Assembly (NCBI GenBank): GCA_019873655.1
Contig: JAIOAU010000021.1
Coordinates: forward strand, 1 to 51,330
Reading direction: 5' to 3'
DNA: 51,330 nt
DNA from: Chloroflexota bacterium
Lineage (GTDB): Bacteria > Chloroflexota > Anaerolineae > Anaerolineales > Villigracilaceae
Part shown: in pieces, positions 1-51,330 of the stretch
How positions within the stretch are numbered: the first letter of the stretch is position 1
Layout of the letters: every line of letters starts with the position of its first letter
The notes under the pieces: generated by a model
Database searches by the model: none
The model's input: only the letters and a program-made list of their open reading frames with translations
What the model was told of the DNA's origin: nothing
Position numbers and translations under genes: made by a program

Positions 1-74
1 TCAGGATGAAAGTGTTCCAAAATCCAGCGTTCACTTTCTTCTGCGCTCAGGAGGTCGGTGATCGGAAATTCCAT
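1..74 (-). CDS. N-terminus of a probable transposase, running off the left edge
   Basis: On the minus strand an ATG at 74-72 opens a frame that stays open to the window edge (24 codons). It begins MEFPITDLLSAEES and continues RWILEHFHP. This resembles, from memory, the start of zinc-ribbon transposases such as the IS1595-like group, where a short acidic helix is followed by a Cys-x2-Cys ribbon. The ribbon itself would lie outside the window. A -10-like TACACT lies 6 nt upstream of the ATG. Reading away from the retroelement, it suggests an insertion that separated the RT core from its tail. The family call is tentative. Confidence 0.45.
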   Translation of the reverse strand, partial: MEFPITDLLSAEESERWILEHFHP

Positions 75-434
75 GCCTATAGTGTACCATCACTCTTTCT
101 CAAGATGAGCCAAGAACAATTATGGGAATGGCGCGCCGCCATCCTGCAGCGCCTGGCGAAGTTTCGGCTGACCATCCATGAAGACTCGGCCTTGCCCAAA
201 CCGGTGGAAACAGGCATCCCTTTCCTCGGTTTTGTGGTCTATCCGTATCAGCGTCTTTTGAAGAGGCGCAAAGGAATCGCCTATTGCCGCCGGTTGAAGC
301 GACTGCTGAGGTCAGGACGGCCTGTTAAGCCTTCCATCCAGGGCTGGATTAATCACGTCCGCTATGGGAATACCTTTGGCCTGCGGAAGGCTGTCCTGGC
401 TCGTTTCGACCTGCTGGAGGATGCAAATGGCTGA
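6..434 (+). CDS. DGR reverse transcriptase, C-terminal fragment
   Basis: The frame is open to the left edge, so this is only the end of a gene. From about residue 35 it reads like the post-catalytic part of DGR-type reverse transcriptases: an LWEWR helix, RLTIHEDSALPKP, the GIPFLGFVVYP segment (the 'FLG' element after the palm), a basic RRLKRLL stretch, and a WINHVRYGNTFGLR thumb segment. The YxDD catalytic box should lie just before residue 30. Instead the sequence there is unrelated and overlaps the promoter and start of the minus-strand transposase-like gene. The fragment therefore lacks the palm, and the apparent ATG at 6 is probably not a real start. The RT may continue beyond an insertion, or it may be dead. 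The frame overlaps the start of the Avd gene, as expected for a co-transcribed pair. Confidence 0.72.
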   Translation: MKVFQNPAFTFFCAQEVGDRKFHAYSVPSLFLKMSQEQLWEWRAAILQRLAKFRLTIHEDSALPKPVETGIPFLGFVVYPYQRLLKRRKGIAYCRRLKRLLRSGRPVKPSIQGWINHVRYGNTFGLRKAVLARFDLLEDANG

Positions 435-777
435 GGAGATGGTCATCTTTACCAGAACGTATGATTTCCTGACCTGGCTGCTTCCCTTGACGGAAGATTT
501 TCCCAAAAGCCAGCGTTTCGTGGTGACGGCGCGCTTGCAGGGCGCGGCGCTGGATTTTCAGGAGCGCATCATCGAGGCCAACGCCAAGCCCGGCAAATGG
601 AAACTCGACAAACTGCGCGAAGCCGATGCGGAACTGCTCAAAGTCCGCCTCTATCTTCGCCTGTGCGAACGCTGGGAGTGGCTGAAACCCGGTCAATACA
701 AACATGCCTCCGAGATGGTCGCTGAACTTGGGCGCTTACTGGGAGGCTGGATAAAATCTGTCACCTCCGAGCCGTGA
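427..777 (+). CDS. avd: Avd-like four-helix-bundle protein (DGR accessory)
   Basis: Predicted 116 aa, all helical by eye, with basic and amphipathic stretches ([37 protein letters not shown], ending GGWIKSV). This matches the small four-helix-bundle family (bAvd/TIGR02436-like) that binds template RNA and RT in DGRs. The start at 427 is chosen because GGAGG at 416-420 sits 6 nt before it. The ATG at 421 is too close to that site. The gene overlaps the RT stop (434), implying translational coupling, and is followed at once by the template repeat. The same fold occurs as 23S rRNA intervening-sequence proteins, but the TR next door favours the DGR role. Confidence 0.78.
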
Positions 778-799
778 TTGGCTCGTGTGAAGGGCCTGC

Positions 800-935
800 C
801 CGAAAGAGACGCGTTTTGCGCGGCGGTTCGTTCAACAATAATCGCAGGAACGCGCGCTGCGCGTATCGCAACAACAACAATCCCGACAACCGCAACGACA
901 ACATCGGTTTTCGTGTGTGCGTCTCTCACACCTCT
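800..935 (+). repeat. DGR template repeat (TR)
   Basis: In the frame starting at 810 the segment reads [41 protein letters not shown]. That is the usual C-terminal strand set of FGE-sulfatase/C-type-lectin variable domains in DGR targets. Eleven Asn codons (AAC or AAT, at 834, 837, 840, 849, 870, 873, 876, 879, 888, 894 and 900) concentrate adenines in codons that can mutate widely without giving stops. No long domain precedes it and no start or RBS serves it, so it is a template and not the expressed variable copy. A small hairpin (GCAGC/GCTGC, 957-971) lies just downstream. The exact edges cannot be fixed without the matching variable repeat. Confidence 0.8.
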
Positions 936-1046
936 TGGGTATGCCGGAAATGCGGCGCAGCGATGAGCTGCTCCGCCGAGGCCTTTAGGAGATGGCGCGG
1001 GCAGCGTCCTGGCCGAGTCGTCTTGCCGCCGGCCATATACAAACAT

Positions 1047-1088
1047 CTCCCGCGGCCTGGATTCGCTCCCGCCGCGGGAGGCCTTTTT
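1047..1088 (+). terminator. Rho-independent terminator after the template repeat
   Basis: A perfect 10-bp stem, CTCCCGCGGC (1047-1056) and GCCGCGGGAG (1071-1080), has a 14-nt loop and is followed by GCCTTTTT. It would end the RT-avd-TR transcript and define the 3' end of the template RNA. Confidence 0.8.
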
Positions 1089-1240
1089 ACTTCTTACTCT
1101 TCACTTTTCACTTCTCACTCCTCTCTTCTCACTTCTCTCTCCTCACTCCTCACTTCTCACTCCTCTCTTCTCACTTCTCTCTCCTCACTCCTCACTTCTC
1201 CCCTCTCCCTTCTCCCTTCTCACTCCTCACTCCCTTCGTG
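1088..1240. repeat. Polypyrimidine tandem repeat, with a 42-bp perfect duplication
   Basis: The plus strand is almost wholly C/T with sparse A, built from CACTTCTCACTCCTC-like words. A 42-bp unit at 1109-1150 is repeated without change at 1151-1192 and then degenerates. The tract fills the gap between the DGR terminator and queA. Such strand asymmetry can favour triplex DNA and replication slippage. No gene is supported here. Confidence 0.85.
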
Positions 1241-1241
1241 T

Positions 1242-1247
1242 TAAAAT
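1242..1247 (+). promoter_or_regulatory. -10 box of a probable leaderless queA promoter
   Basis: TAAAAT ends 7 nt before the queA ATG at 1255, so transcription would start at or next to the start codon. There is no Shine-Dalgarno sequence in the gap. The -35 region falls in the polypyrimidine repeat and is not recognisable. Confidence 0.55.
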
Positions 1248-1254
1248 TCCCCCA

Positions 1255-2298
1255 ATGAAAACCTCCGACTTCGACTACGCCCTCCCTCCCGAATGCATTG
1301 CCCAGACCCCGGTCGAACCGCGCGACTCCTCGCGCCTCCTCGTCCTGACACGTGACACGGGAACACTGGAACACTCGATCTTCCGCAACATTGGCAATTA
1401 TCTTAAACCTGGCGATTTACTCGTTCTGAACCAGACCCGCGTCATCCCTGCCCGTCTCTTCGCCCGCAAGCCGACCGGCGGCCGCGTCGAACTCCTGCTC
1501 CTGCGCAAGCGCGACGACCTGACCTGGGAGGCGCTGGTGGGGGGCAAAGGATTGCGTGTAGCCAGTAAAGTAAAAATCGAGGAGGGGCCGGAGGCCGAAA
1601 TCCTCGAAATCCTGAACGGGGCCGAGCGCCTCGTCCGCTTTGCCGAACCCATCGAGCCATATTTCCCCAGGGTCGGCCACGTCCCGCTCCCGCCCTACAT
1701 CCACGAAAAACTGGACGACCCCGAACGCTATCAGACCGTCTACGCCCGCGAACCCGGCTCCGCCGCCGCGCCGACCGCCGGTCTGCACTTCACCCCGCGC
1801 CTGCTGGATGAACTCCAGGCGCAGGGTGTCCGTCTGGGCTGGGTCACCCTGCACGTCGGGCTGGACACCTTCGCCCCCGTCACCGAAGATGACCCCGCCG
1901 AACACAAAATCCACACCGAGTGGTGCGAACTCCCGCCGGAGACCGCCGACCTCATCAACCAGACCCGCGCCCGGGGCGGGCGGGTGATTGCCGTCGGCAC
2001 CACCTCCGTCCGCACGCTGGAGAGCGCCGCCTCACTGAACACTGAACACCGACCACTGAACACTGAACACTGTTCACTGCTCACTGCCTTCACCGGCCCC
2101 ACCTCCCTCTACATCCTCCCCGGTTACCAGTTCAAAGTCGTGGACGCGATGATTACCAATTTCCATTTGCCCAAATCCACCCTGCTTATGCTGGTCAGCG
2201 CCTTTGCCGGGCGGGAGACCATCCTCCACGCCTACGAAGTTGCCAAACGGGAAGGCTACCGCTTCTACTCCTTCGGCGACGCGATGTTAATTTTGTAA
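1255..2298 (+). CDS. queA: S-adenosylmethionine:tRNA ribosyltransferase-isomerase QueA
   Basis: 347 aa, normal length. QueA transfers and isomerises the ribosyl group of SAM onto preQ1 in tRNA to give epoxyqueuosine. Family signatures are clear: N-terminal [26 protein letters not shown] near residue 60, [13 protein letters not shown] in the middle, [10 protein letters not shown] near 245, and [20 protein letters not shown] near the end. Between VRTLESAA and the TSLYILPGY strand the usual short variable loop is replaced by a low-complexity stretch encoded by a CACTGAA repeat (2031-2087). The frame stays open, so the enzyme is probably functional. Confidence 0.96.
2031..2087 (+). repeat. In-frame ACTGAACAC repeat inside queA
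   Basis: Words of CACTGAA, ACTGAACAC and TTCACTGC repeat over about 57 bp and encode the low-complexity SLNTEH/PLNTEH/SLLTA stretch. The same vocabulary recurs inside the uracil-DNA glycosylase gene (5185-5219). This suggests a mobile or slippage-prone repeat family tolerated in surface loops. Confidence 0.8.
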
Positions 2299-2310
2299 CC
2301 GATTTTGTAG

Positions 2311-2385
2311 GACAGCCTTTCAGGCTGTCTTGACAGGCTCGAAAGCCTGTCCTACTGATGCTGACAGGCTCGAAAGCCTGTCCCA
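2311..2385. repeat. Array of small hairpin repeats (GACAGGCT-CGAA-AGCCTGTC)
   Basis: Three adjacent palindromes lie downstream of queA: GACAGCC..GGCTGTC, then GACAGGCTCGAAAGCCTGTC followed by CTAC, then a further copy followed by CCAC. A related palindrome (GAACAGGCC-GGAA-GGCCTGTTC) occurs at 37695-37716. They look REP-like and could also slow or end queA transcription. Confidence 0.75.
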
Positions 2386-2398
2386 CCCATCCCTGACG

Positions 2399-2430
2399 AC
2401 TAATGACTAATGACTAATGACTAATGACTG
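2399..2430 (+). repeat. CTAATGA 7-bp tandem repeat that supplies a start codon
   Basis: Four copies of CTAATGA follow each other. Because the unit is 7 bp, its ATGs (2403, 2410, 2417, 2424) cycle through all three frames. Only the one at 2424 opens the alanyl-tRNA editing gene; the in-frame ATG at 2403 meets a stop within the repeat. No normal ribosome binding site is visible before it. Confidence 0.75.
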
Positions 2431-3644
2431 ACCTCCTCTACCACTCCAACCCCCTCCTCCTCGACTTCCCCGCCGAAGTGACCGAGACCTTCCCCCTCCC
2501 CGGCGGGCGCTTCGGGGCGCTCCTGCGCGCCACCGCCTTCTACCCCACCGGCGGCGGGCAGGAACACGATACCGGCTTCCTCGGCGAGGCGGCGGTGCTG
2601 GATGTCTATAAGGACGAGGCCGGGCGCGTCGTCCATGTCCTCGACCGGCAGATTGCCCCCGGCGAATACCCCGCCCGCGTGGACGGCGAGCGCCGTCTGC
2701 GCGCCATGCAGCACCACACCGGCCAGCACCTGCTCAGCGCCGTCCTCCTGCGCCGCTTCGACCTGGAGTCTGTCTCCGCCAACATCAACGGGTACGCCCC
2801 CTCGACCGTGGACCTGGCCGTCGAAGACGTCCCCGCCGAGACTCTGCGCCGCGCCGAAGAGGAGGTCAACCGCGTCATCTTCGAGAACCGTCCGGTCAAG
2901 ACCTATTTCGTGGACGAGGCCAGAGTCGCCGCCCTGCCCCTGCGCAAGCCGCCGAAGGTCAGCGGTCAGATTCGCATCGTGGAAATCGAAGGCTACGATT
3001 ACACCCCCTGCGGCGGGACGCACTGCCCGGCGACCGGCATGATTGGCCTGCTGAAAATCGTCCGCACGGAGCGTATCAACCACAAACTGCGCCTACACTT
3101 TGTGGCTGGTCTCCAGGCGCTGGAGGTCTTCCGCGCCCTGCACGACTCGGCGCGGGCGGCCGCCGACCTGCTCAGCGCCCGTCCCGAGGACCTGCCTGCC
3201 CTGACGCAAAAACTGCTCGACCAGATGTCTGCCCTGCGCGTCGAAAACGAGACCCTGCGCCTCGCCGCGCTGGAGGCCGAAGCCCGCTCGCTGGCCGATT
3301 CGGCCCAGACGGTGGGCGGCCTCCGCCTCGTGACGCGGCTCTACGCGGCGCGTCCGGCCGCGGAGTTGCGCCTGCTGGCCGGGAAACTGCTCGCCGCGGA
3401 GAAGACCGTCGCCGTCCTGGCCTCGGAAGAGGGCGGGAAACTCTCGCTGGCGGTCGCGGCCGCGCCCGACAGCGGGGTGGAGGCGCGGGAATTGCTGAAC
3501 CGGCTCCTCGGTCCGATTGGCGGGCGGGGCGGGGGCGACGCGCGTCTGGCCCAGGGCGGCGGCCAGGGGTCCGAAACGCAGGCGCGCCTGCTGTTCGAGC
3601 AGACGCGCCGGGAATTGCTGGCCGTCCAGGGGAGTTCAGCCTGA
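2424..3644 (+). CDS. Alanyl-tRNA editing protein (AlaX, long form)
   Basis: 406 aa. AlaX proteins hydrolyse Ser-tRNA(Ala) or Gly-tRNA(Ala) in trans and are related to the editing half of AlaRS. The zinc/catalytic motifs HHTGQH (97-102) and CGGTH (196-200) are intact. After a helical linker (about 240-300), the rest resembles the DHHA1 domain of AlaRS, ending in GGRGGGDARLAQGGG (about 370). That makes it the long AlaX type. The start lies in a CTAATGA repeat and has no clear Shine-Dalgarno site, so it is the least certain part. The 3' end overlaps the convergent patatin gene by 9 bp. Confidence 0.93.
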   Translation: MTDLLYHSNPLLLDFPAEVTETFPLPGGRFGALLRATAFYPTGGGQEHDTGFLGEAAVLDVYKDEAGRVVHVLDRQIAPGEYPARVDGERRLRAMQHHTGQHLLSAVLLRRFDLESVSANINGYAPSTVDLAVEDVPAETLRRAEEEVNRVIFENRPVKTYFVDEARVAALPLRKPPKVSGQIRIVEIEGYDYTPCGGTHCPATGMIGLLKIVRTERINHKLRLHFVAGLQALEVFRALHDSARAAADLLSARPEDLPALTQKLLDQMSALRVENETLRLAALEAEARSLADSAQTVGGLRLVTRLYAARPAAELRLLAGKLLAAEKTVAVLASEEGGKLSLAVAAAPDSGVEARELLNRLLGPIGGRGGGDARLAQGGGQGSETQARLLFEQTRRELLAVQGSSA

Positions 3645-4571
3645 GCGCGGCGCTCTTTCCGCCTCGATTCCCATCGCGCTGTCGGTTTCGTCGTTCATGA
3701 TTTTTTCGGCCATCTGCGCGCCGTACCGCACCAGTTGGGGGATGGCGCGCGGGTCGTCCATCTCGATGCTTTCGCTCAGGTCCACCTGGAAGCGGCGGAA
3801 ATCCAGGCGCTGGAAGAAGGTCTCCACCAGATGCACCTGCTGGTCGTTGGCCGATTGCAGGAAGGCGTCCAGCATGGGGTGCAGCCAATCCCAGGCGCGG
3901 AAACGTTCGGGCTGACCGGACCGGATCGAGCGCGGGTCGCGGCCGGTTCCCAGGCTGAGGAGGGTGGTTTCGTCCGGGTCCCAGTTCAGGCAGAATTGGG
4001 CCTCGTAGGCCGCCAGGTAACAGGGATTGGCGTACGAGCCGACGCCGCCGTCCACGTAGCGGCCGGCCACGGGCGGGAAATAGGTCGGCACCGAACTGGA
4101 AGCCAGGACGGCGTCGGCGATGGGCAGGTCGCGGTAATCCTGTTTGTAGGGCTTGATGAAGCGCGAGCGGTTTTCGAGGATGTCGAAGGCCGTGATGACC
4201 ACGTCCATCGGCTCGGGCCGGTCCCACAAACTGCTCATCGGCTGGTCGCCGAGGTGCTGGCGCAGGGCCTCGGCGAGCGGTTCGGGGGAATAGCGGTAGC
4301 GGGTCAGCGGCCAGAGGGCGGTCCGCCAGGACTTTCTGAAGATGTGCCGGCCCAGGGCCAGGTAGAGGGCGTGGATTTCCATGGCCGAGAGTCCGACGCC
4401 GATGCCGGCCGAGATGATGGCGCCGGTGGAGGTGCCGGCGGTCAGGCGCACGAACCGATGGACCGGCTCCCCCAGATGTTCTTCCAGGATGGACAGGGCG
4501 CGCGTGACGATGACGCCGCGCATGCCGCCGCCGTCGATGGCGAGGGCAACATTTTTGCGAAAAGGTTTCAT
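3636..4571 (-). CDS. Patatin-like phospholipase
   Basis: 311 aa. Patatin-type acyl hydrolases cleave acyl chains from lipids with a Ser-Asp dyad. The oxyanion loop DGGGMRG (around 13-19), the nucleophile elbow GTSTG (46-50, Ser48) and the DGG motif with Asp174 (RYVDGGVGSY) are all present. No signal peptide or membrane segment is seen, so it is probably cytosolic. GAGGCGGC precedes the ATG and a TACACT -10 lies about 20 nt upstream, back-to-back with the uracil-DNA glycosylase promoter. The substrate is unknown. Confidence 0.9.
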   Translation of the reverse strand: MKPFRKNVALAIDGGGMRGVIVTRALSILEEHLGEPVHRFVRLTAGTSTGAIISAGIGVGLSAMEIHALYLALGRHIFRKSWRTALWPLTRYRYSPEPLAEALRQHLGDQPMSSLWDRPEPMDVVITAFDILENRSRFIKPYKQDYRDLPIADAVLASSSVPTYFPPVAGRYVDGGVGSYANPCYLAAYEAQFCLNWDPDETTLLSLGTGRDPRSIRSGQPERFRAWDWLHPMLDAFLQSANDQQVHLVETFFQRLDFRRFQVDLSESIEMDDPRAIPQLVRYGAQMAEKIMNDETDSAMGIEAERAPRSG

Positions 4572-4630
4572 GCCGCCTCCTCGTTTCTATGAGTGTAACC
4601 CAAATCGGCCAAAATGCAAGCGGTTTCAGG

Positions 4631-4636
4631 TAAAAT
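4631..4636 (+). promoter_or_regulatory. -10 box of a probable leaderless udg promoter
   Basis: TAAAAT is followed by exactly 7 nt and then the ATG at 4644, the same geometry as queA. This supports starting the protein at 4644 (MRLDDLN) instead of the in-frame ATG at 4614, which lies upstream of the -10 box. Confidence 0.55.
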
Positions 4637-4643
4637 CGCAGCC

Positions 4644-5324
4644 ATGCGCCTCGACGACCTGAACGCCGACCTGCTGACCTGCCGCCGCTGTCCGCGCCTG
4701 GTGGAATGGCGCGAGCGCGTCGCCCGCGAGAAGCGCCGCGCCTACCGCGACTGGGACTACTGGGGCAGGCCCGTCCCTGGCTTCGGCGACCCGGCCGCGC
4801 GCGTGCTGGCCGTCGGCCTGGCCCCCGGCGCGCACGGCTCCAACCGGACCGGACGCATGTTCACCGGCGACGCCTCGGGCGACTTCCTCTACCCGGCGCT
4901 CCACCGCGCCGGATTCGCCAGCCGGCCCGATTCGACCTCCCGCGGCGACGGCCTGACCCTGCGCGGACTCTACATCACCGCCGTCTGCCGCTGCGCCCCG
5001 CCCGGCAACAAGCCCGCGCCGGACGAAATCCGCAACTGCCTGCCGTATCTGCGCGCCGAAATCGAACTCCTGCGCCCCAGGGTCTTCGTCGCTCTCGGGC
5101 GGATTGCCTTCGATGCGCTCAAGTCCCTGCTCGGCGCGCCCGCCGCCTGGACCTTTGCCCACGGCGCCCTCTACCGCCTGACCGCTCACTGGTCACTGAA
5201 CACTGAAAACTGGTTACTATGCTCTTATCATCCCAGCCGCCAGAACACCCAGACCGGCCGCCTGACCCCCGAAATGTTCGATGACATCTGGACGAAAGCG
5301 CGTCAATTGATGATTGAACCCTGA
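4644..5324 (+). CDS. Family 5 (UdgB-type) uracil-DNA glycosylase
   Basis: 226 aa. It removes uracil and related deaminated bases from DNA. The N-terminal CRRCPRLVEWR supplies two of the Fe-S cluster cysteines, and later cysteines (CRCAPPGN and NCLPYL) could supply the others. Motif A is GLAPGAHGSNRTGR and motif B is HPSRQNTQTGR. Both are typical of family 5, where Ala replaces the catalytic polar residue of other families. Just before motif B lies a short low-complexity insert encoded by a CACTGAA repeat (5185-5219). Adjacent genes are unrelated, so it is probably monocistronic. Confidence 0.93.
   Translation: MRLDDLNADLLTCRRCPRLVEWRERVAREKRRAYRDWDYWGRPVPGFGDPAARVLAVGLAPGAHGSNRTGRMFTGDASGDFLYPALHRAGFASRPDSTSRGDGLTLRGLYITAVCRCAPPGNKPAPDEIRNCLPYLRAEIELLRPRVFVALGRIAFDALKSLLGAPAAWTFAHGALYRLTAHWSLNTENWLLCSYHPSRQNTQTGRLTPEMFDDIWTKARQLMIEP
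5185..5219 (+). repeat. In-frame CACTGAA repeat inside the uracil-DNA glycosylase gene
   Basis: CTCACTGG, TCACTGAA, CACTGAAAACTGG words encode HWSLNTENW directly before the conserved CSYHPSRQN motif. The sequence family is the same as in queA (2031-2087). Confidence 0.7.
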
Positions 5325-5327
5325 TTC

Positions 5328-5360
5328 TGCTGTTTATCTGTGTAATCTGTGTAATCTGTG
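5328..5360 (+). repeat. Short repeat of ATCTGTGTA words
   Basis: TTTATCTGTGTAATC, TGTGTAATC and TGTGGCGG form two and a half copies of an approximately 10-bp word between the glycosylase gene and the S51-like gene. No gene is seen in the short gap. Confidence 0.6.
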
Positions 5361-5368
5361 GCGGCTTT

Positions 5369-6412
5369 ATGCATACTACTTTCGGCCCCATCGTCCTCCT
5401 CGGCTCCGGCGAGACCTCCCTCGCTGGCGGCCGCATCTTTGAAATCATCGCTCAACGTCTGCCGCGGCCCCTGCGCGCCGCCGTCCTGGAGACGCCCGCC
5501 GGCTTCGAGTTGAACTCCGCCCAGGTCGCCGGGCGCGTGGCCGATTTCCTGCGCCTCCGCCTGCAAAATTACCAGGCGCAGGTGACCGTCGTCCCGGCGC
5601 GCAAACGCGGCACGCCCTTCAGCCCGGATGACCCCGAACTCCTCCGCCCGCTTCTGGATGCCGACCTGATTTTCATGGGCCCCGGCTCGCCGACCTACGC
5701 CGTCCGCCAACTGCGCGGCTCGCTGGCCTGGGACCTCGTCCGGGCGCGTCACCGCCTGGGCGCGGCGCTGGTCTTCGCCTCGGCGGCGACGATTGCCGTC
5801 GGCGGGCGCGTCCTGCCGGTCTATGAAATCTACAAGATCGGCGAGGACGTCTCCTGCCCGCCCGGCCTCGACCTGTTCGCCGACTTCGGCCTAGCGCTCT
5901 CCTGCGTCCCGCACTGGAACAACACCGACGGCGGCGCGGACGTGGACACCTCCCGCTGTTTCATCGGCATGGAGCGCTTCGCCGGGTGGTGCGCTCTCCT
6001 GCCGCCCGGCCATACTGTGCTTGGTTTGGATGAACACACCGGCGTCATCATTGATTTTGCCGCCGGAATCTGCACCGTCAGCGGGGTCAGTTCGGTCAGC
6101 ATCCTGCGCGAGTGCCAGCCGCGCATCTTTGCCAACAGCGCGGTCTTCCCGGTCGAGGAATTGGGCGCGGTGCGCTGTCCGGCCGAGGCGGGGGAGGGGA
6201 TTCCGCCCGAAGCGTGGAAGATGGCCCTCGAAGCGGAGCAGGCGCGGGGTCCGGAGGCCGTGCCGGACGAAGTCATCCATCTTCTCGAAGAACGTCAGGC
6301 GGCGCGTCAGGCCCGCGATTGGGCGCGTTCCGATTCCCTCCGCCAGCAAATCCAGGCCCTCGGCTGGGAGGTGCAGGACACGCCCGAAGGGCAGAAGGTG
6401 AGGCGGAGATGA
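5369..6412 (+). CDS. S51-peptidase-like (class I amidotransferase fold) protein with CysRS-type C-terminal tail
   Basis: 347 aa in two parts. Residues about 5-250 resemble the S51 peptidase/cyanophycinase-like fold: IVLLGSGETS, VLETPAGFELN, LIFMGPGSPTYAVRQLRGS (the 'elbow' region) and FASAATIAVG. The last 50 residues (IHLLEERQAARQARDWARSD, then LRQQI..LGWEVQDTPEG) closely resemble the C-terminal end of cysteinyl-tRNA synthetases, where the final helical repeat ends in an EDTPxG strand. Such a fusion could give the protein RNA binding, but its role is unknown. The start at 5369 is the first ATG after a short repeat. The gene is followed by convergent genes. Confidence 0.72.
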   Translation: MHTTFGPIVLLGSGETSLAGGRIFEIIAQRLPRPLRAAVLETPAGFELNSAQVAGRVADFLRLRLQNYQAQVTVVPARKRGTPFSPDDPELLRPLLDADLIFMGPGSPTYAVRQLRGSLAWDLVRARHRLGAALVFASAATIAVGGRVLPVYEIYKIGEDVSCPPGLDLFADFGLALSCVPHWNNTDGGADVDTSRCFIGMERFAGWCALLPPGHTVLGLDEHTGVIIDFAAGICTVSGVSSVSILRECQPRIFANSAVFPVEELGAVRCPAEAGEGIPPEAWKMALEAEQARGPEAVPDEVIHLLEERQAARQARDWARSDSLRQQIQALGWEVQDTPEGQKVRRR

Positions 6413-6467
6413 TTGCTGCTGCCCCTTGCCCCTCATTAGCAATGTGTTTCAAATAGTGCGGGATGTT

Positions 6468-7361
6468 CTAAACGGCCAGAGCGTCCTGGACGGCGCGCTC
6501 CAGTTCGCCGTTGTGTACGCTTTCGAGCAACGGCTTTGCCCAGGCAGGGAGTTCTTCGCGCCGCGCCGCAATCAGCAGACCGTAGAAGACGGCGAGCGGC
6601 GCATCCAGGGCGCGTTCGATCTCGCTGACCGGGCCGTAGGTCTCGGCGAAGGCCTGGCGGGCCGCTCCTTCCAGCGAGTACATCACATTGCGCCAGTCGC
6701 TGGCGGCCATGCCGACCGTGAAGCAATCGTAATCGTAGACGATGGCCTGCAGGGGCGCGGTCTCGCGTGAAAGCGCCAGGTTTTCGGCCGCGAAGTCTTC
6801 GTAATTGAAGGTCTGCGGACAGGCGCGCGCCTTTTTCTTGAGCGTCTCGACGCTCTGGATGACCATCTGCCAGATGACGTTTTCGGCGAGTCCCAGTTTC
6901 TCGCCCGCCAGCCGCAGGGCCGCCTCGTTCAGGTCGTCGATCCAGCGGCGGAGGGCGACCGGCATGGTCTCCTGCTGCTGAAAGGCGGTCAGGCCGGCCT
7001 CGTGTAGACGCCGGTACCAGACGGCCAGGGCGACGCCCGTCTCGGCTTGGCGCAAGTCTTCGTCCGTGGCTTGCCGCCAGCGCGGGCTGTTTTCCAGGTC
7101 TTCGAGCAGGAGGGCGTTGGCGCTGATGGCATACAGCGGCAGGGTGGGGACGCCGTTGCGTTCGAGCAGCTGGTAAATGTGCGGTTCGAGGGGCGTCTCC
7201 TCCTTGAACCATTTCAGGACGTACCAGCCTCGCTCGAGACGGACGCGAAAAACGAAGTGCGTCGGCCGCTGGCGCAGAAGGGAGGCGTCTAGAATTTCCG
7301 AGGGCCGAATCCCCAGCAGCGCCAGGTCGGTGGTGGGGATGAGATCGAAGATGTCCCGCAT
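6468..7361 (-). CDS. Aminoglycoside phosphotransferase-fold kinase-like protein
   Basis: 297 aa. The N-terminal lobe (FVFRVRLERGWYVLKWFKEE, about 35-55) supplies the Lys strand of the protein-kinase-like fold. The catalytic region is NYEDFAAENLAL, replacing the common HGDxxxxN, followed by IVYDYDCF for the metal-binding DxD. The usual catalytic His-Gly is thus altered, but Asp and Asn are kept. This is typical of APH/CotS-like small-molecule or spore-kinase relatives of unknown substrate. Start 7361 is the ATG giving MRDIFDLIP. The gene is convergent with the S51-like gene and divergent from the phosphorylase gene. Confidence 0.75.
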   Translation of the reverse strand: MRDIFDLIPTTDLALLGIRPSEILDASLLRQRPTHFVFRVRLERGWYVLKWFKEETPLEPHIYQLLERNGVPTLPLYAISANALLLEDLENSPRWRQATDEDLRQAETGVALAVWYRRLHEAGLTAFQQQETMPVALRRWIDDLNEAALRLAGEKLGLAENVIWQMVIQSVETLKKKARACPQTFNYEDFAAENLALSRETAPLQAIVYDYDCFTVGMAASDWRNVMYSLEGAARQAFAETYGPVSEIERALDAPLAVFYGLLIAARREELPAWAKPLLESVHNGELERAVQDALAV

Positions 7362-7485
7362 CAGTGTTGCATCCTTGATGGTGGTTGGAGACTCCTCGCA
7401 CGGGCAGGGAGGTCTCCGCAGATAAGTATAGCAGTAAATTGGCTTCTGCGCTTTGGTCTCTCTTGCACTTGCCGCGAAAACAGAC

Positions 7486-7514
7486 TTGTCTGACAATTCG
7501 GAATTGTATACAAT
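7486..7514 (+). promoter_or_regulatory. Promoter of pdp with a palindromic operator candidate
   Basis: TTGTCT (7486-7491), a 17-bp spacer and TACAAT (7509-7514) make a good sigma-70 type promoter. The spacer holds a perfect 15-bp palindrome ACAATTC-G-GAATTGT (7493-7507), which suggests a repressor site. AGGAGGT at about 7532-7538 is a strong Shine-Dalgarno site before the ATG at 7545. Confidence 0.6.
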
Positions 7515-7544
7515 AAGAGCGTACGAGGATTCAGGAGGTTTCTC

Positions 7545-8849
7545 ATGCGGGCAGTGGACATCATCATCAAGAAGCGCGACAAACTGGAGTTGAGCCGCGA
7601 AGAAATCGAGTTCTTCATCCAGGGCTTTACGCGCGGCGAGATTCCCGACTACCAGGCCGCGGCCTGGGCGATGGCCGTCCTGCTCAACGGGATGACGCCG
7701 CGCGAGACCACCGACCTGACGCTGGCGATGGCTCACTCCGGGGCGGTGCTGGACCTCTCGGACGTAGTCGAACGGGCCGTGGACAAGCACTCCTCCGGCG
7801 GCGTCGGCGACAAGACCACCCTGGTCGTCCTGCCGGTCGCGGCCGCCTGCGGCCTGCCGGTCGGCAAGATGTCGGGGCGCGGGCTGGGCTTTTCGGGCGG
7901 GACGCTCGACAAGATGGAATCCATCCCCGGCTATCGTTGCGACCTGACGACCGAGGAGTTCAAGCGCCAACTCAAGGAGGTCGGCGTCGTCCTGACCGGT
8001 CAGAGCCTCGACCTGGCCCCGGCCGACGGCAAACTCTACGCCCTGCGCGATGTGACCGGCACGGTGCAGTCCATCCCGCTGATTGCCTCGTCCATCATGT
8101 CGAAGAAAATCGCCGCCGGCGCGCAGGCGATTGTGCTGGATGTCAAGGTTGGCCTGGGGGCGTTCATGAAGACCCTGGAGGAAGCCCGCACGCTGGCGAA
8201 CTTGATGGTGGACATCGGCCATCTGGCCGGGCGCGAGACCGTGGCGCTCCTCTCGGACATGAATCAGCCGCTTGGCCGCGCGGTGGGCAACGCTCTCGAA
8301 GTGCGCGAGGCGATTGATACCCTGCACGGCGGCGGTCCGGCCGATTTCCGCGAACACTGCCTGCATGTGGCCGCCCATCTGCTCGTCCTTGGCCGCCGCG
8401 CCGCGGACCTCGCGTCGGCGCGCCGCCTGGCGGAGGACGCCATCGCCTCCGGCGCGGCCTTCGAGAAGTTCCGCGCTCTCGTCCGCGCCCAGGGCGGGGA
8501 TGTCTCTTTTGTGGACGACCCCGCCAAACTTCCGGCGGCGAACCTCGTCGAGGAAGTGAAGGCCGACCGCAGCGGGTACATTGCCCAGGTCCACGCCCGG
8601 CTTTTCGGCGAGGCGGCGGTGATTCTCGGCGGCGGGCGCGCTAGGAAGGGCGACCCGATCGATCATGCCGTCGGGCTGGTTGTGCAGGTCAAGGTCGGCG
8701 ATTTCGTCGAACGCGGCCAGCCGCTCTACACCGTCCACGCCAATGACCCGGCGCGGCTGGACGAGGCGCGGCGTCACCTGCAGGAGGCCATCGGCTGGAG
8801 CGAAGCGCCGGTCGCTCCGCTGCCGCTCTTCTACTCGAGCATTTCGTGA
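7545..8849 (+). CDS. pdp: Pyrimidine-nucleoside (thymidine/uridine) phosphorylase
   Basis: 434 aa. It phosphorolyses thymidine, uridine and deoxyuridine for nucleoside salvage. Family landmarks: [12 protein letters not shown] start, [14 protein letters not shown] phosphate-binding loop near 80-93, [16 protein letters not shown] near 108-122, [14 protein letters not shown] near 183-196, and the C-terminal alpha/beta domain with KKGDPID-like [11 protein letters not shown]. Both the strong Shine-Dalgarno site and the promoter fix the start. The stop codon lies within the first unit of a 43-bp tandem repeat. Confidence 0.95.
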
Positions 8850-8955
8850 AATTCGTGCTATTCGATGCTGGAAATACTCAACTCTTTCGTGAAATTCGTG
8901 CCATTCGATGCTGAAATAACTCAACTCTTTCGTGAAATTCGCGTCATTCGATGCT
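8842..8955 (+). repeat. 43-bp tandem repeat (2.6 copies) overlapping the pdp stop codon
   Basis: Units begin with TTTCGTGAAATTCGTG at 8842, 8885 and 8928, an exact 43-bp period with a few differences. The pdp stop TGA (8847-8849) is part of the first unit. The core words (TTCGTGCnATTCGATGC) recur as inverted arms at 23811-23860 and 25095-25149, so this is a dispersed family. Confidence 0.85.
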
Positions 8956-8960
8956 AAAAA

Positions 8961-8990
8961 ATCGGGCGTTTGGCCCGATTTTGGTTTTGG
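8961..8990. terminator. Rho-independent terminator after pdp
   Basis: ATCGGGC (8961-8967), a 5-nt loop and GCCCGAT (8973-8979) are flanked by an A-run and followed by TTTGGTTTTGG. The hairpin could act in both directions. Confidence 0.7.
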
Positions 8991-8995
8991 GGCAA

Positions 8996-9024
8996 TTGCA
9001 TAAATAGCGGGTTTAGTGCATAAT
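8996..9024 (+). promoter_or_regulatory. Promoter of the TPR/LPDWL gene
   Basis: TTGCAT (8996-9001), a 17-bp spacer and CATAAT (9019-9024) lie 18 nt before the ATG at 9042. GCAGGAG at about 9029-9035 gives a ribosome binding site. Confidence 0.6.
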
Positions 9025-9041
9025 AGAGGCAGGAGTTCGCC

Positions 9042-11948
9042 ATGGCCAAAGTATCCTTGCGCGTATACAACCGCGAAATCGAAAATCTAATCGAGAGCGG
9101 GCAAATTGACGAGGCGCTGGCCCACTGCTTCCACATTTTGAAAACCTTCCCCATGCACCTAGAGACCTATCGCCTGCTGGGCAAGGCGTTTCTGGAAGCG
9201 CGCCGCTACGGCGATGCGGCCGACATCTTCCAGCGCATCCTGATGGCTGTGCCCGATGACTTCGTCGCCCACGTGGGGATGAGCATCATCCGCGACGACG
9301 AGGGCAAACTGGACGAGGCCATCTGGCACATGGAGCGGGCCTTCGAAGTCCAGCCCTCCAATCCGGCCATTCAGGGCGAGTTGCGCCGCCTGTACGGCCG
9401 CCGCGACGGCGTCGAGCCGCCCAAAATCCGCCTCAGCCGCGATGCCCTGGCGAACATGTACGCTCAGGGGGAACTGTTCAACCAGGCGATCGCCGAGATC
9501 CGGGCCGTGCTGGCCGAAGACCCGAACCGCCCCGACCTGGAGGTGATGCTGGCGCGGGCCTACTATCGCGGCGGCCACAAGGTCGAGGCGGCCGAGATGG
9601 CCACCAATCTGCTCAAGAAATATCCCTATTGCCTCGACGCCCTGCGTATTTTGGTAGACGTCTTGCCGGGCACTTCTCAGGCCGAGAACACTCAGCCGTA
9701 TCGGCAGCGGGTGCGCATGCTCGACCCCTATTCGGCTTTTGCGGCTGGGTCGTTGTTCGACTCCGACAAGGTCGCCGATGCAGCGGTCAGCCTGGAACGC
9801 CTGGCTTATGATTCGAGCGCCCGGCCGCCCAGTCAGGCCGAATGGGCGGCGTCGCTGGGCATCAAACTCGAAGAGGAGAAACGCCCCGAATCCCTGCCAG
9901 ACTGGTTGAGCGCGGGGGGAGCGGCGTCGCTGACAGCCGGCGCGGCGGCTTCCATCGAAGAAACGCCTGCGCCCCAGCCGGCTGCTCCCCCGCCCGAACC
10001 GTCCGCCGAAATCCCCGACTGGCTGCGCTCGGCTGGCTGGAGCGAGGCGACCGGCGCGGCCGAGGAGCAACCGGCTGCTTTCGAAGAGCCGGAGGCGATC
10101 GCTCCCGGCGAAGTGCCCGATTGGTTGAAGAGCATGGCTCCCCAGGGAGTGCTGGATGAAGGCGCTACGCCTCCGGCTGGCCTGCCGGCCGAGACCGGAC
10201 AGCCGCTTGCCGAGGGACTTCCCGACTGGTTGAGCGCCGAAAGCGGCGGGATGGCCGAGACAGCGCCGGCCCCAGAGGCGGCCGCGAGCCTTCCCGACTG
10301 GCTGCAGTCCTCCGAGCCGCCTGCCGCGCCGCCGTCCGCCGAAGAGGCCCTTCCCTCCTGGCTGGGCGAGGCGAGCGCCGCGCCTGCCGATTCTCAACCG
10401 GATTCCTTGCCGGCCGGGCCGGAAGAAGTCCTTCCCGATTGGCTGCAAGGAACGTCGCAGCCTGCGGCGGCTCCGGTCGAAGAGGCAGCTCCGGCGGCGG
10501 AACAAGGCCCAGCAGCCGTTGGTCCAACCGGCCCGGCGCGTCCGCTGGAAATCGAAGATGACGCCCTGGCCTGGCTGGAGAGTCTGGCCGCCAAACAGGG
10601 CGCCAATCCGGAAGAGTTGCTTTCCAAGCCCGAACAGCGCATAGAAGCGCCGCCCGAATCGGTTCAGCGCCTGGCGGCCTCGCAGGAGACTCCGCCTCCG
10701 CCGCCGCCCGCAGAGCAAAAGGCGGTCTCGGTGGAGGAGACCGGCCCTGTCGCCGGTCCGACCGGCCCGGCGCGTCCGCTGGAAATCGAGGATGACGCCC
10801 TGGCCTGGCTGGAGAGCCTGGCCGCCAAACAGGGCGCCAATCCGGAAGAATTGCTTTCCAAACCCGAACAACGTCTGGAGACGCCGCCCGAGTCGGTCCA
10901 GCGCCTGGCCGAGGCGGCCCAGTCGGTCCAGCGCCTGGCCGAGGCGGCCCAGACGCCGGTCGAGCCGCCGCCCGCCCCCGAAACTCCGCTCTCTGCCGCC
11001 CAACCCGCGGAAGAGGACGTCTCGGTGACCGGTTGGTTGCGCTCGTTGGAGAAGAGCGAGGCGGTGGAAGAAACCGCAGAGCCTGCGCCGGCGGCCGAAG
11101 GACCCTTGCCCGACTGGCTGCGCGATCTAGAGCGTCCGGCTGAATCGCCGTCTGCTGCGCCGACGGCCGAGGAACCCCTGCCCGACTGGCTGGCCGGGGC
11201 GACTGCGCCGCCGCCCGCCGAGGCCGCGCCTGCGCCGGCGGCTGAAGAACCCCTGCCCGATTGGCTGGCCGGGGCGACCGCGCCGCCGCCCGCCGAGGCC
11301 GCGCCTGCGCCGGCGGCCGGGGAACCTCTGCCCGACTGGCTGGCCGAGGCGACCGCGCCGCCGCCCGCCGAGGCCGTGCCCGCGCCGGTGGCCGAGGAGC
11401 CTCTGCCCGACTGGCTGGCCGAGGCGACCGCGCCGCCGCCTGCCGAGGCCGCGCCTGCGCCAGCGGCCGAGGAGCCTCTGCCCGATTGGTTTGCCGATGC
11501 CGCCGCGCCGGTGGCTCCAGATGCTGGGCCGGTGGCCCCCGATGAATGGGTGCCGGCCGCGCCTCCGGCGGCCGAGGCGGTGCAGCCTCCTCCCATTGCC
11601 GAGGCGGTGCAGCCGCCTCCTCTGCCCGCCTCGACGCCGGTGCCGACTCAGTCGCGCGTGACCGGTATGCTGGCGCGCGTCCCCTCGCAGGACAAAGACG
11701 CCGAAATCTTGGCCGCCGCGCAGAGGGCGCTCGAGCGAAACCTGCTCGACGAAGCGATGGGAGAGTATTCCAAACTCATCAAAAAGGCTCGCCTCCTGGA
11801 CGAAGTCATCCACGACCTGCGCGAAGCCATCTACCGTTTCCCGGTGGACATTATCGTCTGGCAGACGCTGGGAGACGCTTACATGCGCGCCAACCGTCTC
11901 CAGGAAGCGCTGGACGCCTACACCAAAGCGGAGGAACTCCTGCGCTGA
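9042..11948 (+). CDS. Large TPR protein with a Pro/Ala linker of repeated LPDWL motifs
   Basis: 968 aa, no signal peptide or membrane segment. Residues 1-about 240 form TPR repeats (IDEALAHCFHILKTFP, GDAADIFQRILMAVP, LDEAIWHMERAFEVQP and others), and the last about 70 residues return to TPR (LDEAMGEYSKLIKKA, LQEALDAYTKAEELL). Between them lies about 650 aa of Pro/Ala/Glu-rich sequence carrying some 13 [LIV]P[DS]W[LF] motifs. A 25-residue unit (EEPLPDWLAGATAPPPAE...) occurs in tandem from nt 11169 to about 11505. A 52-residue block (EIEDDALAWLESLAAKQG) is duplicated at 10521 and 10755. The regular Trp-Leu motifs in a disordered chain suggest many identical docking sites. The function is unknown. 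Confidence 0.85.
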   Translation: MAKVSLRVYNREIENLIESGQIDEALAHCFHILKTFPMHLETYRLLGKAFLEARRYGDAADIFQRILMAVPDDFVAHVGMSIIRDDEGKLDEAIWHMERAFEVQPSNPAIQGELRRLYGRRDGVEPPKIRLSRDALANMYAQGELFNQAIAEIRAVLAEDPNRPDLEVMLARAYYRGGHKVEAAEMATNLLKKYPYCLDALRILVDVLPGTSQAENTQPYRQRVRMLDPYSAFAAGSLFDSDKVADAAVSLERLAYDSSARPPSQAEWAASLGIKLEEEKRPESLPDWLSAGGAASLTAGAAASIEETPAPQPAAPPPEPSAEIPDWLRSAGWSEATGAAEEQPAAFEEPEAIAPGEVPDWLKSMAPQGVLDEGATPPAGLPAETGQPLAEGLPDWLSAESGGMAETAPAPEAAASLPDWLQSSEPPAAPPSAEEALPSWLGEASAAPADSQPDSLPAGPEEVLPDWLQGTSQPAAAPVEEAAPAAEQGPAAVGPTGPARPLEIEDDALAWLESLAAKQGANPEELLSKPEQRIEAPPESVQRLAASQETPPPPPPAEQKAVSVEETGPVAGPTGPARPLEIEDDALAWLESLAAKQGANPEELLSKPEQRLETPPESVQRLAEAAQSVQRLAEAAQTPVEPPPAPETPLSAAQPAEEDVSVTGWLRSLEKSEAVEETAEPAPAAEGPLPDWLRDLERPAESPSAAPTAEEPLPDWLAGATAPPPAEAAPAPAAEEPLPDWLAGATAPPPAEAAPAPAAGEPLPDWLAEATAPPPAEAVPAPVAEEPLPDWLAEATAPPPAEAAPAPAAEEPLPDWFADAAAPVAPDAGPVAPDEWVPAAPPAAEAVQPPPIAEAVQPPPLPASTPVPTQSRVTGMLARVPSQDKDAEILAAAQRALERNLLDEAMGEYSKLIKKARLLDEVIHDLREAIYRFPVDIIVWQTLGDAYMRANRLQEALDAYTKAEELLR
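11169..11505 (+). repeat. 75-bp coding tandem repeat in the TPR/LPDWL gene
   Basis: Units begin at 11169, 11244, 11319, 11394 and 11469, exactly 75 bp (25 codons) apart, and encode EEPLPDWL plus a Pro/Ala spacer. Copies are near identical, implying recent expansion or gene conversion. Confidence 0.85.
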
Positions 11949-11984
11949 TCAAAAGCGCCCTGGTCGGGACGTGGTAAAATCAAG

Positions 11985-12018
11985 CCTCGGGACACAGCGT
12001 CCCGAGGTCTATTCTTTT
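11985..12018 (+). terminator. Hairpin between the TPR gene and ndk
   Basis: CCTCGGGAC (11985-11993), loop ACAGC, GTCCCGAGG (11999-12007), then TCTATTCTTTTC. A TAAAAT -10 box at 11975-11980 would start transcription close to the first arm. The hairpin may therefore be a terminator for the upstream gene or a stabilising 5' hairpin of the ndk mRNA. Confidence 0.55.
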
Positions 12019-12035
12019 CACCGGAGATTTGCATC

Positions 12036-12491
12036 ATGGAACGTTCCCTTGTACTCGTCAAACCCGACGGCGTTCAGCGCGGCCTGATCGGCGAGGTCAT
12101 CAGCCGCCTCGAGCGGCGTGGACTGCGGCTGGTGGCCGCCAAATTCATCGCCGTTTCGCGCTCGCTGGCCGAGACCCATTACGCCATCCACAAAGGCAAG
12201 CCCTTCTACGATGGCCTGATTGCCTACATTACTTCCGCGCCGGTGATGGCGATGGTGTGGGAGGGGCCAAACGCCGTCGCCGCCATTCGGCAGACGATGG
12301 GCGCGACCCGCCCGACCGAGGCCGCGCCCGGGTCGATTCGCCACGATTTCGCCCTCGAGGTCGGCCGCAACCTGACCCATGCTTCCGATACGCCCGAAAA
12401 CGGCGAGAAGGAGGTCGCTTTGTGGTTTCGGCCGGAAGAATTGGTGACCTGGAAACGGGACGCCGATCGCTGGATTTTCGAACAGGCATAG
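12036..12491 (+). CDS. ndk: Nucleoside diphosphate kinase
   Basis: 151 aa. It transfers the gamma phosphate from ATP to NDPs through a phosphohistidine. MERSLVLVKPDGVQRGLIGE is the classic N-terminus. GATRPTEAAPGSIRHDFA and the active-site RNLTHASD (His115) are intact, with the last helix ending in WIFEQA. CGGAGATTT precedes the ATG. A terminator follows directly. Transcription probably starts from the TAAAAT box at 11975, with a hairpin in the leader. Confidence 0.97.
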   Translation: MERSLVLVKPDGVQRGLIGEVISRLERRGLRLVAAKFIAVSRSLAETHYAIHKGKPFYDGLIAYITSAPVMAMVWEGPNAVAAIRQTMGATRPTEAAPGSIRHDFALEVGRNLTHASDTPENGEKEVALWFRPEELVTWKRDADRWIFEQA

Positions 12492-12494
12492 AAC

Positions 12495-12531
12495 ATCGGG
12501 CGAGGTCAGCAGCCTCGCCCGATGATTTTAT
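12495..12531 (+). terminator. Rho-independent terminator after ndk
   Basis: A 12-bp perfect stem, CATCGGGCGAGG (12495-12506) and CCTCGCCCGATG (12514-12525), with a 7-nt loop, is followed by ATTTTAT. It separates ndk from the convergent rsfS unit. Confidence 0.85.
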
Positions 12532-12549
12532 AGGGGTGTTCTCCTGTCG

Positions 12550-12894
12550 TCATTGAACCTTGAGGAGAATTTTGCCCTCTTTCCAGAGTTCCTCCAACCG
12601 GTAGTAGGCGCGCAGGTCTGGCTCGAAGAGATGGACGACGACATCGCCGTAATCGAGGACGATCCAGCCGGCGTCGGCCTCGCCCTCGCGGCGGCCTTTC
12701 TTGCGGTGCTGTTGCTGCACTTTTTCGAGCACCCCATCGGCCAGCGCGTCCAACATGCGGTTGCTGGTCCCCGTGCATAACACGAAGTAATCGGTAAAAG
12801 AGGTCACTTCGTGAACGTCGAGCAGGAGAATGTCCTCTCCTTTTTTGTCTTCCAGGGCGGCGATGATCGTGTAGGCCAGGTCGGGTGTTTTCAG
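12550..12894 (-). CDS. rsfS: Ribosomal silencing factor RsfS, probable CTG start
   Basis: RsfS binds uL14 and blocks subunit joining when nutrients are short. The conserved core is clear: ALEDKKGEDILLLDV, TSFTDYFVLCTGTSNRM, AGWIVLDYGDVVVHLF and YYRLEELW. No ATG, GTG or TTG lies at a sensible place. The first GTG in frame (12807) would cut away the conserved N-terminal helix. Upstream in frame there is only CTG (12894-12892), then ATC, then the TGA of thpR. GAGGTG lies 4 nt before that CTG, so a CTG start (MKTPDLAYTIIAAL...) coupled to thpR termination is the simplest reading, giving 114 aa. A sequence error is the alternative. Confidence 0.8.
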   Translation of the reverse strand: MKTPDLAYTIIAALEDKKGEDILLLDVHEVTSFTDYFVLCTGTSNRMLDALADGVLEKVQQQHRKKGRREGEADAGWIVLDYGDVVVHLFEPDLRAYYRLEELWKEGKILLKVQ

Positions 12895-12897
12895 GAT

Positions 12898-13491
12898 TCA
12901 CCTCGCAGGAGTAGAAGATAGCGGAAAAGAGTACAGGCGGGTATACACCGAACCGCCGGGCTGTAGATCGCTCTTGAAAATATGGACGGCGTCCACGAGG
13001 AATTCGCCCAGGGCGGCGACGGCGGTCGTCTGCAGCGTCTGGCGGATGCGTTCCATCTCGGCCGGGGAGGCGGTCTGCGCCACGCGGCCGATGGTGAGAT
13101 GGGGGCTGAAGGCGCGCTCCTCGGCGGGATACCCCAGCCGGGCGCAGACGGCCTCCACGCCGCGTTGCAGGCGGACGAGGTCGGCCGGGGCGTCGAATCC
13201 GATCCAGACGACGCGCGGCCGGCGCGGGGTCGGAAAGACGCCCAGCCCGCCGACGGCGGCGCGGAAGGCGGGGTGGTTTTCCGCTTCAAGACGCAGGGCG
13301 TCGGCCAGCCGTTCCAAATTGGCGGGCGAGACCTCTCCCAGGAATTTGAGCGTCAGGTGAATGTTTTGAGGCGTCACCCAGCGTATCAGCGGGCGCGGTA
13401 AAGCCGTCTGCAGATGAGCAGTCGCCCCGACGATGGCTTGTTGAAGTTCGGCCGGGAGTTCGATCGCAATAAAGGAACGCAACATCATCAC
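12898..13491 (-). CDS. thpR: RNA 2',3'-cyclic phosphodiesterase (LigT/ThpR family)
   Basis: 197 aa. It is a member of the 2H phosphoesterase family acting on 2',3'-cyclic phosphate or 2'-5' linked RNA ends. Both HxTx motifs are present: HLTL (45-48) and HLTI (131-134), spaced as in LigT. The N-terminus LRSFIAIELP is typical. It sits between a response regulator gene (1-bp gap at 13492) and rsfS, so the three are probably one transcript. Any of three adjacent ATGs could be the start. Confidence 0.92.
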   Translation of the reverse strand: MMMLRSFIAIELPAELQQAIVGATAHLQTALPRPLIRWVTPQNIHLTLKFLGEVSPANLERLADALRLEAENHPAFRAAVGGLGVFPTPRRPRVVWIGFDAPADLVRLQRGVEAVCARLGYPAEERAFSPHLTIGRVAQTASPAEMERIRQTLQTTAVAALGEFLVDAVHIFKSDLQPGGSVYTRLYSFPLSSTPAR

Positions 13492-13492
13492 A

Positions 13493-13879
13493 TCAGGCGC
13501 TGTTTACCCCAAGGACTTTTTCCACCGCCTCTTTGAGATCCAGGTAACCGACGGGCTTGGTCAGATAGACGGCTGCCCCGGCCTCCAGGCCGGTTTTGAT
13601 GTCGGCGGGCATGCTCTTGGCAGAGACCACGATCACCGGTATTTTGGCCAGCCGCGGGTCGTTGCGCATGAAGCGCAACACTTCCAGGCCGGAAATATCG
13701 GGCATCATGATGTCCAGCACCACCGCGTCGGGAATCTCGCTGGCAATCAATTGCATGCCGGGCGCGCTGCTGGTGGCCTTGAGGACGCGAAACCCGCTGA
13801 CGCGCATCATTTCGGCGAACATTTCTGCCGCTTCTTGCTCGTCTTCGATAACAACGATGGTTTTCTCTGCCGACGACAT
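13493..13879 (-). CDS. Single-domain response regulator (CheY-like receiver)
   Basis: 128 aa, receiver only. The acidic pair (EDE at 12-14), phospho-acceptor Asp56 in VVLDIMMPD, Ser86 in VVSAKS (the Thr/Ser switch) and Lys108 in YLTKPV are intact. There is no output domain, so it probably works through protein contact or a phosphorelay. CTGGAG precedes the ATG. The first gene of a unit with thpR and rsfS; no kinase is adjacent. Confidence 0.93.
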   Translation of the reverse strand: MSSAEKTIVVIEDEQEAAEMFAEMMRVSGFRVLKATSSAPGMQLIASEIPDAVVLDIMMPDISGLEVLRFMRNDPRLAKIPVIVVSAKSMPADIKTGLEAGAAVYLTKPVGYLDLKEAVEKVLGVNSA

Positions 13880-13950
13880 ACCACTCCAGTGTTCTCAAGG
13901 GATGATGCAAAAATAGCACAAGATGGAAGAAATGACAAGGGGGTTCTTGT

Positions 13951-15306
13951 CTATGGCAGGCGATTCAGGTCGGCCGGGCTGTCCACGTCCACCAGCAGGC
14001 TTTCATCGTGCCAGGGCAGATAGGCGACCGAGAACTGGGCGAAGATAGCGCGCCCGCCGACGTCGCCGCGCAGGTCGAGCAGGGCGGGGAAGGTGAGGCG
14101 GTCGAACAGCACCGGGCTGGCGCGCTGACCGCGTACCTGCGGAGCCAGAATCGGCGGCAGGCCGCGGCGATGCCCTTCGACCAGCGCCCGCAACAGGGTC
14201 GGCGGGACCTGCGGCTGGTCGGCCAGCAGGAAGATCGCCGCGCCCGTCTCCGGCGGCAGGGACGCCAGCCCGGCCCGCAGCGAGGAACTCTGACCGCTTG
14301 ACCACTCGGCGTTGCGGACGGTTCTGACCGGCAAATCTTGCACGGCGGCCTCGACCCGTTCCGCCTCGGCCCCGCTGACCACGACGACCGGTTCGAGGCC
14401 GGCCGAGATCGCCGCCTCGGCCGCGTGCCGCACGAACGGCTTGCCGCGCCAGACGAGCAGTTGTTTGGTCTGGCCGAAGCGTTGCGAGCCTCCGGCGGCC
14501 AGGAGGATGCCCGCTACCTTTTCGTGGACGGAAAACACCTGCTCGTTCTGCAGGGCAGCGACGATGACGGCCTGGTAATCCGTCAGCAGCGCCGCCGCCA
14601 TCTGGCCGCCGACGGACTGCAGGGCGGGCGACTCGGCCTGGTTGAGCAGGACGATCCGCCGCGCCCCGGCGGGGAGGCCCTTCAGCCCGCCTTCGGGATG
14701 GATGAGAACGCGCAGCGCGGCCTCGGCGGTGATCGCTTCGCTTTGCTGCAGATGGCTCAGGCGGGCGAACAGGGCGGGGCGGTGGACGGTTTCATCGGTC
14801 AGCGGCCGGCCGAGGCCGCTCAGCCCGGCGACGACCACGACAACCTCGGCGAAGTCCGGGACGACCGGTTCGTGCGCCGCCGGCGCTTTGAGCGGACGCT
14901 GGCGCGCCCCGTCGGCCTCGACAAGGAGCGGGAGGGCGCGTCTTTGGCAGATTTCGTGTAGCCATAATACCTGATCAGGAGCGAGGCCTGTCAGGCGGTC
15001 GTCTGCTGGCGGGCCGCTGACCAGCGTCACGCCGGAAAGGTCGTCTTCCAGCGCGGCCAGGTCGGCGCGGGATTCGAGAATCAGATGGCGGTCGGCTCCG
15101 GCGGCCTGCCACGCCCCAAGGTGAGTCGTGGTCGTCGCGAGCGCGGCCGGGAAGAGGCTGCCGGTCAGTTGGCGGGCAAGTTGGAAGAGGGCGGTCGTCT
15201 TTCCGCCGGCCCCGGTCAAGGCCAGGGTGAAGGGGCGTCTTTCTCTGGCCGGGGCGGAGGCAAGGGACGGAGGCGGAAGCAGGCGCAACGCCTGGGCGAG
15301 GTTCAT
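13951..15306 (-). CDS. YqeC-MocA fusion: molybdenum hydroxylase accessory protein and molybdenum cofactor cytidylyltransferase
   Basis: 451 aa from the ATG at 15306. The N-terminal half (to about residue 255) is YqeC-like, with a P-loop GAGGKTT, TTTTHLGAWQ, LVEADGARQRPLKAPA and HRPALFARL. The C-terminal half is a MobA/MocA-type nucleotidyltransferase: AGILLAAGGSQRFGQTKQL near 265, WSSGQSSSLRAGL, FLLADQPQ, and LVDVDSPADL at the end. MocA makes molybdopterin cytosine dinucleotide for xanthine-oxidase-type enzymes. YqeC is a conserved partner of selenium-dependent molybdenum hydroxylases. The upstream in-frame start (15327) is rejected because a TATAAT box ends 7 nt before 15306. It serves the hydroxylase operon beyond hisS. 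Confidence 0.88.
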   Translation of the reverse strand: MNLAQALRLLPPPSLASAPARERRPFTLALTGAGGKTTALFQLARQLTGSLFPAALATTTTHLGAWQAAGADRHLILESRADLAALEDDLSGVTLVSGPPADDRLTGLAPDQVLWLHEICQRRALPLLVEADGARQRPLKAPAAHEPVVPDFAEVVVVVAGLSGLGRPLTDETVHRPALFARLSHLQQSEAITAEAALRVLIHPEGGLKGLPAGARRIVLLNQAESPALQSVGGQMAAALLTDYQAVIVAALQNEQVFSVHEKVAGILLAAGGSQRFGQTKQLLVWRGKPFVRHAAEAAISAGLEPVVVVSGAEAERVEAAVQDLPVRTVRNAEWSSGQSSSLRAGLASLPPETGAAIFLLADQPQVPPTLLRALVEGHRRGLPPILAPQVRGQRASPVLFDRLTFPALLDLRGDVGGRAIFAQFSVAYLPWHDESLLVDVDSPADLNRLP

Positions 15307-15313
15307 CGGGGTG

Positions 15314-15319
15314 ATTATA
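15314..15319 (-). promoter_or_regulatory. -10 box of a probable leaderless yqeC-mocA promoter
   Basis: TATAAT on the minus strand, then 7 nt, then the ATG at 15306. No Shine-Dalgarno site can fit. The geometry equals that of queA, udg and the MshA-like gene. Confidence 0.55.
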
Positions 15320-15364
15320 GCGCACATGCCGGAGTAGTCGGCGCCGCAAACGCGTCAAGTGTGC

Positions 15365-15370
15365 TAAAAT
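15365..15370 (+). promoter_or_regulatory. -10 box of hisS
   Basis: TAAAAT at 15365-15370 gives a leader of roughly 27 nt containing GTGAGGAG before the ATG at 15404. This is an ordinary, led transcript, divergent from the leaderless yqeC-mocA promoter. Confidence 0.5.
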
Positions 15371-15403
15371 CGGGCGCGTAGTTTCCCCTCGTGAGGAGTT
15401 GCG

Positions 15404-16675
15404 ATGAAGACGATCATCCCGGCAGTCAAAGGCACGCGCGAATTCTATCCCGAACAGATGGCGGTGCGCAACTATCTGGCGGAGAAGGCCCGCCAGGCCG
15501 CCGAGGCGTTCGGTTATCAGGAGTGGGACGGCCCGTTTCTGGAGAAGATCGATCTCTACGCGGCCAAATCCGGCGAGGAACTGGTCAAGGAGCAGTCGTT
15601 CGTCTTTCAGGACCGCGGCGGCGAGTTGGTGACCCTGCGGCCCGAACTGACGCCCAGCCTGGCGCGCATGATCGCCGCCCGCCAGAACGAACTGGTCTAT
15701 CCGCTGCGCTGGTGGTCGTTTGGCCCCTTCTGGCGCTATGAGCGGCCGCAAAAGGGACGATCGCGCGAGTTCTTCCAGTGGAACGTGGACATGCTCGGCG
15801 TCGACTCGCCCGAAGCGGACGCCGAGTTGATTGCCGTGGCGGCGACTTTCTTGAAATCGGTGGGACTCCAGCCGCAGGAGGCGCGCCTGTTCGTCAACAA
15901 CCGCCGCCTGATGGACGCCCGCTTCGACGCCCTGGACATCCCGCCGGAGAACCGCCTGGCGGTTTCGAATCTGGTGGACCGGCGCAGCAAGATGAAGCCC
16001 GAGGCCTGGGAGGCCTACGCGGCCGAGGTGGGCCTCAGCCCGGCGCAGTTGGACGGGCTGAAGTCGCTGCTGGCCGACAAGGACTTGTGGAAAACCTGGG
16101 AGGAACTGACGCGCCTGTTCGACGCCCTGGAGGCGCTCGGCGTGCGCGACTATGTCGAGTTTGATCCTAACATCGTGCGCGGCCTGCTCTACTACACCGG
16201 CACGGTCTTCGAGGCTTTCGACTTGACCGGCGGCGTGCGGCGCGCCATCCTGGGCGGCGGGCGCTACGACAACCTCCTGGCCGACGTGGGCGGCGAACCG
16301 CTGGCCGGGGTCGGTTTTGCGATGGGCGACGTGGTGATCGGCATCGTCCTCGAGGAGCGCGGCCTGCTGCCGCCTTTTCCGCTCACCCCCGCGCCGGTGC
16401 TGGTGACCGTCTTCGACGCCTCGCGCTGGCTGGATTCGCTGCGCCTGGCGACCGAGTTGCGCCAGGCCGGCCTGAACGTGACCTGTTACCCGGAGCCGGC
16501 CAAACTGCCGCGCCAGTTCAAGTTCGCCGATCGGATGGGGATGCGCGTCGTGGTCGTCTGCGGGCCAGACGAGGCCGCTGCCGGTCAGGTGACGCTCAAG
16601 AACCTGGCCGACGGGACCCAGGTCCAGGTGCGCCGCGCCGAGGCGGCCGAGTCCATTCGCAAGATGCTGGGCTGA
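15404..16675 (+). CDS. hisS: Histidyl-tRNA synthetase
   Basis: 423 aa class II synthetase. The N-terminal PAVKGTREFYPEQM, motif 2 WRYERPQKGRSREFFQ, the histidine-specific block VRGLLYYTGTVFEAF, and motif 3 LGGGRYDNLLADVGGEPLAG-like with GVGFAMGD follow in order. The last about 90 residues form the anticodon-binding domain (PVLVTVFDAS... to SIRKMLG). The histidine-A motif reads RGLLYYT where RGLDYYT is commoner, but the Arg is kept. GAGGAG precedes the ATG. It lies between two molybdenum-hydroxylase accessory genes with no functional link. Confidence 0.94.
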   Translation: MKTIIPAVKGTREFYPEQMAVRNYLAEKARQAAEAFGYQEWDGPFLEKIDLYAAKSGEELVKEQSFVFQDRGGELVTLRPELTPSLARMIAARQNELVYPLRWWSFGPFWRYERPQKGRSREFFQWNVDMLGVDSPEADAELIAVAATFLKSVGLQPQEARLFVNNRRLMDARFDALDIPPENRLAVSNLVDRRSKMKPEAWEAYAAEVGLSPAQLDGLKSLLADKDLWKTWEELTRLFDALEALGVRDYVEFDPNIVRGLLYYTGTVFEAFDLTGGVRRAILGGGRYDNLLADVGGEPLAGVGFAMGDVVIGIVLEERGLLPPFPLTPAPVLVTVFDASRWLDSLRLATELRQAGLNVTCYPEPAKLPRQFKFADRMGMRVVVVCGPDEAAAGQVTLKNLADGTQVQVRRAEAAESIRKMLG

Positions 16676-16676
16676 C

Positions 16677-17498
16677 TCACGCCCACAATTTTCCCCGCAC
16701 TTCGGGCTTGGCGAGGATGGCTTCCAGCACCCCGCCGCCGACCGCCAGGGCCTTATCCGAGACGAGAAAGCAGTAACTCCGATTGCCGCGCGGGTCCACG
16801 TCGCCGATTTTCATCCCTTGCGCGACGCGCAGACCGGGGCGGATCAGGCCGCGCAGCACGCCCTTGAACGGGCTGCGGACGGCCGGCCGTGAACCCTCGG
16901 CCGTTTCGATTTCCGCGATCAATTCCCCCTCTTCGCACAGGTCGCCGATCTCTTTGTGGGCAACCAGCACGCCCTCGGCGGGGGCGCGCAGGACGCGGCG
17001 CGGGTCGCCCTCCGGCAGGCCGGTGTCGGGGTTCGGGCCGCCCTGCCAGTAGACTCGCCCCAGGGTGTGGCCGCGCTGGGTCTCGATTGCTGCCTGGCAG
17101 TTGACGCCCGCCTCGAAGCCCGGCCCCAGCCCGATGTATAGCGCCGGGACGTAGCCGATCGGCTCGGGCGGCGCTTTCCGCATGCGCCCGTCCACGATGA
17201 CCAGCGGATGCAGGGCTTTGGCCGCCGTGCAGGCCGGGTCGATGAGGACGGGCACTTGCTGTTTGCCCAGGATGGTCAGGATGCGCAGGGTGTCGGTCGG
17301 GTCGTCGACGCGCCGGGCGACGTGTCCCTCGACGGCGACTTCGCCGGCGTAGACGGCCTCGGCAAAGCAGACCGTCCGCCGCACGCACAGCGGCTCGGGC
17401 AGTTCGGTGACGACCACCCGCAGGCCGGCGCGCAGCAGACGGACGGCGGCGCCGGTCGCCTGTTCTCCCCCGCCGCGGACGAGGACGATGGCCGGCAT
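16677..17498 (-). CDS. yqeB: YqeB/EF2563-type selenium-dependent molybdenum hydroxylase accessory protein
   Basis: 273 aa. Begins with a Rossmann-like strand VLVRGGGEQATGAAVRLL and has VYAGEVAVEG, PVLIDP, MRKAPPEP and LGPGFEAGVNC. The C-terminal half includes a lipoyl/biotinyl-like hammerhead (VLVAHKEIGDLCEEGELIAE, SPFKGVLRGLIRPGLRVAQG). This layout matches the EF2563/YqeB family that travels with molybdenum hydroxylases containing a labile selenium. The ATG overlaps the TGA of the upstream large subunit gene by 1 bp, so the two are translated from one mRNA. The family's exact reaction is not known to me. Confidence 0.87.
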   Translation of the reverse strand: MPAIVLVRGGGEQATGAAVRLLRAGLRVVVTELPEPLCVRRTVCFAEAVYAGEVAVEGHVARRVDDPTDTLRILTILGKQQVPVLIDPACTAAKALHPLVIVDGRMRKAPPEPIGYVPALYIGLGPGFEAGVNCQAAIETQRGHTLGRVYWQGGPNPDTGLPEGDPRRVLRAPAEGVLVAHKEIGDLCEEGELIAEIETAEGSRPAVRSPFKGVLRGLIRPGLRVAQGMKIGDVDPRGNRSYCFLVSDKALAVGGGVLEAILAKPEVRGKLWA

Positions 17499-19699
17499 CA
17501 GATTTTCCCTAGCCCGCGCAGAACGCGCTCGGGCGTGAGCGGGAACTCGTCGAACCAGACGCCGGTGGCGTCGTGGACGGCGGCGGCGACCGCCGGGGCC
17601 AGCGGCAGGAAGGGCAGTTCGCCCAGCCCGCGCGCCCCGAACGGGCCTTCTTCCTCGGTGATTTCCAGAATCACCGATTCGACCTTCTCCGGCACGTCGA
17701 GGGCGGTTGGAATCAAATAGGTGCTCAATTGGTCCGCCCCGATGTGGCCGTTCTGGATTTTCAGGTCTTCCATCAGGGCGTAGCCCTGCGCCTGGACGAC
17801 GCCGCCCTCGATTTGGCCCTCCACCAGCGCCGGGTTGATGGCGCGGCCGACGTCATCCGCCGAGACGACCCGCAGCAGGCGCACTTCGCCGGTCTCGGTG
17901 TCCACTTCGACCTCGACGGCCTGGGCGACGTAGGCGTAGGAGAAGTTGGGGACGGATTTGCCCGTCTCCGGGTCGAAGGGCTGGGTCTGGGGGGCCAGAT
18001 AGGTGTATTCGGCGATGGCGGGGCGCTCCTCGCGCCTCCACTTTTCGAGCGCCGCGGCGACCGCTCCCTTGATGGCGTTGCCGGCCATAAAGGTCATGCG
18101 CGAAGCCGAGGCCGAGCCGGGGTTACCCATCGTGGCCGAATCGGAGGTGACCAGGGTGACGCGCTCGAATGGGACTCCGGCCGCCTCGGCGGCCATTTGG
18201 GCCATCACGGTGTGCGTCCCTTGCCCGACCTCCGCCCCGGCGTGCCAGACGACCACCTGCTCGATTTCGCTGCGCCCGTGCAGTTCGACGCGCGCCCAGG
18301 AGTTTTCCTGGTAGCCGAAGGAGAAGCCGACATTCTTGAAGCCGCAGGCAAAGCCGCGGCCGCGGACGGTGGACGACGGACGGCTGACGGTGGACGGTTG
18401 ACGTTTCTGCCCCCAGCCGAAACGGTCGCGGGCCGCTTCGATGCACTCGACGATGCTGACCCGCCCCGGCGGGGGCGTGCCGACTCCGAGCGTGTCGCCC
18501 GGCCGCAGAGCGTTGCGGTGACGGAATTCGACCGGGTCCAGGTCCAGTTTTTCGGCCAGTTTGTCCATCTGCAATTCGGCCATCCACAGCGCCTGCGGCG
18601 CGCCGAAGCCGCGGAAGGCCGCGCTCGGCACGTTGTTGGTGTAGACGCCATAGGTGTCCACCTTGACGTTGGGGATGAAATACGGGCCGGTGCAGGTGAT
18701 GGTGGAGTTGCCCAACACCTTGTTGGTCGTGTACATGTAAGCGCCGGCGTCGCCGATGATTTCCACCTCGGCGGCCAGGAGTTTGCCCTCCCGGCTGGCG
18801 CCCCAGCGGGCCTTGATGACCGTCGGGTGGCGCTTGCCGTGGCCGATGATCGACTCCTGGCGCGTCCAAATGATCTTGACTGGGCGTTTCAATCTCATGG
18901 CCGCCAGCGCCAGGACGATTTGCACCGAGATGTCTTCGCGCCCGCCGAACGCGCCGCCGATGGCCGGGTAGATGACGCGCACCTGCTCTTCGGGCAGTCC
19001 CAGGGCGTGGGCGATGGCGGCCCGGTCGGCGTGAGTCCACTGCCCGGCGCATTCGACCGTGATGCGGCCTTCCTCGTCGAGGTAGGCGATCCCCGCTTCG
19101 GGCTGGAGGTAGGCGTGTTCCTGCGCCGGGGTCCGGTAAACGCCTTCGACGATCACATCGGCCTGAGCCAGGGCCGAGTCGACGTCGCCTTTGCGGATTT
19201 TGTAGCGCACGCAGACGTTGGACTCGCCGAGTTCGGGATGGACGAGCGGCGCGCCGGGCTGCATGGCCTCGACCGGATCGAAGACGGCCGGCAGGTCTTC
19301 GTACTCGACCCGAATCAGGTCGCGCGCCCGGGCGGCGATGGCCTCCGTCTCGGCGACGACCGCCGCTACCTGGTCGCCCTCGAAGCGGACGACATCCCCG
19401 GCCACGCCGTTGGGCGCCGGAGCCGACCCCGGTCCGCACAGGACGGGCTGGTCTTTCTTTTGCAGGCCGTACTCGTTGACCGGGACATCTTTGGCGGTGT
19501 AGATGGCAACGACGCCGGGCAGAGCCTCGGCGGCGGAGGTGTCGATTCGCAGCACGCGGGCGTGCGGCCGGCCGGCGAACAGGATTTTCATGTGCAGCAT
19601 GCCGGGCCGCGAGAGGTCGCCGGGGTATTTGGCCGCGCCGGTGACCTTGTCGCGCGCATCAACGCGGGGAAGGGATTTTCCGATGACGCCTTTTTCCAT
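17498..19699 (-). CDS. Xanthine dehydrogenase-family molybdopterin-binding subunit
   Basis: 733 aa. Contains the 'a/b hammerhead' domain (SLPRVDARDKVTGAAKYPGDL start, to about 130) and two molybdopterin-binding domains, with EHAYLQPEAG, GGAFGGRED, YTNNVPSAAFRGFGAPQ, and the catalytic Glu694 in GARGLGELPF. It binds Mo-cytosine dinucleotide and hydroxylates an unknown substrate, likely a purine or N-heterocycle. YqeB and YqeC partners suggest the selenium-dependent subgroup. Around nt 18360-18405 a GACGGTGGAC repeat adds a short in-frame low-complexity segment in the middle of the protein. The next gene downstream, yqeB, overlaps by 1 bp. Confidence 0.92.
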   Translation of the reverse strand: MEKGVIGKSLPRVDARDKVTGAAKYPGDLSRPGMLHMKILFAGRPHARVLRIDTSAAEALPGVVAIYTAKDVPVNEYGLQKKDQPVLCGPGSAPAPNGVAGDVVRFEGDQVAAVVAETEAIAARARDLIRVEYEDLPAVFDPVEAMQPGAPLVHPELGESNVCVRYKIRKGDVDSALAQADVIVEGVYRTPAQEHAYLQPEAGIAYLDEEGRITVECAGQWTHADRAAIAHALGLPEEQVRVIYPAIGGAFGGREDISVQIVLALAAMRLKRPVKIIWTRQESIIGHGKRHPTVIKARWGASREGKLLAAEVEIIGDAGAYMYTTNKVLGNSTITCTGPYFIPNVKVDTYGVYTNNVPSAAFRGFGAPQALWMAELQMDKLAEKLDLDPVEFRHRNALRPGDTLGVGTPPPGRVSIVECIEAARDRFGWGQKRQPSTVSRPSSTVRGRGFACGFKNVGFSFGYQENSWARVELHGRSEIEQVVVWHAGAEVGQGTHTVMAQMAAEAAGVPFERVTLVTSDSATMGNPGSASASRMTFMAGNAIKGAVAAALEKWRREERPAIAEYTYLAPQTQPFDPETGKSVPNFSYAYVAQAVEVEVDTETGEVRLLRVVSADDVGRAINPALVEGQIEGGVVQAQGYALMEDLKIQNGHIGADQLSTYLIPTALDVPEKVESVILEITEEEGPFGARGLGELPFLPLAPAVAAAVHDATGVWFDEFPLTPERVLRGLGKI
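18363..18404. repeat. In-frame GACGGTGGAC repeat in the molybdopterin subunit gene
   Basis: Words of CGGACGGTGGAC, GACGGACGGCTGACGGTGG and ACGGTTGACG repeat over about 42 bp and encode QPSTVSRPSSTVRG on the minus strand, between two conserved blocks. This is the third case in this window of a tandem repeat inserted without breaking the frame. Confidence 0.7.
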
Positions 19700-19720
19700 A
19701 GACTTTTCTCTGCGATATTT

Positions 19721-20143
19721 TCAGCGTTTGTATGGTTTGGCCTTGCGCCGCGGCGGCGGCGCGTCGACCGGCGTATAGGGCGGCGGAGCGACCGCGCTGT
19801 AAATGATCGAATACACGAACGAGAAGACGACCGACAACAAACCCAAGATGACCACGAAGAAGACCAGGATCGCGTAGAGGTGGTTGATGCTGTGAATGAA
19901 GCGGGCGATGTCTTCGAGGACGGGCACGTTCCAGACCCAGTTGGGGAATTGCACCCGGCCCAGCAGTTGGCGCGGAATCGGCCAGCCGTTCTGGAGGCCG
20001 GTTTGCAGCAAAACCATCGTCAGGGCGTAGGAAAGAATCGGGACGAGAATCATCATCAGGCAGCCGATGCCGCGCCAGACGGGATGGACGCTGTCGGGCG
20101 GGCGGGGCGGAACCGGCCGCTGGTATTTGGCGTACTTTGCCAT
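19721..20143 (-). CDS. Small two-TM membrane protein inside the molybdenum hydroxylase operon
   Basis: 140 aa. A basic, Pro-rich N-terminus is followed by a first membrane span (about 24-46, GIGCLMMILVPILSYALTMV), a loop with WNVPVLEDIARFIHSINHLY, and a second span (about 90-115, AILVFFVVILGLLSVVFSFV). A basic PPPRRKAKPYKR tail follows, so both ends are probably cytoplasmic. It lies between the FAD/2Fe-2S and molybdopterin subunit genes on the same strand with short gaps and AGGAGGCAAG before the ATG. I do not recognise a family. The position hints at a membrane anchor for the enzyme, but this is only inference. Confidence 0.75.
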   Translation of the reverse strand: MAKYAKYQRPVPPRPPDSVHPVWRGIGCLMMILVPILSYALTMVLLQTGLQNGWPIPRQLLGRVQFPNWVWNVPVLEDIARFIHSINHLYAILVFFVVILGLLSVVFSFVYSIIYSAVAPPPYTPVDAPPPRRKAKPYKR

Positions 20144-20155
20144 GCTTGCCTCCTT

Positions 20156-21574
20156 TTAGACTTTGGACGCGTCTTCGATGGCCTGGACGATTTTGTAATA
20201 CCCCGTGCAGCGGCACAGGTTGCCGGCGATGGCCTGCAGGATCTCGTCCTGGGTGGGATGGGGCTTTTCTTCCAGCAACTTTGCGCCCGACATGATGAAA
20301 CCGGGGGTGCAGTAGCCGCACTGGACTGCGCCGTCGCGAATGAACGTCTCTTGAAGCGGGTGCAACTGCTCTCCTTGCGCCAGGCCTTCGATGGTGACGA
20401 TCTCAGCGCCGTGGGCGCGCGGCGCGGGAACGAGACAGGCCATCACGGCTTTGCCGTCCAGGAAGACGGTGCAGGCCCCGCATTCGCCCTCGGCGCAGCC
20501 CTCTTTGGTGCCGGTCAGACCGGCCTCCTCGCGCAACAGGCGCAGGAGGGTCTTTTCGTGGCCGGAGGTAAAGGTGTATGGGCGACCGTTGATGGTGGTC
20601 TGGATAGGGGCGGGGGGCGAGAGAGGGCCGCCTCCGCCAGCGGAGGCAGGTGAAGGAGCATCTTTCGCCGCCTGCCCCCACAGAAGCACAGGGTTTTCTG
20701 GGACGCTTGCCTGCTCGCGCGGCTCGCGCAACGCCCGCAGGCCGCGCCGCACGAGAGTCGAGACGAGATAGCGGCGGTAGTCGGCCGAGCCGCGCAGGTC
20801 ATCGATGGGGCGGGCGGCGTTGGCGGCCAGGCGGGCGGCCTGTTCGATGGTCTCGTCTGTCAGTGTTTTGCCGATCAGGAAGGCCTGGGCCTCTTCGGCG
20901 TGGACAATGGTCGGGGCGACAGCGCCCAGGGTGATGACCGCCGATTGGACGGTATCCGCCTCGAGGTCCAGCAGGATGGCGGCGTTGACGACCGAAATGG
21001 CCTGGGCGCGGCGCAGTCCCATCTTGACGAAAGTCCCCCGCTGGCTCGCTTTCATGGCCGGGAAGGCGATTTCGGCCAGCAACTCGTCCGGCTGCATGAC
21101 GGTCTTGCGGACGCCGGTGTAGAACTCAGCCAGGGGGACGCGGCGGCTGCCCCTCGCCGAGCGCAGAGTCACCCAGGCGCCGAGCGCCATCAACGGCGGG
21201 ATGGTGTCGTTGGCCGGGCTGGCGGTGATGAGGTTGCCGGCAATGGTGCCGCGGTTGCGGATTTGCGGCGAGCCGACCTGCCAGGCGGCCTCGACCAGGG
21301 GCAGGGCGTGCTGGCGCAGCAGGGAGGAGACGACGCAGTGGTTGTGGGTGACCAGCGGCCCGAGGTGGAGGACGTTCTGCTCGTCGAGGGTGACTTCGTC
21401 CTGCTGAGGGACGCGGCTGATGTCGATCAGCGTCTCGACGCCGCGGCGGACGCCGCGCTCGAGTTCCAGGAGGAGGTCGGTGCCGCCGGCGATGAGGCGG
21501 GCTTGGTCTCCGTATTCGGCCAGGAGATTGACGGCTTGCTCGAGGGAGGTTGCATTAATGTAGTTCGTCCACAT
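20156..21574 (-). CDS. Xanthine dehydrogenase-family FAD and [2Fe-2S] subunit (fused, FAD first)
   Basis: 472 aa from the ATG at 21574 (MWTNYINATSLEQA). The earlier in-frame start lies within a stem-loop and is rejected. Residues 1-about 290 form the CoxM-type FAD domain (LIAGGTDLLLELERG, RNRGTIAGNLITASPANDT). A linker containing SPASAGGGG is followed from about 315 by the ferredoxin-like domain (GCAEGECGACTVFLDG) and the second cluster domain (VQCGYCTPG, GNLCRCTGYY). All eight cluster cysteines are visible. The FAD-then-2Fe-2S order is the reverse of the usual XdhA order. It passes electrons from the Mo site of the downstream large subunit. Confidence 0.92.
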   Translation of the reverse strand: MWTNYINATSLEQAVNLLAEYGDQARLIAGGTDLLLELERGVRRGVETLIDISRVPQQDEVTLDEQNVLHLGPLVTHNHCVVSSLLRQHALPLVEAAWQVGSPQIRNRGTIAGNLITASPANDTIPPLMALGAWVTLRSARGSRRVPLAEFYTGVRKTVMQPDELLAEIAFPAMKASQRGTFVKMGLRRAQAISVVNAAILLDLEADTVQSAVITLGAVAPTIVHAEEAQAFLIGKTLTDETIEQAARLAANAARPIDDLRGSADYRRYLVSTLVRRGLRALREPREQASVPENPVLLWGQAAKDAPSPASAGGGGPLSPPAPIQTTINGRPYTFTSGHEKTLLRLLREEAGLTGTKEGCAEGECGACTVFLDGKAVMACLVPAPRAHGAEIVTIEGLAQGEQLHPLQETFIRDGAVQCGYCTPGFIMSGAKLLEEKPHPTQDEILQAIAGNLCRCTGYYKIVQAIEDASKV

Positions 21575-21590
21575 GGGGTTATTAAACCAT

Positions 21591-21625
21591 AAAGACACGA
21601 AGGATGCAAATCGCTTCGTGTCTTT
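21591..21625. terminator. Stem-loop between the hydroxylase operon and the upstream helical-protein gene
   Basis: A perfect 12-bp stem, AAAGACACGAAG (21591-21602) and CTTCGTGTCTTT (21614-21625), with an 11-nt loop. It may end the transcript of the 177-aa gene before the hydroxylase operon. The sequence also resembles a dispersed repeat. Confidence 0.6.
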
Positions 21626-21645
21626 GGGTTCGATGGCGGGCGGGG

Positions 21646-22179
21646 TCAACCGCCGGTGGGGGCGGCGCTGCCGGTGATGACCTCGTAGCGGCGGTCGAAG
21701 GCCTCGTTGGCCTGCCGGGCCAGGGCGTCGACGGCGCGGATGGCGGCTTTGAGTCCCTCTCCGCCGATAGAGGCTTCGAGGTTGTCGAGGCCGTGGCTGA
21801 TTTCTTCGGCCAGGACGAAGAAGGTGGTATCGAGAGCGTAGAGTTTTTCCAGTTCGGCCTCGTTGATTTTGACGGCGTCGAAGAAGCCGGAGTAGCCGTA
21901 GGAGGCGGTTTTGATGCGGTCGCTGAAAGTGCGCAGTTTCAGAGCGACCGAATCGATTTCTTCCAGCAGGTCCATTTGACCGGCGGCGACGATGTCTTTT
22001 TGCAGGCGGCCGGCCCGGCTGGCGAGTTCGGCGTATTTCAGCGCCACTTGGTCGCGCAGGATTTGATCGGCGGCGCGGCGGTTGCTGCGCTCGACGTAGC
22101 CGCTAAATCCTGGAATGTAGGAGAGGAGTTTCTTGAAAATATCCTGCTCTCCTTTGATCAGTTCGAAAAGGTCGCTCAT
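21646..22179 (-). CDS. Conserved helical protein of unknown function
   Basis: 177 aa, almost all helical, with no signal or membrane segment. It begins MSDLFELIKGEQDIFKKLL and has SYIPGFSGYVERSNRRAADQ near 20-40. A Tyr/Gly-rich centre (IKTASYGYSGFFDAVKINEAEL) precedes a terminal helix. Similar proteins often accompany SPFH/virion-core-like genes, as I recall, but no such gene is next to it here. CCAGGAGGAACC precedes the ATG, and a TATAAT box (22215-22220, minus strand) lies about 36 nt upstream, divergent from the aldolase promoter. Confidence 0.7.
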   Translation of the reverse strand: MSDLFELIKGEQDIFKKLLSYIPGFSGYVERSNRRAADQILRDQVALKYAELASRAGRLQKDIVAAGQMDLLEEIDSVALKLRTFSDRIKTASYGYSGFFDAVKINEAELEKLYALDTTFFVLAEEISHGLDNLEASIGGEGLKAAIRAVDALARQANEAFDRRYEVITGSAAPTGG

Positions 22180-22214
22180 GGTTCCTCCTGGGGGATGGGA
22201 CGGACGTTTAGGTG

Positions 22215-22281
22215 ATTATACTGCATTGCCGCGAGAATAGTTCAATTAGTTTACGACAATTTTTCGGGAAAGTTGTATAAT
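22215..22281. promoter_or_regulatory. Divergent promoters of the helical-protein gene and fba
   Basis: On the minus strand TATAAT (22215-22220) faces the helical-protein gene. On the plus strand TATAAT (22276-22281) lies 47 nt before the aldolase ATG, with weak -35 sequence around 22251-22258. The leader carries TTGGAGGAG as ribosome binding site. Confidence 0.55.
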
Positions 22282-22328
22282 GGGGCGAATTACGTTTTGA
22301 GCCAGAACGCATTTTGGAGGAGTATCCT

Positions 22329-23276
22329 ATGATTGTCACCACCAAACAACTGTTCGAGGCGGCGTACGGAAAGTATGCCATTGGCGCCTACAACATCAAT
22401 AATCTGGAGCAGACGATGGGTCTGTTCCGGGGCAATATGGACAGCCAGGCGCCGTTCATCATTCAAATCAGCAAGGGGGCGCGCTCCTACACGCATAAGG
22501 CGATGCTGGAGGCCCTGATTCGCGCCGCCGACCAGATTTTCCCGGAGGCGATCTTCGCCGTCCATCTCGATCACGGCGACGAGCAGACCTGCTACGATTG
22601 CATCGAGAGCGGTTTCTACTCCTCGGTGATGATCGACGCCAGTCATGAGCCGTTCGAGAAGAACATCGAGATTACCCGCCGGGTGGTCGAGGCGGCGCAC
22701 GCCCGCGGCATCGTGGTCGAGGCCGAGTTGGGGCAACTGGGCGGGGTGGAGGAGCACGTCAAGGTGGACGAGGCCAACGCCAAACTGACCAACCCCGATC
22801 AGGCCAAAGAGTTCGTCGAGCGCACCGGCTGCGATTCGCTGGCCTGCGCCATCGGGACCAGTCATGGAGCGTTCAAGTTCAGCGGCAGCCAGGCCCTGCG
22901 CTTCGATGTGCTGGAGGAGATTCAGAAGCGCCTGCCCGGTTTTCCGCTGGTGATGCACGGCTCGTCGTCGGTTCCGCAGGAGGAGGTCGAGCGCATCAAC
23001 GCTGCGGGCGGGAATTTGAAGGGCGCCAAAGGCGTCAACGAGGACGAGTTCAAGCGCGCCGCGGCGCTGGGCGTGACCAAGGTCAACATCGACACCGACG
23101 GGCGGCTGGTCTGGACGCGCGTCCACCGCGAGTTTTTCCGCGATCATCCCGAGAAGTTCGACTTGCGCGACCCGGGCAAGATTTTCATGGCCGAATACGC
23201 AAAGTTCATCGCCCACAAGAACGAGAAGTTGGGCAGCGCCGGCCGGCTGGAGGAAGTGCGCAAGTTGTTGAAGTAG
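22329..23276 (+). CDS. fba: Class II fructose-bisphosphate aldolase (FbaA/GatY family)
   Basis: 315 aa, zinc-dependent aldolase interconverting fructose 1,6-bisphosphate with DHAP and GAP. Asp81 and zinc ligand His82 lie in HLDHGD. Further zinc-site residues are Glu133 (EAELGQLGG), His179 (GTSHGAFKF) and His210 (LVMHGSSSV). The NIDTDGR phosphate/Na loop is near 258. TTGGAGGAGTATCCT before the ATG at 22329 fixes the start, since an earlier in-frame ATG lies over the ribosome site. A close relative, tagatose-bisphosphate aldolase, cannot be excluded by motifs alone, but the length and sequence favour Fba. Confidence 0.93.
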   Translation: MIVTTKQLFEAAYGKYAIGAYNINNLEQTMGLFRGNMDSQAPFIIQISKGARSYTHKAMLEALIRAADQIFPEAIFAVHLDHGDEQTCYDCIESGFYSSVMIDASHEPFEKNIEITRRVVEAAHARGIVVEAELGQLGGVEEHVKVDEANAKLTNPDQAKEFVERTGCDSLACAIGTSHGAFKFSGSQALRFDVLEEIQKRLPGFPLVMHGSSSVPQEEVERINAAGGNLKGAKGVNEDEFKRAAALGVTKVNIDTDGRLVWTRVHREFFRDHPEKFDLRDPGKIFMAEYAKFIAHKNEKLGSAGRLEEVRKLLK

Positions 23277-23300
23277 GCCGACGGACGGCAGGTCATCGTC

Positions 23301-23807
23301 ATGCCTGTTTCGGAGCAAGGCGTTTCCCGCGCCCGTTACACCCTCGTCCCGCGCGTCCTGATTTTCGTCCGGCGCGGGACGAGGGTGTTGCTTCTGAAGG
23401 GCGCGCCGGACAAGCGTTTGTGGGCGGGAAAGTATAACGGCCTGGGCGGGCACGTCGAACCCGGCGAGGATTTGTTATCGGCGGCGCGGCGCGAACTGGC
23501 CGAAGAGGCCGGCCTGGAAGCGGATTTGCGGCTGTGCGGGACCGTCATCGTGGATACCGGCCAGACGCCTGGCGTGGGTTTATTCGTCTTTGCAGGAGAG
23601 TGGACGGGGGGAGAGCCGCGGCCCTCGGCCGAGGGGCGGCTGGAATGGGTCGAGACGTCGGCCGTCTCGTCTCTGCCGTGTGTGGAGGATTTGCCCGTTT
23701 TGCTGGATGCCGTTTTGCGTCGCGGGCCGGGCGATCCGCCCTTTTCGGCCCGCTCGTTCTATGACGCCGAGGGGCGTCTGCGCCTCTTCTTCGCCGACCG
23801 CGATTAA
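23301..23807 (+). CDS. Nudix hydrolase
   Basis: 168 aa. The Nudix box is complete: GGHVEPGEDLLSAARREL followed by AEEAGL, at about residues 49-72 (Gx5Ex7REUxEExGU). It hydrolyses a nucleoside diphosphate linked to another moiety. The surrounding strands (VLLLKGAPDKRLWAGKYNGL) resemble MutT/8-oxo-dGTPase-type members, but the substrate is not determined. It follows fba by 24 bp and may share its transcript. An 18-bp inverted repeat lies immediately downstream. Confidence 0.9.
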   Translation: MPVSEQGVSRARYTLVPRVLIFVRRGTRVLLLKGAPDKRLWAGKYNGLGGHVEPGEDLLSAARRELAEEAGLEADLRLCGTVIVDTGQTPGVGLFVFAGEWTGGEPRPSAEGRLEWVETSAVSSLPCVEDLPVLLDAVLRRGPGDPPFSARSFYDAEGRLRLFFADRD

Positions 23808-23810
23808 GAT

Positions 23811-23860
23811 TGCATCGAATTGCACGAATGGGATATGTATCGTTCGTGCAATTCGATGCA
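23811..23860. repeat. 18-bp perfect inverted repeat between convergent genes
   Basis: TGCATCGAATTGCACGAA (23811-23828) and its exact complement (23843-23860) enclose a 14-nt loop. It may work as a terminator between Nudix and the histidine kinase. The arms share words with the 43-bp repeats at 8842-8955 and with the imperfect copy at 25095-25149. Confidence 0.85.
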
Positions 23861-23861
23861 T

Positions 23862-25076
23862 TTACATCGTCGCGCTGGTCTTGGAATCGGTTTCTTCTTC
23901 CGGTTCGTCCTCTTTCCAGTAATTGAGCCACAACGTAAAGGTGCTGCCTCGGCCGGGCTGGCTTTCCACTTCCAGGCGGCCTTTGTGCTGATCGATGACT
24001 TGCTTGGTGATGGCCAGTCCCAGGCCGATGCCCTCGAAGAGTTGATCCCCGCTGCGGTCGAGGTGGTAGAAGCGGTTGAAGATTTTGGGGAGTTTGTCGG
24101 GCGGGATGCCGATGCCCTGATCCTGGATGGCAATCCGGACCTGTTCGCCCTGGTCGGCGAGGCGAATGTGGACATCGCCGCCTTCCGGACTGAACTTGAT
24201 GGCGTTGTCGACGAGGGCAGCCAGCGCCCGCTCCAGATGGCCGGCGTCGCCGGAGACGGGCGGCAGGCCAGGGGCGGCCTCGACCAGCAGCCGGACATGA
24301 TTCTGGGCGGCCTTTTCGGCGTAGGCGGCGACCACTTTTTGGACGACCTCTTCGATGTTCACCGGCTTGAATTTCGCCATAATGAGGTCCATTTCCTGGA
24401 CGAAGAGGATGTCGTTGACCAGGGCCATGATGGTGTGAACGTTGCGCGCCACGGTGTCCAGGGCTTCGGGCAGGCGCTCGGGGGGAATCGTGCCTTTCTG
24501 AATCAGGTCGAGGTAGCCGTTGGCGACGGTCAACGGGGTGCGCAACTGATGGGCGATGTTGGTCAGGAATTCGCGGCGGGCGAGGTCCAGTTCGGCTAGT
24601 TTTTGGTAAGCCTCCGCCAGTTCCCCGGCGCGCATGCGCAGGTCGTCGATGGCCATTTTGTCGTTTTCGCGCAGGCGGCGGCTGATCTCGCGCACCATCG
24701 CCAGGGCGATCGAACTGCTGCGTTTCAGGACGCGGTCGAAGGCTTCGCGGTTGATTTCCAGGACGATGAGAGGGGTGATGCTCTTGACGGTGGCAGCGCG
24801 CGGGGCGTTGTGAATCAGCGCCATTTCGCCGAAGAAATCTCCGGCGCCGAGTGTCTTCAACAGGCGCGTCTCATTGTTGTTGATGACTTTGGTGACCTCG
24901 ACTTCTCCCTCCAGGATTAGGTAGAACGTGTCCTCGAGAGCGTTTTCGCGGCACAAAACCGTCCCGGCCGGATAGTTCTTCAACTGGCTGTTGCTGATCA
25001 AATCGGCGACTTCGCCGGGGGTGATGCCCGGAAAAGCGCGGGGGATGATTTTGGAGGGGGCGCGCTGGGTGGTCAT
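23862..25076 (-). CDS. Cyclic-nucleotide-domain sensor histidine kinase
   Basis: 404 aa, soluble. Residues about 15-125 form a CRP-like cNMP-binding domain (AGTVLCRENALEDTFYLILEGEVEV, then GAGDFFGEMALIHNAPRAATV, matching the phosphate-binding cassette). A helical linker (130-165) leads to HisKA with His176 in NIAHQLRTPL, and to HATPase_c with the N box ALVDNAIKFS, G1 DQGIGIPPDKL and G2 GIGLGLAI. An input domain of this type on a kinase suggests control by a nucleotide or small molecule in the cytoplasm. No response regulator gene is adjacent. GGAGAAAGGCC precedes the ATG. Confidence 0.92.
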   Translation of the reverse strand: MTTQRAPSKIIPRAFPGITPGEVADLISNSQLKNYPAGTVLCRENALEDTFYLILEGEVEVTKVINNNETRLLKTLGAGDFFGEMALIHNAPRAATVKSITPLIVLEINREAFDRVLKRSSSIALAMVREISRRLRENDKMAIDDLRMRAGELAEAYQKLAELDLARREFLTNIAHQLRTPLTVANGYLDLIQKGTIPPERLPEALDTVARNVHTIMALVNDILFVQEMDLIMAKFKPVNIEEVVQKVVAAYAEKAAQNHVRLLVEAAPGLPPVSGDAGHLERALAALVDNAIKFSPEGGDVHIRLADQGEQVRIAIQDQGIGIPPDKLPKIFNRFYHLDRSGDQLFEGIGLGLAITKQVIDQHKGRLEVESQPGRGSTFTLWLNYWKEDEPEEETDSKTSATM

Positions 25077-25094
25077 GGCCTTTCTCCTTTCTCT

Positions 25095-25149
25095 TGCATC
25101 GAATTGCGCGAATTGTTCATACTATCTACGCTATTCGTGCAATTCGAGT
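25095..25149. repeat. Imperfect inverted repeat of the TTCGTGCAATTCGATGC family
   Basis: TGCATCGAATTGCGCGAAT (25095-25113) faces ATTCGTGCAATTCGAGT (25133-25149). This is an imperfect copy of the palindrome at 23811. The two copies flank the histidine kinase gene. Confidence 0.75.
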
Positions 25150-25170
25150 CTCCGATTTGCGGCCGGCAGG

Positions 25171-25656
25171 TCAGAGTTTGTAGCCGATCTTGCGCAGGAA
25201 GCCTTTGCGCCAGGCGATGCCGTCTTCGCCCTCGACGCCGCGCGGCGCGGCCCCGTCAACGACGCCCAGGATGCCGCGTCCCTGCTCGGTGACGGCGACC
25301 AGGACCTCGGTCGGGTTGGCGGTGGCGCAAAAGACGCGGCAGACCTCGGGGACGTTCTTGACCGCGTTCAACACGTTGATCGGGTAGTATCCCTCGGCCA
25401 GGAAGATGATGAACGAGTGACCCGCTCCGATGGCCAGGGCGTTCTTCTGGGCCAGGGCGATCATGGCCTCGTCGGTGCCGGAATAGCGCACCAGGCATTC
25501 GCCCGAGGCCTCGCAGAACGCCAGGCCGAAGCGGATGCCCGGAACGGCGTTGACCAGCGCCTCGTGCAGGTCTTCGACGGTCTTGATGAAATGCGACTGT
25601 CCGAGGATGAAATTGACGGCTTCGGGTTTTTCGATTTTGACGCTCAGAATTTCCAT
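25171..25656 (-). CDS. Adenosine-specific kinase (DUF355/PF04008 family)
   Basis: 161 aa. Matches the family of small adenosine-specific kinases first known from archaea: [20 protein letters not shown] at the N-terminus, [13 protein letters not shown] near 40, RYSGTDEAM near 57, [20 protein letters not shown] near 79-97, [20 protein letters not shown] near 104-124, and [10 protein letters not shown]. Acts presumably on adenosine in the cytoplasm. AGGAGGCGAC precedes the ATG. A likely -10 (TATGAT) lies near 25693-25698 on the minus strand. Confidence 0.9.
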
Positions 25657-25708
25657 GTTGTCGCCTCCTCTGGCAGGATCAATCTGCCTTTATCATACAA
25701 CAAGGAGA

Positions 25709-25732
25709 GGGGTTTCGCAAACCCCAATTTTT
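25709..25732. terminator. Small stem-loop after rsmD
   Basis: GGGGTTT (25709-25715), loop CGC, AAACCCC (25719-25725). The T-run (AATTTTTA) is on the plus-strand side, so as a terminator it would favour plus-strand transcripts. For the minus-strand rsmD it is only a stabilising hairpin beyond the stop codon. Confidence 0.45.
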
Positions 25733-26285
25733 ACTGCTGTGTATAGAAGACCAGCAAAGTGCTGCCGTATTTGCGCTGGTCGAATTCCCGCAGGTGGGCG
25801 AGCGCCAGCGGACGGTATTCGCGCGGGTGGATTTGGACGATGACCCAAGCGTCGGCGCTCAGCCAGGCGGGGTTGGCGTCCAGGGCCAGGAGCGCTTTCG
25901 ACCACATTTCTTTGTATTGCGGCGGCGCGATATAGATGTAATCGAATTGGCGGTCGGCGGGCGCGGCCAGCATGGCAAAGGCGTCGCCGCGGCGCACCTC
26001 GGCCTGCTCGCTCAGTCCGCAGAGTTGCAGATTGGCTTTGATGACCTCGATGGGCTGGCGGTTCAAGTCACTGAAGCGGACGAAGGCCGCCCCCCGGCTG
26101 AGGGCCTCGATGCCGATTGCTCCGGTGCCGCCGAACAGGTCCCACCAGGCCGACGCGATGACATCGCCGCTCAGGATGTTGAACAGCGCCTGGCGGACTT
26201 TATCGGTCACGGGGCGGGTGGTGTCGCCGGGGACGCTCTTCAGGCGGCGGCCTTTTGCCGAGCCGGAGATGACGCGCAGACTCAT
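25731..26285 (-). CDS. rsmD: 16S rRNA (guanine966-N2)-methyltransferase RsmD
   Basis: 184 aa. It methylates G966 of 16S rRNA using SAM. N-terminal RVISGSAKGRRLKSVPGDTTRPVTDKV is diagnostic, and DLFGGTGAIGIEALSRGA is the SAM motif I. Motif IV reads YIYIAPPQY where (D/N)PPY is usual, an Ala replacing the first residue. Its ATG overlaps the TGA of the upstream UroD-like gene by 4 bp, so it is the last gene of the long minus-strand run. A hairpin lies past the stop. Confidence 0.9.
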   Translation of the reverse strand: MSLRVISGSAKGRRLKSVPGDTTRPVTDKVRQALFNILSGDVIASAWWDLFGGTGAIGIEALSRGAAFVRFSDLNRQPIEVIKANLQLCGLSEQAEVRRGDAFAMLAAPADRQFDYIYIAPPQYKEMWSKALLALDANPAWLSADAWVIVQIHPREYRPLALAHLREFDQRKYGSTLLVFYTQQ

Positions 26286-27262
26286 TCGACGCTCCGACGA
26301 ACCGTCAGGATGTTCCCGTGGCTGGCGATGACCGGGACGACGCAGCCGGTGCCGAGCAGGAAGCGCCGGCCGCCGGTCTGGGCGAGGGCGTCGGCGGCCT
26401 CTTGCCGGACCTGGTCCGGGCCGCGGTAGACGAGGGTGTTCTGGCTGACGCCGCCGCAGACGACGCCGCCGAAGCGGCTCTGGGCCTCGGCCAGGGAGGG
26501 GGGCGTCTCGCGGTCGTGCCAGTTGACGATGGGGAAGGGGAATTCCCGGGCCAGATCGAAGTAGATGTTTTGGCCGTGCAGGTGGAGCAGGTTGCACCAC
26601 AGGGCGGCGGCGGGTTCGATGGCTTGCCGGTCGGCGGGCAGGCCGAAGGCCAGGTATTCCTGGAGAGACAGCAGATCGGCCTGGGCGTGCTGCACGGCGT
26701 AGAAGACGCCGTCGATGCCGGTCTCGATGGCGGCCTCCATGAAGCGGCGGGTGGTGACGGCGATGGTCTCCAGGCCGGCGCGGACGGCTTCGGGATAGAG
26801 GCGCAGGTGAGCGAGCAGGGTCTCGCCGCCGGCCAGGTTTCTGGCCTGCGCCAGGGGGCTGAAGATGGTCTGGAGGAGGGGGATTTCGGGGCCGAGTTCC
26901 CGCCGCAGGAGGCGCAGGCAGTCCAACTGGGCGGCCAGATGGGGGGCGGAGGGGGCGAGAGGGGGGAGCGCCTCCCAGTCCTGGGGGCGGTGGACGACGC
27001 GTTTCGTGTAGCGACGCGTCCCTTCGGTGTGGCCTTCCCAAACGTCCTCCACGCCCCAGTCCTTGAGGCAGAAGGAGGAGGCCGGCGTCACTTTGACCAG
27101 GTCGAAATCGTAGCGGCGCTGGAAGTCGAGGGTCGCGGCGGCCAGGCTCTCGGGCGATTGGTCGTCCACCGGGAAGTGCCGCCACAAGGCGACCGGCGGG
27201 CGGTCGAGGGCGGGGTCGTTGGCCAGGCAGGCCTGCAGGCGTTCTTTGTGGGAGAGGGACAT
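26282..27262 (-). CDS. Uroporphyrinogen decarboxylase (UROD/MtaA)-like protein
   Basis: 326 aa. TIM-barrel UROD-like layout: SLSHKERLQACLANDPALDRPPVALWRHF at the N-terminus, YDFDLVKVTPASSFCLKDWG near 50-70, LLQTIFSPLAQARNL, GIDGVFYAVQHAQ, and GTGCVVPVIASHGNI near the C-terminus. HeM-type active-site residues cannot be confirmed by eye, and many proteins with this layout are corrinoid or other methyltransferases. With no other haem genes nearby, the specific role is open. Stop and start codons overlap with rsmD. Confidence 0.75.
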   Translation of the reverse strand: MSLSHKERLQACLANDPALDRPPVALWRHFPVDDQSPESLAAATLDFQRRYDFDLVKVTPASSFCLKDWGVEDVWEGHTEGTRRYTKRVVHRPQDWEALPPLAPSAPHLAAQLDCLRLLRRELGPEIPLLQTIFSPLAQARNLAGGETLLAHLRLYPEAVRAGLETIAVTTRRFMEAAIETGIDGVFYAVQHAQADLLSLQEYLAFGLPADRQAIEPAAALWCNLLHLHGQNIYFDLAREFPFPIVNWHDRETPPSLAEAQSRFGGVVCGGVSQNTLVYRGPDQVRQEAADALAQTGGRRFLLGTGCVVPVIASHGNILTVRRSVE

Positions 27263-28483
27263 TTACTTTTTTCCTTTAGAGGACCGCCTCTTTTCCCACT
27301 TCGCCAGGAGGGTTTGCATTTCTTCTTCTTCGCCCTGCTGGTTGGAGAAATATTCAGTCATGAACTGCGAGCGGCGCAGGCGCAGGGCCATGGGGGCGAC
27401 GGCCTTCAGGTCGGCCAGGGTGACTTCGGTGCGGTTGTCGGCGGCGGCGTAGGCGCGGGCGGCCTCGAACCAGGTGATCTCGGCCCGCAGGCTGTCGATG
27501 CCCATTTTCTGGACGAGGGCGATGGCCGGGCGGGCGACTTTGTTGGGCAGGGTCACTTGCGGCAGGCGGGCGCGTGCCTGGCGGATTTCCTCGGCGGCGG
27601 CGTTCATTTCCTCCCGATAGGCGATGGCCATGCCGTAGGGGTTGGTGAGGTAGGCGCGCACCCGGCGGTAGGCTTCCAGGCGTTCTTCGGGCGCTTCGAG
27701 GCCGCGCACGATGACGCGCAGGCCGAAGCGGTCGAGGATTTGGGGACGCAGTTTGCCCTCCTCGGGGTTCATCGAGCCGATGAGGACGAAGCGCGCCCGA
27801 TAGGTGGCCGAGAGCGGGCCGCGCCGGACGGTGTAACTGCCCTGGGCGGCGGCGTCCAGGATGGCGTCCACGATGTCGTCATCCAGAAGGTTGATTTCGT
27901 CAATGTAGAGCAGGTTGCGGTCGGCCTGGGCCAGGATGCCGCGCCGGACGCGCAGCCGGCTGTGGGTCACGGCGGCGCGCTCGTCGATGCCGCCGACGAC
28001 GTCTTCGAGGCGGGCGTTGAGCGGCAGTTCGACCAGGCGGACGCGGTCGGAGGCGGTCAGCGGCTGGCCTTCGGCGAACTTGCGGGCGCAATCCGGGCAG
28101 ACGGCGTCCATGCCGCCGGCGAGGACGTCTTCGGGCAGGCAGCCGTAACGGCACAGGCTGCGCTCGACTGGGGGCAGGAGGTCGAGCAGGGAGCGGACGG
28201 CGGTGGTCTTGGCGGTGCCGCGCGGCCCGATGAGCAGGATGCCGCCGACGGCCGGGTTGATGAGGCCGAGCAGGAGGGCCAGTTTCATTTCCTTTTGCCC
28301 GACGATGGCGAGGAAGGGGAAGGGCAGCGGTTCGGCCAGGCCGGCGTCGCCCATTTCGACCGGCGGCAGGGTCTTGCCGGAGACGTAATCGATCAGTTCG
28401 CGCAGGCTGCGAAAGGTGTGCGCGATGCGCTCTTTGGGTTCGGCTTCGGGCAGATCGGGCGGGATGGGTTCGTCCGGGTTCAT
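27263..28483 (-). CDS. AAA+ ATPase of the magnesium chelatase I (BchI/ChlI) type
   Basis: 406 aa. Walker A GPRGTAKTT (86-94), Walker B LLYIDEINLL (191-200), sensor 1 region IGSMNPEEGKLRPQILDRFGL with the arginine finger, and the C-terminal lid (RLRRSQFMTEYFSN). A Cys-rich segment CRYGCLPEDV...CPDC (111-132) sits where BchI proteins have their insertion. No BchH or BchD gene occurs in the window, so it need not mean chlorophyll synthesis. Related MoxR/ChlI ATPases also load metals into other enzymes. It abuts the UroD-like gene with no gap. Confidence 0.85.
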   Translation of the reverse strand: MNPDEPIPPDLPEAEPKERIAHTFRSLRELIDYVSGKTLPPVEMGDAGLAEPLPFPFLAIVGQKEMKLALLLGLINPAVGGILLIGPRGTAKTTAVRSLLDLLPPVERSLCRYGCLPEDVLAGGMDAVCPDCARKFAEGQPLTASDRVRLVELPLNARLEDVVGGIDERAAVTHSRLRVRRGILAQADRNLLYIDEINLLDDDIVDAILDAAAQGSYTVRRGPLSATYRARFVLIGSMNPEEGKLRPQILDRFGLRVIVRGLEAPEERLEAYRRVRAYLTNPYGMAIAYREEMNAAAEEIRQARARLPQVTLPNKVARPAIALVQKMGIDSLRAEITWFEAARAYAAADNRTEVTLADLKAVAPMALRLRRSQFMTEYFSNQQGEEEEMQTLLAKWEKRRSSKGKK

Positions 28484-28498
28484 GAGGTTTGCCTCTGC

Positions 28499-28975
28499 TT
28501 AGCGCGGTTTCTGGGCCAGGCGTCGCTGCTGACGCTCGCGGGCGGCGGCCATGCGCGCTTCTTCCTCCGGCGTTTCGGCGATCAGCGGCGGGACGGGGGT
28601 CGGTTTGCGGTCCTCGCCGAGGGCGACATAGACGAAGTAGGCGGTGTTGGTGTGGGTGCGCTCGCCGGTGATGGGGTTTTCGGCCGTCACGTTGACCTCG
28701 ACTTCCATGGACGTGCGGCCGGCGTACGTGACCTCGGCTTCCAGAATCACCAGGTCGCCGATGCGGATGGGCTGACGGAAGACCATCTGGTCAATGGCGA
28801 CCGTCACGGTGCGGTGGCCGGCGTGACGGGTGGAGGCCAGGGCGCCGGCCTCGTCGGCCAGTTTCATGATCCAGCCGCCGTGGACGTTGCCGTGGTTGTT
28901 GGCGTGCTCGGGCATCATCAGTTGGGCCAGTTGGATGCGCGAGGCGCGCATGGTTTTGGGGGGCAGGTCGCTCAT
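28499..28975 (-). CDS. YciA-type acyl-CoA thioesterase (hotdog fold)
   Basis: 158 aa. Hydrolyses acyl-CoA thioesters. The hotdog core NNHGNVHGGWIMKLADEAG carries Asp41 in the usual catalytic place, followed by VAIDQMVFRQPIRIGDLV and TNTAYFVYVALGEDRKPTP typical of the YciA/BACH group. The charged tail (EEEARMAAARERQQRRL) is extra. Only 3 bp separate its ATG from the TGA at 28979 that ends the repaired upstream gene. That supports this reading of the upstream gene. Confidence 0.9.
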   Translation of the reverse strand: MSDLPPKTMRASRIQLAQLMMPEHANNHGNVHGGWIMKLADEAGALASTRHAGHRTVTVAIDQMVFRQPIRIGDLVILEAEVTYAGRTSMEVEVNVTAENPITGERTHTNTAYFVYVALGEDRKPTPVPPLIAETPEEEARMAAARERQQRRLAQKPR

Positions 28976-28978
28976 GGG

Positions 28979-29355
28979 TCAATCCATGTCTTGTTTGAGT
29001 TCGCCGCTGTCTACGGTGTGCAACCGTTCCGGCTCTTCCAGCAGGACGTCCATCAGGCTGAATTCGAGTTCTTTCATGAGGGGCGCCAGGGGGACGGTGG
29101 CGGGCGGGTAGATTTTGGGGGGCGGCGGAGGCGGCGTGCGGCTGGGCGGGGGGACTCGAGGACGCGCTTGCGCAGGATACGCCGGTCATCGCTGATGTAG
29201 CCGACGTAAAATCCCAGCACCGAGTAGACCTGGCGGTCGGCGGTTACCCAGCCAATCCACTCGCCCAGCCGGTTGAAGATGTAAGGGTATTGGATGAACG
29301 CCTCGACGTCGCCGCGCGAGGTGTAGAGAGGAATGATGGGGTTGGTGTTGTTCAT
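28979..29355 (-). pseudogene. Small conserved protein with a single-base frameshift
   Basis: The first frame (29355-29074, 93 aa) starts [20 protein letters not shown] and has GEWIGWVTADRQVYSVLGFY and DDRRILRKR, a compact beta-rich domain of unknown function. After about residue 66 it turns into Arg/Pro-rich sequence and stops. One extra C in the C6 run (G6 at 29148-29153 on the plus strand) would instead give PPPSRTPPPPPPKIYPP, then LMKELEFSLMDVLLEE and HTVDSGELKQDMD, ending at TGA 28981-28979, just 3 bp before the thioesterase ATG. That tail looks far more protein-like. A homopolymer sequencing error, a true mutation or slippage are all possible. The start overlaps gtrA by 4 bp. Confidence 0.65.
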
Positions 29356-29818
29356 AAGATTGCTTGTTTTCTGTCTATATCATTATACGTCCAATAGCGG
29401 TTGACGAAAAAGTTCCATAGCATGACAATTCCGACCGCCACGGCTACGGTCAGATTCTTGGCCAGAAATTCGGGGCTGAGAATGGACAGCGCCAGGCGGT
29501 TGAAGAGGTCGAGCAGCGGCGGTTCGAGCAGCCAAAGGATCGGGATGCGAATGGCCACGCCAGCGGTGTTGACGAGGAAGAACATCAGCAACTGACGGTG
29601 CAACGGGCGGGAACGCGAATCGGGGTAGGTCCAGTAGCGGTTCCAGATGAAATTGCTGATGACGGCGCAGACGAAAGAGATCGTCCCGGCCAGGACGAGG
29701 GGAGCGTCCAGCCAGTGGGTGAGCAAGTTCATGACGCCGAAATCCACGACTGCGCCGATGGCTCCGACGACCATGAATTTGAGAAAGCGAATGCGCTCTT
29801 GACGATTGCGGAGCAGGT

Positions 29819-29822
<4 letters not shown>
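29352..29822 (-). CDS. GtrA family membrane protein
   Basis: 156 aa with four predicted membrane spans (about 14-34, 42-62, 78-97, 120-142). The conserved start [20 protein letters not shown] and two NRYWTY motifs (61-66 and the C-terminal end) are typical of GtrA-like flippase subunits. These help move polyprenyl-linked sugars for surface polysaccharides. It overlaps UXS by 4 bp on its 5' side and the next small gene by 4 bp on its 3' side, so it belongs to a sugar/cell-surface operon. Confidence 0.88.
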
Positions 29823-30778
<956 letters not shown>

Positions 30779-30800
30779 AAGACCTCTGATTCTGCAAAGT

Positions 30801-32399
30801 TTATTTCCAGTCGATGCGGTTGATCAATCCGTCGCCTGTGATTTGCTGGGCCTGTCCGCTGCGGGTGTCTACCAGCCAGAGATTGCCCTGGTAGATGATG
30901 GCGATGAAGTCGCCGTTTTCGCTCTCCTGAGGGGCCCAGACGGGGGTTTGGGGTTCGACGCCGGGCAGGCCCTCGGCGGGGAAGAGCGTCTGGCGGTCGG
31001 AGCCGTCGCGGTCCATCACGACCAGGCGATAGCGGCTGGTCTCGCTCTGATCGGGGAAGATGGCCTCCAGAAAGGCGAGGCGGTAGGAGCGTTCGGTCTC
31101 CGACTGGCGCAGGGGGGAGGCGGCCGGGTAGGCGAACATGCCGGTCTGCTCGGCGATGCGGATGTTGGCGCCGTTGACGAGGGAGACGGCGTTCAAGTCG
31201 AAGAAGGGCGATTCTTCGGGGCTGACCAGGCCGGTGGGCGGGGCGTGGGTGACGACGAAGAGAGTCTGGCTGTCGCTGCCCCAGGCCAGACCGGGGACCC
31301 AGGCCCAGTCGCTGTGGGTGTTGAGGGGGGTGATGTCCAGGATGGGGAGGAGCACGCCGTCGCGGGCGTCCACCTGGCCGATGCCGTCGGGGCGGGTGTA
31401 GGCGATGCGGCGGCCGTCGGGGGAGAAGCGGTAAATGGTGCCCCACCAGCCATAGACGCCGCCGTAGTTGGCGTCGAGGATGCGGGTGGCGTTGCCGCGC
31501 TGGCCCGATGGGTAGAACGTCATGAGATACAGGTCGTTGTTCGCCTGCCAGCCGGGGGCGGTGGCGCTCGGCTCGACGGTCGAATAGGCGATTTGGTATC
31601 TCTGCCCCGGCACCCATTCGGCGGAGTGGACGATGTTGGAGACGCGCAGGTTGATGGGGGTCGGCGTCTGGCTGGTCAGGCTGACGACCCAGAGGGTGTT
31701 GATTTCCTCGGAGGGGGGGCGCGTCGAGCGGCGGGTGAAGAGCAGGTATTCACCGTCGGGCGAGAGGGTGAAGATGCGTCCGTCCAGGTCGCCGGTGGTG
31801 ACGATCGGCCGGCGGGCGGCGGTGGTCCCTTCCATGACCCAGGCGTTGCCGGCCGCCAGGTAGGCCAACCGGCCGGGAATGGGCAGCGGCGCAAAGGGAG
31901 ACTGCATCCCGACCATGACGATTTCGGCGGTCGGTTCCTGGAGAACCACTTCCGAGACAACGGTGCTGCGCACTTCGACGCCGTCTTCATAAACACGGCG
32001 GATGGTGATTTCTTTCAATCCGTTGACTCCGGCCTGAATCAGGCGGGTCTCGCCGGTCGGCATGGATTCGTTGCGCAATTCCTGGTGGTCGAAGGGAATC
32101 AAGACCTGCTGGGTTTCGTATTCCTCGCGGACGCGGGTGATCACGATGCGGGTGTCTTGCGAGAGGACAGTATAAGCGGGCGGTTCGACGCGGTCCAACT
32201 GGCCGAGGCGGATTCCGGCCGCGTCCAGGGCAGCCTGGACGGTGCTTCCGGCCGGCAGGGCGACTTGCTGGCTGGCGCCGTCCACGTAGATGTCGACGAG
32301 CAGTCCCTCTTGACGCACCTGCGGCGCGCCGCAGCCGCTCAGGAAGGCGGCGGCGAGCAAGAGCGGGAGAATGATTTTGGGGAGAAAAAGGCGTTTCAT
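30801..32399 (-). CDS. Lipoprotein with DUF348/G5 domains and a beta-propeller-like C-terminus
   Basis: 532 aa from the ATG at 32399. A signal peptide ends in the lipobox LSGC (Cys23 by eye), so the protein is probably lipid-anchored outside the membrane. Residues about 30-95 are DUF348/ubiquitin-like ([20 protein letters not shown]). About 96-160 form a G5 domain ([20 protein letters not shown]). From about 175 WD40/TolB-like blades repeat ([37 protein letters not shown]). G5 domains often bind cell-wall or sugar ligands, so a surface-sensing or adhesion role is possible. It is preceded by another lipoprotein gene. Confidence 0.82.
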
Positions 32400-32424
32400 C
32401 GGATGCTGGTATAATCGCTGACGT

Positions 32425-32994
32425 CTAGCGGATGGCGCCGATGAGAAGCATGTAACCCTCGGCGACGATGATGGTCTGCAGGCGGAAGCCGGTGGCGACG
32501 GGACCCAGGGCACCGGTGTAGGCCTCGCTGATGACGACGGTGACCGCCTCGCGCAGGCCCTCCGGCGCGGGCAGAGGCCCGAAGTCGGCGCTGACCAGTT
32601 CGAGGTACAGTCTGCCGTTTTCGTCAACAGCCGGGGCCATGACTACCCGCGCCGTGGCTTGCAGGTAGCCGCTGCGCGCCGTGCCGTAGAGTTGAATCTG
32701 GTTGTTGCGCAAAAAGACTTGCGGGTTGCGCAAAATCGGGTTGGTCTGCGACTCGAATTTGTACGTCAGGTAGGAGGTCAGTTGCGTTTCGCTGATGATG
32801 AGCGTCACCTGACCGGTTTCGGCGCCGGCGGCCACCGCGGTCTGAATGGCGCTGCGCATTTCGCCGACCGCCTCGGTGGAGACGGGGACGGTCTCGGAGG
32901 GGTAGTCTGGGCCGCCGACGTCGATGGTGCAGGCCAGGATGGCGGCCAGGATGACGGCCGCGACCAGGAATAAGAAAGGTTTGTTGGACTTCAT
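32425..32994 (-). CDS. Predicted lipoprotein of unknown function
   Basis: 189 aa. N-terminal signal with lipobox LAAILAC (Cys22), and a mature domain of alternating beta strands (TLIISETQLTSYLTYKFESQ, NNQIQLYGTARSGYLQATAR, FRLQTIIVAEGYMLLIGAI). The strand pattern recalls LmeA/DUF2993- or YpmS-like extracytoplasmic lipid-binding folds, but I cannot confirm it. A TATAAT box (33022-33027, minus strand) lies 27 nt upstream of the ATG, and GAGG precedes the ATG. It probably leads the transcript that continues through the G5 lipoprotein. Confidence 0.8.
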   Translation of the reverse strand: MKSNKPFLFLVAAVILAAILACTIDVGGPDYPSETVPVSTEAVGEMRSAIQTAVAAGAETGQVTLIISETQLTSYLTYKFESQTNPILRNPQVFLRNNQIQLYGTARSGYLQATARVVMAPAVDENGRLYLELVSADFGPLPAPEGLREAVTVVISEAYTGALGPVATGFRLQTIIVAEGYMLLIGAIR

Positions 32995-33021
32995 GAATGA
33001 CCTCGTGTTCGAATGGGAGTT

Positions 33022-33027
33022 ATTATA
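33022..33027 (-). promoter_or_regulatory. -10 box of the lipoprotein gene, overlapping the start of scpB
   Basis: TATAAT on the minus strand lies 27 nt before the ATG at 32994. It ends only 2 nt upstream of the plus-strand scpB ATG, so the two divergent genes share very little regulatory DNA. Confidence 0.5.
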
Positions 33028-33029
33028 GC

Positions 33030-33593
33030 ATGAGCGAGTCTGGAAAACCCGCGCTCGACCTGCCCGCTCTTTTGGAGGCGCTGCTTTTCGTCTCGGCGGA
33101 GCCGGTCTCGCCGGGACAACTGGCGGCCGCGCTGGAGGTGTCGGCGGCGGCGGTCGAAGAGGGGTTGAAGGCGCTGGAGGGGGAACTGCAGAGCCGCGGC
33201 CTGCGGTTGCAGCGTCACGGCGGGCGGGTGCAGTTGACGACCGCCCCGGAGACGGCCGAACTGATCGAACGTTTCCTCGGCCTGGAGGCGACCAGCCGCC
33301 TGAGCCGGGCGGCCCTCGAGACGCTGGCGATTATTGCCTATCAACAGCCGGTTACCCGTCCTTATCTGGAGTCGGTGCGCGGCGTCAGCAGCGATGCGGT
33401 GCTCAAGAGTCTGTTGAGCAAGGGACTGATTCAGGAGGTGGGTCGGGCGGAAGGCCCCGGCCGGCCCATTTTGTATGGCACGACCCCCGATTTCTTGCAG
33501 TACTTCGGCCTGTCTTCGCTGACCGATTTGCCGCCCCTCGATCTGGCCGCGCCGGAAAACGGCAACGGCCATAACGAGGCGTTGAAGGGGTAG
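33030..33593 (+). CDS. scpB: Segregation and condensation protein B
   Basis: 187 aa. ScpB dimers bind ScpA and SMC in chromosome condensation. Two winged-helix domains are visible: LPALLEALLFVSAEPVSPGQL (about 11-30) and SRAALETLAIIAYQQPVTRPYL with RGVSSDAVLKSLLSKGLI (about 90-135). GRPILYGTTPDFLQYFGL closes the family core. The ATG at 33030 gives the usual N-terminus; an upstream ATG at 32997 in frame is less likely. There is no Shine-Dalgarno site. rluB follows 2 bp after the stop, an arrangement common for scpB. No scpA is seen. Confidence 0.93.
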   Translation: MSESGKPALDLPALLEALLFVSAEPVSPGQLAAALEVSAAAVEEGLKALEGELQSRGLRLQRHGGRVQLTTAPETAELIERFLGLEATSRLSRAALETLAIIAYQQPVTRPYLESVRGVSSDAVLKSLLSKGLIQEVGRAEGPGRPILYGTTPDFLQYFGLSSLTDLPPLDLAAPENGNGHNEALKG

Positions 33594-33595
33594 GG

Positions 33596-34336
33596 ATGGA
33601 AGAACGCTTGCAGAAGATTCTGGCGCGGGCGGGATACGGTTCGCGGCGGGCGTGCGAGGCGATCGTCGCCGCTGGCCGGGTGCAGGTCAACGGGCGGGTG
33701 GCCCGCCTGGGGGACAAGGCCGATCCGGGGCGCGATCAAATCCTCGTTGACGGACATCCGCTGGAGGCCGAGCCGAGGCTCTATGTGATGCTCTACAAGC
33801 CGCGCGGCGTGCTTTCTACCGTCCGCGAGCCGGGCGGACGGCAGACGGCGCGCGACCTGGTCGACTTGCCCGGGACGCTCTACCCCGTTGGTCGTCTCGA
33901 CTTCGACTCGGAGGGCCTACTTCTGATGACCAACGACGGCGAACTGGCCAACCAGTTGACCCATCCCCGCTACGAACACGAAAAAGAATACCGCGTTCTG
34001 GTGGCCCGTCATCCCGACGCCAAACAGTTGGATCTGTGGCGGCGCGGGGTGGTCCTGCCCGACGGCTACCGCACGCAGCCGGCGGAGGTGTTCGTCGAGG
34101 GGCGGCACGGGAAGGGCACCTGGCTGCGGGTCATTTTGAGGGAGGGTCACAAGCGCCAGATTCGAGAAATGGGGCGGGTGACCGGTCTGCCGGTGGTCAA
34201 ACTCATCCGGGTGCGGATGGGGACGCTCGAACTCGGGCGGCTCAAGCCGGGTCAGTGGCGCTACTTGACCGAGCGGGAGGTAGCGTCTCTAAAGAAGCCT
34301 CCGGCGCGCAAAACTGACGGTCCTGCAAAGAAATGA
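33596..34336 (+). CDS. rluB: RsuA/RluB-family pseudouridine synthase
   Basis: 246 aa. S4 RNA-binding domain (about 1-50, LQKILARAGYGSRRACEAIV), then the catalytic domain with GRLDFDSEGLLL (Asp102 catalytic), YKPRGVLST near 67-75, KEYRVLV and EGHKRQIREM. It isomerises a uridine in rRNA, probably in the large subunit. The basic tail KKPPARKTDGPAKK extends past the core. Its ATG follows the scpB stop after 2 bp, so co-translation is likely. Family members RluB, RluE, RluF and RsuA cannot be separated with certainty here. Confidence 0.9.
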   Translation: MEERLQKILARAGYGSRRACEAIVAAGRVQVNGRVARLGDKADPGRDQILVDGHPLEAEPRLYVMLYKPRGVLSTVREPGGRQTARDLVDLPGTLYPVGRLDFDSEGLLLMTNDGELANQLTHPRYEHEKEYRVLVARHPDAKQLDLWRRGVVLPDGYRTQPAEVFVEGRHGKGTWLRVILREGHKRQIREMGRVTGLPVVKLIRVRMGTLELGRLKPGQWRYLTEREVASLKKPPARKTDGPAKK

Positions 34337-34368
34337 ATTCCCCGGTCGCAGAAAGGGCCGGGGAATTC
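34335..34368. terminator. Stem-loop after rluB
   Basis: An 11-bp perfect stem, GAATTCCCCGG (34335-34345) and CCGGGGAATTC (34358-34368), lies just past the rluB stop, between convergent genes. There is no T-run, so its ability to terminate is uncertain. Confidence 0.55.
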
Positions 34369-34426
34369 GCATAGTCAGATATACTTGGATGGGTGATGCG
34401 TTTGCGCTGCTATTCGGTTGCGCGCC

Positions 34427-35068
34427 CTACATCTCGCGCACGTCCAGCACCTCTTCGACCAGCGGCGCAATCACCTCTTTGACCTGTTTTTTCGGCAGCC
34501 CCACCACTTTGATTGTGACCGTGCGCGTGCTGGTGTCGTGACCCAGGAAGGTGGTCATGGCGATGATGTTGGCGTTCAGGTCGCCCAGCGCCTTGCCGAT
34601 GCGGGCGAATTGACCGGGCTTGTCGGGGATCGAGACGGTGATGCGCACGCCTTTCTCGCGGGCGCCCATCAGTTCCAGGAAGATTTTGAACAGGTCGGTC
34701 TCGGTGATGATGCCGACCACCTTCTTGCCCTCCATGACCGGCAGGCCGCCGACTTTGTTGTCGGCCATGATGCGGGCCGCCTCCTCGATGGGGCAATTGC
34801 TGTCCACGGTCAGCACGTCCTTGCGCATCACTTTTTCGACCGTGATCTTGCTGAGCAGGTAATTGAGTTCCCACATGCTCAGCGTGGTGGCCGACGAGGG
34901 AGAGGCGTTCAAAATATCGCTCTCCGAGACGATGCCGATCATTTTGCCGTTTTTGACGACCGGGGCGCGCCGGATATGCTCCGACCGAAACAGGTTGAGC
35001 GCCTCCTGAATGGGCATTTCGGGCGGGACGGTAATTACAGGATGGGACATTCGTTCGCCGACAAGCAT
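34427..35068 (-). CDS. CBS-domain pair with C-terminal ACT domain (AcuB-like)
   Basis: 213 aa. Two CBS domains (MSHPVITVPPEMPIQEALNL, then VMRKDVLTVDSNCPIEEAAR) form an adenine-nucleotide-binding module. They are followed from about residue 140 by an ACT domain (RITVSIPDKPGQFARIGKAL) that binds amino acids. There is no enzyme domain, so it should be a regulator responding to adenylates or amino acids, resembling AcuB-type proteins. GGAGG precedes the ATG, and TATAAT (35111-35116, minus strand) lies 42 nt upstream. Confidence 0.85.
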   Translation of the reverse strand: MLVGERMSHPVITVPPEMPIQEALNLFRSEHIRRAPVVKNGKMIGIVSESDILNASPSSATTLSMWELNYLLSKITVEKVMRKDVLTVDSNCPIEEAARIMADNKVGGLPVMEGKKVVGIITETDLFKIFLELMGAREKGVRITVSIPDKPGQFARIGKALGDLNANIIAMTTFLGHDTSTRTVTIKVVGLPKKQVKEVIAPLVEEVLDVREM

Positions 35069-35146
35069 GATAGCCTCCTTTTGATTTTAGAACAGTGGAT
35101 GGATGATTCGATTATATCCTGACGGCTTGGCTTTTTTCAATGGGTT

Positions 35147-36514
35147 TCACTCGGCAAAAGCCACCAGCAGGCGCGCCATATGTTTGGCGTGCTTGAGGTA
35201 CAAATCCAGGCGGATGTTCTCGTTGGGGGCGTGGGCGCGGCTGTCGGGATGGCCCAGGCCGGCGGTCGCGACCGGCAGGCTCAGGTCGTGGACGAAGGGC
35301 GCGTTCGGCCCCGAACCGCCGGAGAGCGGGACCAGGCGGTGCGGCTTGCCGTAGACTTCATCGCCGGTCTTGCTGACCAGGGCGACGAAGGGATGATCGG
35401 GGTCGGTGCGGGCCGGGGCCTGGCCGCCCAGGTAGGCGATTTGCACATCCGGGAAACCTTCGGCGTCCAGGTGGCGGCGCAACTGATCGAGCACGTCTTC
35501 GGGCTGCTGGTCGGGGACGAGGCGGAAGTCCACCTTGGCCGAGGCGCGCGCCGGCTGGACGGTCTTCGAGCCGGGGCCCTGGTAGCCGGAGGTCAGGCCG
35601 CAGATGGTGCAGGTCGGGCTGAAGACCTCCTCGACGCGCAGGGCGACGCCGTCGGTCAGCCCCTTGATGAACGTCTTGACGCCAAATTGCTGTTTGTAGA
35701 CCTCGGAGGTCTCGGGCAGGGCGGCCATCAGTTCGACGTCGCGCCGGGAGGGCGGGCGCACTTTGTCGTAGAAGCCGGGCAGGCGGATGCGCTCGTCGGG
35801 GCCTTTGAGTGTGTTCAACGCCCAGACCAGCCGCCAGGCGGCGTTGGGGAAGATCGAGCCGCCCAGCCCGGAGTGGACGTCGATCGCCGCCGTCTCGACC
35901 GAGAGTTCGACGTAGCAGATGCCGCGCAGGCCGAGGTACTGCACGGGGGTCTCTTCGTGGTCCACGCCGCCGAACTCCCAGATGCAGGCGTCGGCCCGCA
36001 ACCGGTCGCGGTGCTGGCGGACGAAGCCAGGCAGACTGGCGCTGGAGGTCTCCTCCTCGCCCTCGATGATGAATTTGACGCCGCAGGGCAGGTCGCCCAG
36101 TTCGGCCAGGAGGGCGTCGATGGCGAACAGGCGGGCGACGAGGTGGCCCTTGTCGTCGCAGACGCCGCGCCCGTAGAGTTTGCCGTCCCGCAGGCTGGGT
36201 TCGAAGGGTGGCGTCTCCCACAACTCGAGCGGTTCGGGCGGCTGGACGTCGTAGTGGTTGTAGAAGAGCAGGGTCTTGTCGCTCTGGCCCTTGCGCTCTC
36301 CGAAGACGACCGGCGCGCCGGCAGTGGGCAGGATTTGGACCTCGAAGCCGCGTCGGCGCAGCAGGTCGGCGGTCAGGGCGGCGCATTCCTGGATGCCCCA
36401 GTTTTGCGCGCCGACCGAGGGCTGGGCTACCAGCCGCGACAACTCGGCGATGGAGTCGTCGAGGTGGGTTTCGAGGTAGGAGTCGAGGTTGTCGAAGGTG
36501 GGTTTCTTGATCAT
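35147..36514 (-). CDS. M20 family dipeptidase (CPG2/carnosinase-like)
   Basis: 455 aa. Metal-dependent hydrolase of peptides or N-acyl amino acids. Zn ligands and catalytic residues are in place: His87 and Asp89 (YNHYDVQP), bridging Asp120 (GRGVCDDKG), Glu153/Glu154 (EGEEETSS), and the final His near RAHAPNE. A lid domain (IDVHSGLGGSIFPNAAW) is typical of the PepV/CNDP-like group. Length and PQPPEPLELW suggest a dipeptidase. The ATG at 36514 follows a GAGGGTTCTGAGGG repeat. A second, distant M20 gene lies at 44.5 kb. Confidence 0.9.
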   Translation of the reverse strand: MIKKPTFDNLDSYLETHLDDSIAELSRLVAQPSVGAQNWGIQECAALTADLLRRRGFEVQILPTAGAPVVFGERKGQSDKTLLFYNHYDVQPPEPLELWETPPFEPSLRDGKLYGRGVCDDKGHLVARLFAIDALLAELGDLPCGVKFIIEGEEETSSASLPGFVRQHRDRLRADACIWEFGGVDHEETPVQYLGLRGICYVELSVETAAIDVHSGLGGSIFPNAAWRLVWALNTLKGPDERIRLPGFYDKVRPPSRRDVELMAALPETSEVYKQQFGVKTFIKGLTDGVALRVEEVFSPTCTICGLTSGYQGPGSKTVQPARASAKVDFRLVPDQQPEDVLDQLRRHLDAEGFPDVQIAYLGGQAPARTDPDHPFVALVSKTGDEVYGKPHRLVPLSGGSGPNAPFVHDLSLPVATAGLGHPDSRAHAPNENIRLDLYLKHAKHMARLLVAFAE

Positions 36515-36521
36515 GGAGGTT

Positions 36522-36587
36522 ATGAGTGGGGTGAGGGTTCTGAGGGATTGAGGGTTCTGAGGGGGTGAGGTATCTGAAGGGGCGAGG
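36522..36587. repeat. GTGAGGGTTCTGAGGG tandem repeat upstream of the M20 gene
   Basis: Words of GAGGGTTCTGAGGG, GATTGAGGGTTCTGAGGG and GGTGAGGTATCTGAAGG follow one another in the gap between the VTT-protein stop and the M20 start. No promoter is evident in it. Confidence 0.7.
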
Positions 36588-36588
36588 T

Positions 36589-37158
36589 TCAGCCGAACAG
36601 CCGCCCGATCGAGAGCGAGCCGCCGTAGGCGATAACCAGCATCTTGATGAATTGGCCGGGGAAAACCCACAGCAAGAACTTGTGAATGGGCATCTTGAGC
36701 ACCCCGGCGGCCACGCCCACCAGGTCGAAGACGGGGTTGGGGATGACGGCCAGCACCAGAATGGCCGGCCCGCCGTATTTGCGCACCCAGGCGGTGATCT
36801 TTTCGTACCGCTTCCAGTTCTCGATCACCGCCCGGCCGCTGTAACCGGCCAGGTAGCCGGAGAGTTCGCCCACCGCCGCGCCGGCAGCGGCCGCGGCGGC
36901 CACGCCGACTGGGTGGAGCAGTCCGCTCATGGCGAAGACGACCGCCAGACCGGGGACGGGAATCAGGACGGTGGCATAGGCGAGCAGCGTGATGAGGAAG
37001 ATGCCCGGGTAGCCGTAAACGGCAAAGTTCTCGATTCTGTCTTTGAGCAGGTAGGCTGCCACCGTGACGCCGATGACGATGACGAGCGCCAGGATGCGGG
37101 AGAGGTTGACGAGCCAGGTCGGCTTGCGTGAGGCGGCGGAAGCGGGGGCTTTGTCCAT
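36589..37158 (-). CDS. VTT-domain (DedA/TMEM64-like) membrane protein
   Basis: 189 aa with about five membrane spans. The VTT/SNARE-associated core shows GYPGIFLITLLAYATVLIPVPG (about 45-70), GELSGYLAGYSGRA (96-110), and PNPVFDLVGVAAGVLKMPIHK (about 140-160). Family members are lipid scramblases or flippases. Start at 37158 gives MDKAPASAASRKP before the first span. It follows the cyclophilin gene with a 1-bp gap and is probably in one transcript with udk, ppi, M20 and the CBS-ACT gene. Confidence 0.87.
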   Translation of the reverse strand: MDKAPASAASRKPTWLVNLSRILALVIVIGVTVAAYLLKDRIENFAVYGYPGIFLITLLAYATVLIPVPGLAVVFAMSGLLHPVGVAAAAAAGAAVGELSGYLAGYSGRAVIENWKRYEKITAWVRKYGGPAILVLAVIPNPVFDLVGVAAGVLKMPIHKFLLWVFPGQFIKMLVIAYGGSLSIGRLFG

Positions 37159-37159
37159 T

Positions 37160-37666
37160 TCAGGCTTCGGTAATGTCAACGGAGAGAATCTTGACCCCGG
37201 GATATTCCGGCCGAATCGGATCGCGCGGCGGAATGGAGAGCAGGACGTCCATGCCGGCGATGACCTGTCCGAAGACGCTGTGCTTGCCGTCCAGCCAGGG
37301 CGTGGGGACGTGGGTGATGAAGAACTGCGAGCCGTTGGTGTTCGGGCCGGCGTTGGCCATCGAGAGCACGCCCGGCTTGTCGTGCCGCAGGGAGGGGTGG
37401 AATTCGTCCTCGAAGCGGTAGCCGGGTCCGCCCGAGCCGCGGCCGGTCGGGTCGCCGCTCTGGGCCATGAAATCGGCGATGACGCGGTGAAAGATGACGC
37501 CGTCGTAGAAGCCCTGCCGCGCCAGGAAGACGAAGTTGTTGACGGTGCGCGGGGCTTTGTCGGCAAAGAGTTCGAGGACGATGTCCCCCTTTTCGGTGTG
37601 CAGGGCGGCGGTGTATTTCTTGGCCGGGTCGATCTGCATGGCAGGCGGGGTGGTCCATTGTTTCAT
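37160..37666 (-). CDS. Cyclophilin-type peptidyl-prolyl isomerase
   Basis: 168 aa, cytosolic (no signal). It catalyses cis-trans isomerisation of X-Pro bonds. The signature [19 protein letters not shown] carries the catalytic Arg. Active-site elements [25 protein letters not shown] and [13 protein letters not shown] are present. The N-terminal 15 residues ([12 protein letters not shown]) are an extension. It is followed by the VTT protein with no gap. Confidence 0.93.
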
Positions 37667-37694
37667 GGGAAGGAAATCCTTTCTGCGAAAAATG

Positions 37695-37716
37695 GAACAG
37701 GCCGGAAGGCCTGTTC
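37695..37716. repeat. GAACAGGCC-GGAA-GGCCTGTTC palindrome between ppi and udk
   Basis: A 9-bp perfect stem with a GGAA tetraloop overlaps the last base of udk's stop codon region. It is related to the hairpins at 2311-2385 and could weaken read-through between udk and ppi. Confidence 0.65.
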
Positions 37717-38339
37717 TACAAGAGGGCTTCGATTCTTGCTACGACCATATCCAGGGCGGCGACGTTGAAACCGCCTTCGGGGATGATGACATCGGCGTAC
37801 CGCTTGGACGGCTCGACGAATTCCAGGTGCATCGGGCGGACGGTGGCCAGGTATTGCTTGATGACCGATTCGACTGTCCGGCCGCGCTCGGCGATGTCGC
37901 GCTGCAGGCGGCGGATGAAGCGGATGTCGGAATCGGTGTCCACGAAAATTTTGACGTCGAACAGGTCCCGCAGGGCTTTTTCGGCGAAGATGAGGATGCC
38001 CTCGACCAGGATGACCGGCCGCGGCTGGACGGTGAAGGTCTGCGCCGTGCGGCTGTGGGTGGCGAAGTCGTAAACCGGGACTTCGACCGGCCGCCCGTCT
38101 TTCAGGTCGAGGATGTGCTGGATGAGCAGGTCGGTCTCGAGCGAGTCGGGGTGGTCGAAGTTGACCTCGGCGCGGCGGGCGGGGGGCAGGCCGCTCAGGT
38201 CACGGTAGTATGAATCATGCTGCAGGAAGGCAATGCGCGGCGGTCCGACGCGCTGCAGGATGGTCTGGGCGACGGTCGTCTTGCCGGAACCCGATCCGCC
38301 GGCGATGCCGATGACGAGAGGAGAATCGCGTTTGGGCAT
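37716..38339 (-). CDS. udk: Uridine kinase
   Basis: 207 aa from the ATG at 38339. It phosphorylates uridine and cytidine in pyrimidine salvage. P-loop GGSGSGKTT (14-22), [14 protein letters not shown] (about 38-51), [39 protein letters not shown], and [23 protein letters not shown] are all family features. The upstream in-frame start at 38507 is rejected because TATAAT lies just 6 nt before 38339. Pairs functionally with the pyrimidine-nucleoside phosphorylase at 7.5 kb. Confidence 0.95.
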
Positions 38340-38345
38340 GATGGA

Positions 38346-38351
38346 ATTATA
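38346..38351 (-). promoter_or_regulatory. -10 box of a probable leaderless udk promoter
   Basis: TATAAT on the minus strand, then TCCATC (6 nt), then the ATG at 38339. There is no room for a Shine-Dalgarno site. Confidence 0.55.
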
Positions 38352-38396
38352 CCCGCGCCCGTTCATTTCGTTGGGAACTCTCTTTGGGCGACATGC

Positions 38397-38402
38397 TATA
38401 AT
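38397..38402 (+). promoter_or_regulatory. -10 box of the aldehyde dehydrogenase gene
   Basis: TATAAT at 38397-38402 gives a leader of about 118 nt before the ATG at 38527, with GGAG at 38514-38517. The unusually long leader for this window has no recognisable structure. Confidence 0.5.
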
Positions 38403-38526
38403 ACCCCTGCTTTCTTTCCGGCGACAAGATGATTTTGCAGTTATCGTCATCAGTCTGAGATCGCGTCCAAACGGGGCCGCTGGCGCTGATCGGCCTCGAA
38501 AACTCATGAGTTACGGAGATTCTTGG

Positions 38527-39960
38527 ATGAAAAAGCATTCTTTCTTGATCGGCGGCCAATGGCGGACGAGCGCTGAAACGGCCGAAGTGCGTTTCCCCTA
38601 CAACGATGAACTCGTGGCGGAGGTGTATCAGGCCTCGGACGCCGACCTCGAAGACGCCATCCTGGCCGCCCAGCGCGGCTTCGAGGCGACCCGCAAACTG
38701 CCCTCTCACGTCCGCTCGAAGATTTTGCTTGCTCTGCTGGCGCAGATGGAGCGGCGCAGCGAGGAACTCATCGAGACCTTGATTCTGGAGGGAGGCAAGA
38801 CCCGCAGCGTAGCCGCCGCCGAGGTGGCGCGCGCCAAAGAGACGGTGCGGATTTCGGCCGAGGAGGCCAAACGCATTGGCGGCGAAATCGTCCCCATTGA
38901 CTGGACCGAATTGGGCGAGGGCCGCCTGGGAATCGTCCGGCGCTTCCCGCTCGGCGTCATCGCCTGCATCGCGCCGTTCAACTATCCGCTCAACCTGGCC
39001 TGCCACAAAGTGGCTCCCGCCATGGCGGCTGGCAACGCCTTCATTCTCAAACCGGCCTCGGCCACGCCGCTCTCGGCGCTGATTCTGGGCGAGATGATTC
39101 TGGAAGCCGGTTACCCGCCCGAAGCGGTCAGCGTGGTCACCTGCCGAGGGGCGAAGGCCGAGAAACTGGCCACCGACTCGCGCATCGCCTTCCTGACCTT
39201 CACCGGCAGTTCGGAGGTCGGCTGGCATCTCAAGAGCCTGGCCGGGCGCAAACGGGTCTGCATGGAACTGGGCGGCAACGCTGCTGCCGTCGTCCACGAG
39301 GACGCCAACTTGGAGTACGCCGTCGGGCGGATCGCCAACGGCGGGGTGGCCAACGCCGGGCAGAACTGCATTTCGGTCCAGCGCGTCTTTCTGCATCGTC
39401 CCATCTACAATCAGGCGCTCGAAATGCTCCTCGATAAGTTTGCCGGGTTCACCGTCGGCGACCCGCGCCTGGCCGAGACGGTCGTCGGGCCGATGATCGA
39501 CAAGAAGGCGGCCGCCGAGGCCTACGAGAAGGTGCAGGAGGCCGTCGCCCAGGGCGCTCGCATCGCTTACGGCGGGCGGCTGGAGGGGGCGATTCTCTAC
39601 CCCACCATTCTGACCGACACGACCCCGGAGATGCGCGTCAACCGCACCGAGATCTTCGCGCCGGTCATCACGGTCACCCCTTACGATACCTGGGACGAAG
39701 CCATCCGCCTGGCCAACGACACCGATTACGGCTTGCAGTCGGGCATCTTCACCCAGAACGTGAACCGCATCCTGCGGGCCTTCGAGGAGATTCGGGTCGG
39801 CGGGTTGCAGGTCAACGACGTCTCGACCTTCCGCATCGACCAGATGCCCTACGGCGGCGTCAAGGGCTCGGGGGAGGGCCGCGAGGGGCCGCGCTACGCC
39901 ATCGAGGAGATGACCGAGCCGCGCCTGATGGTCATCAATTTGCCGGGCGGCAAGGAATAA
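38527..39960 (+). CDS. NAD(P)-dependent aldehyde dehydrogenase
   Basis: 477 aa. It oxidises an aldehyde to an acid. Cys281 (GQNCISVQRV) is the nucleophile, Glu247 (MELGGNA) the base, Asn152 (APFNYPLNL) the oxyanion residue, and FTGSSEVG the cofactor loop. Close in layout to the Ga3P/lactaldehyde/succinate-semialdehyde groups (ALDH9/11/21-like), but the substrate is not fixed. GGAG lies 9 nt before the ATG at 38527; the ATG at 38506 in frame has no such site. A good terminator follows. Confidence 0.92.
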   Translation: MKKHSFLIGGQWRTSAETAEVRFPYNDELVAEVYQASDADLEDAILAAQRGFEATRKLPSHVRSKILLALLAQMERRSEELIETLILEGGKTRSVAAAEVARAKETVRISAEEAKRIGGEIVPIDWTELGEGRLGIVRRFPLGVIACIAPFNYPLNLACHKVAPAMAAGNAFILKPASATPLSALILGEMILEAGYPPEAVSVVTCRGAKAEKLATDSRIAFLTFTGSSEVGWHLKSLAGRKRVCMELGGNAAAVVHEDANLEYAVGRIANGGVANAGQNCISVQRVFLHRPIYNQALEMLLDKFAGFTVGDPRLAETVVGPMIDKKAAAEAYEKVQEAVAQGARIAYGGRLEGAILYPTILTDTTPEMRVNRTEIFAPVITVTPYDTWDEAIRLANDTDYGLQSGIFTQNVNRILRAFEEIRVGGLQVNDVSTFRIDQMPYGGVKGSGEGREGPRYAIEEMTEPRLMVINLPGGKE

Positions 39961-39986
39961 CCATTCCTCCTGCTCCAAAAGAAAAA

Positions 39987-40018
39987 ATCCTGGCGGACGT
40001 TTCCGTCAGGATTTTTTT
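39987..40018. terminator. Terminator after the aldehyde dehydrogenase gene
   Basis: ATCCTGGCGGA (39987-39997) and TCCGTCAGGAT (40002-40012) pair with one G-T, and the stem is flanked by an A-run and followed by TTTTTTT. It can act for the plus-strand gene and, through the A-run, for the tRNA transcript on minus. Confidence 0.85.
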
Positions 40019-40025
40019 GATCAGA

Positions 40026-40097
40026 GCCACCGAAGGGACTCGAACCCTTGACCAGGCGTTTACGAAACGTCTGCTCTGCCGGCTGAGCTACGGTGGC
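40026..40097 (-). tRNA. tRNA-Thr (anticodon CGU)
   Basis: 72 nt on the minus strand. Acceptor GCCACCG/CGGTGGC, D stem GCTC/GAGC, anticodon arm GACGT-TTCGTAA-ACGCC, and T arm AAGGG-TTCGAGT-CCCTT. Anticodon CGT reads ACG codons. The anticodon stem has one A-C mismatch (A28-C42), while the other arms pair fully. The CCA end is not encoded. Confidence 0.95.
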
Positions 40098-40111
40098 GTT
40101 GCGGCGGCGGG

Positions 40112-40141
40112 ATTATACCAGCCTTTTCCGTAAACTGACAA
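40112..40141 (-). promoter_or_regulatory. Promoter of tRNA-Thr
   Basis: On the minus strand TTGTCA (40141-40136), an 18-bp spacer and TATAAT (40117-40112) lie 14 nt before the tRNA. It is back-to-back with the glycosyltransferase promoter. Confidence 0.65.
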
Positions 40142-40148
40142 CCTTTGA

Positions 40149-40154
40149 TATACT
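40149..40154 (+). promoter_or_regulatory. -10 box of a probable leaderless glycosyltransferase promoter
   Basis: TATACT, then exactly 7 nt, then the ATG at 40162. The expected -35 region overlaps the divergent tRNA promoter. Confidence 0.5.
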
Positions 40155-40161
40155 TTCCTCG

Positions 40162-41403
40162 ATGAAGATTGCCATGCTCTCTTACCACACCTGTCCGCTG
40201 GCGACGCTGGGCGGCAAGGACACCGGCGGGATGAACGTCTATGTGCGCGACCTGACCATTGCGCTGGGCCGCCTGGGAATCCACGTGGACGTGTTCACCC
40301 GCTCGCAGGACGAGCATGTGCCGCATGTGCTGCACGACCTCGGCTACGGCAACCGCGTTGTCCATGTGCCGGCCGGGCCGGAGGTGCCGCTCCCCAAGCA
40401 GGAACTGGCCGCCTACATTCCCCAGTTTGTCGAGGGAATCAAGGCGTTTGCCGCCGAGAAGGGCATTCGTTACGATCTTCTGCACAGCCATTACTGGATG
40501 TCGGGCCTGGCGGCCGAGGCGCTTTCGGACGCCTGGGGCGGGACGCCCATCCTGCACATGTTCCACACCCTGGGGGAGATGAAGAACCGCGTCGCCCGCT
40601 CGGACGAGGAGCGGGAGGGCGCGTACCGGCTGGAGGGGGAACGCCGCGTCCTGCGCCGCGCCGACCGCATCGTCGCCGCGACCGTGGCTGAGCAGGCCCA
40701 GTTGCAGTGGCTCTACCGGGCCGACGTCTCCAAGATCGTCATCATTCCCCCCGGCGTGGATACCGGCCACTTTTATCCCATCCCCCTCGACGAGGCGCGC
40801 CAATACGTCGGCCTGCCGCTCGAGCGTCGCGCCGTGCTGTTCGTCGGGCGCATCGAGCCGCTCAAGGGGCTGGACACGCTGATTCGCGCCATGGCCTGTC
40901 TGCGCTGCACGAAGGTGGGCGAACAGGTCTCGCTGATGGTCATCGGCGGCGAGCCGGAGGCCGAACCCGACAAGATGACGGCCGAGATGGCGCGCCTGCA
41001 GAAGTTGTGCAACGAACTGGCGATGGGCAAGGTGGTGGTCTTCCTGGGCAAGCGCGGCCAGGAGACGCTGCCCTATTACTACTCCGCCGCCGATGTGCTG
41101 GTCATGCCGTCTCATTATGAATCGTTTGGAATGGTGGCCCTGGAGGCGATGGCCTGCGGGACGCCGGTGATCGCCTCGCAGGTGGGCGGGCTGGCTTTTC
41201 TGGTTCAGGACGGGGTGACCGGTTACACGGTGCCGGCCGAGGATCAGGATGCGCTCTGCGACCGCCTGACGGCGTTGCTGGGCGACGAGGCCCTCCGTCA
41301 GAGGTTGGGGCGTCAGGCGGCGGAATACGCCCGCGCCTACGATTGGGCAAAGATCGCCGCCCGCATCCTGGATGTGTACCGGCAACTGGCGGCCGGGGGG
41401 TGA
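40162..41403 (+). CDS. MshA/sucrose-synthase-like GT4 glycosyltransferase
   Basis: 413 aa, GT-B fold. N-terminal domain: MLSYHTCPLATLGGKDTGGMNVYVRDL (about 5-30), LLHSHYWMSGLAAE (about 105-118). C-terminal domain: IPPGVDTGHFYP, VGRIEPLKGLDTLIRA (about 228-243), and the donor-binding SHYESFGMVALEAMACGTPVIA (about 316-337, with E-x7-E). The sequence closely follows MshA-type enzymes using UDP-GlcNAc, but sucrose- or mannosyl-transferring relatives look alike and no other mycothiol gene is here. The start is set by the -10 box 7 nt upstream. It may be involved in a small-thiol, trehalose or lipid glycoside pathway. Confidence 0.87.
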   Translation: MKIAMLSYHTCPLATLGGKDTGGMNVYVRDLTIALGRLGIHVDVFTRSQDEHVPHVLHDLGYGNRVVHVPAGPEVPLPKQELAAYIPQFVEGIKAFAAEKGIRYDLLHSHYWMSGLAAEALSDAWGGTPILHMFHTLGEMKNRVARSDEEREGAYRLEGERRVLRRADRIVAATVAEQAQLQWLYRADVSKIVIIPPGVDTGHFYPIPLDEARQYVGLPLERRAVLFVGRIEPLKGLDTLIRAMACLRCTKVGEQVSLMVIGGEPEAEPDKMTAEMARLQKLCNELAMGKVVVFLGKRGQETLPYYYSAADVLVMPSHYESFGMVALEAMACGTPVIASQVGGLAFLVQDGVTGYTVPAEDQDALCDRLTALLGDEALRQRLGRQAAEYARAYDWAKIAARILDVYRQLAAGG

Positions 41404-41412
41404 GAGGCTGGC

Positions 41413-41451
41413 TTTTCGTCCCCGCTCAGTCGGCGTCGCCGACGACGAAAA
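41413..41451. terminator. Bidirectional stem-loop between glycosyltransferase and NYN genes
   Basis: Outer arms TTTTCGTC (41413-41420) and GACGAAAA (41444-41451) surround an inner GTCGGC/GCCGAC stem (41429-41443). T-rich and A-rich edges suit termination from both convergent genes. Confidence 0.6.
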
Positions 41452-41466
41452 TAGGGAGGCGGCGCT

Positions 41467-42252
41467 CTATTCTTTCATCTTCACGTAGAAGAGGGTCGAG
41501 CCGTCGATTTCCTGGGTGCGCATTTGGAAGAGGTCTTTGTAACTGGCGATCAGGCGCGAGAGTTGACGGTGGCCGTAGGTGCGCGGGTCGAAGCCGGGGT
41601 CGAGTTGGGCCAGGGCGTTGCCCATGTGGTCGAGCCGCGCCCAGCCGTCCTCCTGTTCGGCGATGGCGTAGGCCTGGCGCAGAATCGGAATCGGGTCGCT
41701 TTCGGTTTCCGCCTCGGCCGGGGCCGGCGCGGCAGGCGGCGCGGCGCTCTTCTTGCGCGAGGGGCCGCGTCGCCCGGCGCTGCGGACGGCCTTCTCCTCG
41801 GCCACCAGGTTGGAGGTGTAGACGAAGACGTCGCAGGCGTTGACGAAGGACTTGGGCGTTTTCTTCTCGCCGATGCCCATCACGAAGACGCCGCTCTCGC
41901 GGATGCGGGTGGCCAGGCGGGTGTAGTCGCTGTCGCTGGAGACCAGGCAGAAGCCGTCCACCACGCCCGAATGGAGGATGTCCATAGCGTCGATGATCAT
42001 GGCGCTGTCGGTGGCGTTCTTGCCGACCGTGTAGCGGAATTGCTGCACCGGCTGGAAGGCGTGATAGTTCAGGATGTCCTTCCAGGAATTCATGCTGGTG
42101 GTCGTCCAGTCGCCGTAGATGCGCCGGACGGTGACCAGCCCATATTTGCCGGCCTCGACCAGCATTTGCGGCAGGAGGCTGGCGGTGGCGTTATCGCCGT
42201 CGATCAGGATGGCGATCTTGCGCCGGGGGAGATTGGTCAGTTCTTCTGGCAT
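41467..42252 (-). CDS. NYN-domain ribonuclease with C-terminal OST-HTH/LOTUS domain
   Basis: 261 aa. NYN (PIN-like) core, residues about 10-150: Asp18 and Asp20 in AILIDGDN, Asp82 in NATDSAMIIDAMD, and Asp107/Asp109 in VSSDSDYTRLA would bind Mg. A low-complexity Ala/Pro/Lys linker (about 155-185) leads to a winged-helix OST-HTH domain (IPILRQAYAIAEQEDGWARL, YGHRQLSRLIASY) ending in LFYVKMKE. LabA/DUF88-like proteins of this kind cleave or bind RNA. The ATG at 42252 is set by a TATAAT box 6 nt upstream. Confidence 0.9.
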   Translation of the reverse strand: MPEELTNLPRRKIAILIDGDNATASLLPQMLVEAGKYGLVTVRRIYGDWTTTSMNSWKDILNYHAFQPVQQFRYTVGKNATDSAMIIDAMDILHSGVVDGFCLVSSDSDYTRLATRIRESGVFVMGIGEKKTPKSFVNACDVFVYTSNLVAEEKAVRSAGRRGPSRKKSAAPPAAPAPAEAETESDPIPILRQAYAIAEQEDGWARLDHMGNALAQLDPGFDPRTYGHRQLSRLIASYKDLFQMRTQEIDGSTLFYVKMKE

Positions 42253-42258
42253 ATACTC

Positions 42259-42264
42259 ATTATA
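42259..42264 (-). promoter_or_regulatory. -10 box of a probable leaderless NYN-gene promoter
   Basis: TATAAT on the minus strand, 6 nt (GAGTAT), then the ATG at 42252. No ribosome binding site fits. The 150 bp beyond it, up to the UspA gene, shows only the UspA ribosome site AAAGGAGGTG (42407-42416). Confidence 0.55.
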
Positions 42265-42420
42265 TCATTTTGAGAGGGCCGCAGACCGACAGGGCGCGAG
42301 TTCCGAAAGGCCGGCCGAGAGTTTTTCGATTTGGGAAAGGGGAGTAGAAATCTTGGCGAGATTGTGCTAAAGTAAGAATGACGAGCGGCGTTCTTTCTGG
42401 GGTATGAAAGGAGGTGTCGA

Positions 42421-43314
42421 ATGACGACGCAACAGCATGTATGCGGGAAGATTTTGCTGGCCGATGATGGTTCCGAGCATGCCCAGGCGGCGGTTGCTCT
42501 CGTCTGCGATTTGCCTCTGCCGCCCGATTGCCGAATCACGGTGCTGCGCGCTTTCGGCTCGCAGCAGGCCAGCGAACTGGGGCTGCTGGAGGCCGCGGTC
42601 GCTCAGACGGCGGCGCGTCTGCGCGAGAGGGGATTGAACGCCGAAACCGAAGTGCTGCTTGGCTCGCCTGCCGAAGTGATCGCCGAATACGCCGAGGCCC
42701 ACAAAGTCGATTTGATCATCTTGGGCGCGAAGGGGCTACGGGCTACGCTCGGCATCCTGTTGGGCGGGGTGGCGCAGCAGGTCGTCGAATATGTCGCCTG
42801 CCCGGTGCTGGTGGTGCGCACGCCTTACAGTGGCCTGCGGCGAATCCTGCTGGCCAGCGACGGGTCGGTATACAGTCAATACGCGGCGGAATATTTGGGC
42901 ATGTTTCCCCTGCCGGCCGGCGTCGAGGTGCGGGTCATGCATGTCTTGAATCCGCCTCCCTTTCCTGTGATTGTGCCGCCTGCTCAGGCGGGAGGGATGC
43001 CTGTCATGCCCTTGACCCTTCCCGAGGAAGTGATGGCGATGCGGGCCGAGGAAGAGCGCCAGGCGACGCGCATGCTGGAGGACCTGGTCGCCGGGCTGCA
43101 GAAACGCGGTCTGCGGGCGGAGCCGATTTTGAAGCGCGGCGACGCGGCGACCGAATTGATTGCGTATATCAAGGCGGAGAAGATCGATCTCACCGTGGTT
43201 GGCTCGCGCGGGCTGGGCCGGGCGCGTTCCTGGCTGATGGGCAGTCTCTCGCGCAAGTTGGTGCATTATTCGGGCGGCTCGGTGCTGGTAGTGCGCGGCC
43301 CGCGCGAGGGGTGA
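42421..43314 (+). CDS. Universal stress protein with two UspA domains
   Basis: 297 aa, tandem UspA domains (about 1-140 and 141-297). Each has an ATP-loop of the G-x2-G-x9-G-(S/T) kind: LGAKGLRATLGILLGGVAQQ in the first (partly changed) and VGSRGLGRARSWLMGSLS, then SVLVV, in the second (complete). A short Pro/Gly-rich hairpin (PPPFPVIVPPAQAGGMPVM) is inserted in the second domain. Binds ATP or AMP in stress responses. AAAGGAGGTGTCGA precedes the ATG. The nitroreductase gene follows after 35 bp. Confidence 0.93.
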   Translation: MTTQQHVCGKILLADDGSEHAQAAVALVCDLPLPPDCRITVLRAFGSQQASELGLLEAAVAQTAARLRERGLNAETEVLLGSPAEVIAEYAEAHKVDLIILGAKGLRATLGILLGGVAQQVVEYVACPVLVVRTPYSGLRRILLASDGSVYSQYAAEYLGMFPLPAGVEVRVMHVLNPPPFPVIVPPAQAGGMPVMPLTLPEEVMAMRAEEERQATRMLEDLVAGLQKRGLRAEPILKRGDAATELIAYIKAEKIDLTVVGSRGLGRARSWLMGSLSRKLVHYSGGSVLVVRGPREG

Positions 43315-43349
43315 AGCGGCTGATTGGGTGAATGCTGGAGTTTGTGTAG

Positions 43350-43877
43350 ATGGTCAAGAGCAAGGATTTCTTTCAGGTCGTCGAAGAGCGCCGCTCGATG
43401 CGGGCTTTTGCCCCCACGCCGGTGGAAGCAGAGAAACTGAAACGCATTTTGGAGGTCGTCAACCGGGCGCCCTCGGCCGGCAATTTGCAGGGATACGAGA
43501 TTTTTGTCGTCCGCAAGGCGGAGCAGAAGCAGGCGCTGGTGAAGGCGGCTTATGACCAGCAATTCATCGCCGAGGCCCCGCTGGTTCTGATTTTCTGCGC
43601 CAATCCGGCCCGGTCGGCCGTCCGTTATCGGGAGCGCGGCGAGAACCTCTATTCGGTGCAGGACGCGACGATCGCCTGCACGTACGCCATGCTGGCGGCG
43701 ACGGCCCTGGGACTGTCCTCCGTCTGGGTGGGGGCGTTCGATGAACAGGCGGTCAGGCGGGCAGCCGACATCCCCGCGGACCTGACGCCGGTGGCGATGC
43801 TGCCGGTCGGTTATGCCAGCGAATTGCCCCCTGCGACGCCGCGGCGCAGCCTGGACGAGATTGTCCATGAGCGCTAG
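43350..43877 (+). CDS. Nitroreductase-family FMN oxidoreductase
   Basis: 175 aa. FMN-binding ERRSMRAFAP (about 13-22) and NRAPSAGNLQGYEIFVVR (about 38-55), then QDATIACTYAMLAATALGLSSVWVGAF (about 103-129) and MLPVGYASE fit the small nitroreductase fold. It reduces quinones, nitro compounds or flavin-linked substrates with NAD(P)H. It probably shares a transcript with the UspA gene; gene order is common but the substrate is unknown. It is convergent with the methyltransferase. Confidence 0.91.
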   Translation: MVKSKDFFQVVEERRSMRAFAPTPVEAEKLKRILEVVNRAPSAGNLQGYEIFVVRKAEQKQALVKAAYDQQFIAEAPLVLIFCANPARSAVRYRERGENLYSVQDATIACTYAMLAATALGLSSVWVGAFDEQAVRRAADIPADLTPVAMLPVGYASELPPATPRRSLDEIVHER

Positions 43878-43902
43878 CGCCGAGGCCGGTTCTCGGCGGC
43901 GT

Positions 43903-44484
43903 TCAGGCGTTTTTCCGAACCGCCCCCGCTTCTTCCAGCAGAAGGAAACTGTGGACGTCCCCGGCGGGGGGCGGAAAACGGTAGAGAAAAATCAACCCCT
44001 GCTTGTGAATGGCTTCCGGCTGCCAGCCGGGGAAGTCAATGTTGATGCTGACGAAGCGGGCGCCGTGCGGCGCTTTGGCGGCGAGATGAGCCTGCATTTT
44101 GGCCATGTAACGGCTGTGTCCATACCAGAAAATGACGTCGGCGTCGTGTAAATCGAAGCGGTAGAAATTTCCCCAGCGGACGACAACCTGGCCGCCTGCG
44201 CCTGTCAGCCGCGCCCGCAGACGGGCGATCAGGCAATGGATGGGCGAGATTTCGATCCCGACGGCGCGCGCCCCGCGCCGGGCGGCGGCGATCAGGACTC
44301 GGCCGTCGCCGCAGCCGAGGTCGTAGAACGTTTCGCCGGCCTGCAAACCGGCCAGGTCCAGCGCCTGTTGGATGCGCGCGGAACGCGTCGGCACCCAAGG
44401 GATGCCGGACAGGATGGGGACGAAGACCCACAGCAGGCCGAGAATCGCCAGGACGAGCAGGACCAGGGGCAGGAGGAGGGTCAT
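43903..44484 (-). CDS. Membrane-anchored class I SAM-dependent methyltransferase
   Basis: 193 aa from the ATG at 44484. One N-terminal membrane span (about 3-27) and a short lumenal-facing motif (IPWVPTRSARIQQAL) precede the SAM-binding domain: YDLGCGDGRVLIAAARRGA (54-72), GIEISPIHCLIARLRARL, and a second-shell FWYGHSRYMAKMQ. This type is DOT1-like in layout, sometimes annotated as class I methyltransferase or rRNA adenine-like. It abuts the M20 peptidase gene (8-bp gap) on the same strand. Confidence 0.82.
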   Translation of the reverse strand: MTLLLPLVLLVLAILGLLWVFVPILSGIPWVPTRSARIQQALDLAGLQAGETFYDLGCGDGRVLIAAARRGARAVGIEISPIHCLIARLRARLTGAGGQVVVRWGNFYRFDLHDADVIFWYGHSRYMAKMQAHLAAKAPHGARFVSINIDFPGWQPEAIHKQGLIFLYRFPPPAGDVHSFLLLEEAGAVRKNA

Positions 44485-44492
44485 CCGAGCCT

Positions 44493-45812
44493 TTATCCGA
44501 AACGCTGCAGGGCGCGGAAGACGGCCTCGACGCCGAAATCGAGGGCGTCCACCGGGATGCGCTCGTCGGCCCCATGGACGCTGCTCAGGAAGTTGAAATC
44601 TTCCGGCAATTTCAACGGGGTGAACCCGTAGGTCTGGATTCCAAGTTTCGAGAGGAAGCGGGCGTCGGTCACCGCGCCCAAGACGAAGGGGATGGCCGTC
44701 CCGCCCGGGTCGAGTTCGTTCAGCACGCCGCCGAGGGCGGGGAACAGACCCATATCGGGGGCGGCCGGCCCGGGGTCCGAGCGCAGGATTTCGATTTCGG
44801 CCCAGCGGCCAATGCGGGCGCGCACCTCCTTGAGCATGGTCTCGGGGGACATGCCCGGCAGCATGCGTCCGTCCATGCCCAGCGTCACTTCCGAGGGGAT
44901 GACGTTCAGTTTCTCGCTGGCCTGCAGCATGGTCGGGCTGACGGTGTTGTGAAAGAGGTTGGCGAAGAGGGCGCCGCGCGAACCCAGCAGGGTCAGAATC
45001 GAGTCGGTGAGCAGGGGGTTGAGCAGCAGGCGGATGACCGCCCCGTTCACGCCGCCGAGGGCGCTGGCGAGGGCCGAAAACATCATTTTGACGGCCGGGG
45101 TGATGTGGACGGGGAGCGGCCGCCGGTCGAGGGCGGTCAGGGCGCGCCCCAGTTTGGCCATCGCCTGGCCGCGCACCGGCATGGAGGCGTGTCCGCCCTG
45201 GCCGCGAAAGACGGCTTTCATCCAGCAGATTTGTTTTTCGGCGACCATGATCGGGTAGATGCGTTTGCCTGCCATGCTCATGTTGAAGCCGCCGAATTCG
45301 CCGAACGCATAACGGACGCCCTCGAACAAGCCCGGATGTTCGGCGACCAGATAGCGGACGCCGTACTCGTCGCCGGCCTCCTCGTCGGCGACGGCGGCGA
45401 ACAGCACGTCGCCCGGCGGGACGATGCCGAGGGCTTTGAGTTTCAGGAAGGCGGCCAGCAGGACGGTCAGCGGGCCTTTCATGTCCAGCGCGCCGCGGCC
45501 CCACAGATAGCCGTCGGCGATGCGGCCCTCGAAGGGCGGGTACGTCCACTGCTGGTTGGCGGTGGTGACGACGTCCACGTGGCCGTAGAGCAGGAGGGGC
45601 GGGGCCTGGCCGCGGCCGGGGATGCGGGCGATCAGGTTGGGGCGGTCCGGGCGGCGGGCGACGAGCGTGGTCGGGATGCCGGCCTCTTTGAGCAGGCCGG
45701 CGATGTATTCGATGCAGGGACGTTCGTTGCCGGGCGGGTTGGTGGTGTCGAAGCGGATGAGATGCTGCAAGAGTTCGAGCGGGCGTTCGTAGAGAGGGGT
45801 TGGCTGAGGCAT
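44493..45812 (-). CDS. M20 family peptidase (ArgE/DapE/ACY1 type)
   Basis: 439 aa from the ATG at 45812. His78 and Asp80 (LLYGHVDVV), bridging Asp110 (WGRGALDMKGP), Glu144/Glu145 (AVADEEAGDEYG) and HGADERIPVD at the end match the M20 di-zinc site. The lid has GQGGHASMPV. It resembles ACY1/succinyl-diaminopimelate desuccinylase relatives and so may hydrolyse an N-acylated amino acid. Lies between a Mut7-C RNase gene (8-bp gap) and a methyltransferase gene on the same strand. Confidence 0.9.
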   Translation of the reverse strand: MPQPTPLYERPLELLQHLIRFDTTNPPGNERPCIEYIAGLLKEAGIPTTLVARRPDRPNLIARIPGRGQAPPLLLYGHVDVVTTANQQWTYPPFEGRIADGYLWGRGALDMKGPLTVLLAAFLKLKALGIVPPGDVLFAAVADEEAGDEYGVRYLVAEHPGLFEGVRYAFGEFGGFNMSMAGKRIYPIMVAEKQICWMKAVFRGQGGHASMPVRGQAMAKLGRALTALDRRPLPVHITPAVKMMFSALASALGGVNGAVIRLLLNPLLTDSILTLLGSRGALFANLFHNTVSPTMLQASEKLNVIPSEVTLGMDGRMLPGMSPETMLKEVRARIGRWAEIEILRSDPGPAAPDMGLFPALGGVLNELDPGGTAIPFVLGAVTDARFLSKLGIQTYGFTPLKLPEDFNFLSSVHGADERIPVDALDFGVEAVFRALQRFG

Positions 45813-45820
45813 GGTCTCTC

Positions 45821-46558
45821 CTATGCGAAATCGGCCGTCTGGGGGTCGGGGCGGCGCAGCGAGTCGATCAAGGTCTGCATGTGTTCCCAGTGCGAGCCTT
45901 TCCAGTAGATTTGGTCGCAGGCGCGGCAGATGGCGAACTCGTCGAAGTAGCGTTTGGTCTTCGGCTCCAGGCGGTCGAGGATGGCCGCTTTTTCGACCGG
46001 TTCGAGCAGGGCGTTGCAGCGCAGGCAGCGCCGAAAGGGGGCCAGGCGGTCGCCCAGGTCGAAGCGCCGCAGGACCTCGCCCAATTGCTGGCGGGGTTCG
46101 AGCGAGCGCAGGCAGTAACCGTGCCGGACGGTTTTGCGCATCAGCAGGTGGCGGTCGCGGGTAAGCAGGATGCGCTCGTCCTGGGTCAGGATTTCGGCCA
46201 GGCGGGCGTCTTCGTAGTCGTTGGCGTAGAGGCAGTCGAAGCCGCACATGCGCAGATAGGCGGCCAGGCGGCCGAGGTGACTGTCGAGGAGAAAGCGCGG
46301 CTCGATCGGACAGCCGGCGGGCGCGGCCCGGACGTGGACCTGGTCGCCGTCTTCGGCGATGTCGTCCAGGCTGGCGGTTTGTCCGTTGACCAGCACTTCG
46401 CCGACCTCCGGATGCGGCACGCCCAGCGATTCGATCAGATGCTTGAACGACTGGCGCTCGCAATGGCGGAGCGTCAGCGGGCCGGCGCGCCGGGCGGGCG
46501 GCAGAAAGAAATGCAGCGTTTCGTCGAAGGTAAAAGTGGTGGTTTTTTCACCCGCCAT
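45821..46558 (-). CDS. Mut7-C RNase-domain protein with N-terminal ubiquitin-like domain
   Basis: 245 aa. Residues about 8-80 are beta-grasp/ubiquitin-like (DETLHFFLPPARR, VNGQTASLDDIAEDGDQVHV). Then comes the Mut7-C/PIN-like domain with Asp92 in FLLDSHLGRLAAYLRMCGFD and Asp117-Glu residues in DYEDARLAEI, RILLTRDRHLL. It closes with a C4 zinc ribbon (Cys178/Cys181 and Cys211/Cys214) and IYWKGSHW. The family is thought to be RNA-processing in bacteria and archaea, with unproved substrate. The ATG lies 3 bp after the stop of the upstream 7TM-PAS gene. Confidence 0.9.
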   Translation of the reverse strand: MAGEKTTTFTFDETLHFFLPPARRAGPLTLRHCERQSFKHLIESLGVPHPEVGEVLVNGQTASLDDIAEDGDQVHVRAAPAGCPIEPRFLLDSHLGRLAAYLRMCGFDCLYANDYEDARLAEILTQDERILLTRDRHLLMRKTVRHGYCLRSLEPRQQLGEVLRRFDLGDRLAPFRRCLRCNALLEPVEKAAILDRLEPKTKRYFDEFAICRACDQIYWKGSHWEHMQTLIDSLRRPDPQTADFA

Positions 46559-46561
46559 GAT

Positions 46562-48019
46562 TCATGAAGGGACAGCGGCTAGACAGAAGACAAACGTCTC
46601 TTCTCCCGCCTGCATACGGCAGGCGGTCAACCTGACCTCCAGGGAGTCGCCGTTGCTGCGGGTGAGTCTGAGAGGAAAATCCTTGACCTCGCCTGTGCGG
46701 TGCATCTGGCGCAGGAAATCGGCGCGTTGCTCGGCGCTCCATATTCCCGCTTCCAGCAGCGTCCGGCCGACGATGTCTTCGCGCGGGTAACCCAGTTTCA
46801 GGATGAAGGTGCGATTGACCTCGATGATTTTGCCGTCCTTGGCGCGGAAGGTGAAGGTTAGCGGGGCCGGGGTTTCCTGGGAGGGGACATTGAGATGACT
46901 GAGTTGGCGGGCGGCCTGCTGAATCTCTGCCTGCTTGCTTTCGGAAATGTCTTCGAAAATGAAGATGCGGCCGCCGGCGGCGTTCCTTCGGCGCGGCAGG
47001 GGAGCAATCCGCAAGGCGAAGTAGAACACTTGCGCCGGATTGGGCGCGATCATGAATTCCGTGTTGGCGCTGGCTGCCTTTTGGAAAGCCTCGAAAAATC
47101 CCGGCCAATGTTTGAAGATGCTTTCGAAAGACGCGCCAGCCTCGAGAGTCGCAGGAATGCCGGCGTATTGACGGAAGGCTCGATTGGCGTACACCAATTC
47201 ATCCTTCTCGTCCAGCACCAGAATGCCTTCGTTCATGCTGTCCAGGACGGTTTCGCTGACCACGGGAAAGAGGTCGAGGGGGCCGACGCGCAGCAGGCTG
47301 AAGATGGCAATCAGGCCGGCCGCAGTCATGGCGAAGGAAGTCAGGTCGAGGTAGGGGAAAGGGTTGAGGCCGGTATTGTACAGGATGTTTCCTATCCAAA
47401 TGACCGCCACTGCAAGGAGGATGGTAAAGGATTGGGCGCGGTGGGGCGAGCGGGTTCGGATTGCCTGACGGACGAAGAGGATCGAACCCGCCAGCAGGAG
47501 GATGTAGGAGAAGGCCACCAATCCCCAGAAGGCGAGGCCATGGGTGACGACCAGAATTTTCAGCGCGTTATGATGGACTTGATAGAACCCCGTCCAGATC
47601 AGGCCGTGCATTTCGTTGGTCCAGGCCAGCAGCAGGAACGAAAGCGAACCCAGCCAAAGCCAGTGCAGACGGCCCTTTCTCAGCATATCGGTGTAACCGC
47701 AATAACCGAGGGCGAAGAAGAACCACAGGACGGGCGAGGTGGTGATGCCCAGATATTCGATTTTGGCCATCAGGATTTGGACGCGAAGATCGCCGATGGC
47801 CAATTCCAGGGCGTATCCGAACGACCAGACGGCGATGGACAGCATGAGCAGGGTGAGCCAGATCGCCCCCGGATTGCCGCGTCGCTGGGAGGCGACGGCG
47901 GCGCCGCTCACCGAGAGCATGCCGGCGACAATCAGGGCAATGGCGTAGAAGTTAGGCTGCCAGAGAAGCGCGTCCAAGTTCGAGTCCTTATCGTTGTTTT
48001 TCCTGTCTTTCCCAGGCAA
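46562..48019 (-). CDS. 7TM sensor with two PAS domains, no kinase (paralogue 2)
   Basis: 485 aa. Residues about 20-245 hold seven predicted membrane spans of the HisKA_7TM type (WQPNFYAIALIVAGMLSV, IAVWSFGYALELAIGDLR, VLWFFFALGYCGY, AGSILFVRQAIRTRSPHR). Two PAS-like domains follow: SETVLDSMNEGILVLDEKDE (about 255-365, ending in RIFIFEDISESKQAE) and about 380-480. There is no HisKA, HATPase, GGDEF or other output, so the gene ends as a sensor alone. It is the downstream half of a tandem pair with the 47988-49481 gene, overlapping it by 32 bp unless a later start (TTG near 47980) is used. Confidence 0.85.
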   Translation of the reverse strand: MPGKDRKNNDKDSNLDALLWQPNFYAIALIVAGMLSVSGAAVASQRRGNPGAIWLTLLMLSIAVWSFGYALELAIGDLRVQILMAKIEYLGITTSPVLWFFFALGYCGYTDMLRKGRLHWLWLGSLSFLLLAWTNEMHGLIWTGFYQVHHNALKILVVTHGLAFWGLVAFSYILLLAGSILFVRQAIRTRSPHRAQSFTILLAVAVIWIGNILYNTGLNPFPYLDLTSFAMTAAGLIAIFSLLRVGPLDLFPVVSETVLDSMNEGILVLDEKDELVYANRAFRQYAGIPATLEAGASFESIFKHWPGFFEAFQKAASANTEFMIAPNPAQVFYFALRIAPLPRRRNAAGGRIFIFEDISESKQAEIQQAARQLSHLNVPSQETPAPLTFTFRAKDGKIIEVNRTFILKLGYPREDIVGRTLLEAGIWSAEQRADFLRQMHRTGEVKDFPLRLTRSNGDSLEVRLTACRMQAGEETFVFCLAAVPS

Positions 48020-49481
48020 TCCAGGCGATGAAATTCTCGCCGCCGATTTCCAGCCGTCGGGCGGTGACGTTTAGGTCCAGGGGCGGGCCGATCTTCCTGT
48101 ACAGCCGAATCGGCCAATTTTCGAGCAGGCCCTCTTTTTGAATTTGGTTCAGGAAATCGGTTTGTTCGCCTTCGTTCCAGAGTCCCAGTTCTGCCAGACT
48201 GCGGCCGGTCAGCGCGCTGCGGGGCTGGCCGATGCCAAGGACGAAGGCGCGGTTGATCTCTACGATGCGGGCGTCGTTTTCTCGGATGAGCAGGATGAAG
48301 GGAATCGAGGTTTCGAGCGCCTGAATGGTCAACGTCTCATCGGGGGTTTCTTCTGGCGAGGTCAGGCGCATTTCGGCCTGTTTGCGTTCCGAAACATCAT
48401 GGAGGACGAAGACGCGTCCAACCGGCCTTCGATTGTGATTCAGGATGGGCGAGATTCTGAGGTCGAAATACAAATTGGTGATTGGATCGGGAGCGATTCG
48501 AACCTCGGTGCGGATATTGCTCACGTCTTTGAAGGTTTCGGCAAAGTTGGGCCAGTTTTCGAGCGCGTCGTCGAGCAACTTGCCGGTAGGCGTCTCCGGC
48601 CAAATGTTGGCGTAGCGGCGGAAGGTGTGATTGGCATACAGGACGCGATCGCGATCGTCTACGACCAGAACGCCGTCGTTCATGCGTTCCAGAATGTTCT
48701 CGCCCACCACCGGAAAAAGATCGAGCGGACCGACCCGCAGCAGGCTGAAGATGAGCACCAGGCCGGTGGTAGACATGGCGAAAGAGGTCAGGTCGAGATA
48801 CGGGAAGGGATTGAAGGGGGTGTGGTAGAGGATGTTCCCGCCCCACGTGATGGTCACTGCGACCAGAATGGCAATCGCCTGAGCGCGGTGAGACTTGCGT
48901 TTCTTGAACGCTTGTTGCAGGAAAAGTATCGAGCCGGTCAGAATCAGCAGGTAGGAATAAAGGACGTGCACCCAATAGTACGCGCCATGCTCGACAGTAA
49001 AGAACCGAATGCCGTTATACTCGACCTGGCCGGTGTAAGTCCAGATAAGATGATGGACCTCGTTGCTCCACGTCATGGCGAGGGTGACGAGGGGGAAAAC
49101 GGCCAGCCAGCCCAATTTCTTTTGGCGGAGAATGTTTCCCCGGCCGGTGTATTCCATGGCAAACAGAAACCAGAAAAAGGGCACCGAGACGATGCCGAGG
49201 TATTCGATTTTTGCCATCCACACCTGAAGGGGCAGGTCGCCAAAAGCGATTTCCAGGGCGTATCCCAACGACCAGATGCTGATCGCGACCATCAGCCAGG
49301 CCAGCCAGACGGCGCTCGGATTGCTGCGGCGCTGCGAGGCGATGGAAGCCCCCGCGATCGTGAGAATCCCCAACAGGACAAGGGAAATCGAATAAGCGTT
49401 GGGCTGCCAGGTCAGTGTATCCAAGAGGGAGAAATCCTGTGGTTCGAAGATCGGCCGGTCGTGCGCGCCGGGCCGACTCAA
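47988..49481 (-). CDS. 7TM sensor with two PAS domains, no kinase (paralogue 1)
   Basis: 497 aa, closely similar throughout to the downstream gene. HisKA_7TM-like membrane region (WQPNAYSISLVLLGILTIAG, WSLGYALEIAFGDLPLQVWM, RAQAIAILVAVTITWGGNIL), then PAS 1 (LERMNDGVLVVDDRDRVLYA, with RVFVLHDVSERKQAE) and PAS 2 (IPFILLIRENDARIVEINRA). The membrane segments align residue for residue in places (NPFPYLDLTSFAM, SLLRVGPLDLFPVVGE). No transmitter domain is present. It probably arose by duplication. A plausible partner is the orphan cNMP kinase or the receiver at 13.5 kb, but that is speculative. Confidence 0.87.
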   Translation of the reverse strand: MSRPGAHDRPIFEPQDFSLLDTLTWQPNAYSISLVLLGILTIAGASIASQRRSNPSAVWLAWLMVAISIWSLGYALEIAFGDLPLQVWMAKIEYLGIVSVPFFWFLFAMEYTGRGNILRQKKLGWLAVFPLVTLAMTWSNEVHHLIWTYTGQVEYNGIRFFTVEHGAYYWVHVLYSYLLILTGSILFLQQAFKKRKSHRAQAIAILVAVTITWGGNILYHTPFNPFPYLDLTSFAMSTTGLVLIFSLLRVGPLDLFPVVGENILERMNDGVLVVDDRDRVLYANHTFRRYANIWPETPTGKLLDDALENWPNFAETFKDVSNIRTEVRIAPDPITNLYFDLRISPILNHNRRPVGRVFVLHDVSERKQAEMRLTSPEETPDETLTIQALETSIPFILLIRENDARIVEINRAFVLGIGQPRSALTGRSLAELGLWNEGEQTDFLNQIQKEGLLENWPIRLYRKIGPPLDLNVTARRLEIGGENFIAWIAWERQEKQR

Positions 49482-49517
49482 TTATATCCCCAAATGCGGA
49501 CGCGCGTTTCGAGGCGC

Positions 49518-50165
49518 TCAGCCGGACGTCGAAATGCGCTGACGCAGGCGCGCAACAGCCCGGCGGATGGGCGGCAGACGGAGCAGGAGCAGGACGAGCG
49601 CCAGCGCCCCCCACAGGAGCGGCTGGAGGATGTCGCCGCGCAGGGCGAAGAGGGTCCCCTTTTTGGCCCAGCCATAGTGGAGGATGACCAGCGGGACGAT
49701 GAGATAAACGAGCCGGTGGAGTTGCTTCCAGCGTTTGCCCATCCGGCGCATGAAGACATCGAAGGAGGTGATCGCCAGCGGAACGAGCGGGAGACCGGCG
49801 CTGAAACCCAGAAGGATGAAAGGTTTCTCCCCCGTCAGGCGCAGGATTTCGGCCAGATCGAAGCCGTAGTCGAGGGCGGCGAAGACGGCGAAATGCAGGC
49901 TGGCGTACAGGAAGGCGTACAATCCGAGGGCGCGGCGGCGCGGGGCCAGAAAGCCCCAACCGGTCAGCGTGATCAGGGGCGTGACCGCGAGCGAGGCGAC
50001 CAGGAAGTACAGCGCCGCCCGTCCCAGCCGCTGTTCAATGTCCTGGATGGGGTTGACGCTCAGTCCGCCCGTCCACGCCGCCCAGCCGATGGACGCCAGC
50101 GGCAAAATGCCCAGCAAGTGGACAACCCATCGCAGCCATATCCCCTTGCGCCAAAAATCCCTCAT
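49518..50165 (-). CDS. msrQ: MsrQ, haem membrane subunit of the methionine-sulfoxide reductase MsrPQ
   Basis: 215 aa, about six membrane spans, ferric-reductase/YedZ family. It passes electrons from the quinone pool to periplasmic MsrP for repair of oxidised methionine. Haem-ligand candidates lie in SLHFAVF, KQLHRLVY and ILHYGWAKKG. GKRWKQLHRL between spans is a family marker. The gene follows msrP with a 40-bp gap on the same strand. Confidence 0.93.
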   Translation of the reverse strand: MRDFWRKGIWLRWVVHLLGILPLASIGWAAWTGGLSVNPIQDIEQRLGRAALYFLVASLAVTPLITLTGWGFLAPRRRALGLYAFLYASLHFAVFAALDYGFDLAEILRLTGEKPFILLGFSAGLPLVPLAITSFDVFMRRMGKRWKQLHRLVYLIVPLVILHYGWAKKGTLFALRGDILQPLLWGALALVLLLLRLPPIRRAVARLRQRISTSG

Positions 50166-50205
50166 CTCTAAATTTCCAACCTGTCGACGTGAAAACGCGC
50201 CAACG

Positions 50206-51162
50206 CTAATAATTCACTCTCAAATCCATCCCGGCGTACAGCCCGGCCACCTCCTCGCCGTAGCCGTTGAACATCAGCGTCTCGCGGCGGCCCAACTCGC
50301 CGATTCGCCGTTCGGTGCGCTGACTCCAGCGGGGATGATCCACTTCGGGGTTGACGTTGGAATAGAAGCCGTATTCATTCGGCGCGATGGTGTTCCACAG
50401 CGTGGCGGGCTGCTCCTCGGTCAACTCGATGCGCACGATGGCCTTGATGGACTTGAAGCCGTACTTCCACGGCACGACCAGCCGCAGCGGCGCGCCGTTC
50501 GGGTTGGGCAGTGGCTCGCCGTACAGGCCGGTCGCAATCAGCGTCAGGCGGTGCATCGCCTCGTCCAGGCGCAGGCCCTCGGTGTACGGCCAGGGGTAGA
50601 ACGGGCTGCGCTGGCCGGGGAACTGCTGCGGGTCCAGCAGCGCCGTGAAGCGCACGTAACGGGCGCTGGTCATCGGCTCAACCTCCGCCAGAAGGCGGTT
50701 CAGTTCGAAGCCCGTCCACGGGATGACCATGCTCCAGGCCTCCACGCAGCGCAGACGGTACACCCGCTCCACCTGCTCGAAGCGCAGCAGGTCTTCGAGA
50801 GCGTAGGTCTTCGGCTTGTGAACCAGCCCGCCGACTTCGACGGCCCAGGGAGAGGCGCGGAAATTGGCCGAGAGCGGGTTGACGGCCTGCTTGTCGGTGC
50901 TGAACTCGTAATAATTGTTATAGTTGGTGATCTGCTCGAACGTGTTGGCCGGGTCGCCCAGTTCGTCGGTCGGGGCGGGGCCGGACCCGCGGCCTGCCGC
51001 CGTTTCGAGGGGCGTTTGTCCCACTCGCGGCGCGCACGCCGCCAGCAGCGCCGCGGCGCTGACGATTCCCATCGCCTTCAGCCAGTCGCGGCGGGAGAAA
51101 TAGAGTTCCTTCGGCGTGATTTCCGAGGCCGGGACGGCCACATGCTTGAGTTTGCGTTCCAT
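50206..51162 (-). CDS. msrP: MsrP, molybdopterin methionine-sulfoxide reductase
   Basis: 318 aa. Tat signal SRRDWLKAMG (23-32, Arg24/Arg25) followed by a hydrophobic stretch and LLAAC (39-43), a lipobox-like end, so the enzyme may be anchored and not soluble. Cys139 in YRLRCVEAWSMVIPWTG is the Mo ligand. NGAPLRLVVPWKYGFKSIK and FYSNVNPEVDHPRWSQ are hallmark blocks of MsrP (YedY). It uses plain molybdopterin, unlike the cytosine-dinucleotide enzyme at 17-21 kb. The leader bears a 10-bp inverted repeat around the ribosome binding site. Confidence 0.95.
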   Translation of the reverse strand: MERKLKHVAVPASEITPKELYFSRRDWLKAMGIVSAAALLAACAPRVGQTPLETAAGRGSGPAPTDELGDPANTFEQITNYNNYYEFSTDKQAVNPLSANFRASPWAVEVGGLVHKPKTYALEDLLRFEQVERVYRLRCVEAWSMVIPWTGFELNRLLAEVEPMTSARYVRFTALLDPQQFPGQRSPFYPWPYTEGLRLDEAMHRLTLIATGLYGEPLPNPNGAPLRLVVPWKYGFKSIKAIVRIELTEEQPATLWNTIAPNEYGFYSNVNPEVDHPRWSQRTERRIGELGRRETLMFNGYGEEVAGLYAGMDLRVNY

Positions 51163-51165
51163 CGG

Positions 51166-51203
51166 TTACTCCTGTCGAATGCCGTTAAACAGGAGTAATT
51201 TTA
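51166..51203 (-). promoter_or_regulatory. msrP promoter with a 10-bp inverted repeat at the start site
   Basis: TTACTCCTGT (51166-51175) and ACAGGAGTAA (51189-51198) are perfect inverted arms around a 13-nt loop. On the minus strand the inner AGGAG is the msrP ribosome site, 4-8 nt before the ATG. TAAAAT at 51203-51198 (minus strand) would start transcription near 51191, inside the far arm. This suits a repressor operator at the start site. If transcription starts upstream, it could instead hide the ribosome site in a hairpin. Confidence 0.5.
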
Positions 51204-51210
51204 TCCGTAT

Positions 51211-51238
51211 TTGGTTAACTCTAGATTTGTTGCATAAT
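51211..51238 (+). promoter_or_regulatory. Candidate promoter of the right-edge transposase-like gene
   Basis: TTGGTT (51211-51216), a 16-bp spacer and CATAAT (51233-51238) precede the ATG at 51269 by 30 nt; AAGGGAGAG lies 7-15 nt before the ATG. Confidence 0.45.
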
Positions 51239-51268
51239 TGATGAAAATCATCAAGGGAGAGTGCAAGC

Positions 51269-51330
51269 ATGGTCTTGAGTTATAAGCAACTTTGCGGTCG
51301 GGCAAGTTCATTCCGCAATTTGGTTGGCAT
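51269..51330 (+). CDS. N-terminus of a probable IS transposase, running off the right edge
   Basis: Only 20 codons are visible, beginning MVLSYKQLCGRASSFRNLVG. The pattern S-Y-K/E-x-L-x-x-x-x-x-x-F-x-x-L-x-G is that of the helix-turn-helix N-terminus of IS5-like DDE transposases. AAGGGAGAG lies upstream as ribosome site. The rest, with the catalytic residues, is outside the window. The family is tentative and differs from the minus-strand gene at the left edge. Confidence 0.45.
   Translation, partial: MVLSYKQLCGRASSFRNLVG

What the first reader, a model, noticed from the sequence alone, without database searches (positions are those of the whole stretch)
1..1088. Partial diversity-generating retroelement at the left edge
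An RT tail, an overlapping Avd-like gene and an Asn-codon-rich template repeat occur in this order, ending in a strong terminator. The template reads as the end of an FGE-sulfatase/lectin variable domain. DGRs diversify surface or signalling proteins by adenine-specific mutagenesis. The RT-avd-TR order differs from the avd-TR-RT layout of the best-known phage example.
Basis: partly seen in the sequence, partly recalled or inferred. Interest (0 to 1): 0.85.

Follow-up and report, generated by a model that had tools for sequence, protein, structure and literature searches.

The report
Diversity-generating retroelement cut by transposon
This is a bacterial machine that rewrites one of the cell's own sensor-like proteins at random; in this genome a jumping gene has cut its only reverse transcriptase in two, and its RNA template carries a conserved folded tail that also occurs next to templates with no reverse transcriptase of their own.

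Summary
The finding is a genuine DGR, and it can be completed. Window 112-1088 holds the RT 3' part, avd, the TR and a structured RNA. The missing half ends contig C14: a TIR+FGE target gene with the VR, then the RT 5' part. Window 1-111 is not RT but the end of an IS1595-family element. It split the RT just after YVDD, leaving an 8-bp duplication that pairs C14 with C21. TR and VR differ at 13 of 121 sites, all TR adenines (P=7e-10). No other RT of this kind was found, so this genotype is probably switched off. An IS-split DGR RT has a published precedent; RT-avd-TR is common among relatives.

Less expected: the "terminator" is the last hairpin of a four-helix RNA (941-1081) with covariation support and no Rfam match. 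A model from 14 relatives finds it just 3' of the TR in 45 of 55 held-out loci, in all three main gene orders. It also exposed cassettes with VR, TR and this RNA but no RT or avd nearby, one in this genome (C26). Service in trans is inferred, not shown.

The parts
1..111 (.). Right end of an IS1595-family insertion sequence (terminal inverted repeat 91-111); not RT
   Evidence: Same stretch at the ends of nine other contigs; 20 of the first 22 terminal positions match the left end on C14; DDE_Tnp_IS1595 E 1.2e-16 in the C1 copy
112..119 (.). 8-bp target-site duplication AAGAACAA (other copy at the C14 end)
112..434 (+). 3' part of the DGR reverse transcriptase gene; with the IS and one duplication left out it is in frame with C14:70079-70804 (346-aa RT)
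427..777 (+). avd, accessory variability determinant
   Evidence: PF22296 E 1.3e-20; phrog_3206 E 3.7e-26; NF033474 98.7 bits
810..930 (+). Template repeat (TR); VR partner is C14:69908-70028
   Evidence: 13 of 13 mismatches at TR adenines
928..928 (+). TR A where the VR has C: perhaps a fixed IMH*/IMH difference rather than mutagenesis
   Evidence: A/C difference in a CA context near the 3' end in 59 of 68 TR/VR pairs
941..1081 (+).
   Evidence: no Rfam match
1084..1088 (+). T5 run after the last hairpin; possible transcript end
   Evidence: sequence

Best explanation
A chromosomal DGR of a Chloroflexota (probably Anaerolineales) bacterium, order TIR-FGE target (VR), RT, avd, TR, spacer-type RNA. 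SHOWN by sequence: all parts exist, TR and VR differ only at template adenines, and an IS1595-family element has inserted into the RT shortly after the YVDD catalytic motif with an 8-bp duplication, which is why the locus is split over two contigs. INFERRED from the BPP-1 model: the TR transcript carries the conserved RNA, which holds RT-Avd and starts cDNA synthesis; adenines are copied with errors; the cDNA replaces the VR, so the FGE (C-type-lectin-type) end of a TIR protein, plausibly a defence sensor, keeps changing. INFERRED: the assembled genotype can no longer do this, because the RT is cut after YVDD and no second RT of this kind was found. The absence of any mismatch at the 92 non-adenine sites suggests that the break is recent.
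For: RT halves abut in the RT profile and re-join in frame. Seven contig pairs, C14/C21 among them, match one to one by their 8-bp duplications. Apart from the two RT halves the own genome has only one E 0.16 match to the RT profile. A-specific TR/VR differences. Target TIR_2 E 3.3e-26 and FGE E 5.8e-55; the FGE part also matches Treponema denticola variable protein 1 (2y3c, E 3.5e-9; that this is a DGR target is recalled). The RT profile's best solved relative is 8ub7, E 8.4e-66 (that this is the BPP-1 complex is recalled). 29 of 92 non-redundant loci (ours included) share the order, and our RT sits in a clade of 16 rows that all have RT before avd (100/99).
Against: No reads were available: cells with an intact RT may coexist, as published for Thiohalocapsa DGR 3 (PMC10907252, section 7 read). 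The adjacency of C14 and C21 rests on the duplication, the reading frame and the profile, not on a spanning contig; the empty site is in no contig either. The function of the TIR-FGE protein is inferred from domains only. Of the two other genomes of the genus neither has the RT at E <= 1e-30; G055 has a short fragment match (RT residues 2-44, E 4.6e-6) and G056 none at 1e-5, so there is no close intact relative.
Confidence: 0.93

Rival explanations
1. The DGR is still active in the population: the IS insertion is polymorphic and the assembly kept the interrupted allele, or an RT is supplied in trans.
For: Published coexistence of intact and transposon-interrupted RT alleles at Thiohalocapsa DGR 3 (PMC10907252, section 7 read). 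No mismatch at the 92 non-adenine sites of TR and VR.
Against: No empty-site contig in the assembly; no other RT of this family in a genome given as 99.82% complete.
Confidence: 0.3
2. The conserved 3' hairpin region is only an intrinsic terminator plus chance similarity, not a functional RNA.
For: In the window it does end in a GC-rich hairpin and T5.
Against: 17 of 29 pairs show two-sided changes and 93.1% of cells pair, against 77.3% shuffled and at most 48.5% slid. MAFFT plus RNAalifold on 20 held-out sequences finds the same four helices, 24 of 27 pairs with two-sided changes. It also lies upstream of RT genes, and only 10 of 43 loci have a T-run after it.
Confidence: 0.03
3. The RT-less cassettes (C26 here and relatives) are dead remnants rather than units served in trans.
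For: Four RT-less loci carry RT remnants (L264, L269, L275, L283). G033 and G081 have RT-less cassettes, and their only RT-profile matches are a weak partial one (E 2.3e-19, in a 607-aa frame) and a remnant. L271 has several non-adenine differences between TR and VR. In this genome the only RT is itself broken.
Against: VR-TR-RNA cassettes with no detected RT remnant in G044, G048 and G029 show 16/0, 18/1 and 12/0 adenine/non-adenine differences, and these genomes hold a longer DGR-type RT elsewhere (G044 to residue 296, at a contig edge; G048 and G029 nearly whole).
Confidence: 0.4
4. The window's RT tail belongs to a group II intron or an anti-phage RT, not a DGR.
For: The RT 5' part also matches group II intron (below cut-off) and PADLOC RT/UG models.
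Against: phrog_1423, an adjacent Avd over its curated cut-off, and TR/VR with adenine-only differences.
Confidence: 0.01

Closest known systems
Bordetella phage BPP-1 DGR (NC_005357)
   Same: RT, Avd, TR, VR, adenine mutagenesis; a structured spacer RNA 3' of the TR that recruits bRT-Avd (PMC12875486, passages)
   Different: Order VR-avd-TR-RT in BPP-1, VR-RT-avd-TR here; phage-borne there, chromosomal here; models R1 and R2 give no match spanning the BPP-1 TR-brt spacer, so homology of the two RNAs is not shown
DGRs of multicellular bacteria with conflict-system targets (Thiohalocapsa PB-PSB1 and relatives; PMC10907252, section 7 and passages)
   Same: Cellular DGRs, CLec/FGE targets with TIR, NTPase and other effector domains; transposon-interrupted RT; proposed diversification in trans
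   Different: Here a TIR+FGE protein, an IS1595-family insertion with a mapped 8-bp duplication, and a second cassette with its own TR and RNA but no RT; in the passages I read the trans cases were targets matching another locus's TR
Cyanobacterial DGRs (PMC7517822, passages)
   Same: Multidomain variable proteins, including TIR-like domains; transposases near DGRs; a degraded RT-only remnant
   Different: The passages I read give no RNA consensus structure; other parts of the paper were not read
IS1595 family
   Same: DDE_Tnp_IS1595 domain over its cut-off, matched inverted repeats, 8-bp duplications (that 8 bp is usual for the family is recalled)
   Different: Zinc-ribbon match is under its cut-off (18.1 of 25.4 bits); in the C1 copy the transposase is in two overlapping ORFs

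Membership tests
Diversity-generating retroelement | DGR-type reverse transcriptase with catalytic YVDD | tested here: met
   phrog_1423 E 2.4e-89 and 1.4e-13 for the two halves; RVT_1; YVDD in the C14 half
Diversity-generating retroelement | Intact RT in this genotype | tested here: not met
   Split by an IS1595-family element after YVDD; this bears on activity, so the locus is filed as a DGR that is probably inactive
Diversity-generating retroelement | TR and VR differing essentially only at TR adenines | tested here: met
   13 of 13 mismatches at A, P=6.9e-10
Diversity-generating retroelement | Accessory protein Avd | tested here: met
   NF033474 98.7 bits, cut-off 80
Diversity-generating retroelement | VR in the C-terminal part of a C-type-lectin/FGE-type target | tested here: met
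   FGE-sulfatase E 5.8e-55; changed residues 392-423 of 425; by sequence only, no fold was predicted
Diversity-generating retroelement | Mutagenic retrohoming | not testable with these tools
   needs reads or an assay
BPP-1 spacer RNA | Recognisable by the same covariance model | tested here: not met
   No match spanning L258 2743-2886 (-) with R1 or R2, filters off; only a 24-nt R1 fragment at E 5.7 lies there. Analogous function is not excluded
IS1595 family | DDE_Tnp_IS1595 transposase, inverted repeats, 8-bp duplication | tested here: met
   PF12762 61.5 bits, cut-off 27. NF033547 67.2 bits is under its cut-off of 75

The most novel reading that the evidence does not exclude
The RNA 3' of the TR is the portable core of these DGRs: a conserved four-helix RNA, kept next to the TR across gene orders, that recruits RT-Avd. 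Because it is portable, cassettes of only target, TR and this RNA exist as non-autonomous DGRs served by a helper RT elsewhere in the genome. In this genome one IS insertion into the only RT would then have silenced two receptors at once, the TIR-FGE and a KAP NTPase-FGE protein on C26.
Probability: 0.5. Interest if true: 0.78.

Novelty: new member of a known kind. Interest (0 to 1): 0.55.

Why it matters
DGRs are a known route by which bacteria and phages hypermutate a chosen protein. Here (1) the locus is a natural knock-out with mapped junctions, so cells with and without the insertion could be compared; (2) a consensus RNA with covariation gives a search model that finds the TR end without needing the RT and suggests where RT-Avd bind; (3) RT-less cassettes with their own TR make the question whether one RT serves several templates directly testable.

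Tried and rejected
Window-only repeat search for a VR (the 20 largest families shown): none seen; the VR is on C14. C20:3866 match: an FGE paralogue whose differences are not confined to A (sequence, compared by eye), rejected as a VR. A 51-nt TR pattern with A as N, up to 3 mismatches, in the own genome: only the TR and the C14 VR. Rfam: no match for window 700-1260 at E <= 1; nine relatives at E <= 0.1 gave only a tRNA. First RT tree contained a wrongly translated row (L080) and two wrong labels (L106, L129); redone, where L127, L130 and L152 were excluded (a stop in the matched stretch, or too few motifs) and the bootstrap had not settled. BPP-1 spacer: no full match with R1 or R2. Viral loci (72 of the 80 kept were searched): 9 matches at E <= 1 with R1 and 10 with R2, mostly weak and 5' of the RT; only L178 is strong with R2. 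Synteny with the genus-mates: queA (and in L175 the neighbouring gene) found, but none of five C14 flank genes on these loci of 2.2-4.0 kb; not pursued. One paper search was badly framed and returned general RNA papers. On a conserved DGR RNA I searched, on trans action; [quoted passage not shown] I saw no cross-family consensus, in this open-licence library only; the primary BPP-1 structure papers were not read. PMC8144416 was looked at in passages and not used.

Full report
WHAT IS IN THE WINDOW. Window 1-1088 is the left end of contig C21 of a 3.04-Mb, 45-contig genome. An RT remnant, an avd overlapping it by 8 nt, an Asn-rich template and a hairpin with T5 follow each other. Avd is confirmed (PF22296 E 1.3e-20; NF033474 98.7 bits with cut-off 80). 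The 143-aa open frame at 3-434 matches no Pfam family, but window 111-431 matches the DGR RT family phrog_1423 at positions 332-438.

THE FIRST 111 BASES ARE A TRANSPOSON END. The first 36-46 codons of the apparent RT tail match the ends of nine other contigs (C29, C35, C32, C26, C12, C38, C24, C25, and the start of C1) at 91-100% identity. They end in CACTCTTTCTCAAGATGAGCC, the partner of GGCTCATCTGTAGAAAGAGTG at the end of C14. A copy on C1:1-971 carries a DDE_Tnp_IS1595 domain (E 1.2e-16, over its cut-off; NF033547 67.2 bits is below its cut-off of 75). Each of the six left ends printed is flanked by an 8-mer found at one right end: C42/C38, C37/C35, C27/C24, C7/C29, C2/C12 and C14/C21 (AAGAACAA; C21); C1/C32 is a seventh pair. 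The C11 left end and the C26 right end remained unpaired and the C25 junction was not inspected.

THE OTHER HALF OF THE DGR. A search with window 760-1000 found one strong match elsewhere in the genome, C14:69908-70032 (89%), and the only RVT_1 match of the genome is C14:70277-70810. C14 ends with a target gene, the VR, then the RT 5' part. The target is TIR_2 (E 3.3e-26) plus FGE-sulfatase (E 5.8e-55). Leaving out the IS and one duplication gives a 346-aa RT in frame, the IS lying shortly after YVDD; the two halves occupy adjacent parts of the RT profile, 101-333 and 332-438. TR 810-930 and VR 69908-70028 differ at 13 of 121 sites, all TR adenines (29 A; P=6.9e-10), all non-synonymous. One of the 13 (A928/C) may be a fixed IMH*/IMH difference, because an A/C difference in that context recurs in 59 of 68 TR/VR pairs. 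Besides the two RT halves the assembly has only an E 0.16 match to the RT profile. No contig carries the empty site.

HOW IT WORKED AND WHY IT IS PROBABLY OFF. By the BPP-1 model (PMC12875486, passages) the spacer RNA 3' of the TR recruits RT-Avd and primes cDNA; adenines are miscopied; cDNA replaces the VR. Here this would vary the end of a TIR protein; TIR and similar effectors with variable CLec/FGE domains are known DGR targets (PMC10907252, passages). The 242-residue RT remnant stops soon after YVDD, so the assembled genotype is inferred inactive. A transposon-interrupted DGR RT coexisting with intact alleles is published for Thiohalocapsa (PMC10907252, section 7 read), so polymorphism is a live alternative.

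GENE ORDER IS ORDINARY. 42 of 152 genomes of the family (own included) carry this RT at E <= 1e-30. On the RT tree of 89 rows our sequence sits in a clade of 16, all RT before avd (100/99). A survey describes 122 cassette patterns of TR, VR and RT, clustering on the RT tree (PMC6642488, passages).

THE CONSERVED RNA. In 14 of the 16 clade members a stretch of 135-181 nt after the TR shares GCC(A/G)GAAAT, CGAGG, GATGGC, CCNGNC and ATA blocks around four helices. I set the boundaries with my own motif search, so the 14 are not independent of that choice; L080 and L083 were not used. RNAalifold: 17 of 29 pairs with two-sided changes; 93.1% of cells paired against 77.3% in shuffles (0 of 500 as high) and at most 48.5% when slid. 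Model R1 was run on 82 sources, of which 78 are DGR loci not used to build it; 69 of these 78 had a match at E <= 0.1. Of the 55 of them with a detected TR, 45 had a match on the TR strand starting -10 to +80 nt from the TR end (median 21): 16 of 16 VR-avd-TR-RT, 14 of 16 VR-RT-avd-TR, 10 of 15 VR-TR-avd(rev)-RT, 5 of 8 others. The ten misses: six have a match 86-190 nt downstream (L155 a partial one), L156 has one elsewhere, L117 is cut by the contig end, L152 and L159 have none. Twenty held-out sequences, chosen and bounded by R1 matches, aligned by sequence alone and folded anew gave the same helices, 24 of 27 pairs with two-sided changes. Records named Chloroflexota, Deltaproteobacteria, Nitrosomonas, Rhizobium, Bacteroidales, Nitrospirales, Bryobacterales and Poribacteria are among the matched loci; most are MAGs and may be misbinned. 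No Rfam match: window 700-1260 at E <= 1, and nine relatives at E <= 0.1 except a tRNA. Against a wider claim: R1 and R2 find no full match at the BPP-1 spacer, and of 72 viral loci only L178 matches strongly (E 1.8e-13 with R2).

RNA WITHOUT AN RT. R1 over the 152 family genomes: 47 have a match at E <= 1e-3; with the RT in 32, RNA only 15, RT only 10, neither 95 (Fisher p 3.9e-13; weak matches may be lost by that call's filters). One RNA place without an RT is in this very genome, C26:22684-22871 (E 6.1e-21). There a KAP_NTPase (E 3e-40) plus FGE (E 7.6e-59) protein ends in a VR, followed by its own TR and the RNA, with no RT or avd in the 12 kb read. TR and VR there differ at 15 adenines and 1 other site over 88 nt, and at 7 adenines over the next 45 nt on a diagonal shifted by 3 nt. 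Of the 78 RNA places I read 26 that had no RT match beside them; 11 further ones, all at E 2.1e-5 or weaker, were not read. The 26: VR-TR-RNA with no RT or avd found, 5 (L259, L267, L268, L271, L276); FGE and RNA but no TR/VR found, 1 (L270); avd but no RT, 3 (L261, L272, L273); RT remnants, 4 (L264, L269, L275, L283); contig edge, so undecided, 8 (L260, L265, L266, L274, L277, L278, L279, L281); no DGR part found, 5 (L262, L263, L280, L282, L284). Adenine/non-adenine differences where a pair was found: L267 16/0, L268 18/1, L276 12/0, L273 17/0, L261 10/0, L264 18/0, L272 8/1, L271 5/2 and 8/2 in two pieces. G044, G048, G008 and G029 hold a longer RT elsewhere: G044 to residue 296 at a contig edge; the G008 and G048 matches contain one TGA, but the slightly shorter matches to the same genes contain none. 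G033 and G081 hold no such RT. TATAAT occurs about 40 nt upstream of the TR in L267, L268 and L271 but not in L259 or L276. I read this as: some cassettes are probably served in trans, others are decaying. This is inference.

LIMITS. No reads, expression or activity data. E-values of R1 and R2 come from shortened calibration. The unnamed family genomes overlap with the named GTDB records. The host is called Chloroflexota/Anaerolineales because same-family records are so named; its own record was not listed.

Noticed in passing
G000:C26:22684-22871 (L259 3128-5871): Second DGR-type cassette in the same genome: KAP NTPase-FGE target with VR, its own TR and the conserved RNA, no RT or avd found nearby.
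   Followed up: partly
L267, L268, L271, L276: Similar RT-less VR-TR-RNA cassettes in relatives, three (L267, L268, L276) with TIR-FGE targets; TATAAT about 40 nt upstream of the TR in L267, L268 and L271.
   Followed up: partly
L261 3781-5865 (G033): A target 73% identical to this one (TIR-FGE) sits in a locus with avd, TR and RNA but no RT, in a 4-contig genome.
   Followed up: partly
window 928 and relatives: TR has A and VR has C near the 3' end in 59 of 68 pairs, perhaps the base that tells IMH* from IMH.
   Followed up: partly
L069 38-968 (G000:C1): The IS1595-family transposase of the C1 copy lies in two overlapping ORFs; programmed frameshift or a broken copy.
   Followed up: no
window 1083-1247: Pyrimidine-rich repeats with 21-nt spacing between the DGR and queA.
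   Followed up: no
window 11080-11604: 75-nt tandem repeats inside a 968-aa open frame (9042-11948).
   Followed up: no
L262 (G081:C211), RNA at about 5203-5354: Strong RNA match (E 1.6e-20) with no TR/VR pair, FGE, avd or RT found within about 5 kb.
   Followed up: no
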